This document shows positions 1 through 64,000 of a DNA stretch of 64,000 bases, piece by piece; the first letter of the stretch is position 1; each line of letters begins with the position of its first letter. The translations under genes and the position numbers were made by a program. This stretch comes from Mucilaginibacter empetricola (lineage in GTDB: Bacteria > Bacteroidota > Bacteroidia > Sphingobacteriales > Sphingobacteriaceae): assembly GCF_024808665.1 (NCBI RefSeq), contig NZ_JANUBZ010000005.1, forward strand, positions 1 to 64,000, in the 5' to 3' direction. The notes below the pieces were generated by a model. That model was given only the letters and a program-made list of their open reading frames with translations. It made no database searches and was not told the DNA's origin.

Positions 1-57
1 TACCAGGTAAATTATCTGCAAATTCAGCGTGAAAATGAATTGGTATTAAATAGTTAG
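1..57 (+). CDS. C-terminal tail of an unidentified CDS (partial)
   Basis: The first bases read openly in frame 1 for 18 codons and stop at a TAG at 55-57. The tail is polar and ends in QRENELVLNS. It resembles the end of a TolC-type outer-membrane efflux protein, but this is far too short to identify. The gene begins before the window. Only the open frame and stop are seen directly. Confidence 0.3.
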   Translation, partial: YQVNYLQIQRENELVLNS

Positions 58-326
58 AGCAGTCACTTTAAAAAAGGACTGCCCTAAACAGGCTAACATA
101 AAGCCGCCTAAGACTCAAATGTAAAATAAATTATGCAGATTACTTGTATTTCAACACAGAATCTCGCAAGGACGGGTATTTTATATTTTCTATAGAACCT
201 TTTGATTTACCCTGAATTTATTTGGATGGTCTTTTTTGTTTGTCCGCAGTTGTCCACAATGTCATACCTTAAAACCGGACAGATGGAATTATTTATTTTA
301 CAGATTGTATTTTGTATTTTTGATAT
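58..326. other. Intergenic region before the toxin-antitoxin pair
   Basis: AT-rich spacer with no convincing ORF. Its right half (235-294) is the left copy of an imperfect 60-bp repeat that recurs after the toxin gene. No promoter with both Bacteroidota elements is clear. A TATTTTTG box at 315-322 lies too close to the antitoxin ATG to be a normal -7 element. Confidence 0.5.
235..294 (+). repeat. Left copy of imperfect direct repeat flanking the TA pair
   Basis: Begins TTTGTTTGTCCGCAG and ends GAATTATTT, with a shared core ATACCTTAAAA-like segment. The second copy lies at 861-921 in the same orientation, so the toxin-antitoxin genes lie exactly between the two. The first 15 bases are identical; the rest is about 70-75% identical by eye. 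Confidence 0.7.
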
Positions 327-536
327 ATGAAAAGGTACATGTTATACCCTACGGATGATCAGGAAAAACTCATCCAGGCTTTTCTCGAAACAAATGATAT
401 TACTTTTTTAAAGGAAGACGAAGAAAAATTGCCTGACTATGTTTTAGCCGGTATCAAAAAAGGGCAGGAAGATATACAGGCTGGTCGAACCATAACGCTG
501 GAAGAATTCAAAAAGAGATTGTCGTCGGCGCGATGA
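327..536 (+). CDS. Antitoxin of a ParE/RelE-type toxin-antitoxin module
   Basis: A 69-residue acidic protein directly upstream of, and overlapping by 4 bp (ATGA), a ParE/RelE-like toxin gene. This arrangement is typical of type II modules, where the antitoxin is translated first. The C-terminal half (KKGQEDIQAG, then TLEEFKKRL) resembles antitoxins paired with ParE in Bacteroidota, where such a tail wraps the toxin. No clear DNA-binding fold is recognisable at the N-terminus. Antitoxin identity is inferred mainly from gene order, size and overlap. Expected role: neutralise the toxin and repress the operon. Confidence 0.65.
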   Translation: MKRYMLYPTDDQEKLIQAFLETNDITFLKEDEEKLPDYVLAGIKKGQEDIQAGRTITLEEFKKRLSSAR

Positions 537-823
537 TCTACACAATTATATTTTCAGAAACCGCAATTGAAACATTTGACAGTATAAGGGATCAGATTTA
601 TAATAGGTGGGGTGATAGGTCTGTTATTGATTTTGAACAACGAACTTTAAAAGTTCTTGAATTAATTGAGCATTCTCCTTTTGTTTTTCAATCAACCCCT
701 ATAAATGAAAATGTTAGGAAAGGTTTTATACATCGAAACTGTTCTATGTTTTATGAGATTAGGGATCAACGTATAGAAATATTGTTTTTTTGGGATAACA
801 GGCAAGACCCTATCTTTTTCTAA
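533..823 (+). CDS. ParE/RelE superfamily toxin
   Basis: A 96-residue protein with the usual length and layout of the ParE/RelE fold: N-terminal beta strand (YTIIFSETAIETFDSI), two helices (IYNRWGDRSVIDFEQRTLKVLELI), then a sheet (RKGFIHRNCSMFYEIRDQRIEILFFWDNRQDP). The closing EILFFWDNRQDP is characteristic of the Bacteroidota members. ParE proteins usually poison DNA gyrase and RelE proteins cleave mRNA; the sequence does not settle which applies. It is translationally coupled to the upstream antitoxin by an ATGA overlap and appears intact. The pair sits between two copies of a 60-bp repeat, suggesting acquisition as a unit. Confidence 0.8.
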   Translation: MIYTIIFSETAIETFDSIRDQIYNRWGDRSVIDFEQRTLKVLELIEHSPFVFQSTPINENVRKGFIHRNCSMFYEIRDQRIEILFFWDNRQDPIFF

Positions 824-860
824 GCGTTTACTTAATTGAAACTTTTCTCTGTTGCAGTCC

Positions 861-921
861 TTTGTTTGTCCGCAGCTTTCCGCCAATGCGGTACCTTAAA
901 AGCAGACGGGCAGAATTATTT
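861..921 (+). repeat. Right copy of imperfect direct repeat flanking the TA pair
   Basis: Same orientation as the copy at 235-294; both start TTTGTTTGTCCGCAG and end GAATTATTT. This copy overlaps the last codons of the VOC gene on the minus strand, so the repeat boundary coincides with that gene's stop. Confidence 0.7.
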
Positions 922-1287
922 CACTACTTCAGTAAAAGTAATTTGATTACCAACCGGATCAATTACTGTCATGGTGATGGCGTTTTCGTTCCAAAAGGGT
1001 ATTTCTAATCCGGGGCCGTTGTATTTGTATTTTTTATCGATCAGTAGCTGGTGATATGCTCTTAGTCCTTCAAAATCATTAACCGTAATATGTACACCAG
1101 GGCTTCCGTCGCCATGATGTTCTGAAAGATATAACACCACATCCTTTAACGTAACCTGCATAAACTTTGGCGCAACGCCCTTTTCAAATTCGTTAATCCA
1201 ATCTACCTTAAAGCCCAGCCAGTCCACATAAAACTCAATTGTTTTATCGTAATCAAAAATGCGGAGTATGGGTTTTATGGTCGACAT
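916..1287 (-). CDS. VOC family (glyoxalase/bleomycin resistance-like) protein
   Basis: A 123-residue single-domain protein of the vicinal oxygen chelate superfamily. It opens with KPILRIFDYDKTIEFYVDWLGFKVDW, the standard first beta-alpha-beta unit, and closes with the second half-barrel ending AITMTVIDPVGNQITFTEV. The D-P-x-G-N motif near the C-terminus is the family hallmark. Such proteins range from glyoxalases to antibiotic-binding proteins; the sequence here resembles bleomycin-resistance-like members, but the substrate cannot be assigned. Its start lies 5 bp after the stop of the gene that precedes it on the minus strand, so the two may be co-transcribed. Confidence 0.85.
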   Translation of the reverse strand: MSTIKPILRIFDYDKTIEFYVDWLGFKVDWINEFEKGVAPKFMQVTLKDVVLYLSEHHGDGSPGVHITVNDFEGLRAYHQLLIDKKYKYNGPGLEIPFWNENAITMTVIDPVGNQITFTEVVK

Positions 1288-1292
1288 GAGTT

Positions 1293-1997
1293 TTAAGCGT
1301 TACCCCGTAATTCATCCAGTTTGTTGCGCTCGGTTTGCAGTTCGCGGGCAAGTTTTTTCTCTTTTTCGTTGGCTTTGGTTTTGTATTGTTTAAACTCTTC
1401 TTCCAGTTCGTTATAAAGTGTGGTCCTGTATTCAGCTTCCTTGCCCTTGCTGCCCGACCGTAAAACAACTATAACGGTTACTGCTATACAAACCAAAATG
1501 ATACCGAACATAACCAAATTATAAGTCGATTTATCAACAAGTAAGCCAAATACACTTAACTGGCTGCCCGATGAACTGATGCTTTGATCTTTGCCAGCAA
1601 TTTCACCACTTAAGCTATCAATGGTTTTCTTTTGTAGCTTAAGGCGGTTTTCGGCACTGGCAAGTTTTTGTTTGCCCAGGTTTAAGGTATCGGTAACAAT
1701 TTTCCAAAAATCGGCTACGGCTGGCTGCTGGTAGTGGTAAACCCTGGTTAGCAAAAATTGATACTGGCCATTAAGGCTCTTATCCGTCACCACGGGTGGC
1801 GGAGGTACAGCGGTATCTGGTTTTACCGGCACAGCCTGCTGACCGGCAGATGTAACAACTTTTGGAGGATAACTTTTATAGGTTTTTACTTTAACTTCTG
1901 GCTTTACCACAGGCGTTTCTTTTTTAGTACTATCCTGGGCATAACTAAATGAAGTAATGCAACAAATAAATAAAGCTATAAAGGGTATTCTCAGCAT
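1293..1997 (-). CDS. Membrane-anchored coiled-coil protein of unknown function
   Basis: 234 residues, family not recognised. A signal peptide is clear (about residues 1-20, ending FSYA before QDS). A proline-rich stretch follows (55-72, with PPPPVV), then a helical region with heptad character (about 105-140). A single hydrophobic helix spans 161-179 (LVMFGIILVCIAVTVIVVL). The C-terminal half is a highly charged coiled coil (about 183-230). The likely topology is an exported N-terminal domain, one membrane span and a cytoplasmic coiled coil. It precedes the VOC gene on the same strand with a 5-bp gap. Confidence 0.7.
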   Translation of the reverse strand: MLRIPFIALFICCITSFSYAQDSTKKETPVVKPEVKVKTYKSYPPKVVTSAGQQAVPVKPDTAVPPPPVVTDKSLNGQYQFLLTRVYHYQQPAVADFWKIVTDTLNLGKQKLASAENRLKLQKKTIDSLSGEIAGKDQSISSSGSQLSVFGLLVDKSTYNLVMFGIILVCIAVTVIVVLRSGSKGKEAEYRTTLYNELEEEFKQYKTKANEKEKKLARELQTERNKLDELRGNA

Positions 1998-2202
1998 AAA
2001 AACTTAGTTTGTAAGTAAAAATAATATTTACATATGAAATTTTAAGTATGAAATCTCATATAATCCGGGGCCAATATATGTATTTTATTAAGCTAAGAGA
2101 TATGTTTTTGATTAAAAGAAACAGCACTTTTAGTTAATTGTTTTCGTAGGCCATTATGTGGCGGACTTCACATATCTCGCATCTAAGTAATATATTAGCA
2201 GC

Positions 2203-3462
2203 ATGAATATAGGGATTATTGGCCTTGGCGATATGGGACGCTTATATGCTAAAGCTTTTGCTGCTGCGGGCTACCCCGTTTATGGTTGTGATTTACCTGC
2301 AAACCGCAATAAGCTGGAGGATGAACTGACGCCGTATCAAATAAAGATTATGGATAATGGGATGGATATTTCCCGTATCTGCGATCTGATTATTTACTCG
2401 GTTGAAGCTGATAGACTAGAGCAGGTTGTGGCTGAGTGCGGTTCATCAACCAAATATGGTGCTATTGTAGCGGGGCAAACATCCGTAAAAACACCTGAGA
2501 TTGAGATCTTTGAAAAATATTTACCTGCCGATGCGCAGATCATTACTTTTCATGCCATGCATGGTCCTGGCTTTCAGCCAAAAGGGCAAAAACTGATATT
2601 GATACGCCACCGTGCCGATGATGAGGCTTATAAAAGAATGCTTGACCTTTTTACAGCCGTAGAAACCGATATTGTTGAGATTGCCGATTTTCACGAGCAC
2701 GACAAAATAGTTGCCGATACGCAAGCCGTAACGCACGTAGGTTTTGAAAGCATGGGCACCGCCTGGAAAGAGGCCGGGTTTTTCCCATGGGAAAATGCCT
2801 CGTATGTAGGTGGTATTGATAACGTCAAAATTTTAACTACACTACGTATATTTAGCTACAAGGCGCACGTTTATGCGGGTTTGGCTATCCTGAACCCTTA
2901 TGCCCGGCAGCAGGTAAAGCGTTATGCTGTGTCAGAGTCGGAGTTGTTTAAGCTGATGATAAAGGAGGAAGAAGAACAGTTCAGGGCCCGCCTATACCGT
3001 GCCCGTGATTTTGTTTTTCACGAAAGTCGCAAGCCTATTATGCTGAGCGACACCGTTATGAAAGAGTTTTCCCTTTCGCAAAAGCCCGAGCTGCAAAAGC
3101 CAAATTCGCACCTTAGTATTTTAAGCATGGTTGATGCCTGGTATCATTTAGGCGTAAATCCTTATGATAACCTGATCTGCCAAACACCGCCGTTCCGTTT
3201 GCGGCTAGGCATAGCCGAGTATTTGTTTAAAAACGAAGAGCTGCTGGAAGAGTCAATCAAAACAGCCTTATACGACAAAACCATCAGGGGCGATGATTTG
3301 GAGTTTCATTCGGCGGTAAGGGAATGGTCGGCCATTATAGGTTATGGTGATATGGAAGGCTACAAAAAGCACTTTAATGAGGTACAATCTTTTTTTAAAG
3401 GCCGACTGGAAGAAGGCAACAAGCAAAGCGCCGAGTTGATCAGGCGATTGATGATGGAGTAA
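2203..3462 (+). CDS. Prephenate dehydrogenase, fungal TYR1-like
   Basis: Oxidative decarboxylation of prephenate to 4-hydroxyphenylpyruvate in tyrosine synthesis, in the cytoplasm. The Rossmann NAD(P) motif GIIGLGDMG is at residues 4-12. The protein (419 residues) tracks yeast Tyr1 along most of its length from memory: GQTSVKTPEIEIFEKYLP, then HAMHGP, then EHDKIVADTQAVTH, then HVYAGLAILNP, then PNSHLSIL and DDLEFHSAVREWS. Typical bacterial TyrA proteins are shorter and much less similar, so this is the eukaryote-like branch. It stands alone, not in an aro operon. A start at 2203 places the Rossmann motif at the N-terminus as expected. Cofactor preference (NADP in yeast) is not determined here. 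Confidence 0.85.
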   Translation: MNIGIIGLGDMGRLYAKAFAAAGYPVYGCDLPANRNKLEDELTPYQIKIMDNGMDISRICDLIIYSVEADRLEQVVAECGSSTKYGAIVAGQTSVKTPEIEIFEKYLPADAQIITFHAMHGPGFQPKGQKLILIRHRADDEAYKRMLDLFTAVETDIVEIADFHEHDKIVADTQAVTHVGFESMGTAWKEAGFFPWENASYVGGIDNVKILTTLRIFSYKAHVYAGLAILNPYARQQVKRYAVSESELFKLMIKEEEEQFRARLYRARDFVFHESRKPIMLSDTVMKEFSLSQKPELQKPNSHLSILSMVDAWYHLGVNPYDNLICQTPPFRLRLGIAEYLFKNEELLEESIKTALYDKTIRGDDLEFHSAVREWSAIIGYGDMEGYKKHFNEVQSFFKGRLEEGNKQSAELIRRLMME

Positions 3463-3463
3463 G

Positions 3464-3556
3464 TTGATTTCGGAATTCGGAGTTTCGATTTCGGAATGTG
3501 AATGTCGCAATGCGGATGTCGGAATGTCGAATTCGGAATTGCAAATGTGGATTTAA
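3464..3556. repeat. TTCGGAAT-word repeat spacer
   Basis: Low-complexity run built from variants of TTCGGAAT and TGTCGGAATG directly after the prephenate dehydrogenase stop. The 20-mer at 3476-3495 recurs exactly, as reverse complement, at 16328-16347 in the ribosomal operon spacer. No coding capacity. Confidence 0.7.
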
Positions 3557-3560
3557 AATA

Positions 3561-3602
3561 AACGCCTGCTCAGGTTAAGATTTGAGCAGGCGTTTGCTTT
3601 TT
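3561..3602 (+). terminator. Rho-independent terminator after the TYR1-like gene
   Basis: Perfect 12-bp stem AACGCCTGCTCA (3561-3572) and its complement (3583-3594) with a 10-base loop, followed by TTGCTTTTTATT. It would stop rightward transcription before the convergent C45 gene. Confidence 0.85.
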
Positions 3603-3649
3603 ATTCTGTTCATTTTAAAATTCAGTAAATTCTGATTCAGACTGGGGCG

Positions 3650-5131
3650 CTAATTTTTAGTATTGGGGATGGTATAATGGTCGTCCGCGGCAAATTTTGT
3701 CCAGGGGTAGGCTTTCATATCTCTTAAATATTTGCCCTGGGTTTTAAAGTATTCGGGATGCTTCTTGAAAAAAGGCGTAGCTAAAAAGTCAGCACCGCCG
3801 GGATGGCCCATATGTGCCCACATTTCCATATTGTTAACCATGTCTGATGTGGTTACCTTTCCTTGCACCGCACCCATCGGGAAATAAGCCGGCTCATTCC
3901 ATTCGGCACAACCCGCCGCATCCTCTTCAACGTGGCCATCAATCACATGTCTGTTCAATGCTGTTTTATGTTCAACGGCATCATAAGTATCGCCTTCAAT
4001 TTTTTTACCAATAGAGTCTGTTATCTTCCCTTTATAATCCGCCGCCAATTTTTCCAACCTTACCTTACGGGCATTCGGCGAACTGTTTTTGTTGTTTACG
4101 TCAAAAGTGGTTTCATCCTTAATCAATTTAGGGTCACTTGGGAAGTTGGAGCCAATAAATGCTGTGTCTTTTGACCGCCATACCCTGAAATCCTTTAAAC
4201 CTAACTCGAGCTTAGCTACTTCATTGGTTTTGGTATCGCCAATCAGCCAGTCGTTAGCATAGCCGCCATTGTTTTCTGTAGTCATAATTTTTACTACATC
4301 ATCAATGCTTTTGCTGTATTGTGCAGCTTTACGGGCACGTGTAAATTCGGGTGTACGGGTGGTATCGAAGCCTTTAAATTGGGTAATGGTAGTTTCGGTT
4401 ATCATTACACCGCTTTTGTTTTCAACAAAATCATCTCCACTATGTATAAGTCCGGGAGCGCAATCCATTAAAATTTCATAGCCCTTTTGAGGTTTTATAT
4501 CGGCTATTACGTTCCATCTTTCACCCTCAATATAGTCCGTCCAGTTATTATGGCCCATTACAATTTTATGGTCTTTGGTAAAGCTGCCGGTGGCAATAAA
4601 AGCACTGCAATTACCGGGAGCCTTATTGTCCCCGCTGCCGGGTTTAACCTTGTTCATTAACGACGGTACATAATATTGCGATAGCTCGATATTGGCATTT
4701 AACGCAGTTACATCCAGCGAATCATATTTGAAACCCTTAGCCTGTAAGCCTTCGGCAATACCTTTTATTTCGTCCTGGTATTCTTTATCAATTTTATTCC
4801 ACAAAAACCTTTTGGAAGCTGCTCTGTAAAACGCCCAGTCTTTTTTGCTGGTAGTTGGCAGGTAGTATTGCATTACCTTTATTAAGGTATCAATTTCATT
4901 AGCCACCAAATACCCATGTTGATAACCGATATCAGCTGGTGAACCGGCAAGGTGTATGTAGATCCAGCCATTTTTATCCTGCCGGGTAGCATTACCCAGC
5001 CGGTTATGGGTTACAGATGTAGCGGTTGAAGTGCTATCGGTAGTTGTTGTGGTTGTAGTTGATTTTTGGTTACAGCCAAACAACGCCGATCCAATGAAAA
5101 TTAGCGCAATAGCTTTGGTAATTGATTTCAT
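3650..5131 (-). CDS. C45 peptidase/phospholipase B-like Ntn-hydrolase lipoprotein
   Basis: 493 residues. The N-terminus is a lipoprotein signal with lipobox LFGC (Cys20), followed by a Ser/Thr linker. The body matches the phospholipase B-like/C45 acyltransferase group of N-terminal nucleophile hydrolases: the segment PGNCSAF contains the candidate nucleophile Cys175, followed by GHNNWTDY and MDCAPGLIHSGDDF, typical of the family. Such enzymes mature by self-cleavage before the Cys and hydrolyse amide or acyl bonds; here the substrate is unknown. It should be a membrane-anchored lipoprotein facing the periplasm or surface. A TAGTTTTG -7-like box lies about 120 bp upstream (5253-5260, minus strand). 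Confidence 0.75.
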   Translation of the reverse strand: MKSITKAIALIFIGSALFGCNQKSTTTTTTTDSTSTATSVTHNRLGNATRQDKNGWIYIHLAGSPADIGYQHGYLVANEIDTLIKVMQYYLPTTSKKDWAFYRAASKRFLWNKIDKEYQDEIKGIAEGLQAKGFKYDSLDVTALNANIELSQYYVPSLMNKVKPGSGDNKAPGNCSAFIATGSFTKDHKIVMGHNNWTDYIEGERWNVIADIKPQKGYEILMDCAPGLIHSGDDFVENKSGVMITETTITQFKGFDTTRTPEFTRARKAAQYSKSIDDVVKIMTTENNGGYANDWLIGDTKTNEVAKLELGLKDFRVWRSKDTAFIGSNFPSDPKLIKDETTFDVNNKNSSPNARKVRLEKLAADYKGKITDSIGKKIEGDTYDAVEHKTALNRHVIDGHVEEDAAGCAEWNEPAYFPMGAVQGKVTTSDMVNNMEMWAHMGHPGGADFLATPFFKKHPEYFKTQGKYLRDMKAYPWTKFAADDHYTIPNTKN

Positions 5132-5353
5132 GCCTTTTTACAGATTAAATTAACGGATGGCTGAATTTACTTAAAAAATTATTAAAACAATAAATTCGGG
5201 CGGTTATTAATACCATATTGTAAAATTTAGGTTGATGATGGTTGAAATTTAACAAAACTAAAAAGCGGCAGTAACTTTAGTAGGAGTGTTACATCTTAAA
5301 ATAGAATTATTTGGTAATATCTATTTTGTTTATCTCAATTACATTTATCTCAA

Positions 5354-7258
5354 ATGGTTAAGAAAAAAGGAGTTATCTGCTTGCTGGCGCTATTTTCCGT
5401 GCTGATAGCTGATGCACAATCGCCAACCAATACATTGGATATTGCGCAAAATCTGTTTAACCAGTACCAACTGGCTCAAAGCCGTACGGCATATCAGCAG
5501 ATTGCCAATAACTCTTCAAACGACGTAGTCACCCGGATAAAAGCCTATGTAAAACTTGCCGAAGAGGATTGGAGATATTACAACGATTATACCAGTGCTA
5601 TGCTGGCACTAAAAGCAGCAGCTGATCTAAAAAAGAATGATTTCTCCGTTAATCTTTTGTCTGCTACCATTAATCAGGAATCAGGTAAATATAAAGAAGC
5701 GTTGGGATATGGAAAAAATTGCCTCAATCTTGCCAGTAATGGAAATGAGAAAATTGAAGCGGAGTTGGCATTTGCGCGTACTGTTCACGATATTAATTTC
5801 TATCGGCAGGTTAACGATAAAGTGTTAAACCGTCAAAATCTGCAAAAAGCATCAACCTTAATTAATCAGATACTTGAAAAGCAACCCGGAAATTCAGAAG
5901 CCAGCGAGCTATTGGTAGGAATTGGGCTTTTTTTGAAAGATGGGCCAACCATTATTAAGGCGTGGAAGTCATACTATTTAATAAGCGACGAAAAAGCTAT
6001 CAACCAGGCCATAAAACCCGGCTTTGCATTGCTTAAACCCATATTAATAAAATGGCACGGGCGACAGCTATCTGCCGCAGAAATGAAACAACTGGCCATT
6101 GGTTTGGCCGATTCTAAATTTTTCGGTTACGCAGGGTTGGTGGCTGGTGAAATTAAAAAGCAAAGTCCATCGGTATATTCCGGGTCGAAATCATTACAGG
6201 ATATAGTGGCTTATGCCGACTATATTAAAAGTATGGAGAAGGTAAACGGCAATATTTATCCGCAGGTGGCCAGGGGCAAGAAAAACTATGACAACGAATA
6301 CGATTCGTTAATGGACAAAGAGGGTAAAGTATTTTGGAACAAGGCCAGCTTTATAAACAAAAGCCAAAAGTTTGACCCGGATACGCTTTACAATATTTTG
6401 AACCGTAAATACGGAATGGAAGGTTATTATGGTACCACTGTTAATTACTACGGTATGTTAATGGGCCATATTATACATAAAGAGTTAAAGCAGATTAATC
6501 AATACGGGTATAGTACCAAATTTACTTATATATCTGTTGACAGGCTAATATCCCGCGACTTTACTTCTTGGTACGGTACCACCAACGTAGGTGGCTGGGG
6601 CGACAGCACCATCATTATACAGGTTAGAAAAGCTTATATGACCGAACCTTTTCTGTTGTTAAGCTTAATGACCGATACTACAGCACGAAAAGGTGCTTTG
6701 GCCGACATCGAAAAGAAGAAACAGTTGGATTTCGAGCGGTGTAAAAACAATCCTTATACCGAACCTAAGTTTTTATCGCCCTATATTAAGTTTAATGAAG
6801 CATCCAAAATCTATCAGCATTTATTGGCTTCGGGTTTAAAGGGAACCGAGTTGAACATTGCTTTTGTTGATGAGATATTTAAGCTCACCATAGCCTCTAC
6901 CGTTTTTGCGCATGAGGGCAGGCATGCCATTGACCAGCTTTATTTCCCCAAAGAGTTTAAAACAATGAGCGATGATGAACGCGAACTGCGGGCGAAGTTT
7001 TCGGAAGTAATATTCTCCCTTAATCCTAAAATGGCTTTTACCGGTAGTATTTTAGGTTCTGATCTGGATGAAAATACCAACCACGGCAAAGCAAACCAGC
7101 GTTTCCGTAAAATTATTGTCGATTGGATGTCTGCGCATAAGGATGATATAAAGGGATTGGACAAAAATGTGCCACTGTTGATGCAGTTTGATTTGTTGAC
7201 CGATGCACAGCTTATTGCCATTTGTAAAAGTGCCGATCCTTTTGCGAAGCGGCAATAA
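5354..7258 (+). CDS. Exported TPR-like protein with an HEGRH zinc-protease motif
   Basis: 634 residues with a signal peptide (about 1-21, ending IADA). Residues about 25-260 are helical and repeat-like, resembling tetratricopeptide repeats (YQLAQSRTAYQQIA, then YKEALGYGKNCLNLA). The C-terminal third carries FAHEGRHAID with H520-E521-x-x-H524, a zincin-type HExxH; acidic residues follow in DDERELRAKFSE and could supply a third ligand. This suggests a periplasmic or surface metallopeptidase. I cannot name a family, and activity is an inference from the motif alone. It is transcribed alone; a weak stem (GGACAAGT with ACTTGCCCC) lies between it and the convergent MACPF gene. Confidence 0.6.
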   Translation: MVKKKGVICLLALFSVLIADAQSPTNTLDIAQNLFNQYQLAQSRTAYQQIANNSSNDVVTRIKAYVKLAEEDWRYYNDYTSAMLALKAAADLKKNDFSVNLLSATINQESGKYKEALGYGKNCLNLASNGNEKIEAELAFARTVHDINFYRQVNDKVLNRQNLQKASTLINQILEKQPGNSEASELLVGIGLFLKDGPTIIKAWKSYYLISDEKAINQAIKPGFALLKPILIKWHGRQLSAAEMKQLAIGLADSKFFGYAGLVAGEIKKQSPSVYSGSKSLQDIVAYADYIKSMEKVNGNIYPQVARGKKNYDNEYDSLMDKEGKVFWNKASFINKSQKFDPDTLYNILNRKYGMEGYYGTTVNYYGMLMGHIIHKELKQINQYGYSTKFTYISVDRLISRDFTSWYGTTNVGGWGDSTIIIQVRKAYMTEPFLLLSLMTDTTARKGALADIEKKKQLDFERCKNNPYTEPKFLSPYIKFNEASKIYQHLLASGLKGTELNIAFVDEIFKLTIASTVFAHEGRHAIDQLYFPKEFKTMSDDERELRAKFSEVIFSLNPKMAFTGSILGSDLDENTNHGKANQRFRKIIVDWMSAHKDDIKGLDKNVPLLMQFDLLTDAQLIAICKSADPFAKRQ

Positions 7259-7325
7259 AAAGAGGACAAGTATTCTAAATAGCGAAAGACTTGCCCCCTT
7301 TTATAATAAAATTTATAAAGCGGCC

Positions 7326-9020
7326 CTATATCACAACACTTGCCTGTAACGATACAGCAAATGCCTTTGAACTTGCGGCGGAAACGGACGAATCATGATC
7401 CTTGTTAAACACTTGCCACTTTTTAGAAGATGACGGATAGCTTTCCTGTACCAGGTTGCCTGCGCCCGTATTGCCACTTACATCAAAGCCGCCACCGCAT
7501 GCAAAACCTGCTGCCACAGCGCTAGGGTTGCCCCATTGCTCGAATACCCCATGGCTACTCCGATAAACGCCTTCGATTGCAAGCAGCGGATCCTTACTCT
7601 TAATTCCTACTGCGAAGGCATGTAGTTTTACGTTGCTGGCAGCTACCTTGTAGTCTGAGCAGGCAGCCTTCCAGGTTTGCTTGCGTAACTGGTTCTCGTT
7701 AAAGTGGCTGGCAGTTAAAAATTTATAAATGCGACTTGTTGTGGCTTCAGAAAGTGCACCACCGCAAGTCAGGACCCATCCATTCGGCAATGTTGCTTCG
7801 GCTTCGTCTCTGCCAATTCCGGCGTTGCTTCCCTTTCCTTCAGCTACCATTATGTCTAAATAATCTTCCGGGTCATGAACGCCCAGGGCATAGCTGGCAA
7901 GTGTATCGCTGGCAGCCGATGGCGACATCAAGTCACGTGCTACTGCGGTCCATCCATCCGGTGCACTTCCGTGATTTGAATTTGGGTAGGAGCCCATCAG
8001 GAAATTATTGCTTCTTTGGGTAACAGTGGCGCCACCGCCAATTATTTTGAAACCGCTTCCCGGCCTTCCTGTAACGGTTACCGGTCTTGAGTTAAACGGA
8101 GCGCTGGCGCCCACAGTGAAAATGGCAGGATGATTAAGGCTGAATGCGAGCATAGTGAGGTCGATATACTTTTTCAACGTTTCGCGGGCAACTCCTTCTG
8201 TCAGCGTAAATATTTCGATAGAATCGGCTATGGCGAAGGTTGTGTCTGCAGTCACTGATTTTACCCATTCGCTAACACCTCTACCATCACTGTTGAATGC
8301 TGCCGCCAGGTGAACATCGCCGCCCCGTACTTTAATTACTTGCTTTATATTTCCCCATTCTTTCTTTATTTCACTTGACGTAGCTATGGTCAACTCTAAC
8401 GATTTACTCGTATAACTGCCCTTTATCTTTGTTGCTGCTTTAGCCCTGCTTTCGAAAGAGCCTGTTTCTACAGAATTGGAAACAAGTACCATGCCACCGG
8501 TTTGTACCCGGGTAACCAGGTGTGTGCCCCATTTTTCGGTAAAGGCCTGCGCATCGGCCAGGCTCGATATTGCTTTCAGTTCGCTTACCATTCTGGGGTG
8601 TAATTGTTCCAGTTTTTCTTCCCTGGTTAAAGCATTGAGCGAAATGATGCCCATTGGGACTACGGCTACATAGGTTGAGTGAAGCGCCGTAAACGACGAG
8701 GTTTCTGTTGTTTCAGTATTCCAGTTGGCTGATGCGCTGAAAACGCCGTAAGAACCTTTGATGCCAACTGAAGCAGAAAAGGTCTCCATACTTTCGATGC
8801 TTGAAGAATGTTCCTGGAAGTCCGAGTCGAAATCTCCGGTGTCGTCGGCAATAGTGATATATTCTGACATATCCCCCCGTCTTACCGTCGTGAGATTGCT
8901 CATCAGGTTTTCGGAAATTGCGGGATTTAAAACATTAAACGACCTGAAGATGTTGTCTTGCGGCCTGAAATTTTGGGCCAACGGCTCTACGGCCGGGCCC
9001 TGAGTGGTAGTCTCTGACAT
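7326..9020 (-). CDS. MACPF (perforin-like) protein with three C-terminal repeats
   Basis: 564 residues. The MACPF/CDC signature is at 164-176 (WGTHLV, six residues on to GG), preceded by amphipathic segments (about 78-125, 190-222) that could be the two membrane-inserting hairpins. Residues about 322-382, 414-474 and 504-560 form three diverged copies of one module: a GGG or GG turn, then a FLxxSYP-type core, a Trp, and a YALGVH or FAVSLQ end. MACPF proteins make membrane pores; in Bacteroidota some are secreted antimicrobial toxins (BSAP family) and Photorhabdus has a similar bacterial member. No signal peptide or lipobox is visible, unlike BSAP proteins, so the export route is unclear. No immunity gene is evident beside it. 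Confidence 0.85.
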   Translation of the reverse strand: MSETTTQGPAVEPLAQNFRPQDNIFRSFNVLNPAISENLMSNLTTVRRGDMSEYITIADDTGDFDSDFQEHSSSIESMETFSASVGIKGSYGVFSASANWNTETTETSSFTALHSTYVAVVPMGIISLNALTREEKLEQLHPRMVSELKAISSLADAQAFTEKWGTHLVTRVQTGGMVLVSNSVETGSFESRAKAATKIKGSYTSKSLELTIATSSEIKKEWGNIKQVIKVRGGDVHLAAAFNSDGRGVSEWVKSVTADTTFAIADSIEIFTLTEGVARETLKKYIDLTMLAFSLNHPAIFTVGASAPFNSRPVTVTGRPGSGFKIIGGGATVTQRSNNFLMGSYPNSNHGSAPDGWTAVARDLMSPSAASDTLASYALGVHDPEDYLDIMVAEGKGSNAGIGRDEAEATLPNGWVLTCGGALSEATTSRIYKFLTASHFNENQLRKQTWKAACSDYKVAASNVKLHAFAVGIKSKDPLLAIEGVYRSSHGVFEQWGNPSAVAAGFACGGGFDVSGNTGAGNLVQESYPSSSKKWQVFNKDHDSSVSAASSKAFAVSLQASVVI

Positions 9021-9574
9021 GATTTAGGTATAATATGGTTATTCCTACTCTGTTTCGGCTTTTCGGATTCCGCCTTTTTTAATTGCGTTGTGAAAACTGA
9101 AACTATCGGAGGGGTAATATCTTCAGACCTGTAATTTTCGGGGCAAAAATGAGGTCATCCCGATTCCGGGTTTCGCTGGATAATAAGGTATTAGGTTATT
9201 TATATATAAAGTTAACGCTTTCAGGTAATTAGATGCAAGAGCTATTTTAAAATATAATTGCATATCAGACTCAGCTTTATTTTTTTGATTAAATGATGTG
9301 GAAGAATATAAAGGTTGGTTGGATGGGAGTGTGGTGTTATCGAAGTGGATTTGATCAAAATCAATAATAAACAAAACCACTTACTAGTGGAATTTTATAA
9401 CAGGTGATAGAATAATAGGCGTTGTTAAAGTATAATTGTGGTAAATAAGCCATTAAATTGATCGTTTGCTTAATATTTTGATATGGCCTTATCTGCGCCT
9501 ACGCGTCTCTTAACCAATTAATTCAGTTAAAAATCTATTTTTTAATAATTTATAAAAAAATAACTCATTAACTA
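9021..9574. other. 550-bp gene-free region between the MACPF gene and the ribosomal operon
   Basis: AT-rich, with no supported ORF; an 85-codon minus-strand frame at 9123-9380 has no recognisable features. It must contain the MACPF promoter (leftward). The rplC promoter begins at 9575. The expected neighbour of rplC, rpsJ (S10), is not here. Confidence 0.6.
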
Positions 9575-9605
9575 TTTGACAATTAATCTGAAATGTCTAT
9601 CTTTG
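9575..9605 (+). promoter_or_regulatory. Promoter of the ribosomal protein operon
   Basis: TTTGAC at 9575-9580 and TATCTTTG at 9598-9605 fit the Bacteroidota housekeeping consensus TTTG/TAnnTTTG with a 19-base spacer. Transcription should start about 9612. The leader then contains CGAAGC/GCTTCG (9637-9642 with 9649-9654), a small hairpin that could take part in control of rplC. Confidence 0.85.
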
Positions 9606-9678
9606 CCGTCCCTTTACGGGGGATAATTGCCTTGAACGAAGCCCTACTGCTTCGATGGGCACAAATAAAAGAAAGAAA

Positions 9679-10296
9679 ATGTCAGGAATAATTGGTAAAA
9701 AGGTAGGAATGACCAGCATTTTCGATGAAACAGGGAAAAACATTCCCTGCACGGTAATCGAAGCTGGCCCTTGTGTTGTAACACAGATAAGATCTGTTGA
9801 TACAGATGGATATGCAGCTGTTCAGTTGGCATATGGTGAGCAAAAAGACAAACACACTACAGCTCCTTTAAAAGGACACTTCCAAAAAGCCGGTACTACA
9901 CCAAAACGTAAGCTGGTTGAATTCAAAACTTTCGAGGATCAAAAATCATTAGGTGACACTATTACTGTTGGTATTTTTGAAATCGGTGATTTTGTGGATG
10001 TTGTTGGTACTTCAAAAGGTAAAGGCTTTCAGGGTGTGGTAAAACGTCACGGTTTCGGTGGTGTGGGTATGCAAACTCACGGTCAGCATAACCGTTTACG
10101 TGCGCCAGGTTCTTTGGGTGCTTCATCATGGCCTTCACGCGTATTTAAAGGTATGCGTATGGCCGGTCAAATGGGTAACGAGCGTGTAAAGATTCAAAAC
10201 TTACAGGTAGTTAAAGTATTTGCCGAGCAGAATCTGTTAGTAGTTAAAGGTTCCATCCCAGGAGCTAAGGGTTCATTCGTAATAGTGGATAAATAA
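9679..10296 (+). CDS. rplC: 50S ribosomal protein L3
   Basis: Early-assembly protein of the large subunit, near the peptidyl transferase centre. The start at 9679 gives [15 protein letters not shown], the family N-terminus; an in-frame ATG at 9655 would add eight residues not seen in the family. The segment [15 protein letters not shown] and the preceding [21 protein letters not shown] (split here as two motifs) are the typical L3 core, including the glutamine normally methylated in some bacteria. It is the first gene of the operon, following a strong promoter; rpsJ, its usual predecessor, is absent. Confidence 0.97.
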
Positions 10297-10297
10297 G

Positions 10298-10927
10298 ATG
10301 GAAGTTAACGTATTAAATGTATCAGGTAAAGAAACAGGTGCCAAGGTGCAACTTCCTGAATCCGTATTCGGTATTGAGCCAAACGATCACGCTATCTATC
10401 TTGATGTTAAGCAGTTTTTAGCTAACCAACGTCAAGGTACACACAAGTCAAAACAGCGTAACGAAATTGCAGGTTCAACCCGCAAACTATATAAGCAAAA
10501 AGGTACCGGTGGTGCCCGTGCAGGTAGTATCAAATCGCCATTGTTTAATGGTGGTGGCCGTGTATTTGGTCCGCAACCACGCGATTACAGCTTTAAATTG
10601 AATAAAAAATTAAAAGCTTTAGCACGTAAATCAGCTTTATCATACAAAGCAAAAGACAGCAGCATAGTAGTTGTAGAAGACTTTACTTTTGATTCTGTCA
10701 AAACAAAGAGCTATATACAGCTTACAGCAGATCTTAATGTTAGTGATGTAAAAACACTTTTAGTATTAGGCGCTGCAAATAACAATGTTTATTTATCAAG
10801 CAGGAACCTGAAAAAAACTAAGGTTATTATTGCGGAACAGTTAAATACATATGATGTATTAAATGCTGGAAAGCTTATTTTAACTACAGGTGCCCTTAAA
10901 ACTTTGGAGGAAGCATTAGCTAAGTAA
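10298..10927 (+). CDS. rplD: 50S ribosomal protein L4
   Basis: 209 residues, normal length. The N-terminus ([14 protein letters not shown]) and the RNA-binding loop with [19 protein letters not shown] and [14 protein letters not shown] are diagnostic; this loop reaches into the peptide exit tunnel. In E. coli L4 also represses its own S10 operon; no equivalent site can be recognised here. Begins one base after the rplC stop. Confidence 0.97.
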
Positions 10928-10929
10928 TT

Positions 10930-11220
10930 ATGGAAATTTTAAAGAAACCTTTACTTACTGAAAAAGTAACTCAATTAACCGAGAAGCTTAACCGTTATGC
11001 TTTCAAAGTTGATCACAGAGCAAATAAAATTCAGATAAAAGGCGCTATTGAAGCGATGTATGGTGTTACCGTGAAAGCTGTGAACACTATGAAATACGTT
11101 GGTAAACTAAAGACGCGTAATACTAAGGCAGGTGCCGTAAGCGGCCGCGCTGCAACTTACAAAAAAGCGATCATTACGTTGAAAGACGGAGAAATAATAG
11201 ATTTTTACAGCGGTATATAA
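10930..11220 (+). CDS. rplW: 50S ribosomal protein L23
   Basis: 96 residues. LKKPLLTEKVT at the start and RYAFKVDHRANKIQIKGAIE are family motifs. L23 sits at the exit of the peptide tunnel, where trigger factor and SRP dock. It begins 2 bases after rplD, so the two are certainly co-transcribed. Confidence 0.96.
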   Translation: MEILKKPLLTEKVTQLTEKLNRYAFKVDHRANKIQIKGAIEAMYGVTVKAVNTMKYVGKLKTRNTKAGAVSGRAATYKKAIITLKDGEIIDFYSGI

Positions 11221-11229
11221 TATATAGAG

Positions 11230-12057
11230 ATGGCAGTTAAAAGATTTAAACCGGTCACTCCGGGTACCCGCTTCCGCATAGATACTTCTACGTCGGACAT
11301 TACAACAAACGTTCCTGAAAAATCGTTGGTTGTTTCGGCTAACACAAGATCAGGCGGACGTAACAACAGCGGTAAAATGACCATGCGCTATTTGGGTGGT
11401 GGCCATAAACAAGCTTACAGGTTAATTGATTTCAAACGCAATAAATTTGATATCCCTGCAAAAGTAGCAACTATCGAGTATGATCCTAACCGTTCTGCAC
11501 GTATAGCACTGTTACACTTTGTTGACGGAGAAAAAAGATATATGATTGCTCCTGAAGGATTAACCGTAGGAATGGTTGTAGTATCAGGCGAGAATGCAGC
11601 TCCTGAAGTTGGTAACACGTTACCATTAAAGAGCATCCCTCTTGGTTCTATCATCCACAACATTGAGTTAAATCCAGGTCAGGGTGGTACAATTGCACGC
11701 AGTGCAGGTACTTATGCCCAGCTATCGGCACGTGATGGTAAATATGCCATCATCAAATTGCCATCAGGCGAAACACGTATGATATTGTCAACTTGCTTGG
11801 CTACTATCGGTACCGTTTCAAATGGTGAAAAAGCTAACGCTGTATTGGGTAAAGCTGGTCGCAATCGCTGGTTAGGCCGCAGACCAAGAGTTCGTGGTGT
11901 TGCTATGAACCCGGTAGATCACCCTATGGGTGGTGGTGAAGGAAGGGCCTCAGGTGGTCATCCACGTTCACGTAAAGGTTTATTAGCTAAAGGCTACAAA
12001 ACTCGTGACAAAAAGAAATCATCGGATCGTTATATCATTGAAAGAAGGAAAAAATAA
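11230..12057 (+). CDS. rplB: 50S ribosomal protein L2
   Basis: 275 residues, normal length. It contains [18 protein letters not shown], and near the C-terminus [18 protein letters not shown] with the conserved histidine close to the peptidyl transferase centre, followed by the basic tail. It is needed for subunit association and tRNA binding. Its TAA overlaps the ATG of rpsS by one base (TAATG), giving translational coupling. Confidence 0.98.
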
Positions 12058-12323
12058 TGGCTCGTTCAATTAAAAAAGGACCTTACATCGATCATAACTT
12101 AGACAAGAAAGTTATGGTACTGAATGATTCAAATAAGAAATCGGTTGTAAAAACATGGTCAAGACGTTCCATGATCTCTCCGGATTTCGTTGGTCATACA
12201 TTCGCAGTACACAACGGTAATAAATTTATCCCAGTGTACGTAACAGAAAACATGGTTGGACACAAGCTGGGAGAGTTTGCACCAACACGTACATTCCGTG
12301 GTCACGCAGAAAAGAAAAAATAA
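12057..12323 (+). CDS. rpsS: 30S ribosomal protein S19
   Basis: 88 residues, starting [12 protein letters not shown] and containing [23 protein letters not shown], the family core (shown in part). It sits in the head of the small subunit with S13 near the A site. It is coupled to rplB by a one-base overlap and followed 3 bases later by rplV. Confidence 0.97.
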
Positions 12324-12326
12324 GGC

Positions 12327-12755
12327 ATGGAAGCAACAACTAAAATCAAAAAGTCTGTACTAATCAGGCAACAAAAGGAAGCTGCGAAAGCCCAGGTTGG
12401 TGGCGCTTCTATTGCCAAGTTACAGGACTGCCCAACTTCACCACGTAAAATGCGTTTGGTGGTTGATTTAATCCGCGGTGTAAACGTTGAGAAAGCGTTA
12501 TACATCCTTAAATTCACAAATAAAGAAGCTGCAATTCGCGTTGAAAAGCTTTTGTTATCAGCTATTAAAAACTGGGAAGCAAAAAACGAAGACAAAAGAG
12601 TTGAAGACAGCAACTTATATGTAAAAGAGGTTTCAGTAGGCGGTGGTCGTCAGTTAAAGAGGTTACGCCCTGCTCCGCAAGGAAGAGGATACCGTATCCG
12701 CAAACGCTCAAACCACGTACACCTGATCGTAGATAGTAAAAACGATAACAATTAA
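12327..12755 (+). CDS. rplV: 50S ribosomal protein L22
   Basis: 142 residues, longer than the about 110 of E. coli, with an N-terminal extension of about 30 charged residues. The core [14 protein letters not shown] and the C-terminal hairpin with [17 protein letters not shown], which lines the exit tunnel, are clear. Mutations in this hairpin give macrolide resistance in other bacteria; none can be judged here. Confidence 0.96.
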
Positions 12756-12761
12756 TTTGAA

Positions 12762-13664
12762 ATGGGACAGAAAGCACATCCAATAGGTAACAGATTAGGA
12801 ATCATCAGAGGTTGGGATTCTAATTGGTTCGGTGGCAATCACTATGCCGACAAATTAGTTGAAGATGAAAAGATCCGCAAGTATCTTTCAGCTCGTATCT
12901 CAAAAGGTGGCGTATCAAAAATAGTTATCGAGCGTACTTTAAAACGTATCACTGTAACTATCCACACTGCCCGTCCGGGTATCGTTATCGGTAAAGGCGG
13001 TCAGGAAGTTGATAAGATCAAAGAAGAGCTAAAAAAACTAACTAAAAAGGAAGTTCAGATCAACATATTTGAGATCAAACGTCCTGAGCTTGACGCACAA
13101 TTAGTTGCAGAAGGTATTGCAAAACAGTTAGAAGCACGTATTTCATTCCGTCGCGCCATGAAAACCACTATAGCTTCAACCATGAGAATGGGTGCTGAAG
13201 GTATTAAAGTGATGACATCAGGTCGTTTAGGCGGTGCTGAGATGGCTCGTACAGAACAATATAAAGAAGGAAGAATTCCTCTACATACTTTCCGTGCCGA
13301 TATTGATTACGCACTGGCAGAAGCATTAACTACTTATGGTAAAATAGGTGTTAAAGTTTGGATCTGCAAAGGCGAAGTTTATGGCAAACGCGACTTATCA
13401 CCAAACATTGGTGGTACAAGCTCAGCCAGCGGTAAAGGCGGACGCCCTGAAGGCGCGGCAGCATTTGGCGGTCGTGGTAACGAAAGAGGCGGCGAGCGCG
13501 GTGGTGAACGCAGAGGCGACCGTAAACCAGGTGGCGATCGTAGAGGTGGTCCAGGTGCTGGTGGCCAGGGCGGAAATCGCGGTGGCGGCAATCGTCCGGG
13601 AGGACAAGGTGGTGGTCCGAATCGTGGTGGCGGAAATCGTCCGGGCGGCCCAGGAAAGAGATAA
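12762..13664 (+). CDS. rpsC: 30S ribosomal protein S3 with a Gly/Arg-rich C-terminal tail
   Basis: 300 residues; the standard part (1 to about 216) has the KH domain with [14 protein letters not shown] and the S3 C-terminal domain ending [17 protein letters not shown]. Then comes an extra tail of about 84 residues made almost only of G, R, P, N, E and A, with repeated RGG and GGNR units (about 217-300). S3 lines the mRNA entry tunnel, so the tail would project near incoming mRNA. The tail is locally GC-rich compared with the rest of the operon, and produces long shadow frames on the other strand. Its sequence suggests a flexible RNA-binding RGG-type region. Confidence 0.96.
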
Positions 13665-13711
13665 TAAATAGAGTAGAAAAAATATATCGCGAGATATAAA
13701 AGCTTAAGAAA

Positions 13712-14134
13712 ATGCTACAGCCAAAAAGAACGAAGTTCAGAAAGATGCAAAAAGGCAAAATGAAAGGTAACGCCAGTCGTGGCGCTGAGCTTTCATTCGG
13801 ATCTTTCGGTATAAAATCACTCGAGCCGGCCTGGATCACCAGCCGTCAAATCGAAGCTGCACGTATTGCTGTAACACGTTTTATGAAACGTGAGGGACAG
13901 GTATGGATCAGAATATTTCCTGATAAACCTGTAACTAAAAAACCAGCAGAAGTACGTATGGGTAAAGGTAAAGGTGCTCCAGAGTACTGGGTAGCGGTAG
14001 TTCGCCCGGGAAGGATCATCTTCGAAGCAGAAGGTGTACCGTTGGAGACAGCTAAAGAGGCATTACGCCTGGCCGCACAAAAGTTACCTGTGCAAACAAG
14101 ATTTATAGTACGTAGAGATTACGTAGAAGCATAA
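13712..14134 (+). CDS. rplP: 50S ribosomal protein L16
   Basis: 140 residues, normal length. It starts [19 protein letters not shown], followed by [22 protein letters not shown], the conserved L16 core (shown in part), and [21 protein letters not shown]16 sits near the A-site tRNA and its arginine can be hydroxylated in E. coli. The 47-bp gap after rpsC carries no obvious control element. Confidence 0.97.
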
Positions 14135-14138
14135 ATAA

Positions 14139-14214
14139 AAAAGTTAGCAGTTTTGAGTTTGCAGTTATCAGTTGGATAAAGCGTGCTTGAAACTAAAAAC
14201 TCAAAAAACTAATA
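14139..14214. repeat. Short-word inverted-repeat spacer between rplP and rpmC
   Basis: The left half (TTAGCAGTTTTGAGTTTGCAG) faces the right half (GAAACTAAAAACTCAAAAAAC), giving an imperfect inverted repeat built from short repeated words. No ORF. It resembles other word-like spacers in this window. Confidence 0.5.
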
Positions 14215-14220
14215 AAGAAA

Positions 14221-14424
14221 ATGAAAAACTCAGAAATTTTGGAGTTGTCAACTGAAGAATTGGTTGCCAGGATCGGAGAGGAAAGAACAAATCTTACCAA
14301 ACTGAAATTTGCACACGCGGTTTCTGCTATTGAAAACCCTACCCGTATTACAAAAGTACGTAAGGACATCGCTCGTTTAAATACTGAAATAACAAAGCGC
14401 AAAGCGGCGTCAGCTTCTGAATAA
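14221..14424 (+). CDS. rpmC: 50S ribosomal protein L29
   Basis: 67 residues, a small two-helix coiled hairpin. It starts MKNSEILELSTEELVARI and has NPTRITKVRKDIARLNTE, the conserved second-helix motif. It binds near L23 at the exit tunnel. An 86-bp spacer separates it from rplP, unusually long for this operon. Confidence 0.95.
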   Translation: MKNSEILELSTEELVARIGEERTNLTKLKFAHAVSAIENPTRITKVRKDIARLNTEITKRKAASASE

Positions 14425-14443
14425 TTTTTAAACGTTGATAGAA

Positions 14444-14698
14444 ATGGAAAGAAATTTAAGAAAAACACGTACCGGTTTGGTAGTTAGCAGTAAGATGGAA
14501 AAATCTATTGTTGTTGCGGTAGAAAGGAAAGTAAAACACCCTATCTATGGTAAATTCGTTAAGAAAACTACCAAATTTATGGCTCATGATGAAGCCAATA
14601 CTTGTGGCGTAGGCGATACCGTATTGATTATGGAAACCCGCCCGCTTAGCAAAAACAAAAACTGGAGATTAGTTCAAATTTTAGAAAGGGCTAAATAA
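14444..14698 (+). CDS. rpsQ: 30S ribosomal protein S17
   Basis: 84 residues from the ATG at 14444 ([11 protein letters not shown]), which matches the family start; the open frame continues upstream to a TTG at 14435 but this is unlikely to be used. Core motifs: [20 protein letters not shown] and the [10 protein letters not shown] segment. It is an OB-fold protein binding 16S rRNA helices 7 and 11. It ends one base before rplN. Confidence 0.95.
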
Positions 14699-14699
14699 G

Positions 14700-15068
14700 A
14701 TGGTACAACAGGAATCAAGATTAAACGTAGCCGATAACAGTGGCGCTAAAGAAGTTTTAGTGATCCGTGTTTTGGGTGGTACCGGTAAAAGGTATGCATC
14801 AATTGGCGATAAGATAGTAGTTACCGTAAAAAGCGCTTTGCCATCGGGCAACGTAAAAAAAGGTACCGTTTCAAAAGCTGTAGTGGTTAGAACTAAGAAA
14901 GAGATTCGCAGGAAAGATGGTTCATATATCCGTTTTGATGACAATGCCGCGGTTTTGTTAAACAACCAGGATGAGCCAAGAGGCACACGTATCTTCGGCC
15001 CTGTTGCAAGAGAATTACGTGAGAAACAATTTATGAAAATTGTATCATTAGCACCGGAGGTATTGTAA
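14700..15068 (+). CDS. rplN: 50S ribosomal protein L14
   Basis: 122 residues, normal length. It starts [18 protein letters not shown] and ends with [23 protein letters not shown] (shown in part as motifs), both diagnostic. It forms an intersubunit bridge with L19 and is the binding site of the silencing factor RsfS in other bacteria. Confidence 0.97.
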
Positions 15069-15069
15069 C

Positions 15070-15414
15070 ATGGAAAAGAAAAAACACGCACAACCTACCA
15101 AATTAAAGATCAAAAAAGGTGATCTGGTAAAGGTTATAGCCGGCGATTCAAAAGGATCAGAAGGTAAAATATTAGAGGTAATTTTAGAGAAAGGCCGCGC
15201 TATTGTAGAAGGTGCCAATTTGGTATCAAAACATACCAAGCCTAACGCAGCAAAACCTAACGGTGGAATTGTTAAGCAGGAAGCTGCTATTCACATTTCA
15301 AACCTGATGCTGGTTGATCCTAAATCAGGAAAACCAACCCGCGTTGGCCGTAAAAGAAATGATGCCGGTAAATTAGTTCGAATTGCAAAAATATCAGGAG
15401 AGGAAATTAAGTAA
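15070..15414 (+). CDS. rplX: 50S ribosomal protein L24
   Basis: 114 residues with the KOW motif [20 protein letters not shown] near the N-terminus, followed by the typical [14 protein letters not shown]. It initiates large-subunit assembly. Its last base overlaps the ATG of rplE (TAATG), so translation is coupled. Confidence 0.96.
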
Positions 15415-15977
15415 TGGAATACGTACCAAGATTAAAAACGAAGTATAAGGACGAAATTCGTACAGCACTGAAAGACAAATTTCAGTACAAAAGCGTTATG
15501 CAGGTTCCTAAACTTGAGAAAATCGCTATCAACCAGGGTGTTGGTGGTGCTACTACTGATAAAAAACTGATTGAAAGTACAATTACTGAATTGACTACTA
15601 TTACTGGTCAGCAGGCTGTGTCTTCAAAATCTAAAAAAGATATTTCAAACTTCAAGTTACGTAAAAACATGCCTATCGGCGTACGTGTTACACTGCGTGA
15701 CAATACCATGTATGAGTTTCTTGATCGCTTGATCGCAGTTGCTTTACCTCGTATCCGCGATTTCAAAGGTATCAATGATAAAGGTTTTGATGGCCGCGGA
15801 AACTATACTTTAGGTGTATCAGAGCAAATTATATTCCCTGAGATTAATATCGATAAGATTAACAAAATTCAGGGTATGGATATTACCTTTGTTACCTCTG
15901 CAACAAATGATGTTGAAGCATTGGAGTTGTTGAAACAATTTGGATTACCATTTAAAAATCAAAATAATAATGGCTAA
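15414..15977 (+). CDS. rplE: 50S ribosomal protein L5
   Basis: 187 residues, containing [21 protein letters not shown] near the start and [16 protein letters not shown] near the end, as in the family. It is part of the central protuberance and binds 5S rRNA with L18. It overlaps rplX by one base and rpsN by eight bases (ATGGCTAA). Confidence 0.97.
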
Positions 15978-16239
15978 AGAAGGTGTAAAAGCACGTGAAT
16001 TAAAACGCGCTAAATTAGTAGCTAAATACGCTGAAAAAAGAGCTGCTCTTAAAGAAGCAGGTGATTATGCAGCTTTAGATAAATTGCCAAAAGCAGCATC
16101 ACCGGTTAAATTGCACAACCGTTGCAAATTAACAGGCCGTCCTCGTGGTTATATGCGTCAATTTGGCATTTCGCGTGTTACATTCCGTGAAATGGCTCTT
16201 GAAGGCAAAATCCCGGGAGTAAAGAAAGCAAGCTGGTAG
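15970..16239 (+). CDS. rpsN: 30S ribosomal protein S14 (zinc-free type)
   Basis: 89 residues starting [17 protein letters not shown] at 15970; an in-frame ATG at 15940 lies inside rplE and is not used. The C-terminal half [19 protein letters not shown] is diagnostic. It is the longer form with no CxxC pairs, so it does not need zinc. It overlaps the rplE stop by eight bases. Confidence 0.96.
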
Positions 16240-16240
16240 T

Positions 16241-16358
16241 TTGAATTCGGATTTCGGAAGTACAATTTCGGAATTTGATGTTGAAAGAAAGACAAACTCG
16301 GATAGGGGAAATAGAAATTGGAATAGATCCGAAATCGAAACTCCGAAATCTGAAATAA
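16241..16358. repeat. TTCGGAAT-word inverted-repeat spacer in the ribosomal operon
   Basis: Left part has TTCGGATTTCGGAAG and TTTCGGAATTTG words; right part has TCCGAAATC and CTCCGAAATCTG, their complements, so the whole spacer can fold back on itself. The 20-mer at 16328-16347 is the exact reverse complement of 3476-3495. No coding function. Confidence 0.7.
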
Positions 16359-16407
16359 AGATTAACCGATAGCAGGTCTACGGAAACCACTATCATAAAA
16401 CAATAAA

Positions 16408-16806
16408 ATGAATACAGATCCAATCGCAGATTATCTTACAAGAGTAAGGAATGCTATTAAGGCCAACCATCGGGTTGTTGAAATTCCTGCATCAAATCTG
16501 AAAAAGGAAATCACTAAGGTGCTTTTCGACAAAGGTTACATTGCTAATTTTAAGTTTGAAGACAATGGTCCTCAAGGCACTATCAAAGTTGCTTTGAAAT
16601 ACCACCCGATAACTAAAATTTCTGCTATACGCAGCATCTCGCGCATCAGTAAACCAGGTTTGAGAAAATACGCAGGCATGGATAATTTGCCAAGAGTATT
16701 AAATGGTTTAGGTATCGCCATCCTGTCAACTTCTAAAGGTATAATGACCGATAAAGAAGCTCGTCAGCAAAATGTTGGTGGTGAGGTTTTATGCTACGTT
16801 TATTAA
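16408..16806 (+). CDS. rpsH: 30S ribosomal protein S8
   Basis: 132 residues, normal length, starting [17 protein letters not shown] and ending with [22 protein letters not shown] (motif [10 protein letters not shown]). S8 organises the central domain of 16S rRNA and, in E. coli, represses the spc operon at rplE. A 168-bp repeat-filled spacer separates it from rpsN. Confidence 0.97.
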
Positions 16807-16807
16807 T

Positions 16808-16823
16808 AGGAGGAAATTAAACA
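16808..16823 (+). promoter_or_regulatory. Canonical Shine-Dalgarno before rplF
   Basis: AGGAGG at 16808-16813 with a 10-base spacing to the ATG of rplF. Most genes in this window lack such a site, as expected in Bacteroidota, whose ribosomes hide the anti-SD. A full match here is therefore notable, though it could be chance. Confidence 0.6.
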
Positions 16824-17381
16824 ATGTCAAGAGTAGGAAAGTTACCTATCGCACTACCGGCAGGAGTTACCGTTACTGTATCAGCACAAAATGTTGTTAC
16901 CGTAAAAGGCCCTAAAGGTGAATTGCACCAGGCGATTGACAGTGATATCACTGTTGAACAGGAAGAAGGAAATTTAGTTGTAAAACGCCCTTCAGAACAA
17001 AAACGCCACAAAGCATTACACGGTTTATATCGTGCATTAATAAATAACATGGTTGTAGGTGTAACCACTGGTTACAAAGTGGAGCAGGAATTAGTGGGTG
17101 TAGGTTACCGCGCAACCAATACAGGTAATACGTTAGATTTAGTGTTGGGTTATTCTCACCACTATGTATTTGAATTACCAACAGAAATTAAGGTTACAAC
17201 AACTGCTGAAAAGGGTAAAAACCCTACCATTATTCTGGAGTCAATTGATAAACAACTTATTGGTCAGGTAGCTGCGAAAATCCGTTCGTTACGTGCGCCA
17301 GAGCCTTACAAAGGTAAAGGTATCAAGTTTGTTGGCGAAATATTGAGAAGAAAAGCAGGTAAATCAGCATCTAAAAAATAA
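16824..17381 (+). CDS. rplF: 50S ribosomal protein L6
   Basis: 185 residues. It starts [17 protein letters not shown] and carries [22 protein letters not shown] near the end (motif [11 protein letters not shown]). It sits at the base of the L7/L12 stalk by the sarcin-ricin loop. It is preceded by a canonical Shine-Dalgarno, unlike its neighbours. Confidence 0.97.
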
Positions 17382-17386
17382 TCGTC

Positions 17387-17740
17387 ATGGGAGCTAAATT
17401 ATCAAGAAGAGACAGAATTAAGAAAGGAATCAGAAAACGTCTTTCAGGTTCTTCGGCACGTCCGCGTCTGTCAGTATATAGAAGTAATAAAGGAATTTAC
17501 GCGCAGATCATTGACGATGTAAGCGGCAAAACTATCGTTTCAGCATCATCTTTATCAAAAGATTTCAACGCAGAAAAAGGTACTAAAATTGATCAGTCAG
17601 TTGCCGTAGGCAAACTGGTAGCTGAAAAAGCAATTGCTGCAGGTATTAAAGATGTGGTTTTCGACAGGAACGGTTACTTGTACCATGGTCGTGTTAAATC
17701 ACTGGCTGATGGAGCACGTGAAGGTGGTTTAAACTTTTAA
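17387..17740 (+). CDS. rplR: 50S ribosomal protein L18
   Basis: 117 residues, with [19 protein letters not shown] and the C-terminal [23 protein letters not shown] (motif [13 protein letters not shown]). It binds 5S rRNA together with L5. It lies 5 bases after rplF. Confidence 0.96.
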
Positions 17741-17752
17741 TCGAAAAGAGAA

Positions 17753-18271
17753 ATGTCAACAATCAACATAAAAAGAGTAAAAACAAGCGAGATCGAATTA
17801 AAAGACCGCTTGGTAAGCATACAGCGTGTAGCGAAGGTAACCAAAGGCGGCCGTACATTCAGTTTCTCTGCCATTGTGGTAGTAGGTGACGAAAACGGTG
17901 TTGTAGGTTACGGTTTAGGTAAAGCTAAAGAGGTTACTGAAGCAATTGCTAAAGGCATTGATGATGCAAAAAAGAATTTGGTAAAAGTACCTATTATTAA
18001 CGGTACTGTACCTCACGAGCAAATAGGCAAGTTTTCAGGTGGTTTTGTTTTCATTAAACCGGCTGCTAACGGTACTGGTGTAATTGCTGGTGGTGCAATG
18101 CGTGCTGTATTAGAGTCAGCAGGTATCCACAACGTATTGGCAAAATCAAAAGGTTCATCAAACCCGCACAACGTGGTTAAGGCAACTGTATCGGCATTAT
18201 CACAATTACGTGATGCTTATACTGTAGCACAGCACCGCGGCGTTAATTTAGGTAAAGTATTTAACGGATAA
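17753..18271 (+). CDS. rpsE: 30S ribosomal protein S5
   Basis: 172 residues: the dsRBD-like N-terminal domain ([17 protein letters not shown]) and the C-terminal domain with [20 protein letters not shown]. It controls translational accuracy together with S4 at the mRNA entrance. Normal length; ends 6 bases before rpmD. Confidence 0.97.
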
Positions 18272-18277
18272 TCAGCG

Positions 18278-18457
18278 ATGGCAAAAATCAAGATAACCCA
18301 GATTAAAAGCGTGATCGACAGAAGTGAGCGCCAAAAACGTACGGTTGAGGCCCTGGGCTTAAGAAAGATCAACCACAGTGTAGAAGTTGAAGCCACTGCA
18401 GCGATAGTAGGAATGGTTAAAAAAGTTAATCACCTGGTAGCTGTAGAAAATATTTAA
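18278..18457 (+). CDS. rpmD: 50S ribosomal protein L30
   Basis: 59 residues, in the expected place between rpsE and rplO. It starts MAKIKITQIKSVIDRSE and contains RTVEALGLRKINHSVEVE, the L30 core. ATG at 18278, stop TAA at 18455. L30 is a small protein of the large subunit. Confidence 0.95.
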   Translation: MAKIKITQIKSVIDRSERQKRTVEALGLRKINHSVEVEATAAIVGMVKKVNHLVAVENI

Positions 18458-18461
18458 TATC

Positions 18462-18908
18462 ATGAATTTAAGTAATCTTAAACCTGCAAAAGGTTCTACT
18501 AAAAATAGAAAAAGAATTGGCCGTGGTACAGGTTCTGGCCGTGGCGGAACATCAACCCGTGGTCATAAAGGCGCAGGTTCACGTTCAGGTACCAGCACTA
18601 AGGTTGGTTTTGAAGGTGGTCAGATGCCTTTACAACGCCGTGTGCCTAAGGTAGGATTTAAAAATCCTAACCGCGTAGAGTACGTTGGTGTTAACCTTGA
18701 CGTTCTTCAAACATTAGTTGAACAATATTCAATTGCTACAATTGATTTTGATACACTAAAAGAACACGGTTTAGCTTCAAGAAACGATCTTGTTAAAATT
18801 TTAGGTCGTGGCGAGCTGAAAGCTAAATTAGAAGTTAAGGCACATGCGTTTACTGCTACAGCGCAAAAAGCAATAGAAGCGGCCGGGGGTTCAATAGTTA
18901 AGCTATAA
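18462..18908 (+). CDS. rplO: 50S ribosomal protein L15
   Basis: 148 residues. It starts MNLSNLKPAKGSTKNRKRIG and continues with the long Gly/Arg-rich segment GRGGTSTRGHKGAGSRSG typical of L15, ending with the AFTATAQKAIEAAGGSIV motif. It is a late-assembly large-subunit protein. It ends 6 bases before secY. Confidence 0.97.
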   Translation: MNLSNLKPAKGSTKNRKRIGRGTGSGRGGTSTRGHKGAGSRSGTSTKVGFEGGQMPLQRRVPKVGFKNPNRVEYVGVNLDVLQTLVEQYSIATIDFDTLKEHGLASRNDLVKILGRGELKAKLEVKAHAFTATAQKAIEAAGGSIVKL

Positions 18909-18914
18909 TTTTCG

Positions 18915-20258
18915 ATGAAGAAATTTTTCACCACATTATCCAATATCTGGAAAATCGAAGACTTAAGAGTGCGTATTACTAACACACTCTTATTTCTTTT
19001 AATATATCGCGTAGGTTCATTTGTTGTGTTGCCGGGTGTAAATCCAGCATCGCTGAACAATCAGCAAAACAAAGATGGAATAGCAGGTTTACTGAATATG
19101 TTTGCAGGAGGTTCGTTTTCACGTGCCTCAATTTTTGCATTGGGTGTAATGCCTTATATTTCGGCCTCTATTGTGGTGCAGCTGCTTGGTATTGCAGTGC
19201 CTTATTTCGCTAAACTTCAGAAAGAAGGCGAAAGCGGCCGTAATAAAATAAACCAGTGGACCCGTTACCTAACTATAGGTATTACAGCGTTGCAGGCTAT
19301 CGGGTATCTGAAATCACAGATCACTCCTGAGCAAATGGAAATAGCTAACCCATACTTTACCATTTTAAATATGTGCGTGTTAACAGCAAGTACCATGTTT
19401 ATTATGTGGCTGGGTGAAAAAATTACCGATAAAGGTATTGGTAATGGTATCTCACTAATAATAATGGTGGGTATAATTGCTGCTTTACCAGGTGCGTTTT
19501 TAGGTGAATTTAACGCACGTACGGCAGGAGCTGGTGGTTTGGTTACTTTTGTGGTTGAAATTGTTGCACTTGTTGGCGTGGTGATGTTTACTATATTAAT
19601 AGTACAGGGAACACGAAAAATTGCTGTTCAATATGCTAAGCGCATAGTAGGCAATAAGCAATATGGCGGTGTTCGTCAGTACATTCCTTTAAAAGTGAAT
19701 GCAGCTGGTGTGATGCCAATTATATTTGCACAAGCGTTGATGTTTATACCAGCAACTGTTGCACAGTTTTTCCCTAAAGCAGCGTCAAACGGCATATTAA
19801 TGTCATTGTCTGATTATACTTCATGGGGTCATAACTTATTATTTGCTATATTAATCATCCTGTTTACTTATTTCTATACGGCTATTACCGTTAATCCTAA
19901 CCAGATGGCCGAGGATATGAAAAAGAACGGAGGATTTATCCCAGGTATTAAACCAGGTAAAAGCACGGCTGATTTTATTGATGCAGTAATATCAAGAATT
20001 ACATTACCAGGTTCAATTTTCCTTGCCATTATAGCTATAATACCGGCGTTAGCCAGTTTGGTACACGTTAGTAGCGGCTTTGCAAGGTTCTTTGGTGGTA
20101 CTTCATTAATTATTCTTGTAGGTGTTGTTATTGATACTTTGCAGCAGATTGAAAGCCATTTGTTAATGCGTCATTATGATGGTTTAATGAAAACCGGAAG
20201 AATTAAAGGTCGTACAGCTATTCCGTCGGCAGATGGAACTAGCCAGTCTGTTATCTGA
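18915..20258 (+). CDS. secY: Preprotein translocase channel SecY
   Basis: 447 residues with about ten membrane helices. The start MKKFFTTLSNIWKIEDLRVR is followed by a first helix (NTLLFLLIYRVGSFVVLPG) and a plug region; GESGRNKINQWTRYLT and the loop TFFYTAITVNPNQMAEDMKKNGGF (motif NPNQMAEDMKKNGGFIPG) are diagnostic. It forms the inner-membrane channel with SecE and SecG. In this genome it would also carry the signal-peptide proteins at 52-64 kb. It is in its usual place after rplO. Confidence 0.98.
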   Translation: MKKFFTTLSNIWKIEDLRVRITNTLLFLLIYRVGSFVVLPGVNPASLNNQQNKDGIAGLLNMFAGGSFSRASIFALGVMPYISASIVVQLLGIAVPYFAKLQKEGESGRNKINQWTRYLTIGITALQAIGYLKSQITPEQMEIANPYFTILNMCVLTASTMFIMWLGEKITDKGIGNGISLIIMVGIIAALPGAFLGEFNARTAGAGGLVTFVVEIVALVGVVMFTILIVQGTRKIAVQYAKRIVGNKQYGGVRQYIPLKVNAAGVMPIIFAQALMFIPATVAQFFPKAASNGILMSLSDYTSWGHNLLFAILIILFTYFYTAITVNPNQMAEDMKKNGGFIPGIKPGKSTADFIDAVISRITLPGSIFLAIIAIIPALASLVHVSSGFARFFGGTSLIILVGVVIDTLQQIESHLLMRHYDGLMKTGRIKGRTAIPSADGTSQSVI

Positions 20259-20267
20259 TAATTTAAC

Positions 20268-21059
20268 ATGTCAAAGATTCATTATAAGTCTGTCGAAGAG
20301 ATAGAGCTCATAAGAGAAAGTTCTTTACTTGTTTCCAAAACACTTGGGGAGATTGCGAAAGTAATACGCTCTGGCATAAAAACAATTGAATTAAATAAAC
20401 TTGCAGAAACCTTTATCCGTGATAACGGAGGGATACCTGCATTTTTAAATTACCATGGCTTCCCTTATTCATTGTGTATATCAATGAATGATCAGGTGGT
20501 TCACGGTTTCCCTGGTGACAGGGAGCTGGTAGATGGCGATTTGGTGTCGGTTGATTGTGGTGTGGAGTTAAATAAGTATATCGGCGACTCTGCTTACACT
20601 TTCGCAATAGGCGAAGTTAGCGCAGAGGTTAAAAAGCTGATGCGCGTTACTCAGGAATGCCTGGACTTTGGAGTTCAAAAGGCAGTAGCTGGTAATCGTA
20701 TTGGTGATATAGGATATGCAGTTCAGGAGCATGCTGAGAAGAATGGTTTTGGTGTAGTGAAAGAGTTGGTTGGACATGGAGTTGGTTTACATCTGCATGA
20801 AAAGCCCGAGGTTCCTAATTACGGCAAGCGTGGGGCAGGCATTAAACTGGAAGAAGGTATGGTTATAGCTATTGAGCCTATGATTAATGCCGGTAAAGCC
20901 AGGGTAAAGTTTTGGGATGACGGATGGACAGTTTCGACCGTTGATAGCAAGCCATCGGCCCATTATGAGCATACGGTGGCTATCATGAAGGGGAAACCCG
21001 ACATTTTATCGACTTTTGAATATGTCGATAATGTTTTAAAAGAAAAAAATAATAATTAA
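20268..21059 (+). CDS. map: Methionine aminopeptidase, type I
   Basis: 263 residues; removes the start Met from nascent proteins. Metal-ligand motifs are present: DLVSVDCGVELNKYIGDSA with two aspartates, GHGVGLHLHEKPEVPNYG with the His, GMVIAIEPM with the Glu, and AHYEHTVAI with the last Glu. It follows secY by 9 bp, as in many bacteria, and precedes a second promoter before infA. Confidence 0.96.
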   Translation: MSKIHYKSVEEIELIRESSLLVSKTLGEIAKVIRSGIKTIELNKLAETFIRDNGGIPAFLNYHGFPYSLCISMNDQVVHGFPGDRELVDGDLVSVDCGVELNKYIGDSAYTFAIGEVSAEVKKLMRVTQECLDFGVQKAVAGNRIGDIGYAVQEHAEKNGFGVVKELVGHGVGLHLHEKPEVPNYGKRGAGIKLEEGMVIAIEPMINAGKARVKFWDDGWTVSTVDSKPSAHYEHTVAIMKGKPDILSTFEYVDNVLKEKNNN

Positions 21060-21070
21060 AATATTTTTAT

Positions 21071-21078
21071 TAATTTTG
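21071..21078 (+). promoter_or_regulatory. Likely internal promoter before infA (-7 element)
   Basis: TAATTTTG fits TAnnTTTG; no strong -33 is visible. Directly after it comes TCCCGGTTTTGGGA, a small hairpin at the expected start of the RNA, then GGATAATT. The rplC leader has the same order (TAnnTTTG, C/G-rich hairpin, GGATAATT). Confidence 0.55.
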
Positions 21079-21122
21079 CATCCCGGTTTTGGGACGGATA
21101 ATTAAGTAATAATCAGTAAAAT

Positions 21123-21341
21123 ATGGCGAAACAATCATCGATTGAGCAAGACGGAACGATTCGGGAGGCATTGTCAAATGCAATGTTTAGGGTTGAACTT
21201 GAAAATGGCCATGAGATTATTGCACATATTTCCGGAAAAATGCGGATGCACTACATTAAAATTTTACCTGGCGACAGAGTAAAACTGGAAATGAGTCCGT
21301 ACGATTTAACAAAAGGCAGAATAACCTACAGATATAAATAA
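21123..21341 (+). CDS. infA: Translation initiation factor IF-1
   Basis: 72 residues, an S1-like OB fold: [32 protein letters not shown] (motif [19 protein letters not shown]), then [25 protein letters not shown] and GRITYRYK. It binds the A site of the 30S subunit. It is followed 8 bases later by rpmJ, as in many bacteria. Confidence 0.97.
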
Positions 21342-21349
21342 TTAAAGCG

Positions 21350-21466
21350 ATGAAAGTTAGAGCATCAATTAAAAAACGCAGTGTTGATTGCAAAATCATC
21401 CGCCGCAACGGGAAACTTTACGTAATAAACAAAAAGAATCCTAAGTATAAACAACGCCAGGGGTAA
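21350..21466 (+). CDS. rpmJ: 50S ribosomal protein L36 (zinc-free form)
   Basis: 38 residues: [19 protein letters not shown], then the NPKYKQRQG ending. It keeps the family skeleton but has lost the CxxC and C/H zinc ligands: only one Cys remains. So it is the zinc-independent type, like S14 in the same operon. Confidence 0.94.
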
Positions 21467-21472
21467 ATAATT

Positions 21473-21556
21473 AAATGAATTAATGATTTATTGACTTACT
21501 GAATATTTGACAGTAAAAACTCAATAATTCAATAATTCGATCAATCAATAAATAAA
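21473..21556. repeat. AT-rich word-repeat spacer before rpsM
   Basis: Contains TAATGATTTATTGACTTACTGAATA, shown in part, and the words CAATAATTC repeated (about 21520-21540), in partial inverted symmetry. No ORF. It resembles the spacer before rpsK (21950-22075) that carries the same words (AACTCAATAATT at 22060-22071). Confidence 0.45.
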
Positions 21557-21560
21557 AAAT

Positions 21561-21938
21561 ATGGCAAGGATATCAGGTATTGATTTACCAAAAAATAAAA
21601 GAGGAGAGATCGGGCTTACTTATATCTTCGGAATTGGCCGCTCAACAGCTCAAAAAATTTTGACTGAAGCTGGTATTGATTTCAATACAAAGGTACAAGA
21701 CTGGAACGATGAGCAATTAGCTACCATCCGTGGAATCATTAACGACCAGATAAAGGTTGAAGGTTCATTGCGTTCAGAAGTTCAGCTTAACATTAAACGT
21801 TTGATGGATATAGGTTGCTACCGTGGTACCCGTCACCGTAAAGGTTTACCTCTGCGTGGTCAACGTACTAAGAACAACTCACGTACCCGTAAAGGTAAAC
21901 GTAAAACAGTTGCTAACAAGAAAAAAGCTACTAAATAG
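21561..21938 (+). CDS. rpsM: 30S ribosomal protein S13
   Basis: 125 residues. It starts [26 protein letters not shown] (motif [17 protein letters not shown]) and ends in the basic tail after [19 protein letters not shown]. It contacts tRNA and forms intersubunit bridges with L5. Normal length and in standard order. Confidence 0.97.
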
Positions 21939-22077
21939 TAATTGATTAGTGATCGGAGAACAGGGGTTAGTTAATAACTACTCGGTTCAATGGTCATTAG
22001 GAATAAAATTATAAAAACAGTTATACGGGTCCGGTTATTAAATAACTCAGTAATTCGTAAACTCAATAATTAAGAAA

Positions 22078-22467
22078 ATGGCTAAAAGCAAAAAAGTTAC
22101 CAAAAAGCGTGTTGTAATTGTTGAGCCTGTTGGCGAAGCACATATCAACGCAACTTTTAACAACATCATCATCACTCTTACCAACAAAACTGGTCAGGCT
22201 ATTTCATGGTCATCAGCTGGTAAAATGGGTTTCAAAGGTTCAAAAAAGAATACTCCTTACGCTGCTGGTCAAGCTGCAGGCGATTGCGGTAAAGTTGCTT
22301 ATGACTTAGGTTTACGCAAGGTTGAGGTATTTGTAAAGGGTCCTGGTGCTGGTCGTGAATCAGCTATCCGTACTTTGCAAACTGCAGGTATTGAAGTAAC
22401 TACTATAAAAGATATTACACCGCTTCCACACAACGGTTGTCGTCCATCAAAAAGAAGAAGAGTTTAA
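22078..22467 (+). CDS. rpsK: 30S ribosomal protein S11
   Basis: 129 residues. It has [19 protein letters not shown], then [20 protein letters not shown] and ends [18 protein letters not shown]. It lies on the platform near the mRNA exit, close to where the Shine-Dalgarno helix would form. A 139-bp repeat-bearing gap separates it from rpsM. Confidence 0.97.
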
Positions 22468-22534
22468 TTAACAGATTTTTTAAAGCTAAGATTCATCAGC
22501 TGCGGGCTGTTTGATACTTTAAGAACAACAAACA

Positions 22535-23143
22535 ATGGCTAGATATACAGGTCCAAAATCAAAAATTGCGCGCCGTTTCCGTGAACCGATCTTCGGTCCG
22601 GATAAAGCGTTAGAAAGAAAAAACTATCCACCGGGAATGCATGGCGCTTCTAAAAGAAGAGGAAAGCAATCAGAGTATTCAACCCAGTTGATGGAAAAAC
22701 AGAAAGTTAAATACACTTACGGTGTGTTGGAACGTCAGTTCGAAAACTTATTTCACCGTGCTTCTGCAAAAGAAGGTATTACAGGTGAAAACTTGTTAAA
22801 GCTTTTAGAAGCTCGTTTGGATAACGCAGTATACCGTTTAGGTATCGCGCCAACACGTTCAGGTGCACGTCAGTTAGTAGGCCACAAACACATTACTGTT
22901 AATGGTGAAGTTGTAAACATTGCATCTTATACATTAAAAGCTGGTGATGTTGTTGCAGTTCGTGAGAAATCAAAAACGCTTGAAGCAATTACACACTCGG
23001 TAGCTGGTAGAAAAATTAACAAACACAGCTGGCTGGAATGGGATGCTGCCAATTTAACAGGTAAATTCCTAAACTATCCAAACCGCGATGAGATTCCTGA
23101 AAACATTAAGGAAAACCTTATCGTCGAGTTGTACTCAAAATAA
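22535..23143 (+). CDS. rpsD: 30S ribosomal protein S4
   Basis: 202 residues, normal length. It starts [22 protein letters not shown], shown in part, with the S4 RNA-binding segment [21 protein letters not shown] and [11 protein letters not shown]. No zinc motif is seen at the N-terminus. It is the primary 16S binder and in E. coli represses the alpha operon. Confidence 0.97.
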
Positions 23144-23236
23144 TAACGATACTTATCTGCATCATGATTGGCACATTCTGTCAATCATTTTGCAGTTTAA
23201 ATCAATTCAATTAGTAACAATAAATAAAGGATATAA

Positions 23237-24229
23237 ATGGCAATTTTAGCATTTCAAAAACCAGACAAGGTTATCATGCAGAAATCAACTGATTTTGATG
23301 GCACGTTTGAGTTTCGTCCGTTAGAACCAGGCTTCGGTGTGACCATTGGTAATGCTCTGCGTCGTATCTTACTTTCTTCACTTGAAGGTTATGCGATCAC
23401 TTCAGTTCGTTTTTCAGGAGTGATGCATGAGTTCTCAACCATTAAAGGTGTTGTTGAAGACGTTACAGAAATTATACTTAACCTTAAACAAGTTAGGTTT
23501 AAAAAATCCGGTGAATCTGGCGATAGCGAAAAGATATTTGTGATAATTAATGGCCAGGACGCTTTTAAAGCTGGTGACATCACCAAGTTCTCTAACAATT
23601 TCAGTGTTTTAAACCCTGATTTGGTTATTTGCAACATGGATTCATCAGTTACGCTTGAAATTGAGCTAACGGTTAATAAAGGCCGTGGTTATGTTGCAAG
23701 CGAAGAAAACAAAAACCCTGATGCTAACGTAGGTGTAATAGCTATCGATTCTATTTACACTCCTATAAAAAACGTAAAATATACTATTGAGAACTATCGT
23801 GTAGAACAAAAAACAGACTATGAAAAATTAGTTCTGGATATTACTACTGATGGCTCTATTCATCCTGAAGATGCATTGAAGGAAGCGGCTAAGATCCTTA
23901 TCCAACACTTTATGTTGTTCAGCGATGAGAACATGATGCTTGAAGCTCAGGCTAAAGAAGAAACTAAAGAAGTTGACGAGGAAATTCTGCACATGCGCAA
24001 AATCCTTAAAACTGAATTAGTTGATCTTGACCTTTCTGTACGTGCGCTAAACTGCCTTAAAGCTGCTGATATCCGTAGCCTGGCTGATTTAGTTTCGTAT
24101 GACGTAGCTGATATGTTGAAGTTCAGAAACTTTGGTAAAAAATCATTAACTGAAATTCAGGACCTGGTTAAATCAAAAGGTTTATCTTTTGGCATGAACC
24201 TGACCAAATTTAAGTTAGACGAAGAATAA
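23237..24229 (+). CDS. rpoA: RNA polymerase alpha subunit
   Basis: 330 residues. The N-terminal dimerisation domain (to about 230) has [23 protein letters not shown] with the family LRRILLSS motif; the C-terminal domain (about 255-325) has [21 protein letters not shown] and [13 protein letters not shown], which contact UP elements and activators. Normal length. It lies between rpsD and rplQ as in most bacteria. Confidence 0.98.
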
Positions 24230-24231
24230 TA

Positions 24232-24331
24232 AAGATTAGAGGTTGGAGATTAATTAGTCTCTGACCTCTTTTCATTTTTAATAAAAAGACTTGAGAAAGA
24301 AAGTGAACTAATCTCTGATCTTTAATTAACA
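24232..24331. repeat. Inverted-word spacer between rpoA and rplQ
   Basis: Left: AAAGATTAGAGGTTGGAGATTAATTAG; right: ACTAATCTCTGATCTTTAATT (each given in part). They are imperfect complements, so the spacer can form a long hairpin. The words TAGAGGTT and GGAGATTA recur inside uvrA at 44711-44735. Confidence 0.6.
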
Positions 24332-24408
24332 AATCACTGACATTGGCATAAGTCCGAAGGCCGGATTAAGTTCCCCTGACGGTATGCACGTGCAAAAATT
24401 AAAAAACA

Positions 24409-24948
24409 ATGAGACACGGAAAAAAAGTTAACCATTTAGGCCGTACTAACAGTCACCGCAAGGCGATGATGAGTAACATGGCTACATCGCTTATTTTACA
24501 CAAGCGTATTACTACTACTTTAGCTAAAGCAAAAGCTTTACGCGGTTATGTAGAACCAATTTTAACAAAATCAAAAAGCGATACTACACACTCACGTCGT
24601 ATTGTATTTAGCTACTTGCAGGATAAAGATGCAGTTACTATCTTGTTCCGCGAAATAGCTGAAAAAATAGCTAACCGCCCGGGTGGTTATACCCGTATCA
24701 TCAAAATGGAAAACCGTTTAGGTGATAACGCTGAAATGGCAATGATTGAATTGGTAGATTACAATACTGTTTACGGTACTGATGCTGCTAAAACTGAAAA
24801 GAAATCAACCCGTCGTCGTGGTGGTGCTACTAAAGGCAAAGCTGCTGCACCTGCTGCTAAAGAAGAAGCTGTTGTTGAAGAGCCTAAAGCAGAAGTTGCT
24901 CCCGAAGCACCTGCAGTAAGCGAAGACAATGCTGAAAAAGGAGAATAA
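24409..24948 (+). CDS. rplQ: 50S ribosomal protein L17
   Basis: 179 residues, with the standard L17 (about 1-125) starting [20 protein letters not shown] and [19 protein letters not shown]. Then a C-terminal extension of about 50 residues rich in K, A, P and E, as seen in Bacteroidota. It is the last gene of the operon and is followed by a good terminator. The 180-bp spacer to rpoA has an unusual palindromic leader. Confidence 0.95.
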
Positions 24949-24982
24949 TTTTAAATCCAAATAAACTTAATTATTAAGGAAC

Positions 24983-25010
24983 AGCCCCGCCACAAGCGGG
25001 GCTTCTTTGT
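24983..25010 (+). terminator. Terminator of the ribosomal operon
   Basis: Perfect 8-bp stem AGCCCCGC (24983-24990) with GCGGGGCT (24996-25003), loop CACAA, followed by TCTTTGTTTG. It ends the rplC-rplQ transcript. Confidence 0.85.
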
Positions 25011-25152
25011 TTGTGTTTATTAAGTTTCGCTAATTTAAATTTCTTTTTGGTTTTATTTTGGTAATTAAAATGAAACTATTAACTTGTTGTTAAGGTGAAT
25101 GCCTGGGTACCGCTAATAAAACCCCAGCAGATTTAACTAAACCAACAGTAGT

Positions 25153-25347
25153 ATGAGAGCTAACTTAGGAAAATCTCTTTCCAGAGAAGAAATGAAACAG
25201 ATTCAGGGTGGTAAGTATCCTGGCTGTGCAACACAAGGCGAAAATGGTAATTCTTATTCACAGGGATGCTGCACAGGTCTGATCCAGTGCACTGTAAGTA
25301 ATCAATGTGAAGTTCCAGGCACTTGCCCGCCATGTCCAACTTGTTAA
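25153..25347 (+). CDS. Double-glycine leader, cysteine-rich peptide (bacteriocin-like)
   Basis: 64 residues. Residues 1-20 look like a double-glycine leader (LSREEMKQIQGG), as used by C39-peptidase ABC exporters for bacteriocins and signalling peptides. The predicted core (21-64) has eight cysteines, including CC and CPPC-like spacing, plus Pro and Gly, so four disulfides are possible. This layout is common in Bacteroidota orphan peptides. No exporter, modification enzyme or immunity gene is beside it; it is bounded by its own terminator and by dnaK. Function unknown: bacteriocin, RiPP precursor or signal are all possible. Confidence 0.75.
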   Translation: MRANLGKSLSREEMKQIQGGKYPGCATQGENGNSYSQGCCTGLIQCTVSNQCEVPGTCPPCPTC

Positions 25348-25382
25348 TTAAGCTTTTATAAATAATTATACTTTATAAAAGG

Positions 25383-25416
25383 CTCCTCCTGGTCGCAGAT
25401 CAGGGGGAGTTTTTTG
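25383..25416 (+). terminator. Terminator of the cysteine-rich peptide gene
   Basis: Stem CTCCTCCTG (25383-25391) with CAGGGGGAG (25401-25409, one G-T pair), loop GTCGCAGAT, then six or more T. The peptide therefore forms a single-gene transcript. Confidence 0.85.
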
Positions 25417-25548
25417 TTATATAGGTCCACTCAATTTATAGCCAATTTCTGCCAACCTGTCACCACCTTTAGTCAGCATGCTGACGAATTATTACCATTA
25501 ACCTCTTACCTTTCACGTTTCGTCTTAAAATAAACTGCCAAACCCAAA

Positions 25549-25564
25549 TTGGCACAAGCCTTGT
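25549..25564 (+). promoter_or_regulatory. Possible sigma-54-like promoter of dnaK
   Basis: TTGGCAC (25549-25555), five bases, then TTGT (25561-25564) is close to TTGGCACN5TTGC, but the -12 GC is GT. The region upstream has several GCCAA/TTGGC words that can pair (GCCAA at 25538-25542 with TTGGC). No TAnnTTTG element is seen before dnaK. Confidence 0.35.
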
Positions 25565-25611
25565 TAAATAGCTTGTGATAAATAAACAATCAATCAGGAA
25601 AATATAATCAT

Positions 25612-27522
25612 ATGTCTAAAATAATTGGAATCGACTTAGGAACAACCAACTCATGTGTTGCAGTAATGGAGGGTAACGAACCCGTAGTTATTGCTAACAG
25701 TGAAGGTAAACGTACTACGCCGTCAGTAGTGGCTTTTGTTGACAACGGCGAGCGTAAAGTAGGTGACCCGGCAAAACGCCAGGCTATAACCAATCCTACA
25801 AAAACTATTTATTCTATTAAACGCTTTATGGGTAACCAATTTAATGAGGTTACTAAAGAGGCATCACGTGTGCCTTACAAAGTGGTTAAAGGCGACAACA
25901 ACACACCGCGTGTTGAAATTGGCGACCGTAAATATACTCCGCAAGAAATTTCGGCCATGATTCTTCAAAAAATGAAGAAAACTGCTGAGGATTTTTTGGG
26001 AACTGAAGTTACTGAAGCAGTTATTACTGTACCAGCTTACTTTAATGATGCGCAACGTCAGGCTACTAAAGAAGCCGGAGAAATTGCAGGTTTAAAAGTT
26101 CGTCGTATTATTAACGAACCTACCGCTGCTGCCTTAGCTTACGGCTTAGACAAAGCACACAAGGACATGAAAATTGCCGTGTTCGACTGCGGTGGTGGTA
26201 CTCATGACGTTTCTGTACTGGAACTAGGCGACGGTGTATTTGAAGTAAAATCAACCGACGGTGATACTCACCTAGGTGGTGATGACTTTGACCAGGTAAT
26301 TATTGATTGGTTAGCTGACGAATTTAAAAACGATGAAGGTGTTGATCTGCGTAAAGATCCAATGGCTTTACAACGTTTAAAAGAATCAGCTGAGAAAGCT
26401 AAAATTGAATTATCGAGCACCGCTCAAACTGAAATTAACTTACCATATATTACAGCTACTGATGGTGTGCCTAAGCACCTGGTTAAAACTTTAACCCGTG
26501 CTAAATTTGAGCAACTGGCTGATAGCTTAATAAAACGTACTATTGAGCCTTGTAAAACAGCATTGAAAAATGCTGGTTACAGCACTTCAGATATCGACGA
26601 GATCATATTGGTAGGTGGTTCAACCCGTATCCCGGCTATTCAGGAAGCGGTTGAAAAATTCTTCGGTAAAGCACCATCAAAAGGTGTAAACCCTGACGAA
26701 GTGGTAGCTATCGGTGCTGCTATTCAAGGTGGTGTATTAACCGGAGAAGTGAAAGATGTGTTATTGCTTGACGTTACCCCGCTTTCATTAGGTATTGAAA
26801 CTATGGGTGGTGTAATGACTAAATTAATTGAAGCTAATACTACTATCCCTACTAAAAAATCTGAAGTGTTCTCTACTGCGTCTGACAGTCAGCCGTCTGT
26901 TGAGATCCACATTTTGCAAGGCGAACGTCCTATTGCTTCTGCTAACCGTACAATTGGCCGTTTCCACCTGGATGGTATACCACCAGCACCTCGTGGAGTG
27001 CCGCAGGTTGAAGTAACTTTTGATATTGATGCTAACGGTATATTACATGTATCTGCAAAAGATAAAGCTACCGGTAAAGAGCAAAAAATCCGTATCGAGG
27101 CTTCATCAGGTTTAACTGATGCTGAGATCAAAAAGATGAAGGATGAGGCTGAAGCAAATGCTGATGCTGACAAAAAGGCAAAAGAAGAAGTTGAAAAACT
27201 GAACGCTGCCGATGCTTTGATCTTCTCGACTGAAAAACAGTTGAAAGAATACGGTGATAAAATCTCTGCTGATAAAAAAGGTCCAATTGAATCTGGCTTA
27301 ACTAAATTGAAAGAAGCTTATGCTTCCAAAGATTTTGATGCCATTGATGCAGCACAAGCTGAATTAAGCAACGCATGGAATGTAGCATCTGAAGAGATGT
27401 ACAAAGCAAGCGGTGATGCTGGTCAGGGTCAGCCTGAAGCTAACGGCGGTGCCGGTTCTTCTGGTGGTGGTCATACCGAAGGTGATGCAGTTACTGATGT
27501 AGACTTCGAAGAAGTAAAATAA
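25612..27522 (+). CDS. dnaK: Molecular chaperone DnaK (Hsp70)
   Basis: 636 residues; ATP-driven folding with DnaJ and GrpE. Start [21 protein letters not shown] is diagnostic (first phosphate loop). ATPase domain to about 380, with [19 protein letters not shown] near its end; linker [19 protein letters not shown]; substrate domain about 395-505; helical lid and Gly-rich tail ending DVDFEEVK. In the second phosphate motif it reads [10 protein letters not shown] where most DnaKs have DLGGGTFDVS. No dnaJ or grpE adjoins it. It ends with a perfect-stem terminator. Confidence 0.98.
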
Positions 27523-27550
27523 TCCCAATCTCCTAAGAGATTTAATAAAT

Positions 27551-27584
27551 AAAACCCCGGCTAATAATTTAGCCGGGGTTTTTT
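27551..27584 (+). terminator. Terminator of dnaK
   Basis: AAAACCCCGGCT (27551-27562) pairs perfectly with AGCCGGGGTTTT (27571-27582); loop AATAATTT; T-run follows. Confidence 0.9.
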
Positions 27585-27598
27585 GTTGAGGATGATTA

Positions 27599-27629
27599 GA
27601 CTTCCGAAGTTTTCAAAACTTCGGAAGTC
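27599..27629. repeat. Short perfect palindromic element (ACTTCCGAAG type)
   Basis: GACTTCCGAAGTTTT then CAAAACTTCGGAAGTC, a 15-bp stem with a one-base centre. It lies between the dnaK terminator and the convergent GH31 gene. Similar ACTTCCGAAG palindromes occur as intergenic repeats in related genomes as far as I recall; that is not verified here. Confidence 0.65.
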
Positions 27630-27672
27630 TTTTACTGAGTGATTTAGTCGGTTTTTTGTAGCCTAGATTTGT

Positions 27673-30063
27673 TTAATAAACTATATTGATCAACTGGTTG
27701 TTATTATCAAATAAGCTATAATCTGTTCCATTCTCTACATCTGGCCAAATTTTAACAGGCTTGCCATTTACTTTAAAGGTTTTTATATTTCCTTTAAACC
27801 CATGCAATACCAATTTAATTTTGTTGTATTTAGATGCAAAAGATCCTTCAACGGCTAATAAACTAATAACACTTTTTGCCGGATCAAAATGGATTTCCCT
27901 CTTGTAATAATCTCCATTTTCGTAGTTGTATGATGAGCCGTCATCTTCATAATAAGCAAAGCTGTTGGCTTCTTTGCCATACCATACATTGATCTCTAAA
28001 ATGCCGTCGCCTTTTTCGCTGGTGCTTTGCACTACACTTTGCATGGGGATGATAGCCCCGGCTTTGGCAAATACCGGTAAATCATTTAAAGGCGCTTCAA
28101 CATGTATAGCTTTACCGCCTGTAAACTTTTCGCCTGTACTTAAACGATACCACTCGCCGATAGGCAGGTAAACATCTTCGGTAAAACGGGTACTTTCAAC
28201 CGGGGCAACTAGTAAAGCATCGCCAAATAAAAACTGGTTCTGATATTTGGTATTATATACCGACGTATCCTGGGTATAGTTAATAGCCAACGTACGACTC
28301 AAAGGCAAGCCGGTTTGGTGTGACTGATAATAACCCGAGTAAATGTATGGCAATAATTTATAACGTTGCTCAATGTCTTTTTTAATGATGGCTTCATTTT
28401 CCTTACCCCAGCGCCATGGCTCGCGGTATTTGGTGCCCTGCATAGCATGATTGCGGAACATCGGCGTATAAACACCTAATGAGTTCCAGCGAACCATTAA
28501 CTCGGGCGTAGGATCGCCCGTAAAGCCACCAATATCAACACCCACTAATGACATGCCAGTAATACCCAAACTGTTTACCAAACGCTGCCCTAACAGCATG
28601 TGGGCGTCATAGGCAGAGTTATCACCTGTCCACACGGCCGAATAGCGCTGCGTGCCCGAATATGCCGCGCGTGTAAGTACAAACGGGCGCTTGTTGCCTA
28701 ATATCTTCTTGGTGCCTTCAAAAGTGGCACGTGCCATTTCCATTCCATATACGTTGCGTACTTCGGGCATATAATAATCGCCGAATTTCACAATTGATGG
28801 GATGTTTTGCCCCCATGCCGCTGGTTCATTCATATCGTTCCAAAAACCTTCAACACCTGGTTCGATAAGAGCTGTAAATGATGCACCCCACCATTTACGA
28901 ACATCCTCCCTAAAAAAATCAGGAAAATGGCAGCGGCCCGGCCATACGCTGCCAATATATTTTTCACCGTTGGGATAAGTCGCAAAATAATTTTTGGCAA
29001 CACCTTCATCGTATTGTTTGTAGCCCGGTTCAACTTTAATGCCTGGGTCAACAATAGTTACCAGGTGAAAGTTCATAGCTTTAAGTTGGTCGATAAAAGC
29101 TTTTGGATCGGCAAATGTTGTTTTGTTCCAGGTGAATATTTTGTAGTGATCCATATAGTCAATATCACAATACATTACATCAGCAGGAATTTTTTCCTTA
29201 CGGAATGTTTCGGCAATGTCCAAAACTTCCGCAGCGCTCATATAGCTCCAGCGGCATTGCTGATATCCCAAACTCCATAGCGGCGGCATTTGCATGCGGC
29301 CGGTAAGCCAGGTATAATCTTCAATGATTTTTGATACACTTTGTGCGCCAAAGAAATAATAGTTCATATCGCCCGCGTCGGCTCCAAACCAACTCATGGT
29401 ATCGTCTGTTGAAGCGCCAAAGTCGAAATAACTTTTATGGGTATTATCAAAGAATAGTCCATATGTCAATCCATCATGCAAGCCTACAAAAAATGGAAAA
29501 GTTTCATAAAGTGGGTCCGACTTTGGCGTATGATCGGGCACATCCGAGTTCCAGTTTACATAAGAGCTTCCCCGCCGATTTAAATCGCCTGTTTTCTCGC
29601 CAAGACCGATGAACTTTTCATCCTTATATAATTTTCGATAGTTAACCACCTTTGTTCCCTGCCAGTTGGTACCAAAGCGAGCATCGTCTTCACTTAGTAC
29701 TTTATCATCCGCAGTATAAAAGCTAAAACGCAACGGTGATTTGCTTATACGAAGTTTTAATGCCCCGGTATTGATCGATAAGTCATTGGCCGATTCAGTG
29801 TACTCCAATTTTTCTGCAGGTTTTTGAATAACCGCAAACGAAGTATCAACACTATGAACCTTACTAATGTTTACGCGGATAATGGTAGGAGAATAGATCC
29901 ATATCCGCGCTTCGGCCTCTTTTGTTTTGATAATTAAGATATTGCTTTGCTGACTAATGCTTTCGGTATTTCCTAAAATTTCGGTTTCCATATGCTGCTG
30001 GGCAAATAAACGGGATGAGCAAATAAATAAGAGTATTAATAAGGAACAGCAATAACGTTTCAT
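27673..30063 (-). CDS. Exported GH31 alpha-glucosidase
   Basis: 796 residues with a signal peptide (to about residue 22, ending LFAQ). Layout is that of GH31: N-terminal beta sandwich, catalytic barrel, C-terminal sandwich. The nucleophile motif GFWNDMNEPAAWG is near residue 408, preceded by YCDIDYMDHYKIFTWN, and GVDIGGF marks the later part of the active site. Such enzymes release glucose or xylose from non-reducing ends of alpha-linked sugars; the precise substrate is not determined. Probably periplasmic. A TACTTTTG -7 candidate (30086-30093, minus strand) lies just upstream. No SusCD pair is in the window. Confidence 0.9.
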   Translation of the reverse strand: MKRYCCSLLILLFICSSRLFAQQHMETEILGNTESISQQSNILIIKTKEAEARIWIYSPTIIRVNISKVHSVDTSFAVIQKPAEKLEYTESANDLSINTGALKLRISKSPLRFSFYTADDKVLSEDDARFGTNWQGTKVVNYRKLYKDEKFIGLGEKTGDLNRRGSSYVNWNSDVPDHTPKSDPLYETFPFFVGLHDGLTYGLFFDNTHKSYFDFGASTDDTMSWFGADAGDMNYYFFGAQSVSKIIEDYTWLTGRMQMPPLWSLGYQQCRWSYMSAAEVLDIAETFRKEKIPADVMYCDIDYMDHYKIFTWNKTTFADPKAFIDQLKAMNFHLVTIVDPGIKVEPGYKQYDEGVAKNYFATYPNGEKYIGSVWPGRCHFPDFFREDVRKWWGASFTALIEPGVEGFWNDMNEPAAWGQNIPSIVKFGDYYMPEVRNVYGMEMARATFEGTKKILGNKRPFVLTRAAYSGTQRYSAVWTGDNSAYDAHMLLGQRLVNSLGITGMSLVGVDIGGFTGDPTPELMVRWNSLGVYTPMFRNHAMQGTKYREPWRWGKENEAIIKKDIEQRYKLLPYIYSGYYQSHQTGLPLSRTLAINYTQDTSVYNTKYQNQFLFGDALLVAPVESTRFTEDVYLPIGEWYRLSTGEKFTGGKAIHVEAPLNDLPVFAKAGAIIPMQSVVQSTSEKGDGILEINVWYGKEANSFAYYEDDGSSYNYENGDYYKREIHFDPAKSVISLLAVEGSFASKYNKIKLVLHGFKGNIKTFKVNGKPVKIWPDVENGTDYSLFDNNNQLINIVY

Positions 30064-30197
30064 TGGTTTTTAAAATTGAACTAATCAAAAGTAATAATTA
30101 TCCGGTAACGTTCCCGGAGATTGCTATTATAAAGATGCATGTTAAAGAAAGTTAAAATTTATTGATCCTTATTTATTGATGCTATTTTTATAATGAT

Positions 30198-30908
30198 ATG
30201 ATCATCAATAAAATATCATTTGTTTTGCTGGTTTCTTTAATCACGGTTAAAGGATCATTTGCCCAAATTTGTAAGGGGCAAAAGGGTATGGTGATAAAAA
30301 AGGGTACAGTTATACGACTAGGAAATATAAAGGTGTTAAACAAGCAGAATAAAGCGCATGCTCTATCAAATATTTACGGGATTTTTAATATCCCTGCATC
30401 GACAGGGGATACTTTGCAGTTTTCCGGCGATGACATGCAGAGTTATGAATTGGTAGTTTCTGATTTTACAGATAAGATAGTATTTCTTGAACCTGCAATT
30501 CAGCTAAACGAAGTAGTAATACAAGAAAATTCAATGCAGGCAGATTTTAAAGAAGTGCGTAGAGGGTACCGAAGTAAAAGTGTTTTCTATACGGGCACAC
30601 CACATTATTATTACTTGTTTTTAAAGCCGATGACTTTTATTTATGAAAACTTTAAGAGTGAAGTTATAAACGCCCGTAAGTTTAACCGGTTTGCCCGCGC
30701 CGAAATGGCATCAATAAAAGTTGCGGAGCGCTTTAATGATAAATTTATAAAAGCAACAATACCAATTAATAATACGGAATTGGAGCAGTTTAGAATGGCG
30801 TATGAGCCATCAATAAAACAATTGGATGCTATGAGCGATTATGAACTTATTAACTACATCTGCAAGTGCTACGACGATTTTGAGAAGAAAAAATCAAAAA
30901 TCGGATAA
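30198..30908 (+). CDS. Exported protein with a carboxypeptidase-regulatory-like domain
   Basis: 236 residues with a signal peptide (about 1-22, ending GSFAQ). Residues about 35-105 resemble the CarboxypepD_reg-like beta sandwich of Bacteroidota: GNIKVLNKQNKAHALSNIYG, then DTLQFSGDDMQSYELVV and IQLNEVVI. The remaining part (106-236) is charged and helical, with no recognised domain. Many such proteins sit at the cell envelope or precede TonB receptors; here there is none. Function unknown. Confidence 0.65.
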   Translation: MIINKISFVLLVSLITVKGSFAQICKGQKGMVIKKGTVIRLGNIKVLNKQNKAHALSNIYGIFNIPASTGDTLQFSGDDMQSYELVVSDFTDKIVFLEPAIQLNEVVIQENSMQADFKEVRRGYRSKSVFYTGTPHYYYLFLKPMTFIYENFKSEVINARKFNRFARAEMASIKVAERFNDKFIKATIPINNTELEQFRMAYEPSIKQLDAMSDYELINYICKCYDDFEKKKSKIG

Positions 30909-30910
30909 TT

Positions 30911-30965
30911 GATTAAATTAAAAAGCTAAGCAAATTGTTCATCTGCTTAGCTTTTTAATTTAATC
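30911..30965. terminator. Bidirectional terminator, 22-bp perfect stem
   Basis: Perfect inverted repeat 30911-30932 with 30944-30965 (core AAAAAGCTAAGCA), loop of 11 bases. It has A and T runs on both sides and separates the convergent genes 30198-30908 and 30967-31869, serving both. Confidence 0.9.
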
Positions 30966-30966
30966 G

Positions 30967-31869
30967 TTATGGCCAAAGATTTTCCGGATAGGTTCCGCTA
31001 TTAACCAGGTCAGATATGCTTTTTTGTACGATCGGTTTATCTTCTTTATAAGTAACACCAAACCATTTTTCGCCGGTTGGGATTACTTTAAATGAAGCTT
31101 CGCCACTTTTTATTAATTCATCGCCAATAAGAGGAATAAAGAATTCAGCTTTTGGATCATTTTGATTTTTTTCGACAAAGGCTTTAAACAAAGGTTCTGT
31201 TTTTGCGAAAACAGCCGGAGTGAAGCCCCAGAAATTCATGGAAACAGGTGTGTTTGAAGGCAATGGAATTTCCTGACCATTTTCTTCATAAACTACGCTA
31301 CCGTCTTTAGCAAAATATACTTTCAAACGCTCATTTATAGCTACCATGTTATGATTTTCATCAACCTGGCAAACACCACGAGATACGGTTCCATATTCTG
31401 ACAAAGTTCTGTCAACCTGATAACCGATTATTGAAAATTTATCATCGGCTACTTCAGTATTTAAAAATTTAGCCATTTTTTCAAATGCATCATAACCATA
31501 AAAGTCATCGGCATTAATTACGCAAAACGGCTCATTGATTTGATTTCTTGCTGAAAGCACCGCGTGGGCAGTTCCCCACGGTTTAGCACGCTCAATAGTT
31601 TTATCAATACCAAAAGGTTTCAAATCATAACTTTGAAAAACGTAATCTGTTTCTATGCGTCCCTTTAATTTAGGTTCAAAAATAGCTTTAAACGGCTCAG
31701 CAAATTCCTCCCGAATAATGAAGCTTACCTTGCCAAAACCTGCTTTAATGGCATCGTAAATGGAATAATCTATAATGGTTTCGCCATGCGGGCCAAAGCC
31801 ATCAACCTGTTTCATGCTCCCGTAGCGGCTGGCCATGCCCGCGGCCAGAATTAATAATGTTGGTTTCAT
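30967..31869 (-). CDS. Sugar nucleotidyltransferase (NTP transferase family)
   Basis: 300 residues. The N-terminus LLILAAGMASRYGSMKQVDGFG is the nucleotide-binding signature of sugar-phosphate nucleotidyltransferases (GxGTRx-like; GMASRYG here). INADDFYGYDAF carries the metal-binding aspartates and PWGTAHAVLSAR the loop that senses the nucleotide. It would form a nucleotide sugar from a sugar phosphate; the exact sugar cannot be told. It resembles a group annotated as UTP-glucose-1-phosphate uridylyltransferase-like in Bacteroidota. Transcribed alone on the minus strand. Confidence 0.85.
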   Translation of the reverse strand: MKPTLLILAAGMASRYGSMKQVDGFGPHGETIIDYSIYDAIKAGFGKVSFIIREEFAEPFKAIFEPKLKGRIETDYVFQSYDLKPFGIDKTIERAKPWGTAHAVLSARNQINEPFCVINADDFYGYDAFEKMAKFLNTEVADDKFSIIGYQVDRTLSEYGTVSRGVCQVDENHNMVAINERLKVYFAKDGSVVYEENGQEIPLPSNTPVSMNFWGFTPAVFAKTEPLFKAFVEKNQNDPKAEFFIPLIGDELIKSGEASFKVIPTGEKWFGVTYKEDKPIVQKSISDLVNSGTYPENLWP

Positions 31870-31987
31870 AGTTTTAGATACATCGAAATAAATGTAAATA
31901 TGACATTTTATTTCTGATTATTTTATTGTGATAAATGTTTTTTACTGATAAAATGTTTCGACCTGTTAAAATGTTTTACGCAAGCCA

Positions 31988-33103
31988 TTATTTAATGTAC
32001 CTGAAGTCCTGACCTGCTTTAATGCTCAATAAAGCTTCATAAATAAGGCGTATCACATTGTCAACATCTTGTTTGTGAATCATCTCCACAGTAGTATGCA
32101 TATAACGCAATGGCAGGGAAATTAAAGCCGATGGAACGCCATCGTTTGAATAAGCAAATGCGTCTGTATCGGTTCCCGTTGAACGTGATGATGCCTGGCG
32201 CTGAAACGGAATTTCGGCTTTTTCAGCCGCTTTGATTAATAATTTATTCAAATTGTTCTGTACTGCCGGGGCGTATGAAATTACCGGCCCTTTGCCACAA
32301 GCTAAATCACCCTGACTAATTTTGTTAATCATTGGTGTTTGTGTATCGTGTGTAACGTCAGTAACAATGGCAACATTTGGTTTAATGTGATGGGCTATCA
32401 TTTCTGCACCGCGTAAGCCAATTTCTTCCTGTACAGCATTTACAATATATAAGCCAAAAGGAAGTTTTACTTTATTTTCTTTAAGCAAACGGGCAACTTC
32501 TGCAATCATAAAGCCGCCTGCACGATTGTCCAAAGCACGACCTACATAATAACGGTCGTTGAGCACCATAAATTCATCTTCATAAGTGATTACGCAACCA
32601 ACATGGATACCCAGTTTTTCAACTTCTTCTTTTGAGGTACAGCCGCAATCCAAAAATATGTTTTTTAGTGTAGGCGCTTCCTCTTTTTCGCCCGCACTAC
32701 GGGTGTGTATGGCCGGCCATCCGAAAACTGCTTTTACAATACCTTTATCGGTATGGATATTAACTCTTTTTGAAGGCGCTATCTGATGATCAGAACCTCC
32801 GTTACGTATCACATAGATTAATCCATCATTGGTAATGTAGTTTACAAACCATGATATTTCATCAGCGTGAGCCTCAATTACTACCTTATATTCTGCTTTT
32901 TTGTTGATTATACCAACCGCTGTACCATAGTTGTCTACATAATACTCATCAATATAAGGTTTTATATAGTCAAGCCACAGTTCCTGACCTTTCCATTCAA
33001 AGCCGGTAGGTGATGGATTATTAATATATTTTTCAAAAAACGATAGTGAAGTTTTATTTACAACAGCAACATGCTCAGTTGCTTCCGATTTTTTTTTAGC
33101 CAT
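31988..33103 (-). CDS. M42 family metallopeptidase (aminopeptidase)
   Basis: 371 residues. Metal and catalytic motifs fit M42: VIEAHADEISWFV (His and Asp), ALDNRAGGFMIAEV, NAVQEEIGLRGAEM (catalytic Glu pair), VTDVTHDTQTP and TGTDTDAFAYS with YMHTTVEMIHKQDV at the end. These enzymes form dodecameric cytoplasmic aminopeptidases that digest peptides from the proteasome-like or other proteases. A TATATTTG -7 box is at 33136-33143 (minus strand), 33 bases before the ATG. Confidence 0.9.
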   Translation of the reverse strand: MAKKKSEATEHVAVVNKTSLSFFEKYINNPSPTGFEWKGQELWLDYIKPYIDEYYVDNYGTAVGIINKKAEYKVVIEAHADEISWFVNYITNDGLIYVIRNGGSDHQIAPSKRVNIHTDKGIVKAVFGWPAIHTRSAGEKEEAPTLKNIFLDCGCTSKEEVEKLGIHVGCVITYEDEFMVLNDRYYVGRALDNRAGGFMIAEVARLLKENKVKLPFGLYIVNAVQEEIGLRGAEMIAHHIKPNVAIVTDVTHDTQTPMINKISQGDLACGKGPVISYAPAVQNNLNKLLIKAAEKAEIPFQRQASSRSTGTDTDAFAYSNDGVPSALISLPLRYMHTTVEMIHKQDVDNVIRLIYEALLSIKAGQDFRYIK

Positions 33104-33135
33104 GATTCAATAAAAACGGTCAAAAATGCCGTTCA

Positions 33136-33143
33136 CAAATATA
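33136..33143 (-). promoter_or_regulatory. -7 element before the M42 peptidase gene
   Basis: TATATTTG on the minus strand fits TAnnTTTG. The nearest TTTG upstream is 25 bases away, so the -33 is uncertain. Confidence 0.4.
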
Positions 33144-33299
33144 ATGATTACCATGAAAGCTAAAAACACAAAATAACTGGCATAGATTCAAACTGAACGG
33201 GTTAACGGGGATTGAAAATGAGTAGATTTCTTAGAGTTTTTGGGAATACTTTTAAGGTTAAGAAACGCAGTGTTCGGGTGTGATTTGTTAATGATTTAA

Positions 33300-33401
33300 C
33301 ATTGGCTTTATTTGGTATTCGTTCCTTTGCCGCGAGTAAATTTTTTCAAAGATCAGTTTAGTTAGTTAGGTCTGCTTGTGTAAAAACAAGCAGGCTTTTT
33401 T
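33300..33401 (+). ncRNA. Possible small RNA with its own terminator
   Basis: A classic terminator (CTGCTTGT, ACAAGCAG, loop GTAAAA, then CTTTTTT; 33372-33401) faces right, but no rightward gene lies upstream; the neighbouring M42 and GNAT genes are both on the minus strand. The start is unknown: CCTTTGCC at about 33331 could mark a -7-like box, but lacks TA. The size would be about 60-100 bases. Evidence is only the orphan terminator. Confidence 0.35.
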
Positions 33402-33828
33402 AATCGTCATTGCTCAAAGCCGGAAAAACTTTTTCCATTATCTCATAATTAATGCTGCCTTTACTAAACACCTGTCCGGTAAATGCAAACCCGGCCTTTA
33501 GGTAGAAGCCAAAAGCAGTGTCACGCGCATTGCACCATATTCTGTTTCCTCCATTTTCGCGGGCGTAATTAATAACCCATTGCAATAGGCTATTGCCAAC
33601 TCCCATTTTTTGTGTCGATGGATCAATTGCCAGTTTCCTGAACTGAAAATCAGCACCATTTTGGAACAGGGAAATTATTCCAACAAGCTTGTTGTCCTTA
33701 AATGCTCCAAAATGAATACCATCTTCGTCTTCCGCAAGCCCCATATTGTGTTTAAACTCGTTGGGGTATAAAACATCTCTGCGCAATTGCCAGGTTAGTA
33801 TCGGTGTTATTTGTTCGATGTATATCAT
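33400..33828 (-). CDS. GNAT family N-acetyltransferase
   Basis: 142 residues. The acetyl-CoA motif is RKLAIDPSTQKMGVGNSLLQWVI (R/QxxGxG/A form QKMGVG), preceded by LVGIISLF and followed by WCNARDTAFGFYLKAGF, as in the GNAT fold. It transfers an acetyl group to an amine substrate that is not predictable. It stands alone; its stop overlaps the T-run of the orphan terminator. Confidence 0.85.
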   Translation of the reverse strand: MIYIEQITPILTWQLRRDVLYPNEFKHNMGLAEDEDGIHFGAFKDNKLVGIISLFQNGADFQFRKLAIDPSTQKMGVGNSLLQWVINYARENGGNRIWCNARDTAFGFYLKAGFAFTGQVFSKGSINYEIMEKVFPALSNDD

Positions 33829-33833
33829 TCTTT

Positions 33834-33962
33834 TTAGCTTAGAGCAGAAAGACTAAAGCAGAAAGCTTTTTGTGTGAGCCGAAAACTGAGAGACCATAGC
33901 CGAAAGCTTTTTATGGATTTTTCAAGCTTTTGCTTTCAGCTCTTTGCTGTCGGTTTTCAACT
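33834..33962. repeat. GCAGAAAGC-word inverted repeat spacer
   Basis: Contains GCAGAAAGC, GCCGAAAGCTTTTTATGG and similar, then on the right AGCTTTTGCTTTCAGC and GTCGGTTTTC, which are their complements. It separates two minus-strand genes and has no ORF. Related words appear inside uvrA (44770-44825). Confidence 0.6.
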
Positions 33963-33964
33963 CC

Positions 33965-35506
33965 CTACAATGGTATATTTCCGTGTTTTTTCTTCGGGTT
34001 ATTAACTACTTTGTTTTCCAGCATCTTAAATGCATGGATGAGTTTGATGCGCGTTTCTGCAGGTTCAATTACTTCGTCAATAAAACCGCGTTCTGCAGCA
34101 CGGTAGGGGTTGGCGAAAATATCTGAGTATTGCATTTCCATTTCCTTCCATTTTACTTCTTTATCTTTTGCGGCATTTATTTCGCGCTTAAAAATAATTT
34201 CAGCGGCTCCTTTGGCGCCCATTACTGCAATTTCTGCTGATGGCCACGCATAGTTCATATCGGCACCAATATGTTTGGAGTTCATTACATCATAAGCGCC
34301 GCCATAGGCCTTGCGGGTAATAACAGTAATGCGTGGAACTGTAGCCTCGCAAAATGCATAAAGTAATTTGGCGCCATTGGTAATAATGGCATTCCATTCC
34401 TGGTCGGTACCCGGCAAAAAGCCCGGCACATCTTCAAATACCAGCAGCGGGATATTAAAGCTATCGCAAAAGCGAACAAAACGTGCGCCCTTGGTTGATG
34501 AATGTATATCCAATACTCCTGCCAAAAATGCAGGCTGATTAGCCACAATGCCAATGCTACGCCCGGCCAGCCGCGCAAAGCCCACAACAATATTTTCGGC
34601 GAAATCTTTATGTACTTCTAAAAACGATCCACCGTCGATTACCATATCAATTACTTCGCGGATATCATAAGGCTGCGACGAATTGTCGGGCATAATATTA
34701 TTTAAATCGGGCCTCAGCTCGTTCTTAATTTCATAGGGTAGAGCAGGGGCGGTATCCTCACAATTTTGAGGCATGTAACTCAATAGCTTTTTTACATGCT
34801 GAATGGCCTCTATCTCATTGGCACAGGCAAAATGCGTTACACCCGATTTGGTGGCGTGCGTGGTTGCCCCGCCTAATTCTTCGGAAGTAACTTCCTCATG
34901 AGTTACTGTTTTTACCACGTTGGGGCCTGTAACAAACATGTATGAGGTGTTTTCTACCATCAAAATAAAGTCGGTTATAGCGGGGGAGTACACTGCACCA
35001 CCGGCACATGGGCCCATTATGGCTGATATTTGCGGTACAACGCCTGATGCCATGGTATTACGGTAAAAAATATCGGCATAACCGCCTAATGATACTACAC
35101 CTTCCTGAATCCGGGCACCGCCAGAATCATTTAAACCCACAACCGGTGCGCCGTTTTTCATAGCGAGGTCCATTATTTTGCAAATCTTTTCGGCATGCGT
35201 TTCAGAAAGTGAGCCGCCAAAAACGGTAAAGTCCTGCGAAAAGGCATAAACCAAACGGCCATTTATGGTGCCATAACCTGTTATAACACCATCGCCGGGG
35301 TATTTCTCGTTTTCCATCCCAAAATCGGTAGACCGGTGTGCTACAAGCATCCCAATTTCCTGGAATGAACCCTCATCCATCAAAAAATGTAAACGCTCAC
35401 GTGCGGTAAGTTTTCCCTTTTTATGCTGACTTTCAATACGCGCTTTTCCGCCGCCTAAAAGAGCCTCATTCCGCTTTTGCTTTAATAATTTTATCTTGTT
35501 GTTCAC
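33965..35506 (-). CDS. Acyl-CoA carboxylase beta subunit (propionyl-CoA carboxylase-like)
   Basis: 513 residues; the carboxyltransferase of a biotin-dependent acyl-CoA carboxylase. It has the crotonase-fold glycine motifs: [39 protein letters not shown] and, in the second half, [17 protein letters not shown] and [19 protein letters not shown]. The start is GTG at 35506 ([20 protein letters not shown]); a TTG further upstream is not needed. It usually pairs with a biotin-carrying alpha subunit, which is not in this window. Substrate is most likely propionyl-CoA, but methylmalonyl- or other acyl-CoA is possible. Confidence 0.9.
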
Positions 35507-35626
35507 AATCCTGGTTTATTATTGCAAGATGGTAAAAAAAGCGCAAAGCAGAAAAACAAAGCTAAAGCCCGAAATGTAAGATTGCCGGCTGAAAAACATT
35601 AAATTCGGGCAATTAAACAGCTTAAC

Positions 35627-36859
35627 TTGAATTCTTATTACATCATATCGGTACTTATATTTTTGACATCTGTTTTTGCTTACATCAACGACCGTTGGAT
35701 AAAATGGCCCCCCACAATAGGTATTATGGTGATAGCACTGTTTTCTTCTATCCTGATAGCTATTACAGGTAACCTTATACCGGTTATATCAGCTAAGGCA
35801 TTGCTTTTAATAACCAATATTAATTTTGAGCAGGTGCTGATGAAAATAATGCTCAGCTTTTTATTGTTTGCCGGCTCATTGCATATTGATGCACATAAAC
35901 TTAAAAAGGAAAAATGGCCGATAATTATATTGGCCACCGCGGGTACTTTTATTTCAACATTTGTGGTGGGGGTAGTGTCATGGCAACTGTTCGGTCTTTT
36001 TGGTATACCGGTACCTTTTATCTATTGTCTTTTATTTGGAGGACTGATTTCTCCGACTGATCCCATTGCTGTTATGGGCATTCTTAAGCAGGCAGGCATA
36101 CCGCAATCGTTGGAATTAAAAATTGCAGGCGAGTCCCTTTTTAATGATGGAGTTGGCGTTGTGGTTTTTTTAACCATACTTGAAGTAGCAACAAATGGTA
36201 CCGCCCATTTTTCTGTTGAACGAACGGCATTTTTATTTTTAAAGGAAGCAGGAGGGGGATTGATATTTGGAGCCATACTGGGTTACCTGGCTTATTTTTC
36301 AATAAAATCAATTGATAACTATAGAGTAGAGGTTTTGATTACACTTACCGTAGCCACTTGCGGTTATTCGCTGGCCGATTATTTTCATTTATCTGGCCCT
36401 TTGGCCATTATTGTAGCAGGTATTATTATCGGAACAAAAGGAAAAAGTAAAGGCTTATCCGAAATCTCGAGAGATTATCTGGGCAAGTTCTGGGATTTAT
36501 TAGACGAGATTTTTAATGCCATACTTTTTTTGCTGATCGGTTTGGAGATGCTGGTTATTAAAGTTCAGCCAATTATTTTACTGATAGGATTAATAATGAT
36601 ACTATTAGTTTTATTGGCCCGCTATATTTCGGTGGTATTTCCTGTCTTGTTTTTAAAGACATGGATAAAGTTTGAAAAAAATGCAGTATTAATATTAACC
36701 TGGGGAGGTCTCAGAGGGGGCATTTCTGTAGCCCTGGCACTTTCATTACCTCAGACCATGCACCGGGATGAATTTGTATTAATTACCTATATGATAGTAG
36801 TATTTTCCATCATAGTGCAGGGATTAACCATTGGGAAGGTAGCCAAGGCGAATGTTTGA
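35627..36859 (+). CDS. CPA1-family Na+/H+ antiporter
   Basis: 410 residues with about twelve membrane helices. The ion-binding motifs are present: GGLISPTDPIAVMGIL (with the Asp after ThrAsp), ESLFNDGVGVVVF, and LTWGGLRGGISVALALSLP. This is the NhaP-type family that exchanges Na+ or K+ for H+ across the inner membrane. The only in-frame start before the first helix is TTG at 35627 (MNSYYIISVLIF). It is divergent from the carboxylase gene. Confidence 0.9.
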   Translation: MNSYYIISVLIFLTSVFAYINDRWIKWPPTIGIMVIALFSSILIAITGNLIPVISAKALLLITNINFEQVLMKIMLSFLLFAGSLHIDAHKLKKEKWPIIILATAGTFISTFVVGVVSWQLFGLFGIPVPFIYCLLFGGLISPTDPIAVMGILKQAGIPQSLELKIAGESLFNDGVGVVVFLTILEVATNGTAHFSVERTAFLFLKEAGGGLIFGAILGYLAYFSIKSIDNYRVEVLITLTVATCGYSLADYFHLSGPLAIIVAGIIIGTKGKSKGLSEISRDYLGKFWDLLDEIFNAILFLLIGLEMLVIKVQPIILLIGLIMILLVLLARYISVVFPVLFLKTWIKFEKNAVLILTWGGLRGGISVALALSLPQTMHRDEFVLITYMIVVFSIIVQGLTIGKVAKANV

Positions 36860-36923
36860 AAGTGATTTTGTTAAGTCGGTGTATCCAGAATTGGCTCAAT
36901 TAAATAAATCAAAGAATTACCAA

Positions 36924-38096
36924 TCAAATCTTCGCCCTTGTTGACAATACAACCACGCTGGCACCCATAACGGCTATAAATACAAACGACGCTCTCAAAG
37001 TCGCCAGCCCGGCAATAAAACCAATGACCGGTGGCCCAACCAAAAAGCCGATAAACCCAATGGTAGATACAGCAGCCAGGGCCACCCCAGCCGACATAGT
37101 TTTTGATTTGCCCGCAGCACTATAAACCATAGGTACAACAGATGATACACCTACGCCGACCAGTAAGAAACCCGCAATTGCCGTATAAAAATAAGGGAAT
37201 ATAACTGCTACCAGTAAGCCCGTAACGGTTAAGGAACCACTTACCTGTAAGGTCCGTTTTAGGCCAAAACGATGTGCAAAACCATCGGCAATAAACCTGC
37301 CGCCAGCCATGGTAAACATAAATGCGGTAAATCCATAGCCTTGTAAAGCAATTGGAGCCACTACAACTTTTTTGAAATAGACGACGCTCCAGTCAAACAT
37401 GGCACCCTCACAAATCATGGAGCAAAATGCTATGCTCCCCAATGTTAAAAGCGGGATCATCAATTTTAGGCGTTCGGACAGTGTTGAGGTTGATTTTACA
37501 CTATTTGAAGCAGTGCCGTAATCATCATAAAGAAAACGCGAAGCAATAGCAACCCCAACAATCAGGATACATAAAACAGTAATAAAATGGCGGAATGGAT
37601 CAACGCCTTGGGCTATCATAAAGGTGCCGATTAGGGCCCCGGTAAATCCAGCCATGCTCCACAAACCATGAAAGGTTGCCATAATAGGTTTATCGTACAT
37701 GCCTTCGTTGGCCACAGCCTGGGTATTAACAGAAATATTTACCGCATTGCTTGCAAAACCATAGCAAACCAGGCAACAGATTAATTGAAAAGTATTTTTT
37801 GCCAGCCCTAAACTTACTAACGCTGCTCCATAAAATAATATGGCCGAGAGTAGTAATCTTTTGCTTCCTATTTTAGTAATAACCCAACCCGAAAATGGAA
37901 GAGATAACATTAAACCTACCGGCAGTGAAAACAATACAGCACCTAATGCGGCGTCCGATAGTCCCATGGTCTGCTGCACCGTAGCTATACGCGATGCCCA
38001 ACTGGAAAAGCATAAACCAGCCATAAAAAATAAGGCACCAACAGCAATGCGTAATGTTGTGCGGTGTATGGCGACTGGCTTAATGGTAGAATCCAT
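36924..38096 (-). CDS. MFS transporter
   Basis: 390 residues, about twelve helices in two halves. FSLPVGLMLSLPFSGWVITKIGSKRLL has the family loop 2-3 motif (GxxxxKxGSKR). The final helices run YSAAGKSKTMSAGVALAAVST then FLVGPPVIGFIAG. The substrate is unknown; related proteins are YbjJ-like. It sits behind a near-ideal promoter and an operator-like palindrome, so it is probably an inducible efflux or uptake pump. No regulator gene is adjacent. Confidence 0.85.
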   Translation of the reverse strand: MDSTIKPVAIHRTTLRIAVGALFFMAGLCFSSWASRIATVQQTMGLSDAALGAVLFSLPVGLMLSLPFSGWVITKIGSKRLLLSAILFYGAALVSLGLAKNTFQLICCLVCYGFASNAVNISVNTQAVANEGMYDKPIMATFHGLWSMAGFTGALIGTFMIAQGVDPFRHFITVLCILIVGVAIASRFLYDDYGTASNSVKSTSTLSERLKLMIPLLTLGSIAFCSMICEGAMFDWSVVYFKKVVVAPIALQGYGFTAFMFTMAGGRFIADGFAHRFGLKRTLQVSGSLTVTGLLVAVIFPYFYTAIAGFLLVGVGVSSVVPMVYSAAGKSKTMSAGVALAAVSTIGFIGFLVGPPVIGFIAGLATLRASFVFIAVMGASVVVLSTRAKI

Positions 38097-38110
38097 ATAT
38101 GTTTATTTGA

Positions 38111-38137
38111 AACTTAGTGTATAAAATACACTAAGTT
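38111..38137. promoter_or_regulatory. Operator-like palindrome in the MFS promoter
   Basis: AACTTAGTGTAT, then AAA, then ATACACTAAGTT, a perfect 12-bp inverted repeat around a 3-base centre, 15 bases upstream of the MFS start and next to the promoter. This is the form expected for a TetR- or MarR-type repressor site. Confidence 0.75.
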
Positions 38138-38146
38138 GATTTTATA

Positions 38147-38181
38147 CAAATGTAAAGATTTTTGTAGAAAAATTGGTCAAA
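38147..38181 (-). promoter_or_regulatory. Promoter of the MFS gene
   Basis: Minus-strand TACATTTG (38147-38154) with TTTG at 38178-38181, spacer 23 bases. The start of transcription should fall at about 38140, just before the operator palindrome. Confidence 0.75.
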
Positions 38182-38213
38182 TATAAAGACCTGAGTTATT
38201 GCGTTTGGTAAGT

Positions 38214-38582
38214 TTAAAAATCCAGAATAATACAATTTATATCTTTAATACTGGCAAAGTCTTTATCTGCAGTAATTAAGGGTAGCTGTATCAACTTTGT
38301 TGAGGCAGCAATTATTGCATCAGGAAGTTTAATTTTGTTGTTTCATTTAAAGGATATTGCCAGTTCAGAAAGTGTTTGAGAGTGATTGATTTTATAACAG
38401 GTATCCAGCATTTCTCTGATCAAAGCATCTTCTTCTTCAGTTATTCCTTTTTTACTGAGCAACTCGATTTCAGTTATGTAAGAAAATGCCCAGCCAGCGG
38501 TAACAAAAGGAAGTATTAAAGGATTTTCGTTTAACAGGTAAATAAAGCAGTTGGTGTCTGCTAAATATTTAATCCCATTCAT
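38214..38582 (-). pseudogene. PIN-domain toxin interrupted by an in-frame TGA
   Basis: The frame starts MNGIKYLADTNCFIYLLNE (PIN acidic site D9) and has EIELLSKKG, then meets TGA at 38343-38345 (codon 80). In the same frame it continues NNKIKLPDAIIAASTKLIQLP, then ITADKDF and a TAA at 38214. The part after the stop is the normal C-terminal half of a PIN toxin (PDAIIAAS with the third Asp), so the full protein would be 122 residues. One base, probably CGA to TGA, would explain it. It overlaps the antitoxin gene by 14 bp. Confidence 0.75.
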
Positions 38583-38736
38583 TTCTGATAGTTTTTTGGT
38601 AATCCATACCATCTCCAAAAGTTCCTTTTAGTTTTCCATAAAAACTAAGGAGGGTCTTTTTTTTAGATTTTTGCATTTTCTTTAACGCTTTTTCTATTTC
38701 TTCGGATTGAGTATCCTTGTTAACCGTAATTACCAT
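38569..38736 (-). CDS. Antitoxin for the PIN toxin
   Basis: 55 residues starting MVITVNKDTQSEEIEKALKK and containing FYGKLKGTFGDGMDYQKTIRNEWD at the end (motif GKLKG and YQKxxRNEWD), a common Bacteroidota antitoxin for PIN toxins. Its stop overlaps the toxin start. It is complete, so the module now lacks a working toxin unless the stop is bypassed. Confidence 0.75.
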   Translation of the reverse strand: MVITVNKDTQSEEIEKALKKMQKSKKKTLLSFYGKLKGTFGDGMDYQKTIRNEWD

Positions 38737-38814
38737 ATTATCACAGACTATTGTATTACAAAAATAATAAAATCCATTGGTTATCTACTTGTAATTATTG
38801 CAGGCCATTTCAAA

Positions 38815-38838
38815 CAAAAAAGCCTTCTTTCGAAGGCT
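38815..38838 (-). terminator. Terminator of the FrnE-like gene
   Basis: AGCCTTC (38821-38827) with GAAGGCT (38832-38838), loop TTTC, and an A-run on the left that gives a U-run on the minus strand. Confidence 0.75.
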
Positions 38839-38864
38839 GTTCTCATGCATAGGTATTTAATATT

Positions 38865-39569
38865 TTAGCAGTTGCCGTCGGGGCCACAGCTTTCGCCTTC
38901 AATAATTTCAAATTTGGGCTTTGGGTGTTCATTTTGCCATTCGGCGTAGGCTTTTTGTAAGGTTTGTTCAAATACCGGTACCGCCTGTGCGCCCGATACT
39001 GCGTATTTATTATTCATCACAAAAAACGGAACACCCTTTATACCTAGCTGTTGGGCTTCTGCTATATCATGTTTTACATCGCCGGCATACGCATTGCTTT
39101 CAAGAGCTTGCCTTACTTCTGTGGTATCTAATCCTATCTCTTCGCCAAGCTTAACCAGTGTATTCACATCGTCAATGTTTTTGCCATCGGTAAAATAAGC
39201 TTTAAACAACTGCTCTTCGGCTTCAATACCTAATCCATTTTTCTTGGCCAGGTGGCTAAATCGATGAGCTTTAAAACTATTGGCAACAATGGCTTTATCA
39301 AAATTGTAGGTTAAGCCAACCTCTGCTGCCATCTGGGTAACATGTGCATTCAAATCGCGGGCATGGTCAATCGTCCATCCTTTTACATCGGCCAAATACT
39401 GATCAATATTGATAGCAGTGTTCGTCTCCAAATCGGGATTCAGCTGAAAGCTTTTCCATTCAATCTCTATCTCCTCTTTATTTTCGAATTGCTGTAAGGC
39501 ATCTTCAAATCGCCTTTTACCAATATAGCAAAACGGACACATTACGTCTGACCAGATCTCAACTTTCAT
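38865..39569 (-). CDS. FrnE-like DsbA family oxidoreductase
   Basis: 234 residues with the active-site CPFC (Cys11-Cys14) right at the N-terminus, no signal peptide. The insertion helix domain and GIKGVPFFVMNNKYAVSGAQ (cis-Pro loop) fit the FrnE group, which is cytoplasmic and linked to oxidative stress. The C-terminus is SCGPDGNC with two more Cys. It has a TAACTTTG -7 box at 39591-39598 (minus strand), about 22 bases before the start. Confidence 0.9.
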   Translation of the reverse strand: MKVEIWSDVMCPFCYIGKRRFEDALQQFENKEEIEIEWKSFQLNPDLETNTAINIDQYLADVKGWTIDHARDLNAHVTQMAAEVGLTYNFDKAIVANSFKAHRFSHLAKKNGLGIEAEEQLFKAYFTDGKNIDDVNTLVKLGEEIGLDTTEVRQALESNAYAGDVKHDIAEAQQLGIKGVPFFVMNNKYAVSGAQAVPVFEQTLQKAYAEWQNEHPKPKFEIIEGESCGPDGNC

Positions 39570-39598
39570 AGGTTTCCTTTTTTAGTGTATCAAAGTTA

Positions 39599-40270
39599 AT
39601 TTAGTATGTCAACAACATCGTAAGCAAAAAGTAAATTTTGCCTTTATTTAATCTTTAACACCAAAATTTCAGTTAGGTTTTTTGCGGGTTGTTTTTTATT
39701 GATCGATGTAGTGGCTGACGATATAACTATTAAAAGTGATTTGCTGAGTAGTAATACTGCGAACCTACAGTAAAATGATGATTTCAAAAAAGACGGAAGA
39801 GAAGAGATTAAAGGGAAGAAAATAGCAGAATATATGTCGAATAATGGAGTTGGTATATAGAATAAGCCTGTTGGTGTAATTTATTTGCCTAGATGATAAT
39901 AGATTGCGAACTTTATGTCATTGAATAACGCAGGGCATCTTTTCAATAACCTGCTGACGCAAGCATAACAGGCTTTAACCTATTCCTTATTACTGGAAAC
40001 TCACAAAAAATAGAAAAGCCAAATACCTATAAAGCTCATGCATTTGAGTCGTTTTTTTAATATTTTTCTTTTTGTAGTAAACGCTGACTTTCTCCTGATT
40101 AAAAAAAGCAAATTTTGCTTGTCAATCTATTTCTTTAAGATTCTGCCGTTAAAAAGTGGCTTTTAAATCGGTTGCTGTATTCTTCTATGCAACAAATTCT
40201 AAAATTTAATGAAGCGAATGCTGCGCTGTCTGCTAGTTGGAAGAAAACTTATTAAAAAAATTTAAAAAGT
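39599..40270. other. 670-bp gene-free region; possible decayed small gene
   Basis: No supported gene. In one plus frame, from about 39663 to 39896, coherent segments remain (FFAGCFLLIDVVADDI, then DDFKKDGREEIKGKKIAEYM and PVGVIYLPR) broken by two stops (39771 and about 39858), which may be the remains of an exported protein. The rest has nothing recognisable. Confidence 0.3.
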
Positions 40271-40303
40271 TTTGTATTTGTAATTATTATTTTACTAAGT
40301 TTG
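40271..40303 (+). promoter_or_regulatory. Promoter upstream of nagB/PIG-L
   Basis: TTTG at 40271-40274 and TAAGTTTG at 40296-40303 (spacer 21) fit the Bacteroidota consensus. Transcription should start near 40310, 160 bases before the nagB ATG. Confidence 0.75.
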
Positions 40304-40308
40304 TATTA

Positions 40309-40423
40309 GATAATGCATAACTTAGTATTACAAAACGAACTTTATTTTAACCTTATGTCGGTAAGGGTAAATTTTAATAGTTAGATTGGTTTGAATAAAT
40401 CCTCGTTTAGGCGGGGATTTTTT
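40309..40423 (+). ncRNA. Short RNA or attenuated leader before nagB
   Basis: Between the promoter and nagB there is a complete terminator: AATCCTCG (40398-40405) with CGGGGATT (40412-40419; one T-G pair), loop TTTAGG, then TTTTTT. So most transcripts could end near 40423, giving an RNA of about 115 bases, or the terminator may control read-through into nagB. No known riboswitch fold is recognised. Confidence 0.45.
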
Positions 40424-40471
40424 ATGCACTGTCTTTTTTTTATAAACTAAACACCAACACAAAACTTATTA

Positions 40472-42394
40472 ATGGCGCGATTAAATTTACTAGAAGAGAC
40501 CCGATATGAGAAATTACCGGTAACGGTATACAGCAACCAGCAAACAGCTTCGATAGCCGTAGCCGAACGGATAGCGCAGCTGATAAAAAGCAAAGGAGCC
40601 AAAGGCGAAAAAACCGTATTAGGTTTAGCCACCGGCGTAACCCCAATAGCTGTTTATGCCGAACTGGTACGCAAACATAAAGAAGAAGGGCTAAGCTTTA
40701 AAAATGTAATAACCTTTAACCTGGACGAGTACTACCCTATGCAGCCCACAGCCGCGCAGAGCTATGTAACGTTCATGAACGAAAACCTGTTCAGTCAAAT
40801 AGATATTGATAAAGCCAATGTGCATATCCCGGACGGAACGCTGTCTACCACTGAAGCGGTTGCTGCTTTTTGTTTGGACTATGAACAAAAGATCACCAAA
40901 CTGGGCGGACTGGATCTGCAGATACTGGGGATAGGCCGTACCGGCCACATCGGTTTTAACGAGCCGGGATCAGCACCCAATTCAGGCACCAGACTGGTAA
41001 CCCTTGATGATTTGACCCGCAGTGATGCTTCGCGCGATTTTGGTGGTAAACAAAATGTACCCACCAAGGCCATCACCATGGGTATCGGCACCATTTTCAA
41101 AGCAAGGGAAATCATCCTGATGGCCTGGAGCTTGAAAAAAGCACAGATCATAAAAAAAGCAGTAGAGGGCGAAATCTCCGGTGAAGTACCAGCCACCTAC
41201 CTACAATTAAGTGACCATGTAGAATTTGTGCTGGATGAACCCGCTGCCAGTTACCTAACCCGCTTTGATACTCCATGGCTGGTAAAAGATTGTATCTGGG
41301 AAAATACCCTGAAAAAGAAAGCGGTATTATGGCTGGCAGAAACGGTAAACAAACCGATACTGAAACTAACCGAAGAAGATTACAATAATCATGGCATGGC
41401 CCAACTGGCTGTAGAACAGGGACCGGTTTACAATATCAATATTGATATATTTAATCAGCTGCAACATACCATCACCGGTTGGCCGGGAGGAAAACCCAAT
41501 GCCGATGATAGCCAAAGGCCAGAAAGAGCACAACCAGCACAAAAACGGGCAATTATATTCTCCCCACACCCGGATGATGATGTGATCTCTATGGGCGGTA
41601 CATTTATTCGCCTGGTTGACCAGGGGCATGATGTGCATGTAGCTTATCAAACATCAGGCAATACGGCGGTTTGGGATGATGATGTATTACGTTTCGTAGA
41701 GTTTGCGATAGACTTTAGCCAAAGTATAGGCGAAGACAACAGCAAGCTGAAAAGTATTTATGAAGATATGCGGGCCTTTATCCCCACCAAAAAACCAAAC
41801 CAGGTAGATACCAAGGAGATAAGGGATGTAAAAGGCTTTATCCGCAAAACAGAAGCCATCTCAGGTGCACGCTATGCAGGTTTACAGGATGACCATATCC
41901 ACTTTATGGCTTTACCGTTTTATGAAACCGGTAAGATCAAAAAGAACACAGCAGGTGAAGAAGATATCCGTTTAACGATAGAACTGCTACAAAAAGTAAA
42001 ACCACAACAGGTATTTGCCGCCGGCGACTTTGCCGATCCTAACGGTACCCACCTGGTATGTTTCAATATCATTATAGCCGCCTTAAGACGACTGAAAGCA
42101 ACCGAAGATTGGGTAAAAGATTGCTGGGTATGGATGTACCGTGGGGCATGGCAGGAATTTAATATTTACGAAATAGAAATGGCTGTACCACTATCACCGC
42201 AGGAAGTGATCCGTAAACGAAACGCCATCTTTAAACACCAAAGCCAAAAGGACAGACCGGTTTTCCCGGGTGATGATGCAAGGGAGTTTTGGGTGAGGGC
42301 TGAAGATCGTACAAAAGAAACAGCGCACTATTATGATAAGCTAGGTATGGCGGAGTATGAGGCGATGGAAGCTTTTGTGAGATATCATTACTAA
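40472..42394 (+). CDS. nagB: Glucosamine-6-phosphate deaminase fused to a PIG-L deacetylase domain
   Basis: 640 residues. The N-terminal half (about 1-270) is NagB: VLGLATGVTPIAVYAEL, FNLDEYYPM, then LGIGRTGHIGFNEPGSAPNSGTR (about 150-172, shown as motifs), ending near VEGEISGEVPATYLQLSDHV. It converts glucosamine-6-phosphate to fructose-6-phosphate and ammonia. Position of E. coli Asp141 is Thr here (GRTGH for GNDGH); B. subtilis has Asn. A linker leads to the second domain (about 355-640), PIG-L/LmbE-type zinc deacetylase: SPHPDDDVISMGG at about 364-376. PIG-L enzymes remove N-acetyl groups from GlcNAc compounds, so the two activities fit one pathway. Such fusions are known in Bacteroidota. 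Confidence 0.92.
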   Translation: MARLNLLEETRYEKLPVTVYSNQQTASIAVAERIAQLIKSKGAKGEKTVLGLATGVTPIAVYAELVRKHKEEGLSFKNVITFNLDEYYPMQPTAAQSYVTFMNENLFSQIDIDKANVHIPDGTLSTTEAVAAFCLDYEQKITKLGGLDLQILGIGRTGHIGFNEPGSAPNSGTRLVTLDDLTRSDASRDFGGKQNVPTKAITMGIGTIFKAREIILMAWSLKKAQIIKKAVEGEISGEVPATYLQLSDHVEFVLDEPAASYLTRFDTPWLVKDCIWENTLKKKAVLWLAETVNKPILKLTEEDYNNHGMAQLAVEQGPVYNINIDIFNQLQHTITGWPGGKPNADDSQRPERAQPAQKRAIIFSPHPDDDVISMGGTFIRLVDQGHDVHVAYQTSGNTAVWDDDVLRFVEFAIDFSQSIGEDNSKLKSIYEDMRAFIPTKKPNQVDTKEIRDVKGFIRKTEAISGARYAGLQDDHIHFMALPFYETGKIKKNTAGEEDIRLTIELLQKVKPQQVFAAGDFADPNGTHLVCFNIIIAALRRLKATEDWVKDCWVWMYRGAWQEFNIYEIEMAVPLSPQEVIRKRNAIFKHQSQKDRPVFPGDDAREFWVRAEDRTKETAHYYDKLGMAEYEAMEAFVRYHY

Positions 42395-42406
42395 ATCACA
42401 ATCCCC

Positions 42407-42521
42407 GCGTCATTGCGAGGTACGAAGCAATCTCTACATAGGCAGAGCAAATATGCAAGGTTCATTACCATTCTTTCCTCTCTGTATAGCTTAGAGATTG
42501 CTTCGTACCTCGCAATGACGC
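42407..42521. repeat. Long inverted-repeat element (GCGTCATTGCGAGG type)
   Basis: A perfect 29-bp inverted repeat: left arm 42407-42435 (starts GCGTCATTGCGAGG), right arm 42493-42521 (ends CTCGCAATGACGC), loop 57 bases. It lies between the convergent nagB and uvrA genes. CGTCATTGCGAG palindromes are a recurrent intergenic type in several bacterial groups as I recall. Confidence 0.85.
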
Positions 42522-42530
42522 TTTTATATT

Positions 42531-45473
42531 TTATTGGAATCGTTCTTCCAGAAACTTTCCGGTATAGGAATCCTTTTCTTTAATCAAATCCTCCGGAACT
42601 CCTTCAAAAACTACTTTACCACCATTGTCGCCACCTTCGGGGCCGATGTCAATTACCCAGTCGGCACATTTAATTACATCCATATTGTGTTCAATTACAA
42701 TAATGGTATTGCCATGCTCCAACAAAGCATCAAATGATTTAAGCAGCTTTTTAATATCGGCAAAATGCAGCCCGGTTGTAGGCTCATCAAAAATAAAGAG
42801 TGTTTTATGTGTATTGTTGCCTTTAACCAGGAACGATGCCAGCTTAATACGTTGCGCTTCGCCACCAGACAAGGTATTAGATGATTGCCCTAACTGCACA
42901 TAGCCTAATCCAACATCCATTAACGGTTTTATTTTGGCAATGATTTTTGGTTCTTTAACAAAGAATTCCAATGCTTCCTCAATGGTCATCCCTAAAACCT
43001 CCGATACGTTCTTTTCGTGATAGGTAACGTCCAATATGTGCTGCTTAAAACGTTTGCCACCACAAGTTTCGCAGGTAAGGAAAATATCAGCCATAAACTG
43101 CATTTCAATCTTTACCTCACCCTCGCCCTGGCAAACATCGCAACGCCCGCCTTCCACATTAAACGAAAATGCTGATGGCTTTAATCCCGCCGCTTTTGAC
43201 ACCGGTTGGGCAGCATATAAATTACGGATTTCATCCCAGGCCTTAACATAAGTAACCGGGTTGGACCGCGACGAACGGCCTATCGGGTTTTGATCTACCA
43301 GTTCAACCTGTTCAATTTTTTGGTAATCACCCTCTATACTATCATATGTTCCGGTTTGTTCGCCGTTATAATTACCCAATGTTTTTTGTAATGCGGGTGC
43401 CAATACCCGTTTTACTAAACTGGTTTTGCCGGAACCGGATACACCGGTAACTACAGATAATACTCCCAGTGGAAATTTAGCACTTACATTTTTCAAATTG
43501 TTTTCGCGGGCGCCTTTTATTTCAATAAAATCATTCCATTTGCGGCGACTTTTAGGGATGGCAATTTCTTCTTTTCCACTCAGGTAACGCCCGGTAAGGC
43601 TGTTGTCATCTTTGATGATTTCGTCATAAGTACCGGAGAAGATTAAATTACCGCCATGTGTGCCCGCTTCAGGGCCAATATCAATAATATGGTCGGCCGC
43701 TTTCATAATCTCTTCTTCGTGCTCCACCACCAAAACGGTATTGCCTACATCGCGCAGTGATTTCAGTACACTTATTAAACGTTGCGTATCGCGGGGGTGT
43801 AAGCCAATGCTTGGTTCATCCAATACATAAATAGATCCCACCAAACTACTGCCTAATGAAGTAGCCAAATTAATACGCTGTGATTCACCACCCGATAGCG
43901 TGTTCGATAATCGGTTTAATGTTAAATAACGTAGGCCTACATCATTTAAAAACGCTAAGCGGTTGGTTATTTCCATCAATAAACGCTTACCCACTTTGGC
44001 ATCGGTTTCATTTAGTTCGATGGTGTTAAAAAATGCAAGTGCTTTATCCAGGGCCATCAAAACCACATCAGTTATTGATTTGCCATTTATTTTTACATAT
44101 GATGCATCTTGCCTTAAACGGCTGCCCTTACACTCGGGACAGGTGGTTTTGCCACGATAGCGCGACAACATTACGCGGTATTGAATTTTATAGGTTTGCT
44201 CTTCAAGCTCTTTAAAAAACTCATCCAGTCCGCGGAAATAGGCGTTGCCTTTCCACAAAAGCTGTTGTTGTTGTTCGGTAAGCTGATTGTATTGGCGATG
44301 GATCGGGAAGTCGAACTTTAAAGCATTTTTTATAAGCAGATCATTCCATTCACGCATTTTTTCGCCCCTCCATGGGGCTATAGCGCCTTCATAAACACTT
44401 TTGCTTTTGTCTGGAATGACCAGGTCCTCATCAATGCCAATCACTTTTCCGTAACCTTCACATCTTTTGCAGGCGCCATAAGGATTGTTAAAACTGAAAA
44501 AATTTGCGGTAGGTTCTTCAAAACGGATACCATCAAGCTCAAACCTGTCGCAGAAGAAACGTTCCTGTTCTTTTTCAGCATCAGGTTCCTGGTAACGCAC
44601 ATAGCAATCGCCCTTGCCTTCAAAAAATGCAGTTTGTATCGAATCGCCTAAGCGGCTTATGGTTTCATCTTCTTCATTTTTTGAGATACGGTCAATAACA
44701 ATGCGCACGGTAGAGGTTAGTGGCTGGAGATTAGTGGTTAAAGCGTTATCGTCACTCTCTGTCTTTGATTTTTTAGCTGTAGCTTTTGTCTTTTTGCTTT
44801 CTGCTTTTTGCTTTCCGGTTTCTGCTCCTTCCACTTCATTTATCAACCATGAGCCATCATCAACAATGCTCATGTCTTCCAGCAAATCTTCAATTTTTGA
44901 GAGCTTGCCTCTAAATTCCACCCGTACGAAGCCCTTTTGCATTAATACCGCAAGTTCTTCTTTTAAGCTGCGGTTATTGTGCGGATATAATGGGCATAAA
45001 AGGGTAACCTGTGTTTCATCAGGCAGCGTCATAATGAAATTAACTACATCGGTAACATTGTCTTTTTTTACTATTTGGCCTGATATCGGCGATATAGTTT
45101 TGCCTATCCGGGAGAAAAGCAGTTTCAGGTAATCGTAAATCTCAGTTGAAGTGCCAACGGTTGAACGTGGATTGGAGGTAATTATCTTTTGCTCAATTGC
45201 AATAGCTGGAGCTATACCTTTAATATAATCAACATCGGGCTTATTCATCCTCCCTAAAAACTGACGGGCATACGATGAAAGACTTTCCACATAACGGCGC
45301 TGTCCTTCGGCATAAAGCGTATCAAAAGCCAGTGATGATTTACCCGAGCCCGACATACCTGTAACTACTACCAGTTTGTTTTTAGGTATAGCCACGTCCA
45401 TGTTTTTCAGGTTGTGAACTCTGGCTCCTTTAATAATAATATGACGTTGTGGATCTTTGTCTGCTTCTTTCAT
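42531..45473 (-). CDS. uvrA: UvrA, excision nuclease subunit A, with a 40-residue insertion
   Basis: 980 residues; finds bulky DNA damage in nucleotide excision repair with UvrB and UvrC. Two ABC modules: Walker [10 protein letters not shown] (about 39-47) and GVSGSGKTS; signatures LSGGESQRI and LSGGEAQRI; zinc motifs [10 protein letters not shown] and [19 protein letters not shown]. Family proteins have about 940 residues. The excess sits at about 215-254 in the UvrB-binding domain as a Lys/Ala/Ser-rich linker (GKQKAESKK, then [11 protein letters not shown]) followed by TTNLQPLTS. Its DNA is made of words that match intergenic repeats in this window, so it is probably an inserted repeat kept in frame. 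Confidence 0.96.
44711..44828. repeat. Intragenic copy of the word-repeat family in uvrA
   Basis: On the plus strand: TAGAGGTTAGTGGCTGGAGA (44711-44730), then TTTTTGCTTTCTGCTTTTTG (44801-44810 area) and CTTTCCGGTTTCTGCTCC. These words echo 24237-24252 and 33915-33960. Size about 120 bp, divisible by three with no stop, so it adds 40 codons. Confidence 0.6.
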
Positions 45474-45954
45474 TTAGTTCATAGAGTTCATGAATCATTG
45501 TTCATAGCAAACTATTGTATGCATATAATGATGATCCATTTTGTAGTAAAGATGTTGGGTTGCAGCGCTAATTTTGTGTTTATGGCCATGAATAATGATC
45601 CAAAAACTATAGGCTGCGTTCCAAAACGCAAAAATCCTAAAATATTTAGCAGTATCCAAATATGTTTGTGATTAGTAGGCAGTTATTTGTCAATATTTTG
45701 ATTTGTTTGCAATGGGCTGACATAACTGTAGCAACTCCATTTTATTGTTCTCCATATACCTTATTATATGCGGTAAATAGGCTTTTAAGCACTATTTAAC
45801 AAATATTAACATTTCTGACAGAAAATATTATTTGTTTTTCTAATGATAAATTGGTTTATTTGAATAAGATTTTTTTTAACCCCTAAAAAATAACGTATAG
45901 ATAAAACTCTACTCAATAAAATATTATTATTTAATTAAGTTAAGTAGTTTTTCT
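45474..45954. other. 480-bp gene-free region between uvrA and the sigma factor
   Basis: Divergent genes flank it. No supported ORF and no clear TAnnTTTG element; AT-rich toward the right end. It must hold both promoters. Confidence 0.5.
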
Positions 45955-46539
45955 ATGGATTTTCAATTGAAAAGTGATCAGGATCTAATCCATCATTATG
46001 TTGCTGGTGATGAAGCTGGATTGGTAGAGCTGATTCGACGCTATCAATCAAAAATTTACACTTCCATTTATTTGCTGGTAAAGGATGAATATCTGGCTGA
46101 AGATATTTTTCAGGATACCTTTATTAAAGTTATAAATACCTTAAAAGCAGGTAAATATAATGAAGAAGGTAAGTTTTTACCATGGGTTACCCGTATTGCC
46201 CATAATTTGGTTATTGACCATTTTCGCCGGGAAAAACGCGCGCCAATGATAAGCAATGGCGATGACTTTGATATTTTTGAAGTTTTAGGTAATTACGACG
46301 AAAGTACCGAAGACCGGATGGTACGCGAACAAACCTATAAAGATCTTAAATCGTTGATTCACCTGTTGCCTGCCGAGCAGAAAGAGGTATTGATAATGCG
46401 CCACTTTGGCGATATGAGCTTTAAAGAAATTGCTGATATTACAGATGTTAGCATCAACACAGCTCTTGGCCGTATGCGTTATGCGCTTAATAACTTGCGC
46501 AAAATGATGCAGAGTAAAGAGTTGAGTTTGAAGAATTAG
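45955..46539 (+). CDS. ECF-type RNA polymerase sigma factor
   Basis: 194 residues. Region 2 (about 20-95): AGLVELIRRYQSKIYTSIYLL, then AEDIFQDTFIKVI and LPWVTRIAHNLVIDHFRREKR. Region 4 (about 135-185): LPAEQKEVLIMRHFGDMSFKEIADITDVS (motifs as shown in part), with ALGRMRYALNNLRKMM. It would direct RNA polymerase to a specific set of promoters. No anti-sigma gene with a membrane span is adjacent; the next gene is a small unknown one. Confidence 0.9.
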   Translation: MDFQLKSDQDLIHHYVAGDEAGLVELIRRYQSKIYTSIYLLVKDEYLAEDIFQDTFIKVINTLKAGKYNEEGKFLPWVTRIAHNLVIDHFRREKRAPMISNGDDFDIFEVLGNYDESTEDRMVREQTYKDLKSLIHLLPAEQKEVLIMRHFGDMSFKEIADITDVSINTALGRMRYALNNLRKMMQSKELSLKN

Positions 46540-46636
46540 TGAGTAGTTGATTAAGTTGGAATGGTTGATTAAGTTTTAAGATGTGACTTGATTAAACAGA
46601 TGAATGATTGGATAAAACTTACCAAATCAACTTAGC
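46540..46636. repeat. Word-repeat spacer (TTGATTAAGTT type)
   Basis: Contains TTGATTAAGTT twice and TGATTAAACAG, TGATTGGAT, then ACCAAATCAACTTAG on the right, an inverted counterpart. No ORF. Lies between the sigma factor gene and the small unknown gene. Confidence 0.4.
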
Positions 46637-46749
46637 CTGTCACGAATAAACATCCCCTAAAAAATAAATTTCATTTAATTTTCATCTTCATAAAATATTA
46701 TATTTAAGCTTTCGTTTAGTATCTGTAAACTAAAAATTTCAAAAAGCTT

Positions 46750-46944
46750 ATGGACGAAACCTTTACAGCAACTTTAAGTTTACTGACTAACAAAGCCAGG
46801 GTGAATGAGGAGCTACAAGAGAATTTGGAAGGCGACGAACTGATGTTTTATCATTCACTTCGCGCTGATCTGGATCTTTTGAAAAAAGCCCCGAAATTGC
46901 AGACAATCCATCAAATACTGGATTACTCAAAAAGCCTGCGTTAG
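46750..46944 (+). CDS. Small acidic protein of unknown function
   Basis: 64 residues: MDETFTATLSLLTNKARVNE, then LEGDELMFYHSLRADLDLL and ending HQILDYSKSLR. Mostly helical, no membrane span or signal. It follows the ECF sigma gene by 210 bp on the same strand, an arrangement that could mean a shared role, but no domain is recognised. Confidence 0.6.
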   Translation: MDETFTATLSLLTNKARVNEELQENLEGDELMFYHSLRADLDLLKKAPKLQTIHQILDYSKSLR

Positions 46945-47035
46945 TAGTAAACCACAGAACTGGTTCACAGGTCATAGCTGTTTTTTTATAAATAGCTGAT
47001 GATTTGTGAACCTTTCCATTTTTAAGCCATTTCTA

Positions 47036-47201
47036 TTTATTGAGTCATTTTGTCATTGGTCATTAAGTCATTGATGAGGCGGCGTGTTTCAAATAATCAG
47101 AAACTCTTTTGTATTTGCTAATTATTGATGACTATTGCAGTTAAAAACGATAAGATATCAGCCATAGGCAAAATGACTAATGACCCCAATGACCAATGAC
47201 T
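47036..47201. repeat. TCATT/AATGAC word inverted repeat overlapping the nth start
   Basis: Left: GTCATTTTGTCATTGGTCATT and AAGTCATTGATG (47041-47075, in part). Right: AAAATGACTAATGACCCC and AATGACCAATGACTAA (47170-47201), their complements. The right arm contains the ATG of nth at 47196. Confidence 0.6.
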
Positions 47202-47945
47202 AAACCCGAACGCTACAAACACTTTGTTGAGTATTTTTCTAAGCAACAGCCCGATGCTGTTACCGAGTTGCATTATGGCAGTCCATTTCAGTTATTGATT
47301 GCGGTAATACTTTCCGCTCAATGTACTGATAAGCGAATAAACCAGGTTACTCCGGCACTATTTGAGCGTTTTCCAACGCCGGAAATTCTGGCTGCTTCAA
47401 CATCTGATGAGGTTTTTAATTATATCCGCAGCGTAAGCTATCCTAATAATAAGGCTAAACATTTAGTGGGTATGGCAAAAATGCTGGTTGAGGTTTTCAA
47501 TAGCGAGGTGCCGTCAGATATTAATGATTTACAGAAAATGCCTGGTGTGGGTCGTAAAACGGCCAATGTAATAGCTTCGGTGGTGTTTGATGCGCCGGCC
47601 ATAGCTGTTGATACACATGTGTTCAGGGTATCAAACCGTATTGGTTTAACCACCAATGCGCGTACACCGCTGGCTGTTGAAAAGCAGCTAGTGCTGTTTT
47701 TGCCCAAAGATACCTTAGCTATTGCCCATCACTGGTTGATATTGCATGGGCGCTATATTTGTATAGCCCGCAGCCCTAAATGCGAAACTTGCCCCATTAG
47801 TTGGTTTTGTAAATATTATGAGCGTACCCATACTGAAACAGCCCTGTTAAAAGCCGAAGCGCTAAAACTTAAGAAAGTGAAAGAGCAGAAAAAGAAAAAC
47901 GCTTTGAATAAGATCAGTAAAGAATTGAAGAAAAGGAGTGAGTAG
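47196..47945 (+). CDS. nth: Endonuclease III
   Basis: 249 residues; DNA glycosylase/AP lyase for oxidised pyrimidines in base excision repair. The helix-hairpin-helix PGVGRKTANVIASVVF (about 114-129) carries the catalytic Lys, followed by VDTHVFRVSNRIGL with the Asp. The iron-sulfur cluster has C-x6-C-x2-C-x5-C: CIARSPKCETCPISWFC. The C-terminal tail (about 215-249) is lysine-rich. The start ATG lies in the right arm of a word repeat. No clear promoter is seen. Confidence 0.95.
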   Translation: MTKPERYKHFVEYFSKQQPDAVTELHYGSPFQLLIAVILSAQCTDKRINQVTPALFERFPTPEILAASTSDEVFNYIRSVSYPNNKAKHLVGMAKMLVEVFNSEVPSDINDLQKMPGVGRKTANVIASVVFDAPAIAVDTHVFRVSNRIGLTTNARTPLAVEKQLVLFLPKDTLAIAHHWLILHGRYICIARSPKCETCPISWFCKYYERTHTETALLKAEALKLKKVKEQKKKNALNKISKELKKRSE

Positions 47946-47981
47946 TAATTAGGTAGTATATAATGTTGAAATATTATTGAT

Positions 47982-48164
47982 ATAGCGATGGGTTTTAAAC
48001 TAAGGGTGTTCGAAACCTTGGTTTTATTACGAAATATGATAGGGATGTCACCCTGAGGCACTCGAATGGTGAGCGCAGAGGCCTTTGCCCACATGCTTCG
48101 AGTGCCTCAGCATGACACCCTTTTTTAATGTTTCGAACACTCTTAGTTTTAAACCCATCGCTAT
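47982..48164. repeat. Nested double inverted repeat element
   Basis: Outer arms 47982-48016 and 48130-48164 pair with 2 mismatches in 35 (ATAGCGATGGGTTTTAAACT-like arm). Inner arms 48042-48066 and 48097-48120 pair also (core CTGAGGCACTCGAA). The inner part resembles the TGTCACCCTGAGGC repeat class found in many Bacteroidota. Confidence 0.85.
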
Positions 48165-48320
48165 GGGAAAAGTCGAGAGGGGATTTTAAAAGCGATTTCC
48201 TTTATGTGAATAATTTTTGATTGTGTATTCAACTTATTACTATTAACTTAATCAACGCATAAACCAATCACATAATAAAAATAATTACTAAAAATATTAG
48301 CATTTGTAAATAATATATTT

Positions 48321-48328
48321 TACATTTG
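48321..48328 (+). promoter_or_regulatory. -7 element before recA
   Basis: TACATTTG fits TAnnTTTG and lies 17 bases before the recA ATG. A TTTG at 48303-48306 is only 14 bases upstream, too close for a standard -33, so the promoter is not complete by eye. No LexA box is recognised. Confidence 0.5.
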
Positions 48329-48345
48329 TTCACACAATTTTTAAT

Positions 48346-49353
48346 ATGAGCAACGCAGAAAAATTAAAAGCATTACAGCTAACCTTAGACAAGCTGGAGA
48401 AGTCATACGGAAAAGGTACTATCATGAAACTGGGTGACACCGTAATTGAGGCAACTGAAGTGATCTCAACAGGGTCTTTAGGGTTAGATATTGCTTTGGG
48501 TGTAGGTGGTTTGCCAAAAGGCCGGGTTATTGAAATATATGGTCCGGAATCATCAGGTAAAACAACATTGGCTATTCATGCCATTGCCGAATCGCAAAAA
48601 AATGGTGGCATTGCTGCTTTTATTGATGCTGAGCATGCTTTTGACCGTTTTTATGCCAAAAAACTAGGCGTTGATGTAGAGAATTTACTGATATCACAAC
48701 CTGATAATGGCGAGCAGGCATTGGAAATTGCCGATAACCTGATCCGTTCGGGAGCTATTGATATTTTGGTTATTGACTCGGTTGCTGCGTTGGTTCCCAA
48801 GGCTGAAATTGAAGGCGAAATGGGCGATTCAAAAATGGGTTTACAAGCTCGTTTAATGTCGCAAGCCTTACGTAAATTAACGGGTACTATTAGTAAAACA
48901 GGATGCTGCTGTATATTTATTAACCAGCTGCGCGAAAAAATTGGTGTAATGTTCGGTAATCCTGAAACTACTACCGGTGGTAATGCGCTTAAATTCTACG
49001 CTTCGGTGCGTTTGGATGTTCGTCGTATATCGCAAATTAAAGATTCTGACGAAGTATCGGGCAACAGGGTTAAGGTAAAGATCGTGAAAAACAAAGTTGC
49101 ACCTCCGTTCCGTATTGCTGAGTTTGATATTATGTTTGGCGAAGGCATATCTAAAGCCGGTGAGATTATTGACCTGGGTGTTGAGCACAACATCATAAAA
49201 AAGGCAGGGTCATGGTTCAGCTACGGCGAAACCCGTTTAGGACAGGGCCGTGATGCGGTGAAACAACTGATACTGGATAATCCGGAATTGATGGAAGAAC
49301 TGGAAGCCAAAATAAAACAAACCGTAACCGGTGACCATCTGGCAGAAGCATAA
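48346..49353 (+). CDS. recA: RecA recombinase
   Basis: 335 residues; strand exchange and SOS coprotease. Walker [10 protein letters not shown] (about 66-74), the AEHAFD motif of the ATPase, and [22 protein letters not shown] with the MAW/loop 2 region. Ends with the short C-terminal domain ([15 protein letters not shown]). Normal length. With nth and uvrA it makes a loose DNA repair neighbourhood. Confidence 0.98.
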
Positions 49354-49401
49354 AAATTTGATTTTGCTTATTTCTACATAAATCTACCCATGAAAAACAA
49401 C

Positions 49402-49435
49402 AAAAAGCTCCGGTATTTTACCGGAGCTTTTTGTT
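49402..49435 (+). terminator. Terminator of recA (also usable from the left-facing gene)
   Basis: AAAAAGCTCCGGTA (49402-49415) with TACCGGAGCTTTTT (49419-49432), a 14-bp perfect stem with loop TTT. It is symmetric, so it can serve recA and the convergent DUF302 gene. Confidence 0.9.
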
Positions 49436-49456
49436 TATATGATGTGGGTTGTGAAA

Positions 49457-49840
49457 CTACCCTAGTACCTTTACCATTAAAGGATCAAGATCAATAGGTG
49501 CACTAACCTGATCAGATAATGAATACCTGCCCTTAATATAAGCGGCGGTATTATAAGCTACCCACACTTTTTGTTCATTATCCTGCCAGGCTATAACTTT
49601 TAAAGGCAGATCCAATGCAGCTACAGGGTTTTCTATCATAATTGGGCCGCCTGATTTTGGGTTGCCAAATAAAATGAATTCAAAGGGTGGTATAATTTGC
49701 CCGGTTTTATGTAACTCGGCCTGCTGATCAATCCGGGCATAAATGGTTACCCCGTTACTTTGCAAAACTGCCTGAAGCTTATCAATAGTGTCTTTTACAG
49801 AGTGCGGGCTTGATTTTATAGTAATTTCTTGTGGATTCAT
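49457..49840 (-). CDS. DUF302 family protein
   Basis: 127 residues, small alpha-beta protein: HSVKDTIDKLQAVLQSNGVTIYARIDQ, then FGNPKSGGPIMIENPVAALDLPLKVIAW (motif FGNPxxGxxLM and LPLKVI). The family function is uncertain. Transcribed on the minus strand toward recA; no signal peptide. Confidence 0.8.
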   Translation of the reverse strand: MNPQEITIKSSPHSVKDTIDKLQAVLQSNGVTIYARIDQQAELHKTGQIIPPFEFILFGNPKSGGPIMIENPVAALDLPLKVIAWQDNEQKVWVAYNTAAYIKGRYSLSDQVSAPIDLDPLMVKVLG

Positions 49841-49941
49841 GGTTGCTGATTTGTTTTGTAAAGCTGAATTCGATTTAAAAACTAAAGATCGATAGATTCT
49901 TAATTTATTCCTTATTTTTAATCAATATAAACCTCAATTAC

Positions 49942-50304
49942 ATGTATTTAATTTCACGCATATTAATAGCAATAGTTATTGTCGAGCATTTTTACTTTTT
50001 ATGGTTGGAAATGTTTGTTTGGACAACCCGGGGGCCAAAAGTGTTTACACATATTCCGGCGGCTTTATTTAAGGAGACCAAAACAATGGCCGCCAACCAG
50101 GGACTTTATAATGGTTTTTTGGCCGCAGGCCTTTTGTGGAGTTTTTTTATAGCAGATGTCGGCTGGCAGCGTAATGTATCCACGTTTTTCCTGGCTTGTG
50201 TAATTGTTGCGGGCCTTTACGGCGCATACAGTGTATCCAAACGGATATTTTTTATACAAGCATTGCCGGCTATATTGGCCATGCTGATGCTGTTTTTTAT
50301 TTAG
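49942..50304 (+). CDS. DUF1304 family membrane protein
   Basis: 120 residues with four predicted helices (about 1-22, 55-72, 78-97, 102-120). HFYFLWLEMFVW near the start and NQGLYNGFLAAGLLW are the family motif. Function unknown. It is divergent from the DUF302 gene; it precedes a repeat element and lpd. Confidence 0.8.
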   Translation: MYLISRILIAIVIVEHFYFLWLEMFVWTTRGPKVFTHIPAALFKETKTMAANQGLYNGFLAAGLLWSFFIADVGWQRNVSTFFLACVIVAGLYGAYSVSKRIFFIQALPAILAMLMLFFI

Positions 50305-50343
50305 AAGATGTGTCTTTGGTGGGTGATTTAAACAACGTCCGAC

Positions 50344-50469
50344 ATTAGCTTCACCTAAATCCTCTCCAAAGGAGAGGACTTTAACTTCGCTCTTTTCTAG
50401 AACCCTCTCCTTGCGCCACCGCTAAAGCTGAGGCGGCATGCGGTTGGAGAGGGCAGGGTGAGGCTAACG
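50344..50469. repeat. CCTCTCC/GGAGAGG palindromic element
   Basis: Outer ends TTAGCTTCACC and GGTGAGGCTAA (50345-50355 and 50457-50467) are complementary with one mismatch. Inside is the hairpin CCTCTCCAAAGGAGAGG (50361-50377) and a second CCCTCTCC/GGAGAGGG pair. It sits just before lpd and lies between DUF1304 and the promoter of lpd. Confidence 0.75.
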
Positions 50470-50527
50470 TTCCTAACCCTATTGTCAACTTTATCAGTTT
50501 ACAGTTTTATTGGCTCTCAATATTGCT

Positions 50528-50535
50528 TAACTTTG
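50528..50535 (+). promoter_or_regulatory. -7 element before lpd
   Basis: TAACTTTG fits TAnnTTTG and ends 24 bases before the lpd ATG. A TTG 15 bases upstream (50510-50512) is closer than the usual spacing, so the -33 is uncertain. Confidence 0.55.
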
Positions 50536-50559
50536 TGCTCCAAAACAATTTACAAGCTT

Positions 50560-51963
50560 ATGCAATATGATGTTATCGTTATCGGTTCGGGCCCTGGTGG
50601 TTACGTTGCCGCTATACGTTGTGCCCAATTGGGTTTAAAAACTGCTATCATTGAAAAATATAATACTTTAGGCGGTACATGCCTTAACGTAGGTTGTATC
50701 CCTTCAAAAGCGCTTCTTGATTCTTCTGAACATTATCACAATGCTGCCCATGCTTTTACTGATCATGGTATAAGGTTGGACAATTTGAAGGTTGATTTCG
50801 GCCGGATGATTAAACGCAAGCAGGAAGTTGTTGATGCCAATACCAGTGGTATCACCTACCTGATGAAAAAGAACAAAATTGATGTGCATACCGGCGTCGG
50901 TTCTTTTAAAGATAAAAATACCATCAGCATAAAAAAAGCAGATGGTACAGAAACAGAAATAACCGGTACAAATGTGATCATCGCCACCGGTTCAAAACCG
51001 TCCGCATTGCCTTTCATCAAAACTGATAAAAAGCGCATCATTACCTCAACAGAAGCATTAACGCTTACCGAAGTGCCCAAACACCTTGTGTTAATTGGTG
51101 GCGGCGTTATTGGTTTAGAATTGGGATCTGTTTATGCGCGCCTGGGTGCTAAGGTTTCCGTTATTGAATTTATGGATTCCATTATTCCAACTATGGACAA
51201 AAGCCTGGGCAAAGAATTGCAAAAGGTTTTACAAAAACTCGGAATGGAATTTTACCTGGGCCATAAAGTAACAGGTGCAACTGTAAAAGGTAAAGAGGTT
51301 ACCGTAACTTTTGACGACCCTAAAGGTGAAAAGAAAGAGCTTAAAGGCGATTATTGCCTGGTGGCTGTTGGTCGTGTTGCTTATACCGATGGTTTAGGTT
51401 TGGATAAAATTGGTATTACCATTGAAGAGCGTGGCCGTAAAATTCCGGTAAACGATCACCTGGAAACCAGCGTTAAAGGCGTTTATGCCATCGGCGATGT
51501 TATTAAAGGTGCTATGCTTGCTCACAAAGCCGAAGATGAAGGTACTTTGGTAGCTGAAATTATTGCTGGTCAAAAACCGCATATTGATTATAACCTTATA
51601 CCGGGTGTAGTTTATACCTGGCCCGAAGTTGCAGCTGTTGGACAAACAGAAGAGCAATTAAAAGCAGCGGGAGTAAAATATAAAACCGGATCATTCCCAT
51701 TCAAGGCAAGTGGCCGTGCCCGTGCCAGCGGCGATTTAGATGGCTTTGTAAAAGTATTAGCTGATGCTAATACCGACGAAATTTTAGGCGTACACATGAT
51801 TGGTCCGCGTGCTGCCGACATGATTGCAGAGGCCGTTGTTGCTATGGAATATCGTGCGTCAGCCGAAGATATTTCGCGAATGAGCCATGCACATCCTACT
51901 TACACCGAAGCTATGCGCGAAGCTTGCCTTGCAGCAACAGGCAACAGAGCAATACATATTTAA
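50560..51963 (+). CDS. lpd: Dihydrolipoyl dehydrogenase (E3)
   Basis: 467 residues from the ATG at 50560, which puts the FAD motif at the N-terminus (VIVIGSGPGGYVAAI); a frame extending upstream to 50458 is not coding. Redox disulfide: GGTCLNVGCIPSK. NAD motif: IGGGVIGLELGSVYARLG. The His-Glu dyad is in SHAHPTYTEAMREA. It reoxidises the lipoyl arms of pyruvate, 2-oxoglutarate and branched-chain dehydrogenases and of glycine cleavage. The other subunits are elsewhere. Confidence 0.97.
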   Translation: MQYDVIVIGSGPGGYVAAIRCAQLGLKTAIIEKYNTLGGTCLNVGCIPSKALLDSSEHYHNAAHAFTDHGIRLDNLKVDFGRMIKRKQEVVDANTSGITYLMKKNKIDVHTGVGSFKDKNTISIKKADGTETEITGTNVIIATGSKPSALPFIKTDKKRIITSTEALTLTEVPKHLVLIGGGVIGLELGSVYARLGAKVSVIEFMDSIIPTMDKSLGKELQKVLQKLGMEFYLGHKVTGATVKGKEVTVTFDDPKGEKKELKGDYCLVAVGRVAYTDGLGLDKIGITIEERGRKIPVNDHLETSVKGVYAIGDVIKGAMLAHKAEDEGTLVAEIIAGQKPHIDYNLIPGVVYTWPEVAAVGQTEEQLKAAGVKYKTGSFPFKASGRARASGDLDGFVKVLADANTDEILGVHMIGPRAADMIAEAVVAMEYRASAEDISRMSHAHPTYTEAMREACLAATGNRAIHI

Positions 51964-52442
51964 ACGAAAGCTGCTCTTTTTTCACTCCATTAACTCAGGG
52001 GTTAGCAAATATTTACTATTTGTTAACCCCTGTTTCTTTTTTATGCCCTTCTGCGTTGTTTCAAAGCGGTTTTCTATCGCTTGATTTTTTTACTTATTTA
52101 TTATTATTTATAAATTAAATTATTTATTTTTAGTAAATAAAGTATTTCCTATAAAAAGCAATTTGTAAACTGGTTTCCAAATTTAATTTAAACAATAAAG
52201 ACAACTTATAACATAATTACAAATATTAAGTATTGATATTAAGTAGTTTGAGTTTTTTGTTTGATTGAAATTGTTTTTATTGAAGAGTGTAAATTAAAAA
52301 GCAATCATTTCTTTTTGCTTAATATGTTAAATATTTTAAACCTAAACCTTAGTGGCTTTTGTAATACTATTCTCCGGATATTAATGAAGGGAAAATAACA
52401 TTTATAGAAGCTCAGGCAATATTTAACCTATAAGTATTTGTT
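51964..52442. other. 480-bp gene-free region with an lpd terminator
   Basis: Contains the lpd terminator at 51997-52037, then very AT-rich sequence with TTATTTATTATTATTTAT-like stretches and no supported ORF. The promoter of the first large surface protein should be here, but no TAnnTTTG is obvious. Confidence 0.6.
51997..52037 (+). terminator. Terminator of lpd
   Basis: AGGGGTTAGCAAATA (51997-52011) with TATTTGTTAACCCCT (52017-52031), one mismatch, followed by GTTTCTTTTTT. Confidence 0.85.
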
Positions 52443-55400
52443 ATGAAATGTTTCTTACGTAATTGCCGATCGGAATTAATCAAATTAGCGCTTTGCGTCT
52501 TAATTCTTTTTATTAATGTAGGATTTGTTTCAGCGGCCGCGACAAATTGGACGGGGGGAACAAGCAGTGATTGGTCTAACCCGCTTAATTGGTCTAATGG
52601 CGTTCCTGGGACTGGTTCTACAGCGCAAATTGGGGTAACAGTTGGTTTTAATAACCAGCCTGTCATAAATTCATCGGTATCAGGGATTACAGGCCTTGTA
52701 TTTGGTGCAAACGGACTCATTGTACTTGGCACAACTACTAATGTTATAACACTTACAGTAAATAGTGGCTTTACACTTGCAGTAAGCGGCAATATTACAC
52801 AAAACTCAAGCAGTGTCGTTCTTTCTGCGCTTTCCACCAGTACTTTTACAACGACCGTTGCTGGTGCCGGTACTATTACTTGCGGTTCGTTAACAGTGGG
52901 TAATTCTAACGTTTTTCTTGCTGTGAGTTTATTGAGTACCAATAATCTTATATTCGTTTCAACTATTTCGAATTTTAGCGTCGGGGGTAATGTAGTAGTT
53001 AATTCAACTACACAGGGCACCAGTGTTATACCACTTATAATAGCAATTGGCTTTGATAATGCAACTTTTTCTTTACAAGGAGGCATTACTTCAATTAGTG
53101 GTACAATACAAACTGTCAATACAACCCAAGGGATCATATTGACAGGAAATTCCACCCCAACATTTAGTATTGATATGCCTACCGGCTCTGCCTTGACACC
53201 TGTTTTGCAGCTTACAAATGCCAATGCTATAAATTCTGCCAGTGTAGCTGGTTCTATGAATTTTTATAATAATACAGGCGGAACGGGTACTTGTACAGTA
53301 TCTTACAATGGCACTGGCAGTCAGGAAGTATATACCAATACAAGTACCATACTTAGTTCGAGTCCTCAAACTTATCAAAATTTAGTGCTAACCACTTCTG
53401 GTGCAAAAACAACAGATGCTGGTACCTTATCCGTTGCCGCCAATTTAACAACGTCGGCGACGGCTGCTACGCCGCTTACAACGGTTTTATTCAATAGTCA
53501 TAATACCGTAGTAACTGTTGGTGGTAATTGGACAAATAGTTGCAGTACTACTCAAGGTTCCGGAAATATTACTGTAGCAGGCTCTATAAGTAATAATTCG
53601 GGTGGTACCATCAATTTGGGTTCGGGCAATTTATCTATAGCCACTAATTACACTAATAATTCCGGGGGTATTTATACTCAAAGTACCGGCACTACTATTT
53701 TCAATGGCTCTGCGGCGCAAACGCTTGTTGATAATAGTACCGCCGGTACTACGTTTAACAACGTAACTTTCAATGGTACGTCTGCAAGTAGTATATCAAC
53801 CATAAATGCAGGCACCGGCAATTTTGCAATTTCTACTACCGGTGTTTTAACCATGGCGAATAATGCAACGTTGATAGCAGGCACCACTACTGCCGGTGGC
53901 GCAGCGTATTTAACTTTGCTGTCAAATGCCAATTCAAGTGCGGCAGTTGCTAATATACCAAGTACATGTATTATTAAAGGGAATGTAAACGTGCAGCGCT
54001 TTATAACTGGCACAAATTCAAATTATGTTAGTTATCGTTTATTATCATCGCCGGTAAATACAGTTAGCCCTACGTCGGCTGCGGGTAATTATATCAGTTT
54101 ATATAATTTAAATAGAAGTATCACGGCCGGCGGGATAACCTATAACGGCGTTTATACAGGTGGCCCCGGAGGCACAGCTGGTGGTTTTAACATCAGAACA
54201 AATAATCCCATCATCTACCTTTATAATGAAACTTTAAAAACAAGCAATACAGCGTTTACTTCAGGTAAAAATGTAGGTATATCTGCAATAGATATAACAA
54301 GTAGTGCCGCTACCGACGTAACCACTGTAAGTACAGCCACCACAGTTGGCGGAGTGGCCTATTCGGGAGCTAGCGGTATTAATATACCTGCCGGGAATGG
54401 CTACATCGATTATTTTGTAGGTCCTAATACTATAAGTACCCCCTCGGGGCCAATCAGCAATGCTGTTATTACTAATGTGGGGTTTATTAACCAACAAAAT
54501 GTGCAGGTTTATTTATGGTACACACCAGGGAACGGTACAGGAACAGGCTCAGCGGGCCAATTATCTTATTCTACACCGGCAAGTGGGCCGGCTGATACTT
54601 ATCAAGGTTATAACATGGTAGGTAACCCATATCCCAGTACGCTTAGTTTGCTATCTGTTTTTTCTGATAATGGTGGTATCGGCAGTATCTACGTTTTAAG
54701 TAACTATAATCCTGGCGGACAGGAGTATAATGCTTATACATCTGTTGGAGCGAGTTCGTCGCCTAGTCCCGCTTATATAGTGAGTGGGCAAGGTTTTTTG
54801 GCTAAGGTAACGGGGGGAGCTAAAACGCTTATTTTTAAAGAGAGCGAGAAAGCCCCAACGCAGCAATTGACCGGCTCAAACCTCTTATTATCATTATACA
54901 AGGATCTGCCTTCGTTAAATACCCAGCCATTATCAGGATTATATATGAAGATGGTGAAGGATAGTGTGACCCATGCCTATTGCGGTATATATTTCCGGAA
55001 GGGTTGGGCGTCAATATTTAATGCCGGTGATGCAGCCGATTTAAATACTTCATCTCAAAAGGTTTATATGTCAAGTTATACTTCTGATGGAGTACGTGCT
55101 GCCGTTAACCTACAGCCAGATTACAGAAAAGGTATCAAGGTAAAGGTATATGCCAATGCCGCTGTTGATGGAATTTACATGTTAAATACGGAAGGCATCC
55201 GTAACATAGATACGCTTTATGATATTTTCCTGATAGATCATTATAAAAACGACTCGTTGGATATGCGTCGCTATGGATCGTATACGTTTAACATTTATAA
55301 AAGCGATACTTCATCATTTGGTGGTTCGCGCTTTGAGCTATCAATTCATCCGCGGCCATTACCGCCTTACAAGTTGTTGAGTTTTACGGGGCAAAAAGTA

Positions 55401-55955
55401 AGGGATGGTATACAATTAACCTGGAAAACAGAAAGCGAAGCCAATTACACAGGCTTTGTACTGCAAAAACAAGATGATAAACAGTATATTCAATTATACA
55501 GCCTGCAAAGTAATGGCAGTGGCACCTATACATTTACAGATCATAATCCAATAAGAGGAAACAATACTTATCGGTTACAACAATCGGGAATAACCGGTAA
55601 TATAAGTTATTCATCGCCGGTAACCATTACGTATGATCAGGCAGGAACAAATGAATCGATATGTGTGTACCCAAACCCGGTAAAAGACGTAATTAATTTG
55701 ACAATAAACCGGAGTAATCAAAATGCAAATGGCAATCAGTTAATTGGTATAAACGGGCCATCATTCCCTGTCGGTTCAGTTTCATATGGTATTAAAATAA
55801 TGACTATCACGGGCACTGTAGTAATGTCAAACAACTCAACCGATGCTGACTGGCATCAGAATGCTGTTTCACTTGCTCCGGGGCCATATATTATACAGGT
55901 AATTAACAATAATGACAAAAGTTTGATAGGCAAAAGCATGTTTGTTAAAATATAA
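52443..55955 (+). CDS. Giant surface protein 1 with T9SS sorting domain
   Basis: 1170 residues. Signal peptide to about 32 (FVSAAAT). The next segment has the WTGGTSSDWSNPLNWSNG motif (about 35-55) and a long Ser/Thr/Gly-rich beta-solenoid-like region with VDNSTAGTTFNNVTFNG at about 427. A conserved block runs from NVQRFITG (about 514) through NMVGNPYPS (about 721), then a fibronectin-like domain with LTWKTESEANYTGFVLQK (about 991). The end, from SICVYPNPVKDVINLTIN (about 1071), is a type A T9SS C-terminal signal. Sec exports it, T9SS brings it to the surface. Its function may be adhesion or polymer binding; no enzyme site is seen. Confidence 0.85.
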   Translation: MKCFLRNCRSELIKLALCVLILFINVGFVSAAATNWTGGTSSDWSNPLNWSNGVPGTGSTAQIGVTVGFNNQPVINSSVSGITGLVFGANGLIVLGTTTNVITLTVNSGFTLAVSGNITQNSSSVVLSALSTSTFTTTVAGAGTITCGSLTVGNSNVFLAVSLLSTNNLIFVSTISNFSVGGNVVVNSTTQGTSVIPLIIAIGFDNATFSLQGGITSISGTIQTVNTTQGIILTGNSTPTFSIDMPTGSALTPVLQLTNANAINSASVAGSMNFYNNTGGTGTCTVSYNGTGSQEVYTNTSTILSSSPQTYQNLVLTTSGAKTTDAGTLSVAANLTTSATAATPLTTVLFNSHNTVVTVGGNWTNSCSTTQGSGNITVAGSISNNSGGTINLGSGNLSIATNYTNNSGGIYTQSTGTTIFNGSAAQTLVDNSTAGTTFNNVTFNGTSASSISTINAGTGNFAISTTGVLTMANNATLIAGTTTAGGAAYLTLLSNANSSAAVANIPSTCIIKGNVNVQRFITGTNSNYVSYRLLSSPVNTVSPTSAAGNYISLYNLNRSITAGGITYNGVYTGGPGGTAGGFNIRTNNPIIYLYNETLKTSNTAFTSGKNVGISAIDITSSAATDVTTVSTATTVGGVAYSGASGINIPAGNGYIDYFVGPNTISTPSGPISNAVITNVGFINQQNVQVYLWYTPGNGTGTGSAGQLSYSTPASGPADTYQGYNMVGNPYPSTLSLLSVFSDNGGIGSIYVLSNYNPGGQEYNAYTSVGASSSPSPAYIVSGQGFLAKVTGGAKTLIFKESEKAPTQQLTGSNLLLSLYKDLPSLNTQPLSGLYMKMVKDSVTHAYCGIYFRKGWASIFNAGDAADLNTSSQKVYMSSYTSDGVRAAVNLQPDYRKGIKVKVYANAAVDGIYMLNTEGIRNIDTLYDIFLIDHYKNDSLDMRRYGSYTFNIYKSDTSSFGGSRFELSIHPRPLPPYKLLSFTGQKVRDGIQLTWKTESEANYTGFVLQKQDDKQYIQLYSLQSNGSGTYTFTDHNPIRGNNTYRLQQSGITGNISYSSPVTITYDQAGTNESICVYPNPVKDVINLTINRSNQNANGNQLIGINGPSFPVGSVSYGIKIMTITGTVVMSNNSTDADWHQNAVSLAPGPYIIQVINNNDKSLIGKSMFVKI

Positions 55956-55994
55956 AAGTAGATTTATAAGTTACTGATAATGCGGCGAAAGGTT

Positions 55995-56039
55995 CTTTCT
56001 TGTGTAACAAAAAGCCTCTGATTTTGTTACACAAGAAAG
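55995..56039 (+). terminator. Terminator of surface protein 1
   Basis: CTTTCTTGTGTAACAAAA (55995-56012) and its perfect complement (56022-56039), loop AGCCTCTGA, an 18-bp stem. There is little T-run, so it may also be a stand-alone palindrome. Confidence 0.7.
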
Positions 56040-56086
56040 TTGTTTTCAGGGTAACCTGTTTTATTAGTTTTACGTATAAGCAATAT

Positions 56087-56108
56087 GGTCGAAATTATAA
56101 TTTCGACC
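56087..56108. repeat. 22-bp perfect palindrome between surface proteins 1 and 2
   Basis: GGTCGAAATTATAATTTCGACC, a perfect 11+11 palindrome, 114 bases before the start of the second surface protein gene. It could be a regulator binding site or a terminator remnant; nothing more is certain. Confidence 0.55.
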
Positions 56109-56221
56109 CAAGTGTTATCGATGCTTTAAAAACAATTTTAATGCATCGCCGAAAGTTTGATTTGAGCAGATAAATTATTTGATGAACAAAAGGATAGGGC
56201 CTCAGTTAATTCTATTTAACT

Positions 56222-59200
56222 ATGGCAAATCGTCTTTTATTAACCCTTCTTATCGGGTTCGGATTTTCAATTCACGCTGAAGCCGCGGCTATCACGTTTA
56301 ATTGGAAAGGGTCGTCAAGCACAACCTGGGAATTGGCAAGTAACTGGACAGCCAGCGATGGTTCAACAACAAATTACCCCGGGTCGGGCGGCAGAACCAC
56401 AGATATTGTGGATTTTGGCGTTAGCGGCTCCAGTTATACAAATCAACCCACATTAAGTACAAGTTTAACAATAGCATCCATTGAGTTTGGTGGCGGTATT
56501 GAAGTTGGTACTACTTTAACGGTAAACGTTGGTACGCTAACTGTTGGTAGCATTACCCAGGATATAAACACCAACTCAGGCAGTAAAACTATCTATGATT
56601 ATTTTCAGGGTACTGGTACCATAACATGTACCAGTCTGAACCTGGGAAGCGGCAACAGCACAAGCGGACATCAGAATTATATGATGGATGATATTGCCAA
56701 TCTTTATGTTAACGGAAATATTACCATCACATCAAATGCCAATATTCAAAATGGCTCGGGATTCAGGTTGGAAAACGGTAACATGTATTTGTCGGGCGTT
56801 ATAAGCTTTGCTGCTATAAGCTCATCAATTACGCAAACGAATGCCTCATATTTTACTATAAATACCATTACGCAAGCCACTGGCGCAGCCACCACCCCGC
56901 ATCTGTATCTATCTAATGCCAACCCGGTTGGAACCATACCTACACCAAAAGCTTCTGTAAACTTTTATGGCGACCATGGAGGTACAGGATATGTTACCTA
57001 TACCGCAAACAGTCCTAATATTACTACCACTGCAACTGCTGGCTTTGGTACAGGTGGTGGTACTATAGATACTTCTAAAACAAGTTACGACAATCTTATT
57101 GTTCAGGGTACAGGTATAGCAACAGTGGGCGGCAGTACGGTAGGCGCCTTAAAAGTAGCAGGCGATCTTGATACCTATAGTCCGGTTACTTTTAGCCCGG
57201 CTGGTGCCAGTGCAACCAATACCTCGGTAGGCGGTAACTGGAATAACACTTCAACCGTTACGGGGGGAGCAGGCAGCACCGCAATATCGGGTAACGTTGC
57301 AAATTCAGGTACTATGAATCTTTCATCGGGTATTCTGGAGGTTGGCGGCAGTGTAACAAATACTTCAAATCTTACTGCCGGAAACGGCAGTATCACTATT
57401 GATGCCAATTTGAGTAATTCGGGTAATTTAACTATGTCGTCCGGGTCACTTACGGTTGGCGGTAACTATACCAACAGCGCGGGCGGAGCTTTTACAGCCA
57501 GCTCGGGCACGGTTTATTTTGATGGTAAAAGCGCACAAACATTAGTAGACAACAGTACAGCCGGAACCACATTTAATAACGTAACTTTTAACGGTACAAC
57601 TACCAGTAGTGTATCAACAATAAGCCCCGGCGTTGGCAATTTTGCAGTTTCGCCAATCGGCGTATTGACCATGGCGAATGATGCGCAGCTTGTTGCAGGC
57701 TCAACTACAGCGGGTGGGGCGGCATACTTAACTTTAATGTCGAGTACAAGTTCAACTTCAGCGGTGGGGATAATACCATCTACTTGCAGCATTACCGGCA
57801 ATGTAAATGTACAGCGTTATATAACGGGTACAAATTCAAACTATGTCAGTTATCGCTTACTGTCATCGCCGGTAAATAATATAAGTCCAACTTCAGGACC
57901 TACAAATTACATTAGCTTATATCATTTAAATAAAAGTTCAACCGTTGGTGGTGTAACTTATAATGGTGTTTATACCGGCGGACCGGGAGGCGTTGCGGGT
58001 GGCTTTAATATCGCAACCGCAAATCCAATTATTTATATATATAACGAAACTTTAAAAACAAGCAATACCTCATTTATTTCGGGTAAAAATGTGGGTATTT
58101 CATCGATGGATATAACCAGTAGTTCTGCTACTGACGTGAATACCATCAGTACCGCTACGCTTGCCAATGGTGGTGCGGCCTATTCGGCGCCGAGTGGTGT
58201 TAATATACCAGTAGGTAATGGTTATATCGATTATTTTATTGGCCCCAATACTATAGCCAATCCCTCATCACCTATTAGCTCGGCAACTATTACCAATGTG
58301 GGCTTCATTAACCAGCAAAATGTAAAGGTTTATTTATGGTACACCCCGGCCAATGGAACTGGTGCAGGTACCGCCGGGCAGTTATCATATGCCACGCCGG
58401 CAAGCGGCGTTGCAGATAAGTTCCAGGGCTTTAACATGGTGGGCAATCCTTACCCAAGTACTATAAGCTTGGCTCAGGTTTTTACAGATAACCCTGGCAT
58501 TGATAATATTTATGTGTTGAGTGACTACAATCCCGGTGGTCAGGAGTATAATACTTATACTGCTACTGGAAATTCATCACCTTCACCAGCATATGTAGTG
58601 AGCGGACAGGGCTTTCAGGCACACGCAAAAAGTGGCGGACAAACCCTTATATTTCAGGAAGGAGAAAAAGTACCTACCCAACAATTAACCGGATCATCAT
58701 TATTATTAGGAACCGCTAAACAAACTGAACAGCCTTTAGCCGGATTGTATATGAAGATGGTTCAGGATAGCGTGGCATTTGATTATTGTGGAATTTATTT
58801 CAGGAGCGATTGGGTATCGACATTTAAAGCCGGTGATGCAATTGATCTGGATGGATTGTCGCCAAAGGTTTATATGTCCAGCTTTAGTTCTGATGGTGCA
58901 CGTTTATCGGTGAATCACCAGCCTGATTATACCAAAGGCATTAATGTAAAACTATATGCTAATGCCAATACTGATGGAGCATACAGTTTAACTATAGAAG
59001 GAATACGTAACATTGATACCTTATATGATATTTTTCTTTTAGATCATTACCAAAAGGACTCAGTAAATATTCGTCACACAGGTTCCTATGCTTTTAATAT
59101 TAGTAAAAGTGATTCATCATCCTTTGGTGGTTCGCGGTTTGAATTGTCTATACGTTTACGGCCGTCACCTCCTTACCAATTGGTAAGTTTTACAGCGCAG

Positions 59201-59767
59201 AAAGTAAGCGATGGTGTGCAACTAACCTGGAAAACAAATAATGAAGCAAATTATATTGGCTTTGTGTTACAAAAAGCCGATGGTACACAATTTAATCAAT
59301 TACACAGTGTGCAAAGCGACGGTAGTGGTACCTATAGTTATATTGATCGTCATCCGGTTATGGGTAATAACACCTACCGCCTGAAGCAAACCGGTATAAC
59401 CGGCGATACAAGTTACTCGGCCCCGATCGCGGTAATGTATACGCCTGCCGGTGGGGAAGGCTCAATCAGTGTATACCCAAATCCGGTAAAAGATGTCATT
59501 AACTTAACGATTAACAAAAATGGCACCAATGAAAATTCAAATGGTAATCAATTATTGAATTTGGGGCAATCGGTATTTTCAATAAAATCAACTAACTATC
59601 AAATAAAAATAATGAGTATTACCGGCTCAGTCCTGATATCAGATACATCTGACGAAGCTGATTGGCATCACAGTGCTGCCGGGCTTATTCCAGGTCCTTA
59701 TATTATACAGGTAATTAACAACGCAGATAAAAGCCTGGTTGGAAAAGGAGTGTTTATTAAGATATAG
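56222..59767 (+). CDS. Giant surface protein 2 with T9SS sorting domain
   Basis: 1181 residues, paralogue of the first. Signal peptide to about 21 (IHAEAAA). Early motif FNWKGSSSTTWELASNWTAS. A solenoid-like Ser/Thr/Gly region with short imperfect repeats (NLSSGILEVGGSVTN, then NLTMSSGSLTVGGNYTN) leads to SAQTLVDNSTAG (about 436). Conserved block from NVQRYITG (about 526) to FNMVGNPYPS (about 734), a fibronectin-like domain LTWKTNNEANYIGF (about 990), and the T9SS type A signal from ISVYPNPVKDVINLTIN (about 1080). It has the same head-to-tail layout as gene 1, 267 bp after it. Confidence 0.85.
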   Translation: MANRLLLTLLIGFGFSIHAEAAAITFNWKGSSSTTWELASNWTASDGSTTNYPGSGGRTTDIVDFGVSGSSYTNQPTLSTSLTIASIEFGGGIEVGTTLTVNVGTLTVGSITQDINTNSGSKTIYDYFQGTGTITCTSLNLGSGNSTSGHQNYMMDDIANLYVNGNITITSNANIQNGSGFRLENGNMYLSGVISFAAISSSITQTNASYFTINTITQATGAATTPHLYLSNANPVGTIPTPKASVNFYGDHGGTGYVTYTANSPNITTTATAGFGTGGGTIDTSKTSYDNLIVQGTGIATVGGSTVGALKVAGDLDTYSPVTFSPAGASATNTSVGGNWNNTSTVTGGAGSTAISGNVANSGTMNLSSGILEVGGSVTNTSNLTAGNGSITIDANLSNSGNLTMSSGSLTVGGNYTNSAGGAFTASSGTVYFDGKSAQTLVDNSTAGTTFNNVTFNGTTTSSVSTISPGVGNFAVSPIGVLTMANDAQLVAGSTTAGGAAYLTLMSSTSSTSAVGIIPSTCSITGNVNVQRYITGTNSNYVSYRLLSSPVNNISPTSGPTNYISLYHLNKSSTVGGVTYNGVYTGGPGGVAGGFNIATANPIIYIYNETLKTSNTSFISGKNVGISSMDITSSSATDVNTISTATLANGGAAYSAPSGVNIPVGNGYIDYFIGPNTIANPSSPISSATITNVGFINQQNVKVYLWYTPANGTGAGTAGQLSYATPASGVADKFQGFNMVGNPYPSTISLAQVFTDNPGIDNIYVLSDYNPGGQEYNTYTATGNSSPSPAYVVSGQGFQAHAKSGGQTLIFQEGEKVPTQQLTGSSLLLGTAKQTEQPLAGLYMKMVQDSVAFDYCGIYFRSDWVSTFKAGDAIDLDGLSPKVYMSSFSSDGARLSVNHQPDYTKGINVKLYANANTDGAYSLTIEGIRNIDTLYDIFLLDHYQKDSVNIRHTGSYAFNISKSDSSSFGGSRFELSIRLRPSPPYQLVSFTAQKVSDGVQLTWKTNNEANYIGFVLQKADGTQFNQLHSVQSDGSGTYSYIDRHPVMGNNTYRLKQTGITGDTSYSAPIAVMYTPAGGEGSISVYPNPVKDVINLTINKNGTNENSNGNQLLNLGQSVFSIKSTNYQIKIMSITGSVLISDTSDEADWHHSAAGLIPGPYIIQVINNADKSLVGKGVFIKI

Positions 59768-59784
59768 CAAATCAATTCCAGAAT

Positions 59785-59824
59785 AAAAAATGCCGGCATC
59801 TATTTAAGATGCCGGCATTTTTTA
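59785..59824. terminator. Bidirectional terminator between surface protein 2 and msrA
   Basis: AAAAAATGCCGGCATC (59785-59800) with GATGCCGGCATTTTTT (59809-59824), 16-bp perfect stem, loop TATTTAA. A and T runs on both sides serve both convergent genes. Confidence 0.9.
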
Positions 59825-59841
59825 TGGTTTTTTGTTTCTCG

Positions 59842-60387
59842 TTATAATAGCTCCGGTTTTATTTTTTCAGTAAAATCCTTTGCAAACTTATAAAGTTTGG
59901 GTTGTATAACAGCTGCACAATAAGGGTTTTGCGGATTGTTGGCAAAATAATTTTGATGATAATCTTCTGCTTTATAAAATTCGCTTGCAGGGGTAATTTC
60001 AGTAACAATCGGCTTATCGTAAACTTCTTCTTCTGTCAGCCTTTTTATCATTGCTTCTGCTTGTTGTTTTTGCTCGTCATTTTCATAAAAAATGGCAGAT
60101 CTGTATTGCGTGCCAACATCATTTCCCTGCCTGTTTAAGGTAGTTGGGTTATGAGTTTTGAAGAATATAAGCAGCAGCTCATCAAATGAGATTTCGTCGG
60201 CGTCATATAATAACTGAAGTACTTCTGCGTGGCCGGTTGTTCCATTACAAACTTCTTTGTAGGTAGGACTTTTGGTATGCCCGCCCATATAGCCCGAAGC
60301 TACACTCTTAACTCCTTTAACTGTTTCAAATATAGCCTCGGTACACCAAAAGCAGCCGTTACCGAATGTGATTTTCTGTAAATTCAT
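59842..60387 (-). CDS. msrA: Peptide-methionine (S)-S-oxide reductase MsrA
   Basis: 181 residues. Catalytic Cys in GNGCFWCTEAIFE (GCFWC at 10-14), with SGYMGGHTKSPTYKEVCNGTTGHAEV typical of the family (shown in part: GHAEV and NPTTLNRQGNDVGTQYRSAI). It repairs oxidised methionine in proteins. No signal peptide, so it is cytoplasmic. It is inserted between two surface protein paralogues, so it is probably unrelated to them. Confidence 0.95.
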   Translation of the reverse strand: MNLQKITFGNGCFWCTEAIFETVKGVKSVASGYMGGHTKSPTYKEVCNGTTGHAEVLQLLYDADEISFDELLLIFFKTHNPTTLNRQGNDVGTQYRSAIFYENDEQKQQAEAMIKRLTEEEVYDKPIVTEITPASEFYKAEDYHQNYFANNPQNPYCAAVIQPKLYKFAKDFTEKIKPELL

Positions 60388-60793
60388 GTGGATAAAGATA
60401 TTTAATCTAAGATAAGGTTTGTACGCGCCAATGCATTAAATGAACGGGGAATATGGCAATATAATTACTAAACATTGTACTTGTCGGCGGACGCAGCCTT
60501 TAATCTTTTATAGGTTGACGAGGAAATGAACTTGATAATTTTTAGGAAAATTAATTAATTATTAAGGATTGTATTAATTAATAATATATTAAATATTAAT
60601 TAATATGTTAACGGCCTATTGCTAGATATTACGTTAATAAATTAATTATTTTCTAAATATTCAATTTATAGCAACTTATAACTAATATTTATCGTAAAGA
60701 AATCAATTTGCAAGCCGTTGGAAATGTTAAGTTGACAACTTACTGCGAAGGGTTTATTTAAGTACCTGATTATTAACCTTAAACTATTGCGCT
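60388..60793. other. 400-bp AT-rich region upstream of surface protein 3
   Basis: The segment 60547-60615 is nearly pure A/T, built of TTAATTAATT words; 60573-60604 is an imperfect palindrome. CAATTTGC at about 60702-60709 resembles a -7 element but lacks TA. No ORF. Confidence 0.5.
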
Positions 60794-63700
60794 TTGAAAA
60801 TACCCTTACTTTTTTGCTCGTTAATTTTTGCCTTTATTTTTTGTGTTAGCAACCCAGCCAATGCTGCAACTAACACTTATACATGGAGCGGCGGTACCAG
60901 CACGGCATGGACTAACGTGGCTAACTGGAAGTTAAACGGATCGGCATTTAATCAAACTGCAGGTGGCGGCGTTTATTATCCGGGCCAAAATTCTTCAAAT
61001 ACCGATAATGTGGTTTTTAATGCAATTACGATTAATAACCCGGCTGTAACAACAAATATCCCCAATACCATAAACCAAATTACCGTTAATGATGCCATCA
61101 CCACCACTATTACCATAAATAGTGGGATCACTTTTTCGACAACCAGTTTAACAGTGGGGCCAACAAATGGAAACAACGCGAGCTTAACACTTACAACCAA
61201 TGGAACAACCGCAAGCTATTTTACGGCATTGGGTGGAAACGTAAATATCGGCCCGGCTGGCGGCACTTCAAAGCTTATAGTGAATGCCAACACCAATTTT
61301 GAATGTGGTTTAGAAGAAATTATCATTGGTGGCAATCAGAGCTCCATTACTAATAATGGTACAATTTTAATTACTTTTTTTAGCGACGTAACTTCAAATT
61401 ACAGCGGCGGTTATGGGTTTATAAATAATGCAGCAGGAACTATTAATATAGAATTCGATACGGAAGTTGATTTGGGAAATAGCGGAAATGAAAATATTCA
61501 AAATGCTGGCACATTTTATTTATCAAGCTCCGAGATAGACATGGATAATTCTCAGTCTCCGGGTAATTCAACTGCCACCGGTTTTTCCATTACCAATTCA
61601 AGTACCGGAACTTTTACAGCATCCGGATCGACTATAAATCTCACGGCTACGGGTACGAGTATCAAAAATTCAGGTATTTTTGATGTAACCACCAACTCTT
61701 ACATCAAATTAAATGGTACCAGTACAGCAATCACTAATTCTGGTACGTTTATTTTAGATCCCTCTTCAATAATTTATCCTACAGGTGCCTCATCAGTAAT
61801 AACTAACAATTCGGGGAGTACGTTTACATTGTTGTCTGATAACACAGGTTCGGCCACAATTGCTTCATTAAGCTCAACTGCCTCATGCGCAGGTGTTTTT
61901 AATGTACAACGTTATATAACAGGCAGCAGTTCAAGTTATAGCAGCTATCGCTTATTGTCATCGCCGGTAAATTGTACCAAAGCAACCTCCGCAACCAGCG
62001 CCAGCACGCTTAATTACATCAGCTTATATTATCTCAATAAAAGTGCAACCGTTAACGGCACCACCTACAACGGAATTTATACAGGCGGCTCAGGTGGCAC
62101 CGCAGGGGGCTTCAATACAACCACCGTTAACCCTATTTTATATTTTTATAATGAAATTTTAAAAACCAGCAATACGGCATTTACATCCGGAAAAAATGTT
62201 GGTATTTCTGCAATTAACAATGGCTCAGGTGTACCTTTACCTACTACGGTGAATATGGTGAGTTCAGCCAAAACAATGAGTGCCGTCTCTTATACTGCGC
62301 CAAGTAATTTACCCATACCGGTAGGAAACGGGTTTATAGACTACTTTGTAGGCCCCAACACACTCTCCAGCCCATCGGGTGCAATTAGTTCAGCAACTAT
62401 AACTAATATAGGCTTTATTAATCAGCAAAATGTTACCGTTTATTTATGGTACACGCCAAACAATGGTACCGCCACCGGCACTAGCGGACAATTATCTTTC
62501 ACAACGCCGACACCAGCTTTAGGGCCTGCCGATAAATTCCAGGGTTTTAATATGGTGGGTAATCCTTATCCAAGTACATTGAGTTTGTCGCAGTTGTTTA
62601 GTGATAATAACGGAATTGATAATGTTTATGTGCTGAGCGATAATAAATCATCGGGCTCGGGGTATAATGTATACACGGCAACGGGTAATTCATCGCCATC
62701 GCCTGCATATGTAGCAAGCGGCCAGGGCTTTTTGGTGCATGCAAAAAGCGGTGGCCAAACGCTTACATTTCAGGAAACAGAAAAAGCAGCCACTCAACAG
62801 TTAACGGGATCATCCTTATTATTGGGTACACCTAAACAAACCGACCAACAACTGAGTGGTTTATATGTGAAGATGACACAGGACAGCATCAATTATGACT
62901 ACTGTGGCATTTATTTCAGAAGTGATTGGGTATCGACCTTTAAAGTCGGAGATGCTATTGATTTGGATGGGTTATCGCCAAAAGTTTATATGTCGAGCTT
63001 CAGCTCTGATGGTGTACGAACAGCGGTAAATCATCAACCCGATTATACAAAAGGTATCAATGTGAAGCTTTATGCCGATGCTACCAGCGATGGTTTGTAT
63101 TCCTTAAGCGTTGAGGGTATTCGTAATATAGACACATTGTATAATATCTTTTTGATAGATCATTACAAAAATGATTCGCTGGATATGCGCCGTTATAGCT
63201 CCTATGCGTTTAATATTTACAAGAGCGATACTTCATCATCCGGTGGTTCACGCTTTGAACTATCTATTCACCCACGTCAATTACAGCCGTACAAACTATT
63301 GAATTTTGCTGCTCAAAAAGCAGTTGAAAGCGTGCAGCTAGATTGGAAAACACAAAATGAAGCTAATTATACCGGCTTTGTACTGCAAAAGTTTGATGGA
63401 GCCCAATATAACCAATTGAACAGCCAGCAAAGCAATGGAAGTGGGGCGTATACTTTTACCGACCGTATCCCCGTATTAGGCAATAATACCTATCGCTTAC
63501 AGCAAACGGGTTTAACAGGTAGTATAACTTATTCGTCGCCGGTAACTATAATGTTTAATCAGTCAACAACAGCCACTACGGCTCTTAGTGTATATCCTAA
63601 TCCGGTAAAAGACATGATTAATTTAACAATTAATCAAAATAGCGTAAATGTAAATACTGCCAATGGTTCAATTCTTATAAATCCATTAGCCCCATCTACC

Positions 63701-63883
63701 GGGTCGGTTTCGTATAGCGTGAAGGTAATGACCATTATGGGAACAGTAATTGTTGCAGACAATTCGGCAGGGGTAGAATGGCATCAAAATGCTGTTGCTC
63801 TGGCACCTGGATCATATATTATACAGGTTATTAATAATAAGGATAAAAGCCTGGTAGGGAAGAGCATATTTGTTAAAATATAA
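60794..63883 (+). CDS. Giant surface protein 3 with T9SS sorting domain
   Basis: 1029 residues, starting from a TTG at 60794 (MKIPLLFCSLIFAFIF), which gives a normal signal peptide ending PANAAT. Early motif YTWSGGTSTAWTNVANWKLN. It lacks the VDNSTAG module of the other two and has its own middle part (INNSGTF-like words). Conserved block from NVQRYITG (about 369) to FNMVGNPYPS (about 583); fibronectin-like domain LDWKTQNEANYTGFVLQK (about 849); T9SS type A signal from LSVYPNPVKDMINLTIN (about 931). Part of its block follows protein 2, a later part protein 1, so it is a mosaic. Confidence 0.85.
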   Translation: MKIPLLFCSLIFAFIFCVSNPANAATNTYTWSGGTSTAWTNVANWKLNGSAFNQTAGGGVYYPGQNSSNTDNVVFNAITINNPAVTTNIPNTINQITVNDAITTTITINSGITFSTTSLTVGPTNGNNASLTLTTNGTTASYFTALGGNVNIGPAGGTSKLIVNANTNFECGLEEIIIGGNQSSITNNGTILITFFSDVTSNYSGGYGFINNAAGTINIEFDTEVDLGNSGNENIQNAGTFYLSSSEIDMDNSQSPGNSTATGFSITNSSTGTFTASGSTINLTATGTSIKNSGIFDVTTNSYIKLNGTSTAITNSGTFILDPSSIIYPTGASSVITNNSGSTFTLLSDNTGSATIASLSSTASCAGVFNVQRYITGSSSSYSSYRLLSSPVNCTKATSATSASTLNYISLYYLNKSATVNGTTYNGIYTGGSGGTAGGFNTTTVNPILYFYNEILKTSNTAFTSGKNVGISAINNGSGVPLPTTVNMVSSAKTMSAVSYTAPSNLPIPVGNGFIDYFVGPNTLSSPSGAISSATITNIGFINQQNVTVYLWYTPNNGTATGTSGQLSFTTPTPALGPADKFQGFNMVGNPYPSTLSLSQLFSDNNGIDNVYVLSDNKSSGSGYNVYTATGNSSPSPAYVASGQGFLVHAKSGGQTLTFQETEKAATQQLTGSSLLLGTPKQTDQQLSGLYVKMTQDSINYDYCGIYFRSDWVSTFKVGDAIDLDGLSPKVYMSSFSSDGVRTAVNHQPDYTKGINVKLYADATSDGLYSLSVEGIRNIDTLYNIFLIDHYKNDSLDMRRYSSYAFNIYKSDTSSSGGSRFELSIHPRQLQPYKLLNFAAQKAVESVQLDWKTQNEANYTGFVLQKFDGAQYNQLNSQQSNGSGAYTFTDRIPVLGNNTYRLQQTGLTGSITYSSPVTIMFNQSTTATTALSVYPNPVKDMINLTINQNSVNVNTANGSILINPLAPSTGSVSYSVKVMTIMGTVIVADNSAGVEWHQNAVALAPGSYIIQVINNKDKSLVGKSIFVKI

Positions 63884-63942
63884 ATAAATACGTCATTTCT
63901 GACCTAAAAAAAGAACAGGATTAATTTCGATATCTCCAATGT

Positions 63943-63984
63943 AAAAGAGGTTGACATTCTATCAAAATGTCAACCTCTTTTTGT
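63943..63984 (+). terminator. Terminator of surface protein 3
   Basis: AAAAGAGGTTGACATT (63943-63958) with its perfect complement (63966-63981), 16-bp stem, loop CTATCAA, T-run at 63977-63983. Confidence 0.9.
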
Positions 63985-64000
63985 TATTACGGCCAGTCTT

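Follow-up and report, generated by a model that had tools for sequence, protein, structure and literature searches.

The uvrA locus

The window, by which we mean the whole 64,000-nucleotide stretch of DNA analysed, contains a uvrA gene from a member of Mucilaginibacter, a genus of soil bacteria. Its 980-residue product matches the Pfam families UvrA_inter and UvrA_DNA-bind and lies above the cut-offs of the NCBIfam UvrA equivalogs TIGR00630 and NF001503; the nearest named record is the UvrA of M. frigoritolerans, at 94% identity. A preliminary description of this DNA had credited the protein with about 40 residues in excess, and an in-frame insert of 40 residues was indeed found. The stretch described is real, but its bounds, given there as 44711–44828 and residues of about 215–254, have been moved to those in Table 1. 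The insert occupies a linker in the UvrB-interaction domain directly ahead of the strand VRIVIDR, and in HMMER alignments with two solved UvrA structures it falls between residues 191 and 199 of 3pih and between residues 204 and 219 of 2r6f, the length of the unaligned stretch at this position differing between the two. As had been stated, the insert contains no stop in the reading frame; the remaining two forward frames both contain stops. The preliminary description also called uvrA essential; the gene is usually dispensable. A UvrA paralogue encoded elsewhere in the same genome (contig C21, 22900–27000, locus L358), 47% identical to the protein described here, has no insert.

Table 1. Features of the window that bear on the uvrA insert
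Feature	Position	Strand	Basis and remarks
uvrA, 980 codons, the gene carrying the insert	42531..45473	minus	Open frame; Pfam and NCBIfam
In-frame insert, 120 bp (UvrA residues 216-255)	44709..44828	minus	Anchored extraction, genus and outside
Heptamer array, GCAAAAA/GCAGAAA type, encoding 17 residues	44777..44828	minus	Peak at lags 7 and 14; Tandem Repeats Finder
Second array, CCACTAATCTC/CCACTAACCTC type, encoding 11 residues	44709..44741	minus	Word matches in own genome
Intergenic relative, TTAGAGG-type words in a hairpin	24230..24330		RNA fold z -3.85, 0/200 shuffles as stable
Intergenic relative, AGCAGAAAG words and reverse complement	33828..33965		RNA fold z -1.75, 14/200 shuffles as stable
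Intergenic heptamer array, TTCGGAA type, between convergent ORFs	3463..3580		10.3 copies of period 7; RNA fold z -1.86
Intergenic relative, AATGACC-type words in inverted arms	47035..47184		RNA fold z -2.86

Two arrays lie within the insert. Tandem Repeats Finder assigned periods of 7, 14 and 21 to the first, while TAGAGGTTAGTGG-type words of the second have matches in the same genome on contigs C6, C14 and C2. The intergenic array at 3463 was called by the same program and belongs to a word family other than that of the insert. Elsewhere in the window, the spacer at 46540–46620, downstream of an ORF of 194 amino acids, contains TTGATTAAGTT-type words that may represent a further word family, and a DUF805b cis-regulatory RNA (RF02914) was recognized on the minus strand at 9042–9076 with 49.3 bits, the gathering score being 35.6.

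The insert site within and outside the genus

The UvrA site was read between conserved anchors (residues 121–215 and 256–330) in 139 of 149 genomes of the genus and in 67 records from outside it, a sample that includes many metagenome bins. The ten genus genomes left out had no primary UvrA locus, two being without a match and eight having the paralogue alone listed; the 67 outside records do not include the inserts of a set of 75 other-genus genomes. Within the genus the insert ranges in length from 0 to 61 residues, and the site is occupied in 106 of the 139 loci, with 1–19 residues in 27 and 20–61 residues in 79. The other 33 were classed as having no insert, a class in which a short remnant may hide because the anchors are fixed (L183 is an example). 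Outside the genus, 64 of the 67 records have no residue at the site, and the remaining three, all from Spirosoma, have 7–10 residues there. Among the records examined, therefore, the UvrA insert is limited to the genus. This rules out a linker conserved across Bacteroidota: the preliminary description had named such a linker, shared with the UvrA of distant Bacteroidota, as the observation that would overturn it, and the absence from 64 of 67 outside records means that it passes its own test. Its picture of one element inserted into the gene survives in part, in that the DNA is of the spacer kind and adds protein sequence; the site itself is hypervariable, and what we find there is not one element that entered this genome recently but repeat families exchanged between species at the same position.

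A seven-nucleotide period in the DNA

At a lag of 7 nucleotides the identity of the insert with itself reaches 0.513; codon shuffling lowers it to 0.307, and none of 5000 shuffles gave as high a value. The same was seen in 77 distinct UvrA inserts of at least 60 nt from the genus, whose identity at lag 7 is 43.1% compared with 27.3% in codon-shuffled sequences (z 33.4), with echoes of the peak at lags 14, 21 and 28. Since 3 does not divide 7, a repeat in the peptide alone would give no such period. When the protein was held fixed and synonymous codons were chosen at random, the excess at lag 7 remained (z 17.2), which rules out a peptide repeat as the origin of the period. The heptamer origin of the inserts thus lies at the level of the DNA.

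Periodic arrays are not unique to insert-bearing genomes. For each 100 kb of non-coding sequence there were 33.6 periodic peaks in the genome of the window and 27.4 in other genera; samples of other Mucilaginibacter had 58.3 (long inserts), 24.3 (short inserts) and 44.9 (no insert). Over the non-coding DNA of this genome as a whole the identity at lag 7 was not raised, and the autocorrelation of the sample is nearly flat. A search of the non-coding DNA for enriched 9-mers did not recover the heptamer words of the insert and returned other repeats instead, for example CGTCATTGC. Words of this further dispersed repeat (CGTCATTGC / CGCAATGAC) occur in the non-coding DNA of a 400 kb sample of contig C1 and also in a sample of insert-free Mucilaginibacter. 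A period of 8 nt, formed by CAAATGGG-type words, was seen around codon 1717 of a 3138-codon ORF on the same contig (C1:191883–201296).

Words shared with spacers and with other genomes

The words of the UvrA insert are shared with spacers. A search of the genome, as the preliminary description had proposed, returned at least nine other matches to the insert at E<=0.1 (best E 1.1e-7); of nine such matches, five contain no coding DNA, two are non-coding over at least 95% of their length, and the remaining two (L217, L220) fall within coding sequence. The earlier statement that particular words are common to the insert and to the spacers at 24232 and 33834 holds only for related words, which occur there with two to three mismatches; neither TTTTTGCTTTCTGC nor GGAGATTAG has an exact copy in these spacers. 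Within the window alone the TTAGAGG-type word does not stand out from chance, being equalled in 14 of 100 shuffles, and it is at the genome-wide and genus-wide scale that the signal of word sharing is clear. In 14 Mucilaginibacter genomes with a UvrA insert of 18–42 residues the window insert had at least 183 matches (E<=0.1), against 42 for the reversed sequence; the 183 exclude the uvrA of the window's own genome, and at least two of them (in G044 and G130) are the uvrA inserts of those genomes. Seven insert-free genomes of the genus gave at least 11 matches against 2 for the reversed insert, and ten genomes of other genera gave at least 18 against 9. These counts are of pieces, of which one spacer may contribute several, and some are lower bounds because there were more candidates than were scored; the reversed insert is a conservative control, since its TTAGTGG part, when reversed, looks like other genuine words. 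Evidence to the contrary comes from the closest relative, G018, in which the words of the UvrA insert have no match although its own UvrA linker can be aligned by eye with that of the window.

Some of the spacers contain inverted arms. The RNA of those at 24230 and 47035 is predicted to fold well and that of those at 3463 and 33828 weakly; the UvrA insert, in which single arms are present and no complete hairpin, is not predicted to fold (z +0.45). For seven of 19 non-coding periodic arrays in sampled DNA of the genus, a reverse-complement partner nearby (within 150 nt) exceeds the 95th percentile of the controls, and the arrays differ from the control windows as a set (Mann-Whitney p 5e-4).

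IspG, a second gene with inserts

A period scan of 464 kb of this genome gave five peaks in coding DNA, one of which is in UvrA and two in IspG; another is the 8-nt period of the 3138-codon ORF. IspG is essential in organisms that make isoprenoids by the MEP pathway alone. In this genome IspG (C1:371046–373055; L239:11046–13055) has 669 residues, lies above the cut-off of TIGR00612 and contains two in-frame repeat arrays. We read the two sites in 50 loci of the genus, taken from 58 matching genomes among 61 searched (30 as listed, and 20 chosen in favour of long or split matches). Both are hypervariable and look like repeats of several families in translation: KGERLKAKG...SPFTFHLSP, which has two inverted arms, DHGPWSMAHG, TQDSELKTQ, LTTHHSPLTSH and PSPEGRA...VSPTGGDLEGA. 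The excess at lag 7 is present at both sites, relative to codon shuffles (z 34.5 and 19.5) and with the protein fixed (z 20.9 and 14.0).

As with UvrA, the words of the IspG inserts recur in the genomes that carry them. Those of site 1 in this genome have at least 38 further matches there and none in two other-genus genomes searched; those of site 2 have nine matches in the genome, none in G018 and one in a single other-genus genome. The site-1 words of G126 have at least 75 matches in that genome and at least 63 in its relative G023, one in the genome of the window, and none in G012, G155 and G163. In 28 IspG loci from 38 genomes of other genera the two linkers have median lengths of 16 and 17.5 residues, compared with 25 and 24 in the genus. 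There the period is weaker at site 1 (z 6.6) and missing at site 2 (z 1.0), so that the process is not wholly limited to Mucilaginibacter.

The last of the IspG families, found in G014, is not a heptamer array but a palindromic repeat of ~90 bp. It is seen at L294 (3025–3129), and at least 42 matches to it lie in G014, the IspG copy included. Matches were present in all 15 genomes of the genus that were searched (at least 20 in each of 12, and one to six in the other three) and in none of five from other genera. In genes, it was found at the DNA level in the UvrA of G098 and the IspG of G039, and at the peptide level in the UvrA of G064 and the IspG of G071. By eye, the G014 element has CTAC, that is GTAG reversed, inside the stem and not clearly at its end.

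Turnover between species

Closely related species differ at the same site. On a tree of 140 rows built from the flanks of the UvrA insert (L043 was left out), the presence of the insert changes at least 9 times and its type at least 32 times, in a tree whose deep nodes are unresolved and whose bootstrap is not settled. Loci with similar UvrA may have different inserts, as L029 and L112 (the ~90-bp repeat) have in comparison with L117, and L123 has an insert of 34 residues against 12 in L176 at a flank identity of 92.9%. Among 60 pairs of UvrA with a flank identity of at least 86%, the length of the insert differs in 15 and is the same in 45.

Origin of the inserts

Taken together, these observations make it probable that the UvrA linker is unstructured spacer-repeat DNA in translation, and that at tolerant sites such repeats give rise to linkers, extend them and take their place while selection keeps the in-frame, hydrophilic versions. 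Mucilaginibacter genomes would hold several families of short dispersed repeats, many of them degenerate 7-nt words, often in two inverted arms able to form a hairpin, and at least one other the ~90-bp palindrome. Such repeats would build up in unconstrained DNA, that is in spacers and at those few places in genes where additional residues are tolerated, among them the UvrA linker before VRIVIDR and the two IspG linkers. At these positions repeats may be gained, slippage may lengthen or shorten them, and other families may replace them; selection would retain the versions that are in frame, free of stops and hydrophilic, and could later constrain the peptide to some degree. In this proposal two parts are inferred: how the repeats were gained at the molecular level, by copying or by local slippage with template switching, and that the linkers have no specific function. 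Weighing against it are the periodic arrays of genomes that have no insert, the absence from G018 of the words of the UvrA insert and of IspG site 2, the period at IspG site 1 in other genera, the lack of a marked inverted-repeat excess in the UvrA inserts and at IspG site 2, the confident model of the second IspG site, the small number of coding peaks in the scanned DNA and the constraint on the alignable insert peptides. A bolder form of the proposal, to which we would give about an even chance, is that a few linkers of core enzymes in one genus are landing pads at which hairpins of unrelated non-coding repeat families come and go, in frame and on the time scale of species, with selection acting as a filter only.

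It is possible, though we consider it rather unlikely, that local slippage is sufficient, so that arrays arise and grow in place and linkers resemble spacers because both converge on favoured words, without any element being copied into the gene. The strictness of the period at 7, 14, 21 and 28 nt would be expected of slippage, and so would the inserts of G136 and G027 (L014 and L175), which have flanks 91.7% identical and differ by exactly 7 residues, or three heptamers. The single arms of the window's own insert point the same way, as does the longest exact inverted repeat in the UvrA inserts as a set, which at 5.24 nt is not in excess of the 5.09 nt expected; at IspG site 2 there is likewise little or no excess. 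At IspG site 1, however, the longest exact inverted repeat has a mean of 7.0 nt against 5.2 nt in shuffled sequences and reaches at least 9 nt in 11 of 50 loci, and the matches listed for the site-1 words of this genome are 22–48 nt long and 80–96% identical. The ~90-bp element, too, speaks against slippage alone: it is not built of heptamers, has many matches per genome and appears in the IspG and UvrA sites of several species. For this repeat copying is the simpler view; in the UvrA insert of the window the words may have been copied into the gene or may have arisen in place by slippage.

Reading frame, selection and structure

Each of 179 inserts (79 from UvrA and 50 from each IspG site) is free of in-frame stops and has a length that is a multiple of 3. 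Stops in the other forward frames are common, occurring in 59–74 of the 79 UvrA inserts and in 36–38 and 27–40 of the 50 inserts at the two IspG sites. This in-frame purity indicates that the inserts are read, as expected for intact genes. In 22 alignable pairs of UvrA, dN/dS was 0.131 in the inserts and 0.042 in the flanks; the pairs had inserts of equal length and at least 60% identity, a choice that biases the value down. Even so, the value suggests that the alignable insert peptides are not free to drift.

These data bear on a second alternative, in which the UvrA linker is selected for a peptide rich in Lys, Ala and Glu, perhaps in contact with DNA or UvrB, and the DNA repeats are a by-product. 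The constraint on the alignable pairs is compatible with it, as is the composition of the 79 UvrA inserts of at least 20 residues, which are Lys-rich (18%) with a mean net charge of +1.1, and insert lengths and sequences are kept in some clades, for example as 22- and 30-residue forms. We nevertheless regard it as improbable: the seven-nucleotide period persists with the protein fixed, 33 of the 139 loci were classed as having no insert, the residues are almost wholly different in close relatives such as L029 and L117 or L123 and L176, and the dN/dS pairs were picked by identity. That the insert results from misassembly, belongs to a pseudogene or is bypassed by the ribosome can be set aside almost completely, since nothing was found in favour of this, the insert is present in single-contig genomes and in named isolates, none of the 179 inserts breaks the frame or contains an in-frame stop, and the alignable peptides are under purifying selection.

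In an AlphaFold2 model of the 980-residue UvrA, residues 212–253 form the sole segment of three or more residues with a pLDDT below 50, and on this model the linker is predicted to be unstructured. In the IspG model, site 1 (312–326) is one of eight segments with a pLDDT below 50, some of which are in conserved parts, so that a low pLDDT says little about disorder in this protein, and site 2 of the same protein is modelled with confidence, with a helix from residue 513 on.

Comparison with known repeat systems

Repetitive elements of the REP type, palindromes of 20–40 bp tagged with GTAG or CGTC at one end, have been described inside ORFs, where they code for tens of residues, several of them in uvrA (in Opitutus terrae and Thioalkalivibrio) and in other repair genes, and in the recB of Xanthomonas different REPs are found at about one site (PMC3733652). 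The likeness to the present case is that of dispersed non-coding repeats inside ORFs, uvrA included, but the REPs are tagged and, save for recB, mostly at different sites, whereas in Mucilaginibacter most of the long inserts consist of degenerate heptamers and occupy a single conserved site, here compared across many species. The palindromic elements of Rickettsia (RPE) resemble our inserts in that several repeat families lie in frame in unrelated genes and elsewhere (PMC10969869), as seen here within the conserved proteins UvrA and IspG and in spacers. An RPE, however, is ~150 bp long and has a conserved peptide (PMC10969869), whereas the units in Mucilaginibacter are of 7 nt and the peptide varies by species; the G014 element of ~90 bp, which the uvrA of the window does not carry, comes closer. 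Small intergenic repeats, the RU of enterobacteria, also occur in frame in genes and have been proposed to give new peptides, but their units are of 103–168 bp and have been likened to MITEs (PMC2759123).

In the P6b stem of the Nostoc tRNA-Leu intron, degenerate 7-nt units form the stem arms and motif classes have been replaced at the site in independent lineages (PMC4476775). A tandem, degenerate 7-nt unit at the DNA level is what we found, with inverted stem arms in some spacers and at IspG site 1 but not in the UvrA insert; the Nostoc case is that of an RNA stem-loop in an intron, whereas ours is a protein-coding linker with more word families. Heptamer repeats reported elsewhere are TAACTGA, from Beggiatoaceae, Cyanobacteria and five Bacteroidetes (PMC4679880), and the G-rich units of Xanthomonas and Nostoc (PMC4692102). 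These share the 7-nt unit and a mostly intergenic position, but consist of one or a few fixed words that are mostly non-coding, and not of many degenerate words captured in frame within enzymes. The repeats of Borgs are found between and within genes, where they commonly form disordered segments, evolve fast and mark a repeat hotspot; they are, however, perfect amino-acid tandem repeats of archaeal extrachromosomal elements (PMC9879509), whereas the words in Mucilaginibacter are dispersed across chromosomal loci. The UvrA insert, though modelled as unstructured, has degenerate units and is not a perfect tandem repeat.

Among the papers listed from one open-access library, none deals, by its title, with such inserts in Mucilaginibacter. 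That palindromic repeats can lie in frame in genes, even inside uvrA, is already published for other phyla; what is new is the heptamer type of the repeats and the way in which, throughout a genus, one repeat has replaced another at the same sites.

With 139 UvrA and 50 IspG loci, Mucilaginibacter offers a dense natural series for tracing, from one species to the next, how protein linkers are born from non-coding repeats and turn over. It allows tests of whether repeat DNA can give rise to new protein sequence that has no function at first, and of the ways in which heptamer repeats form and spread. In these bacteria repeat DNA of the non-coding kind appears to serve as raw material for new protein sequence, and if the core-enzyme linkers are indeed landing pads, then spacer DNA would be a continual supplier of new disordered protein segments.
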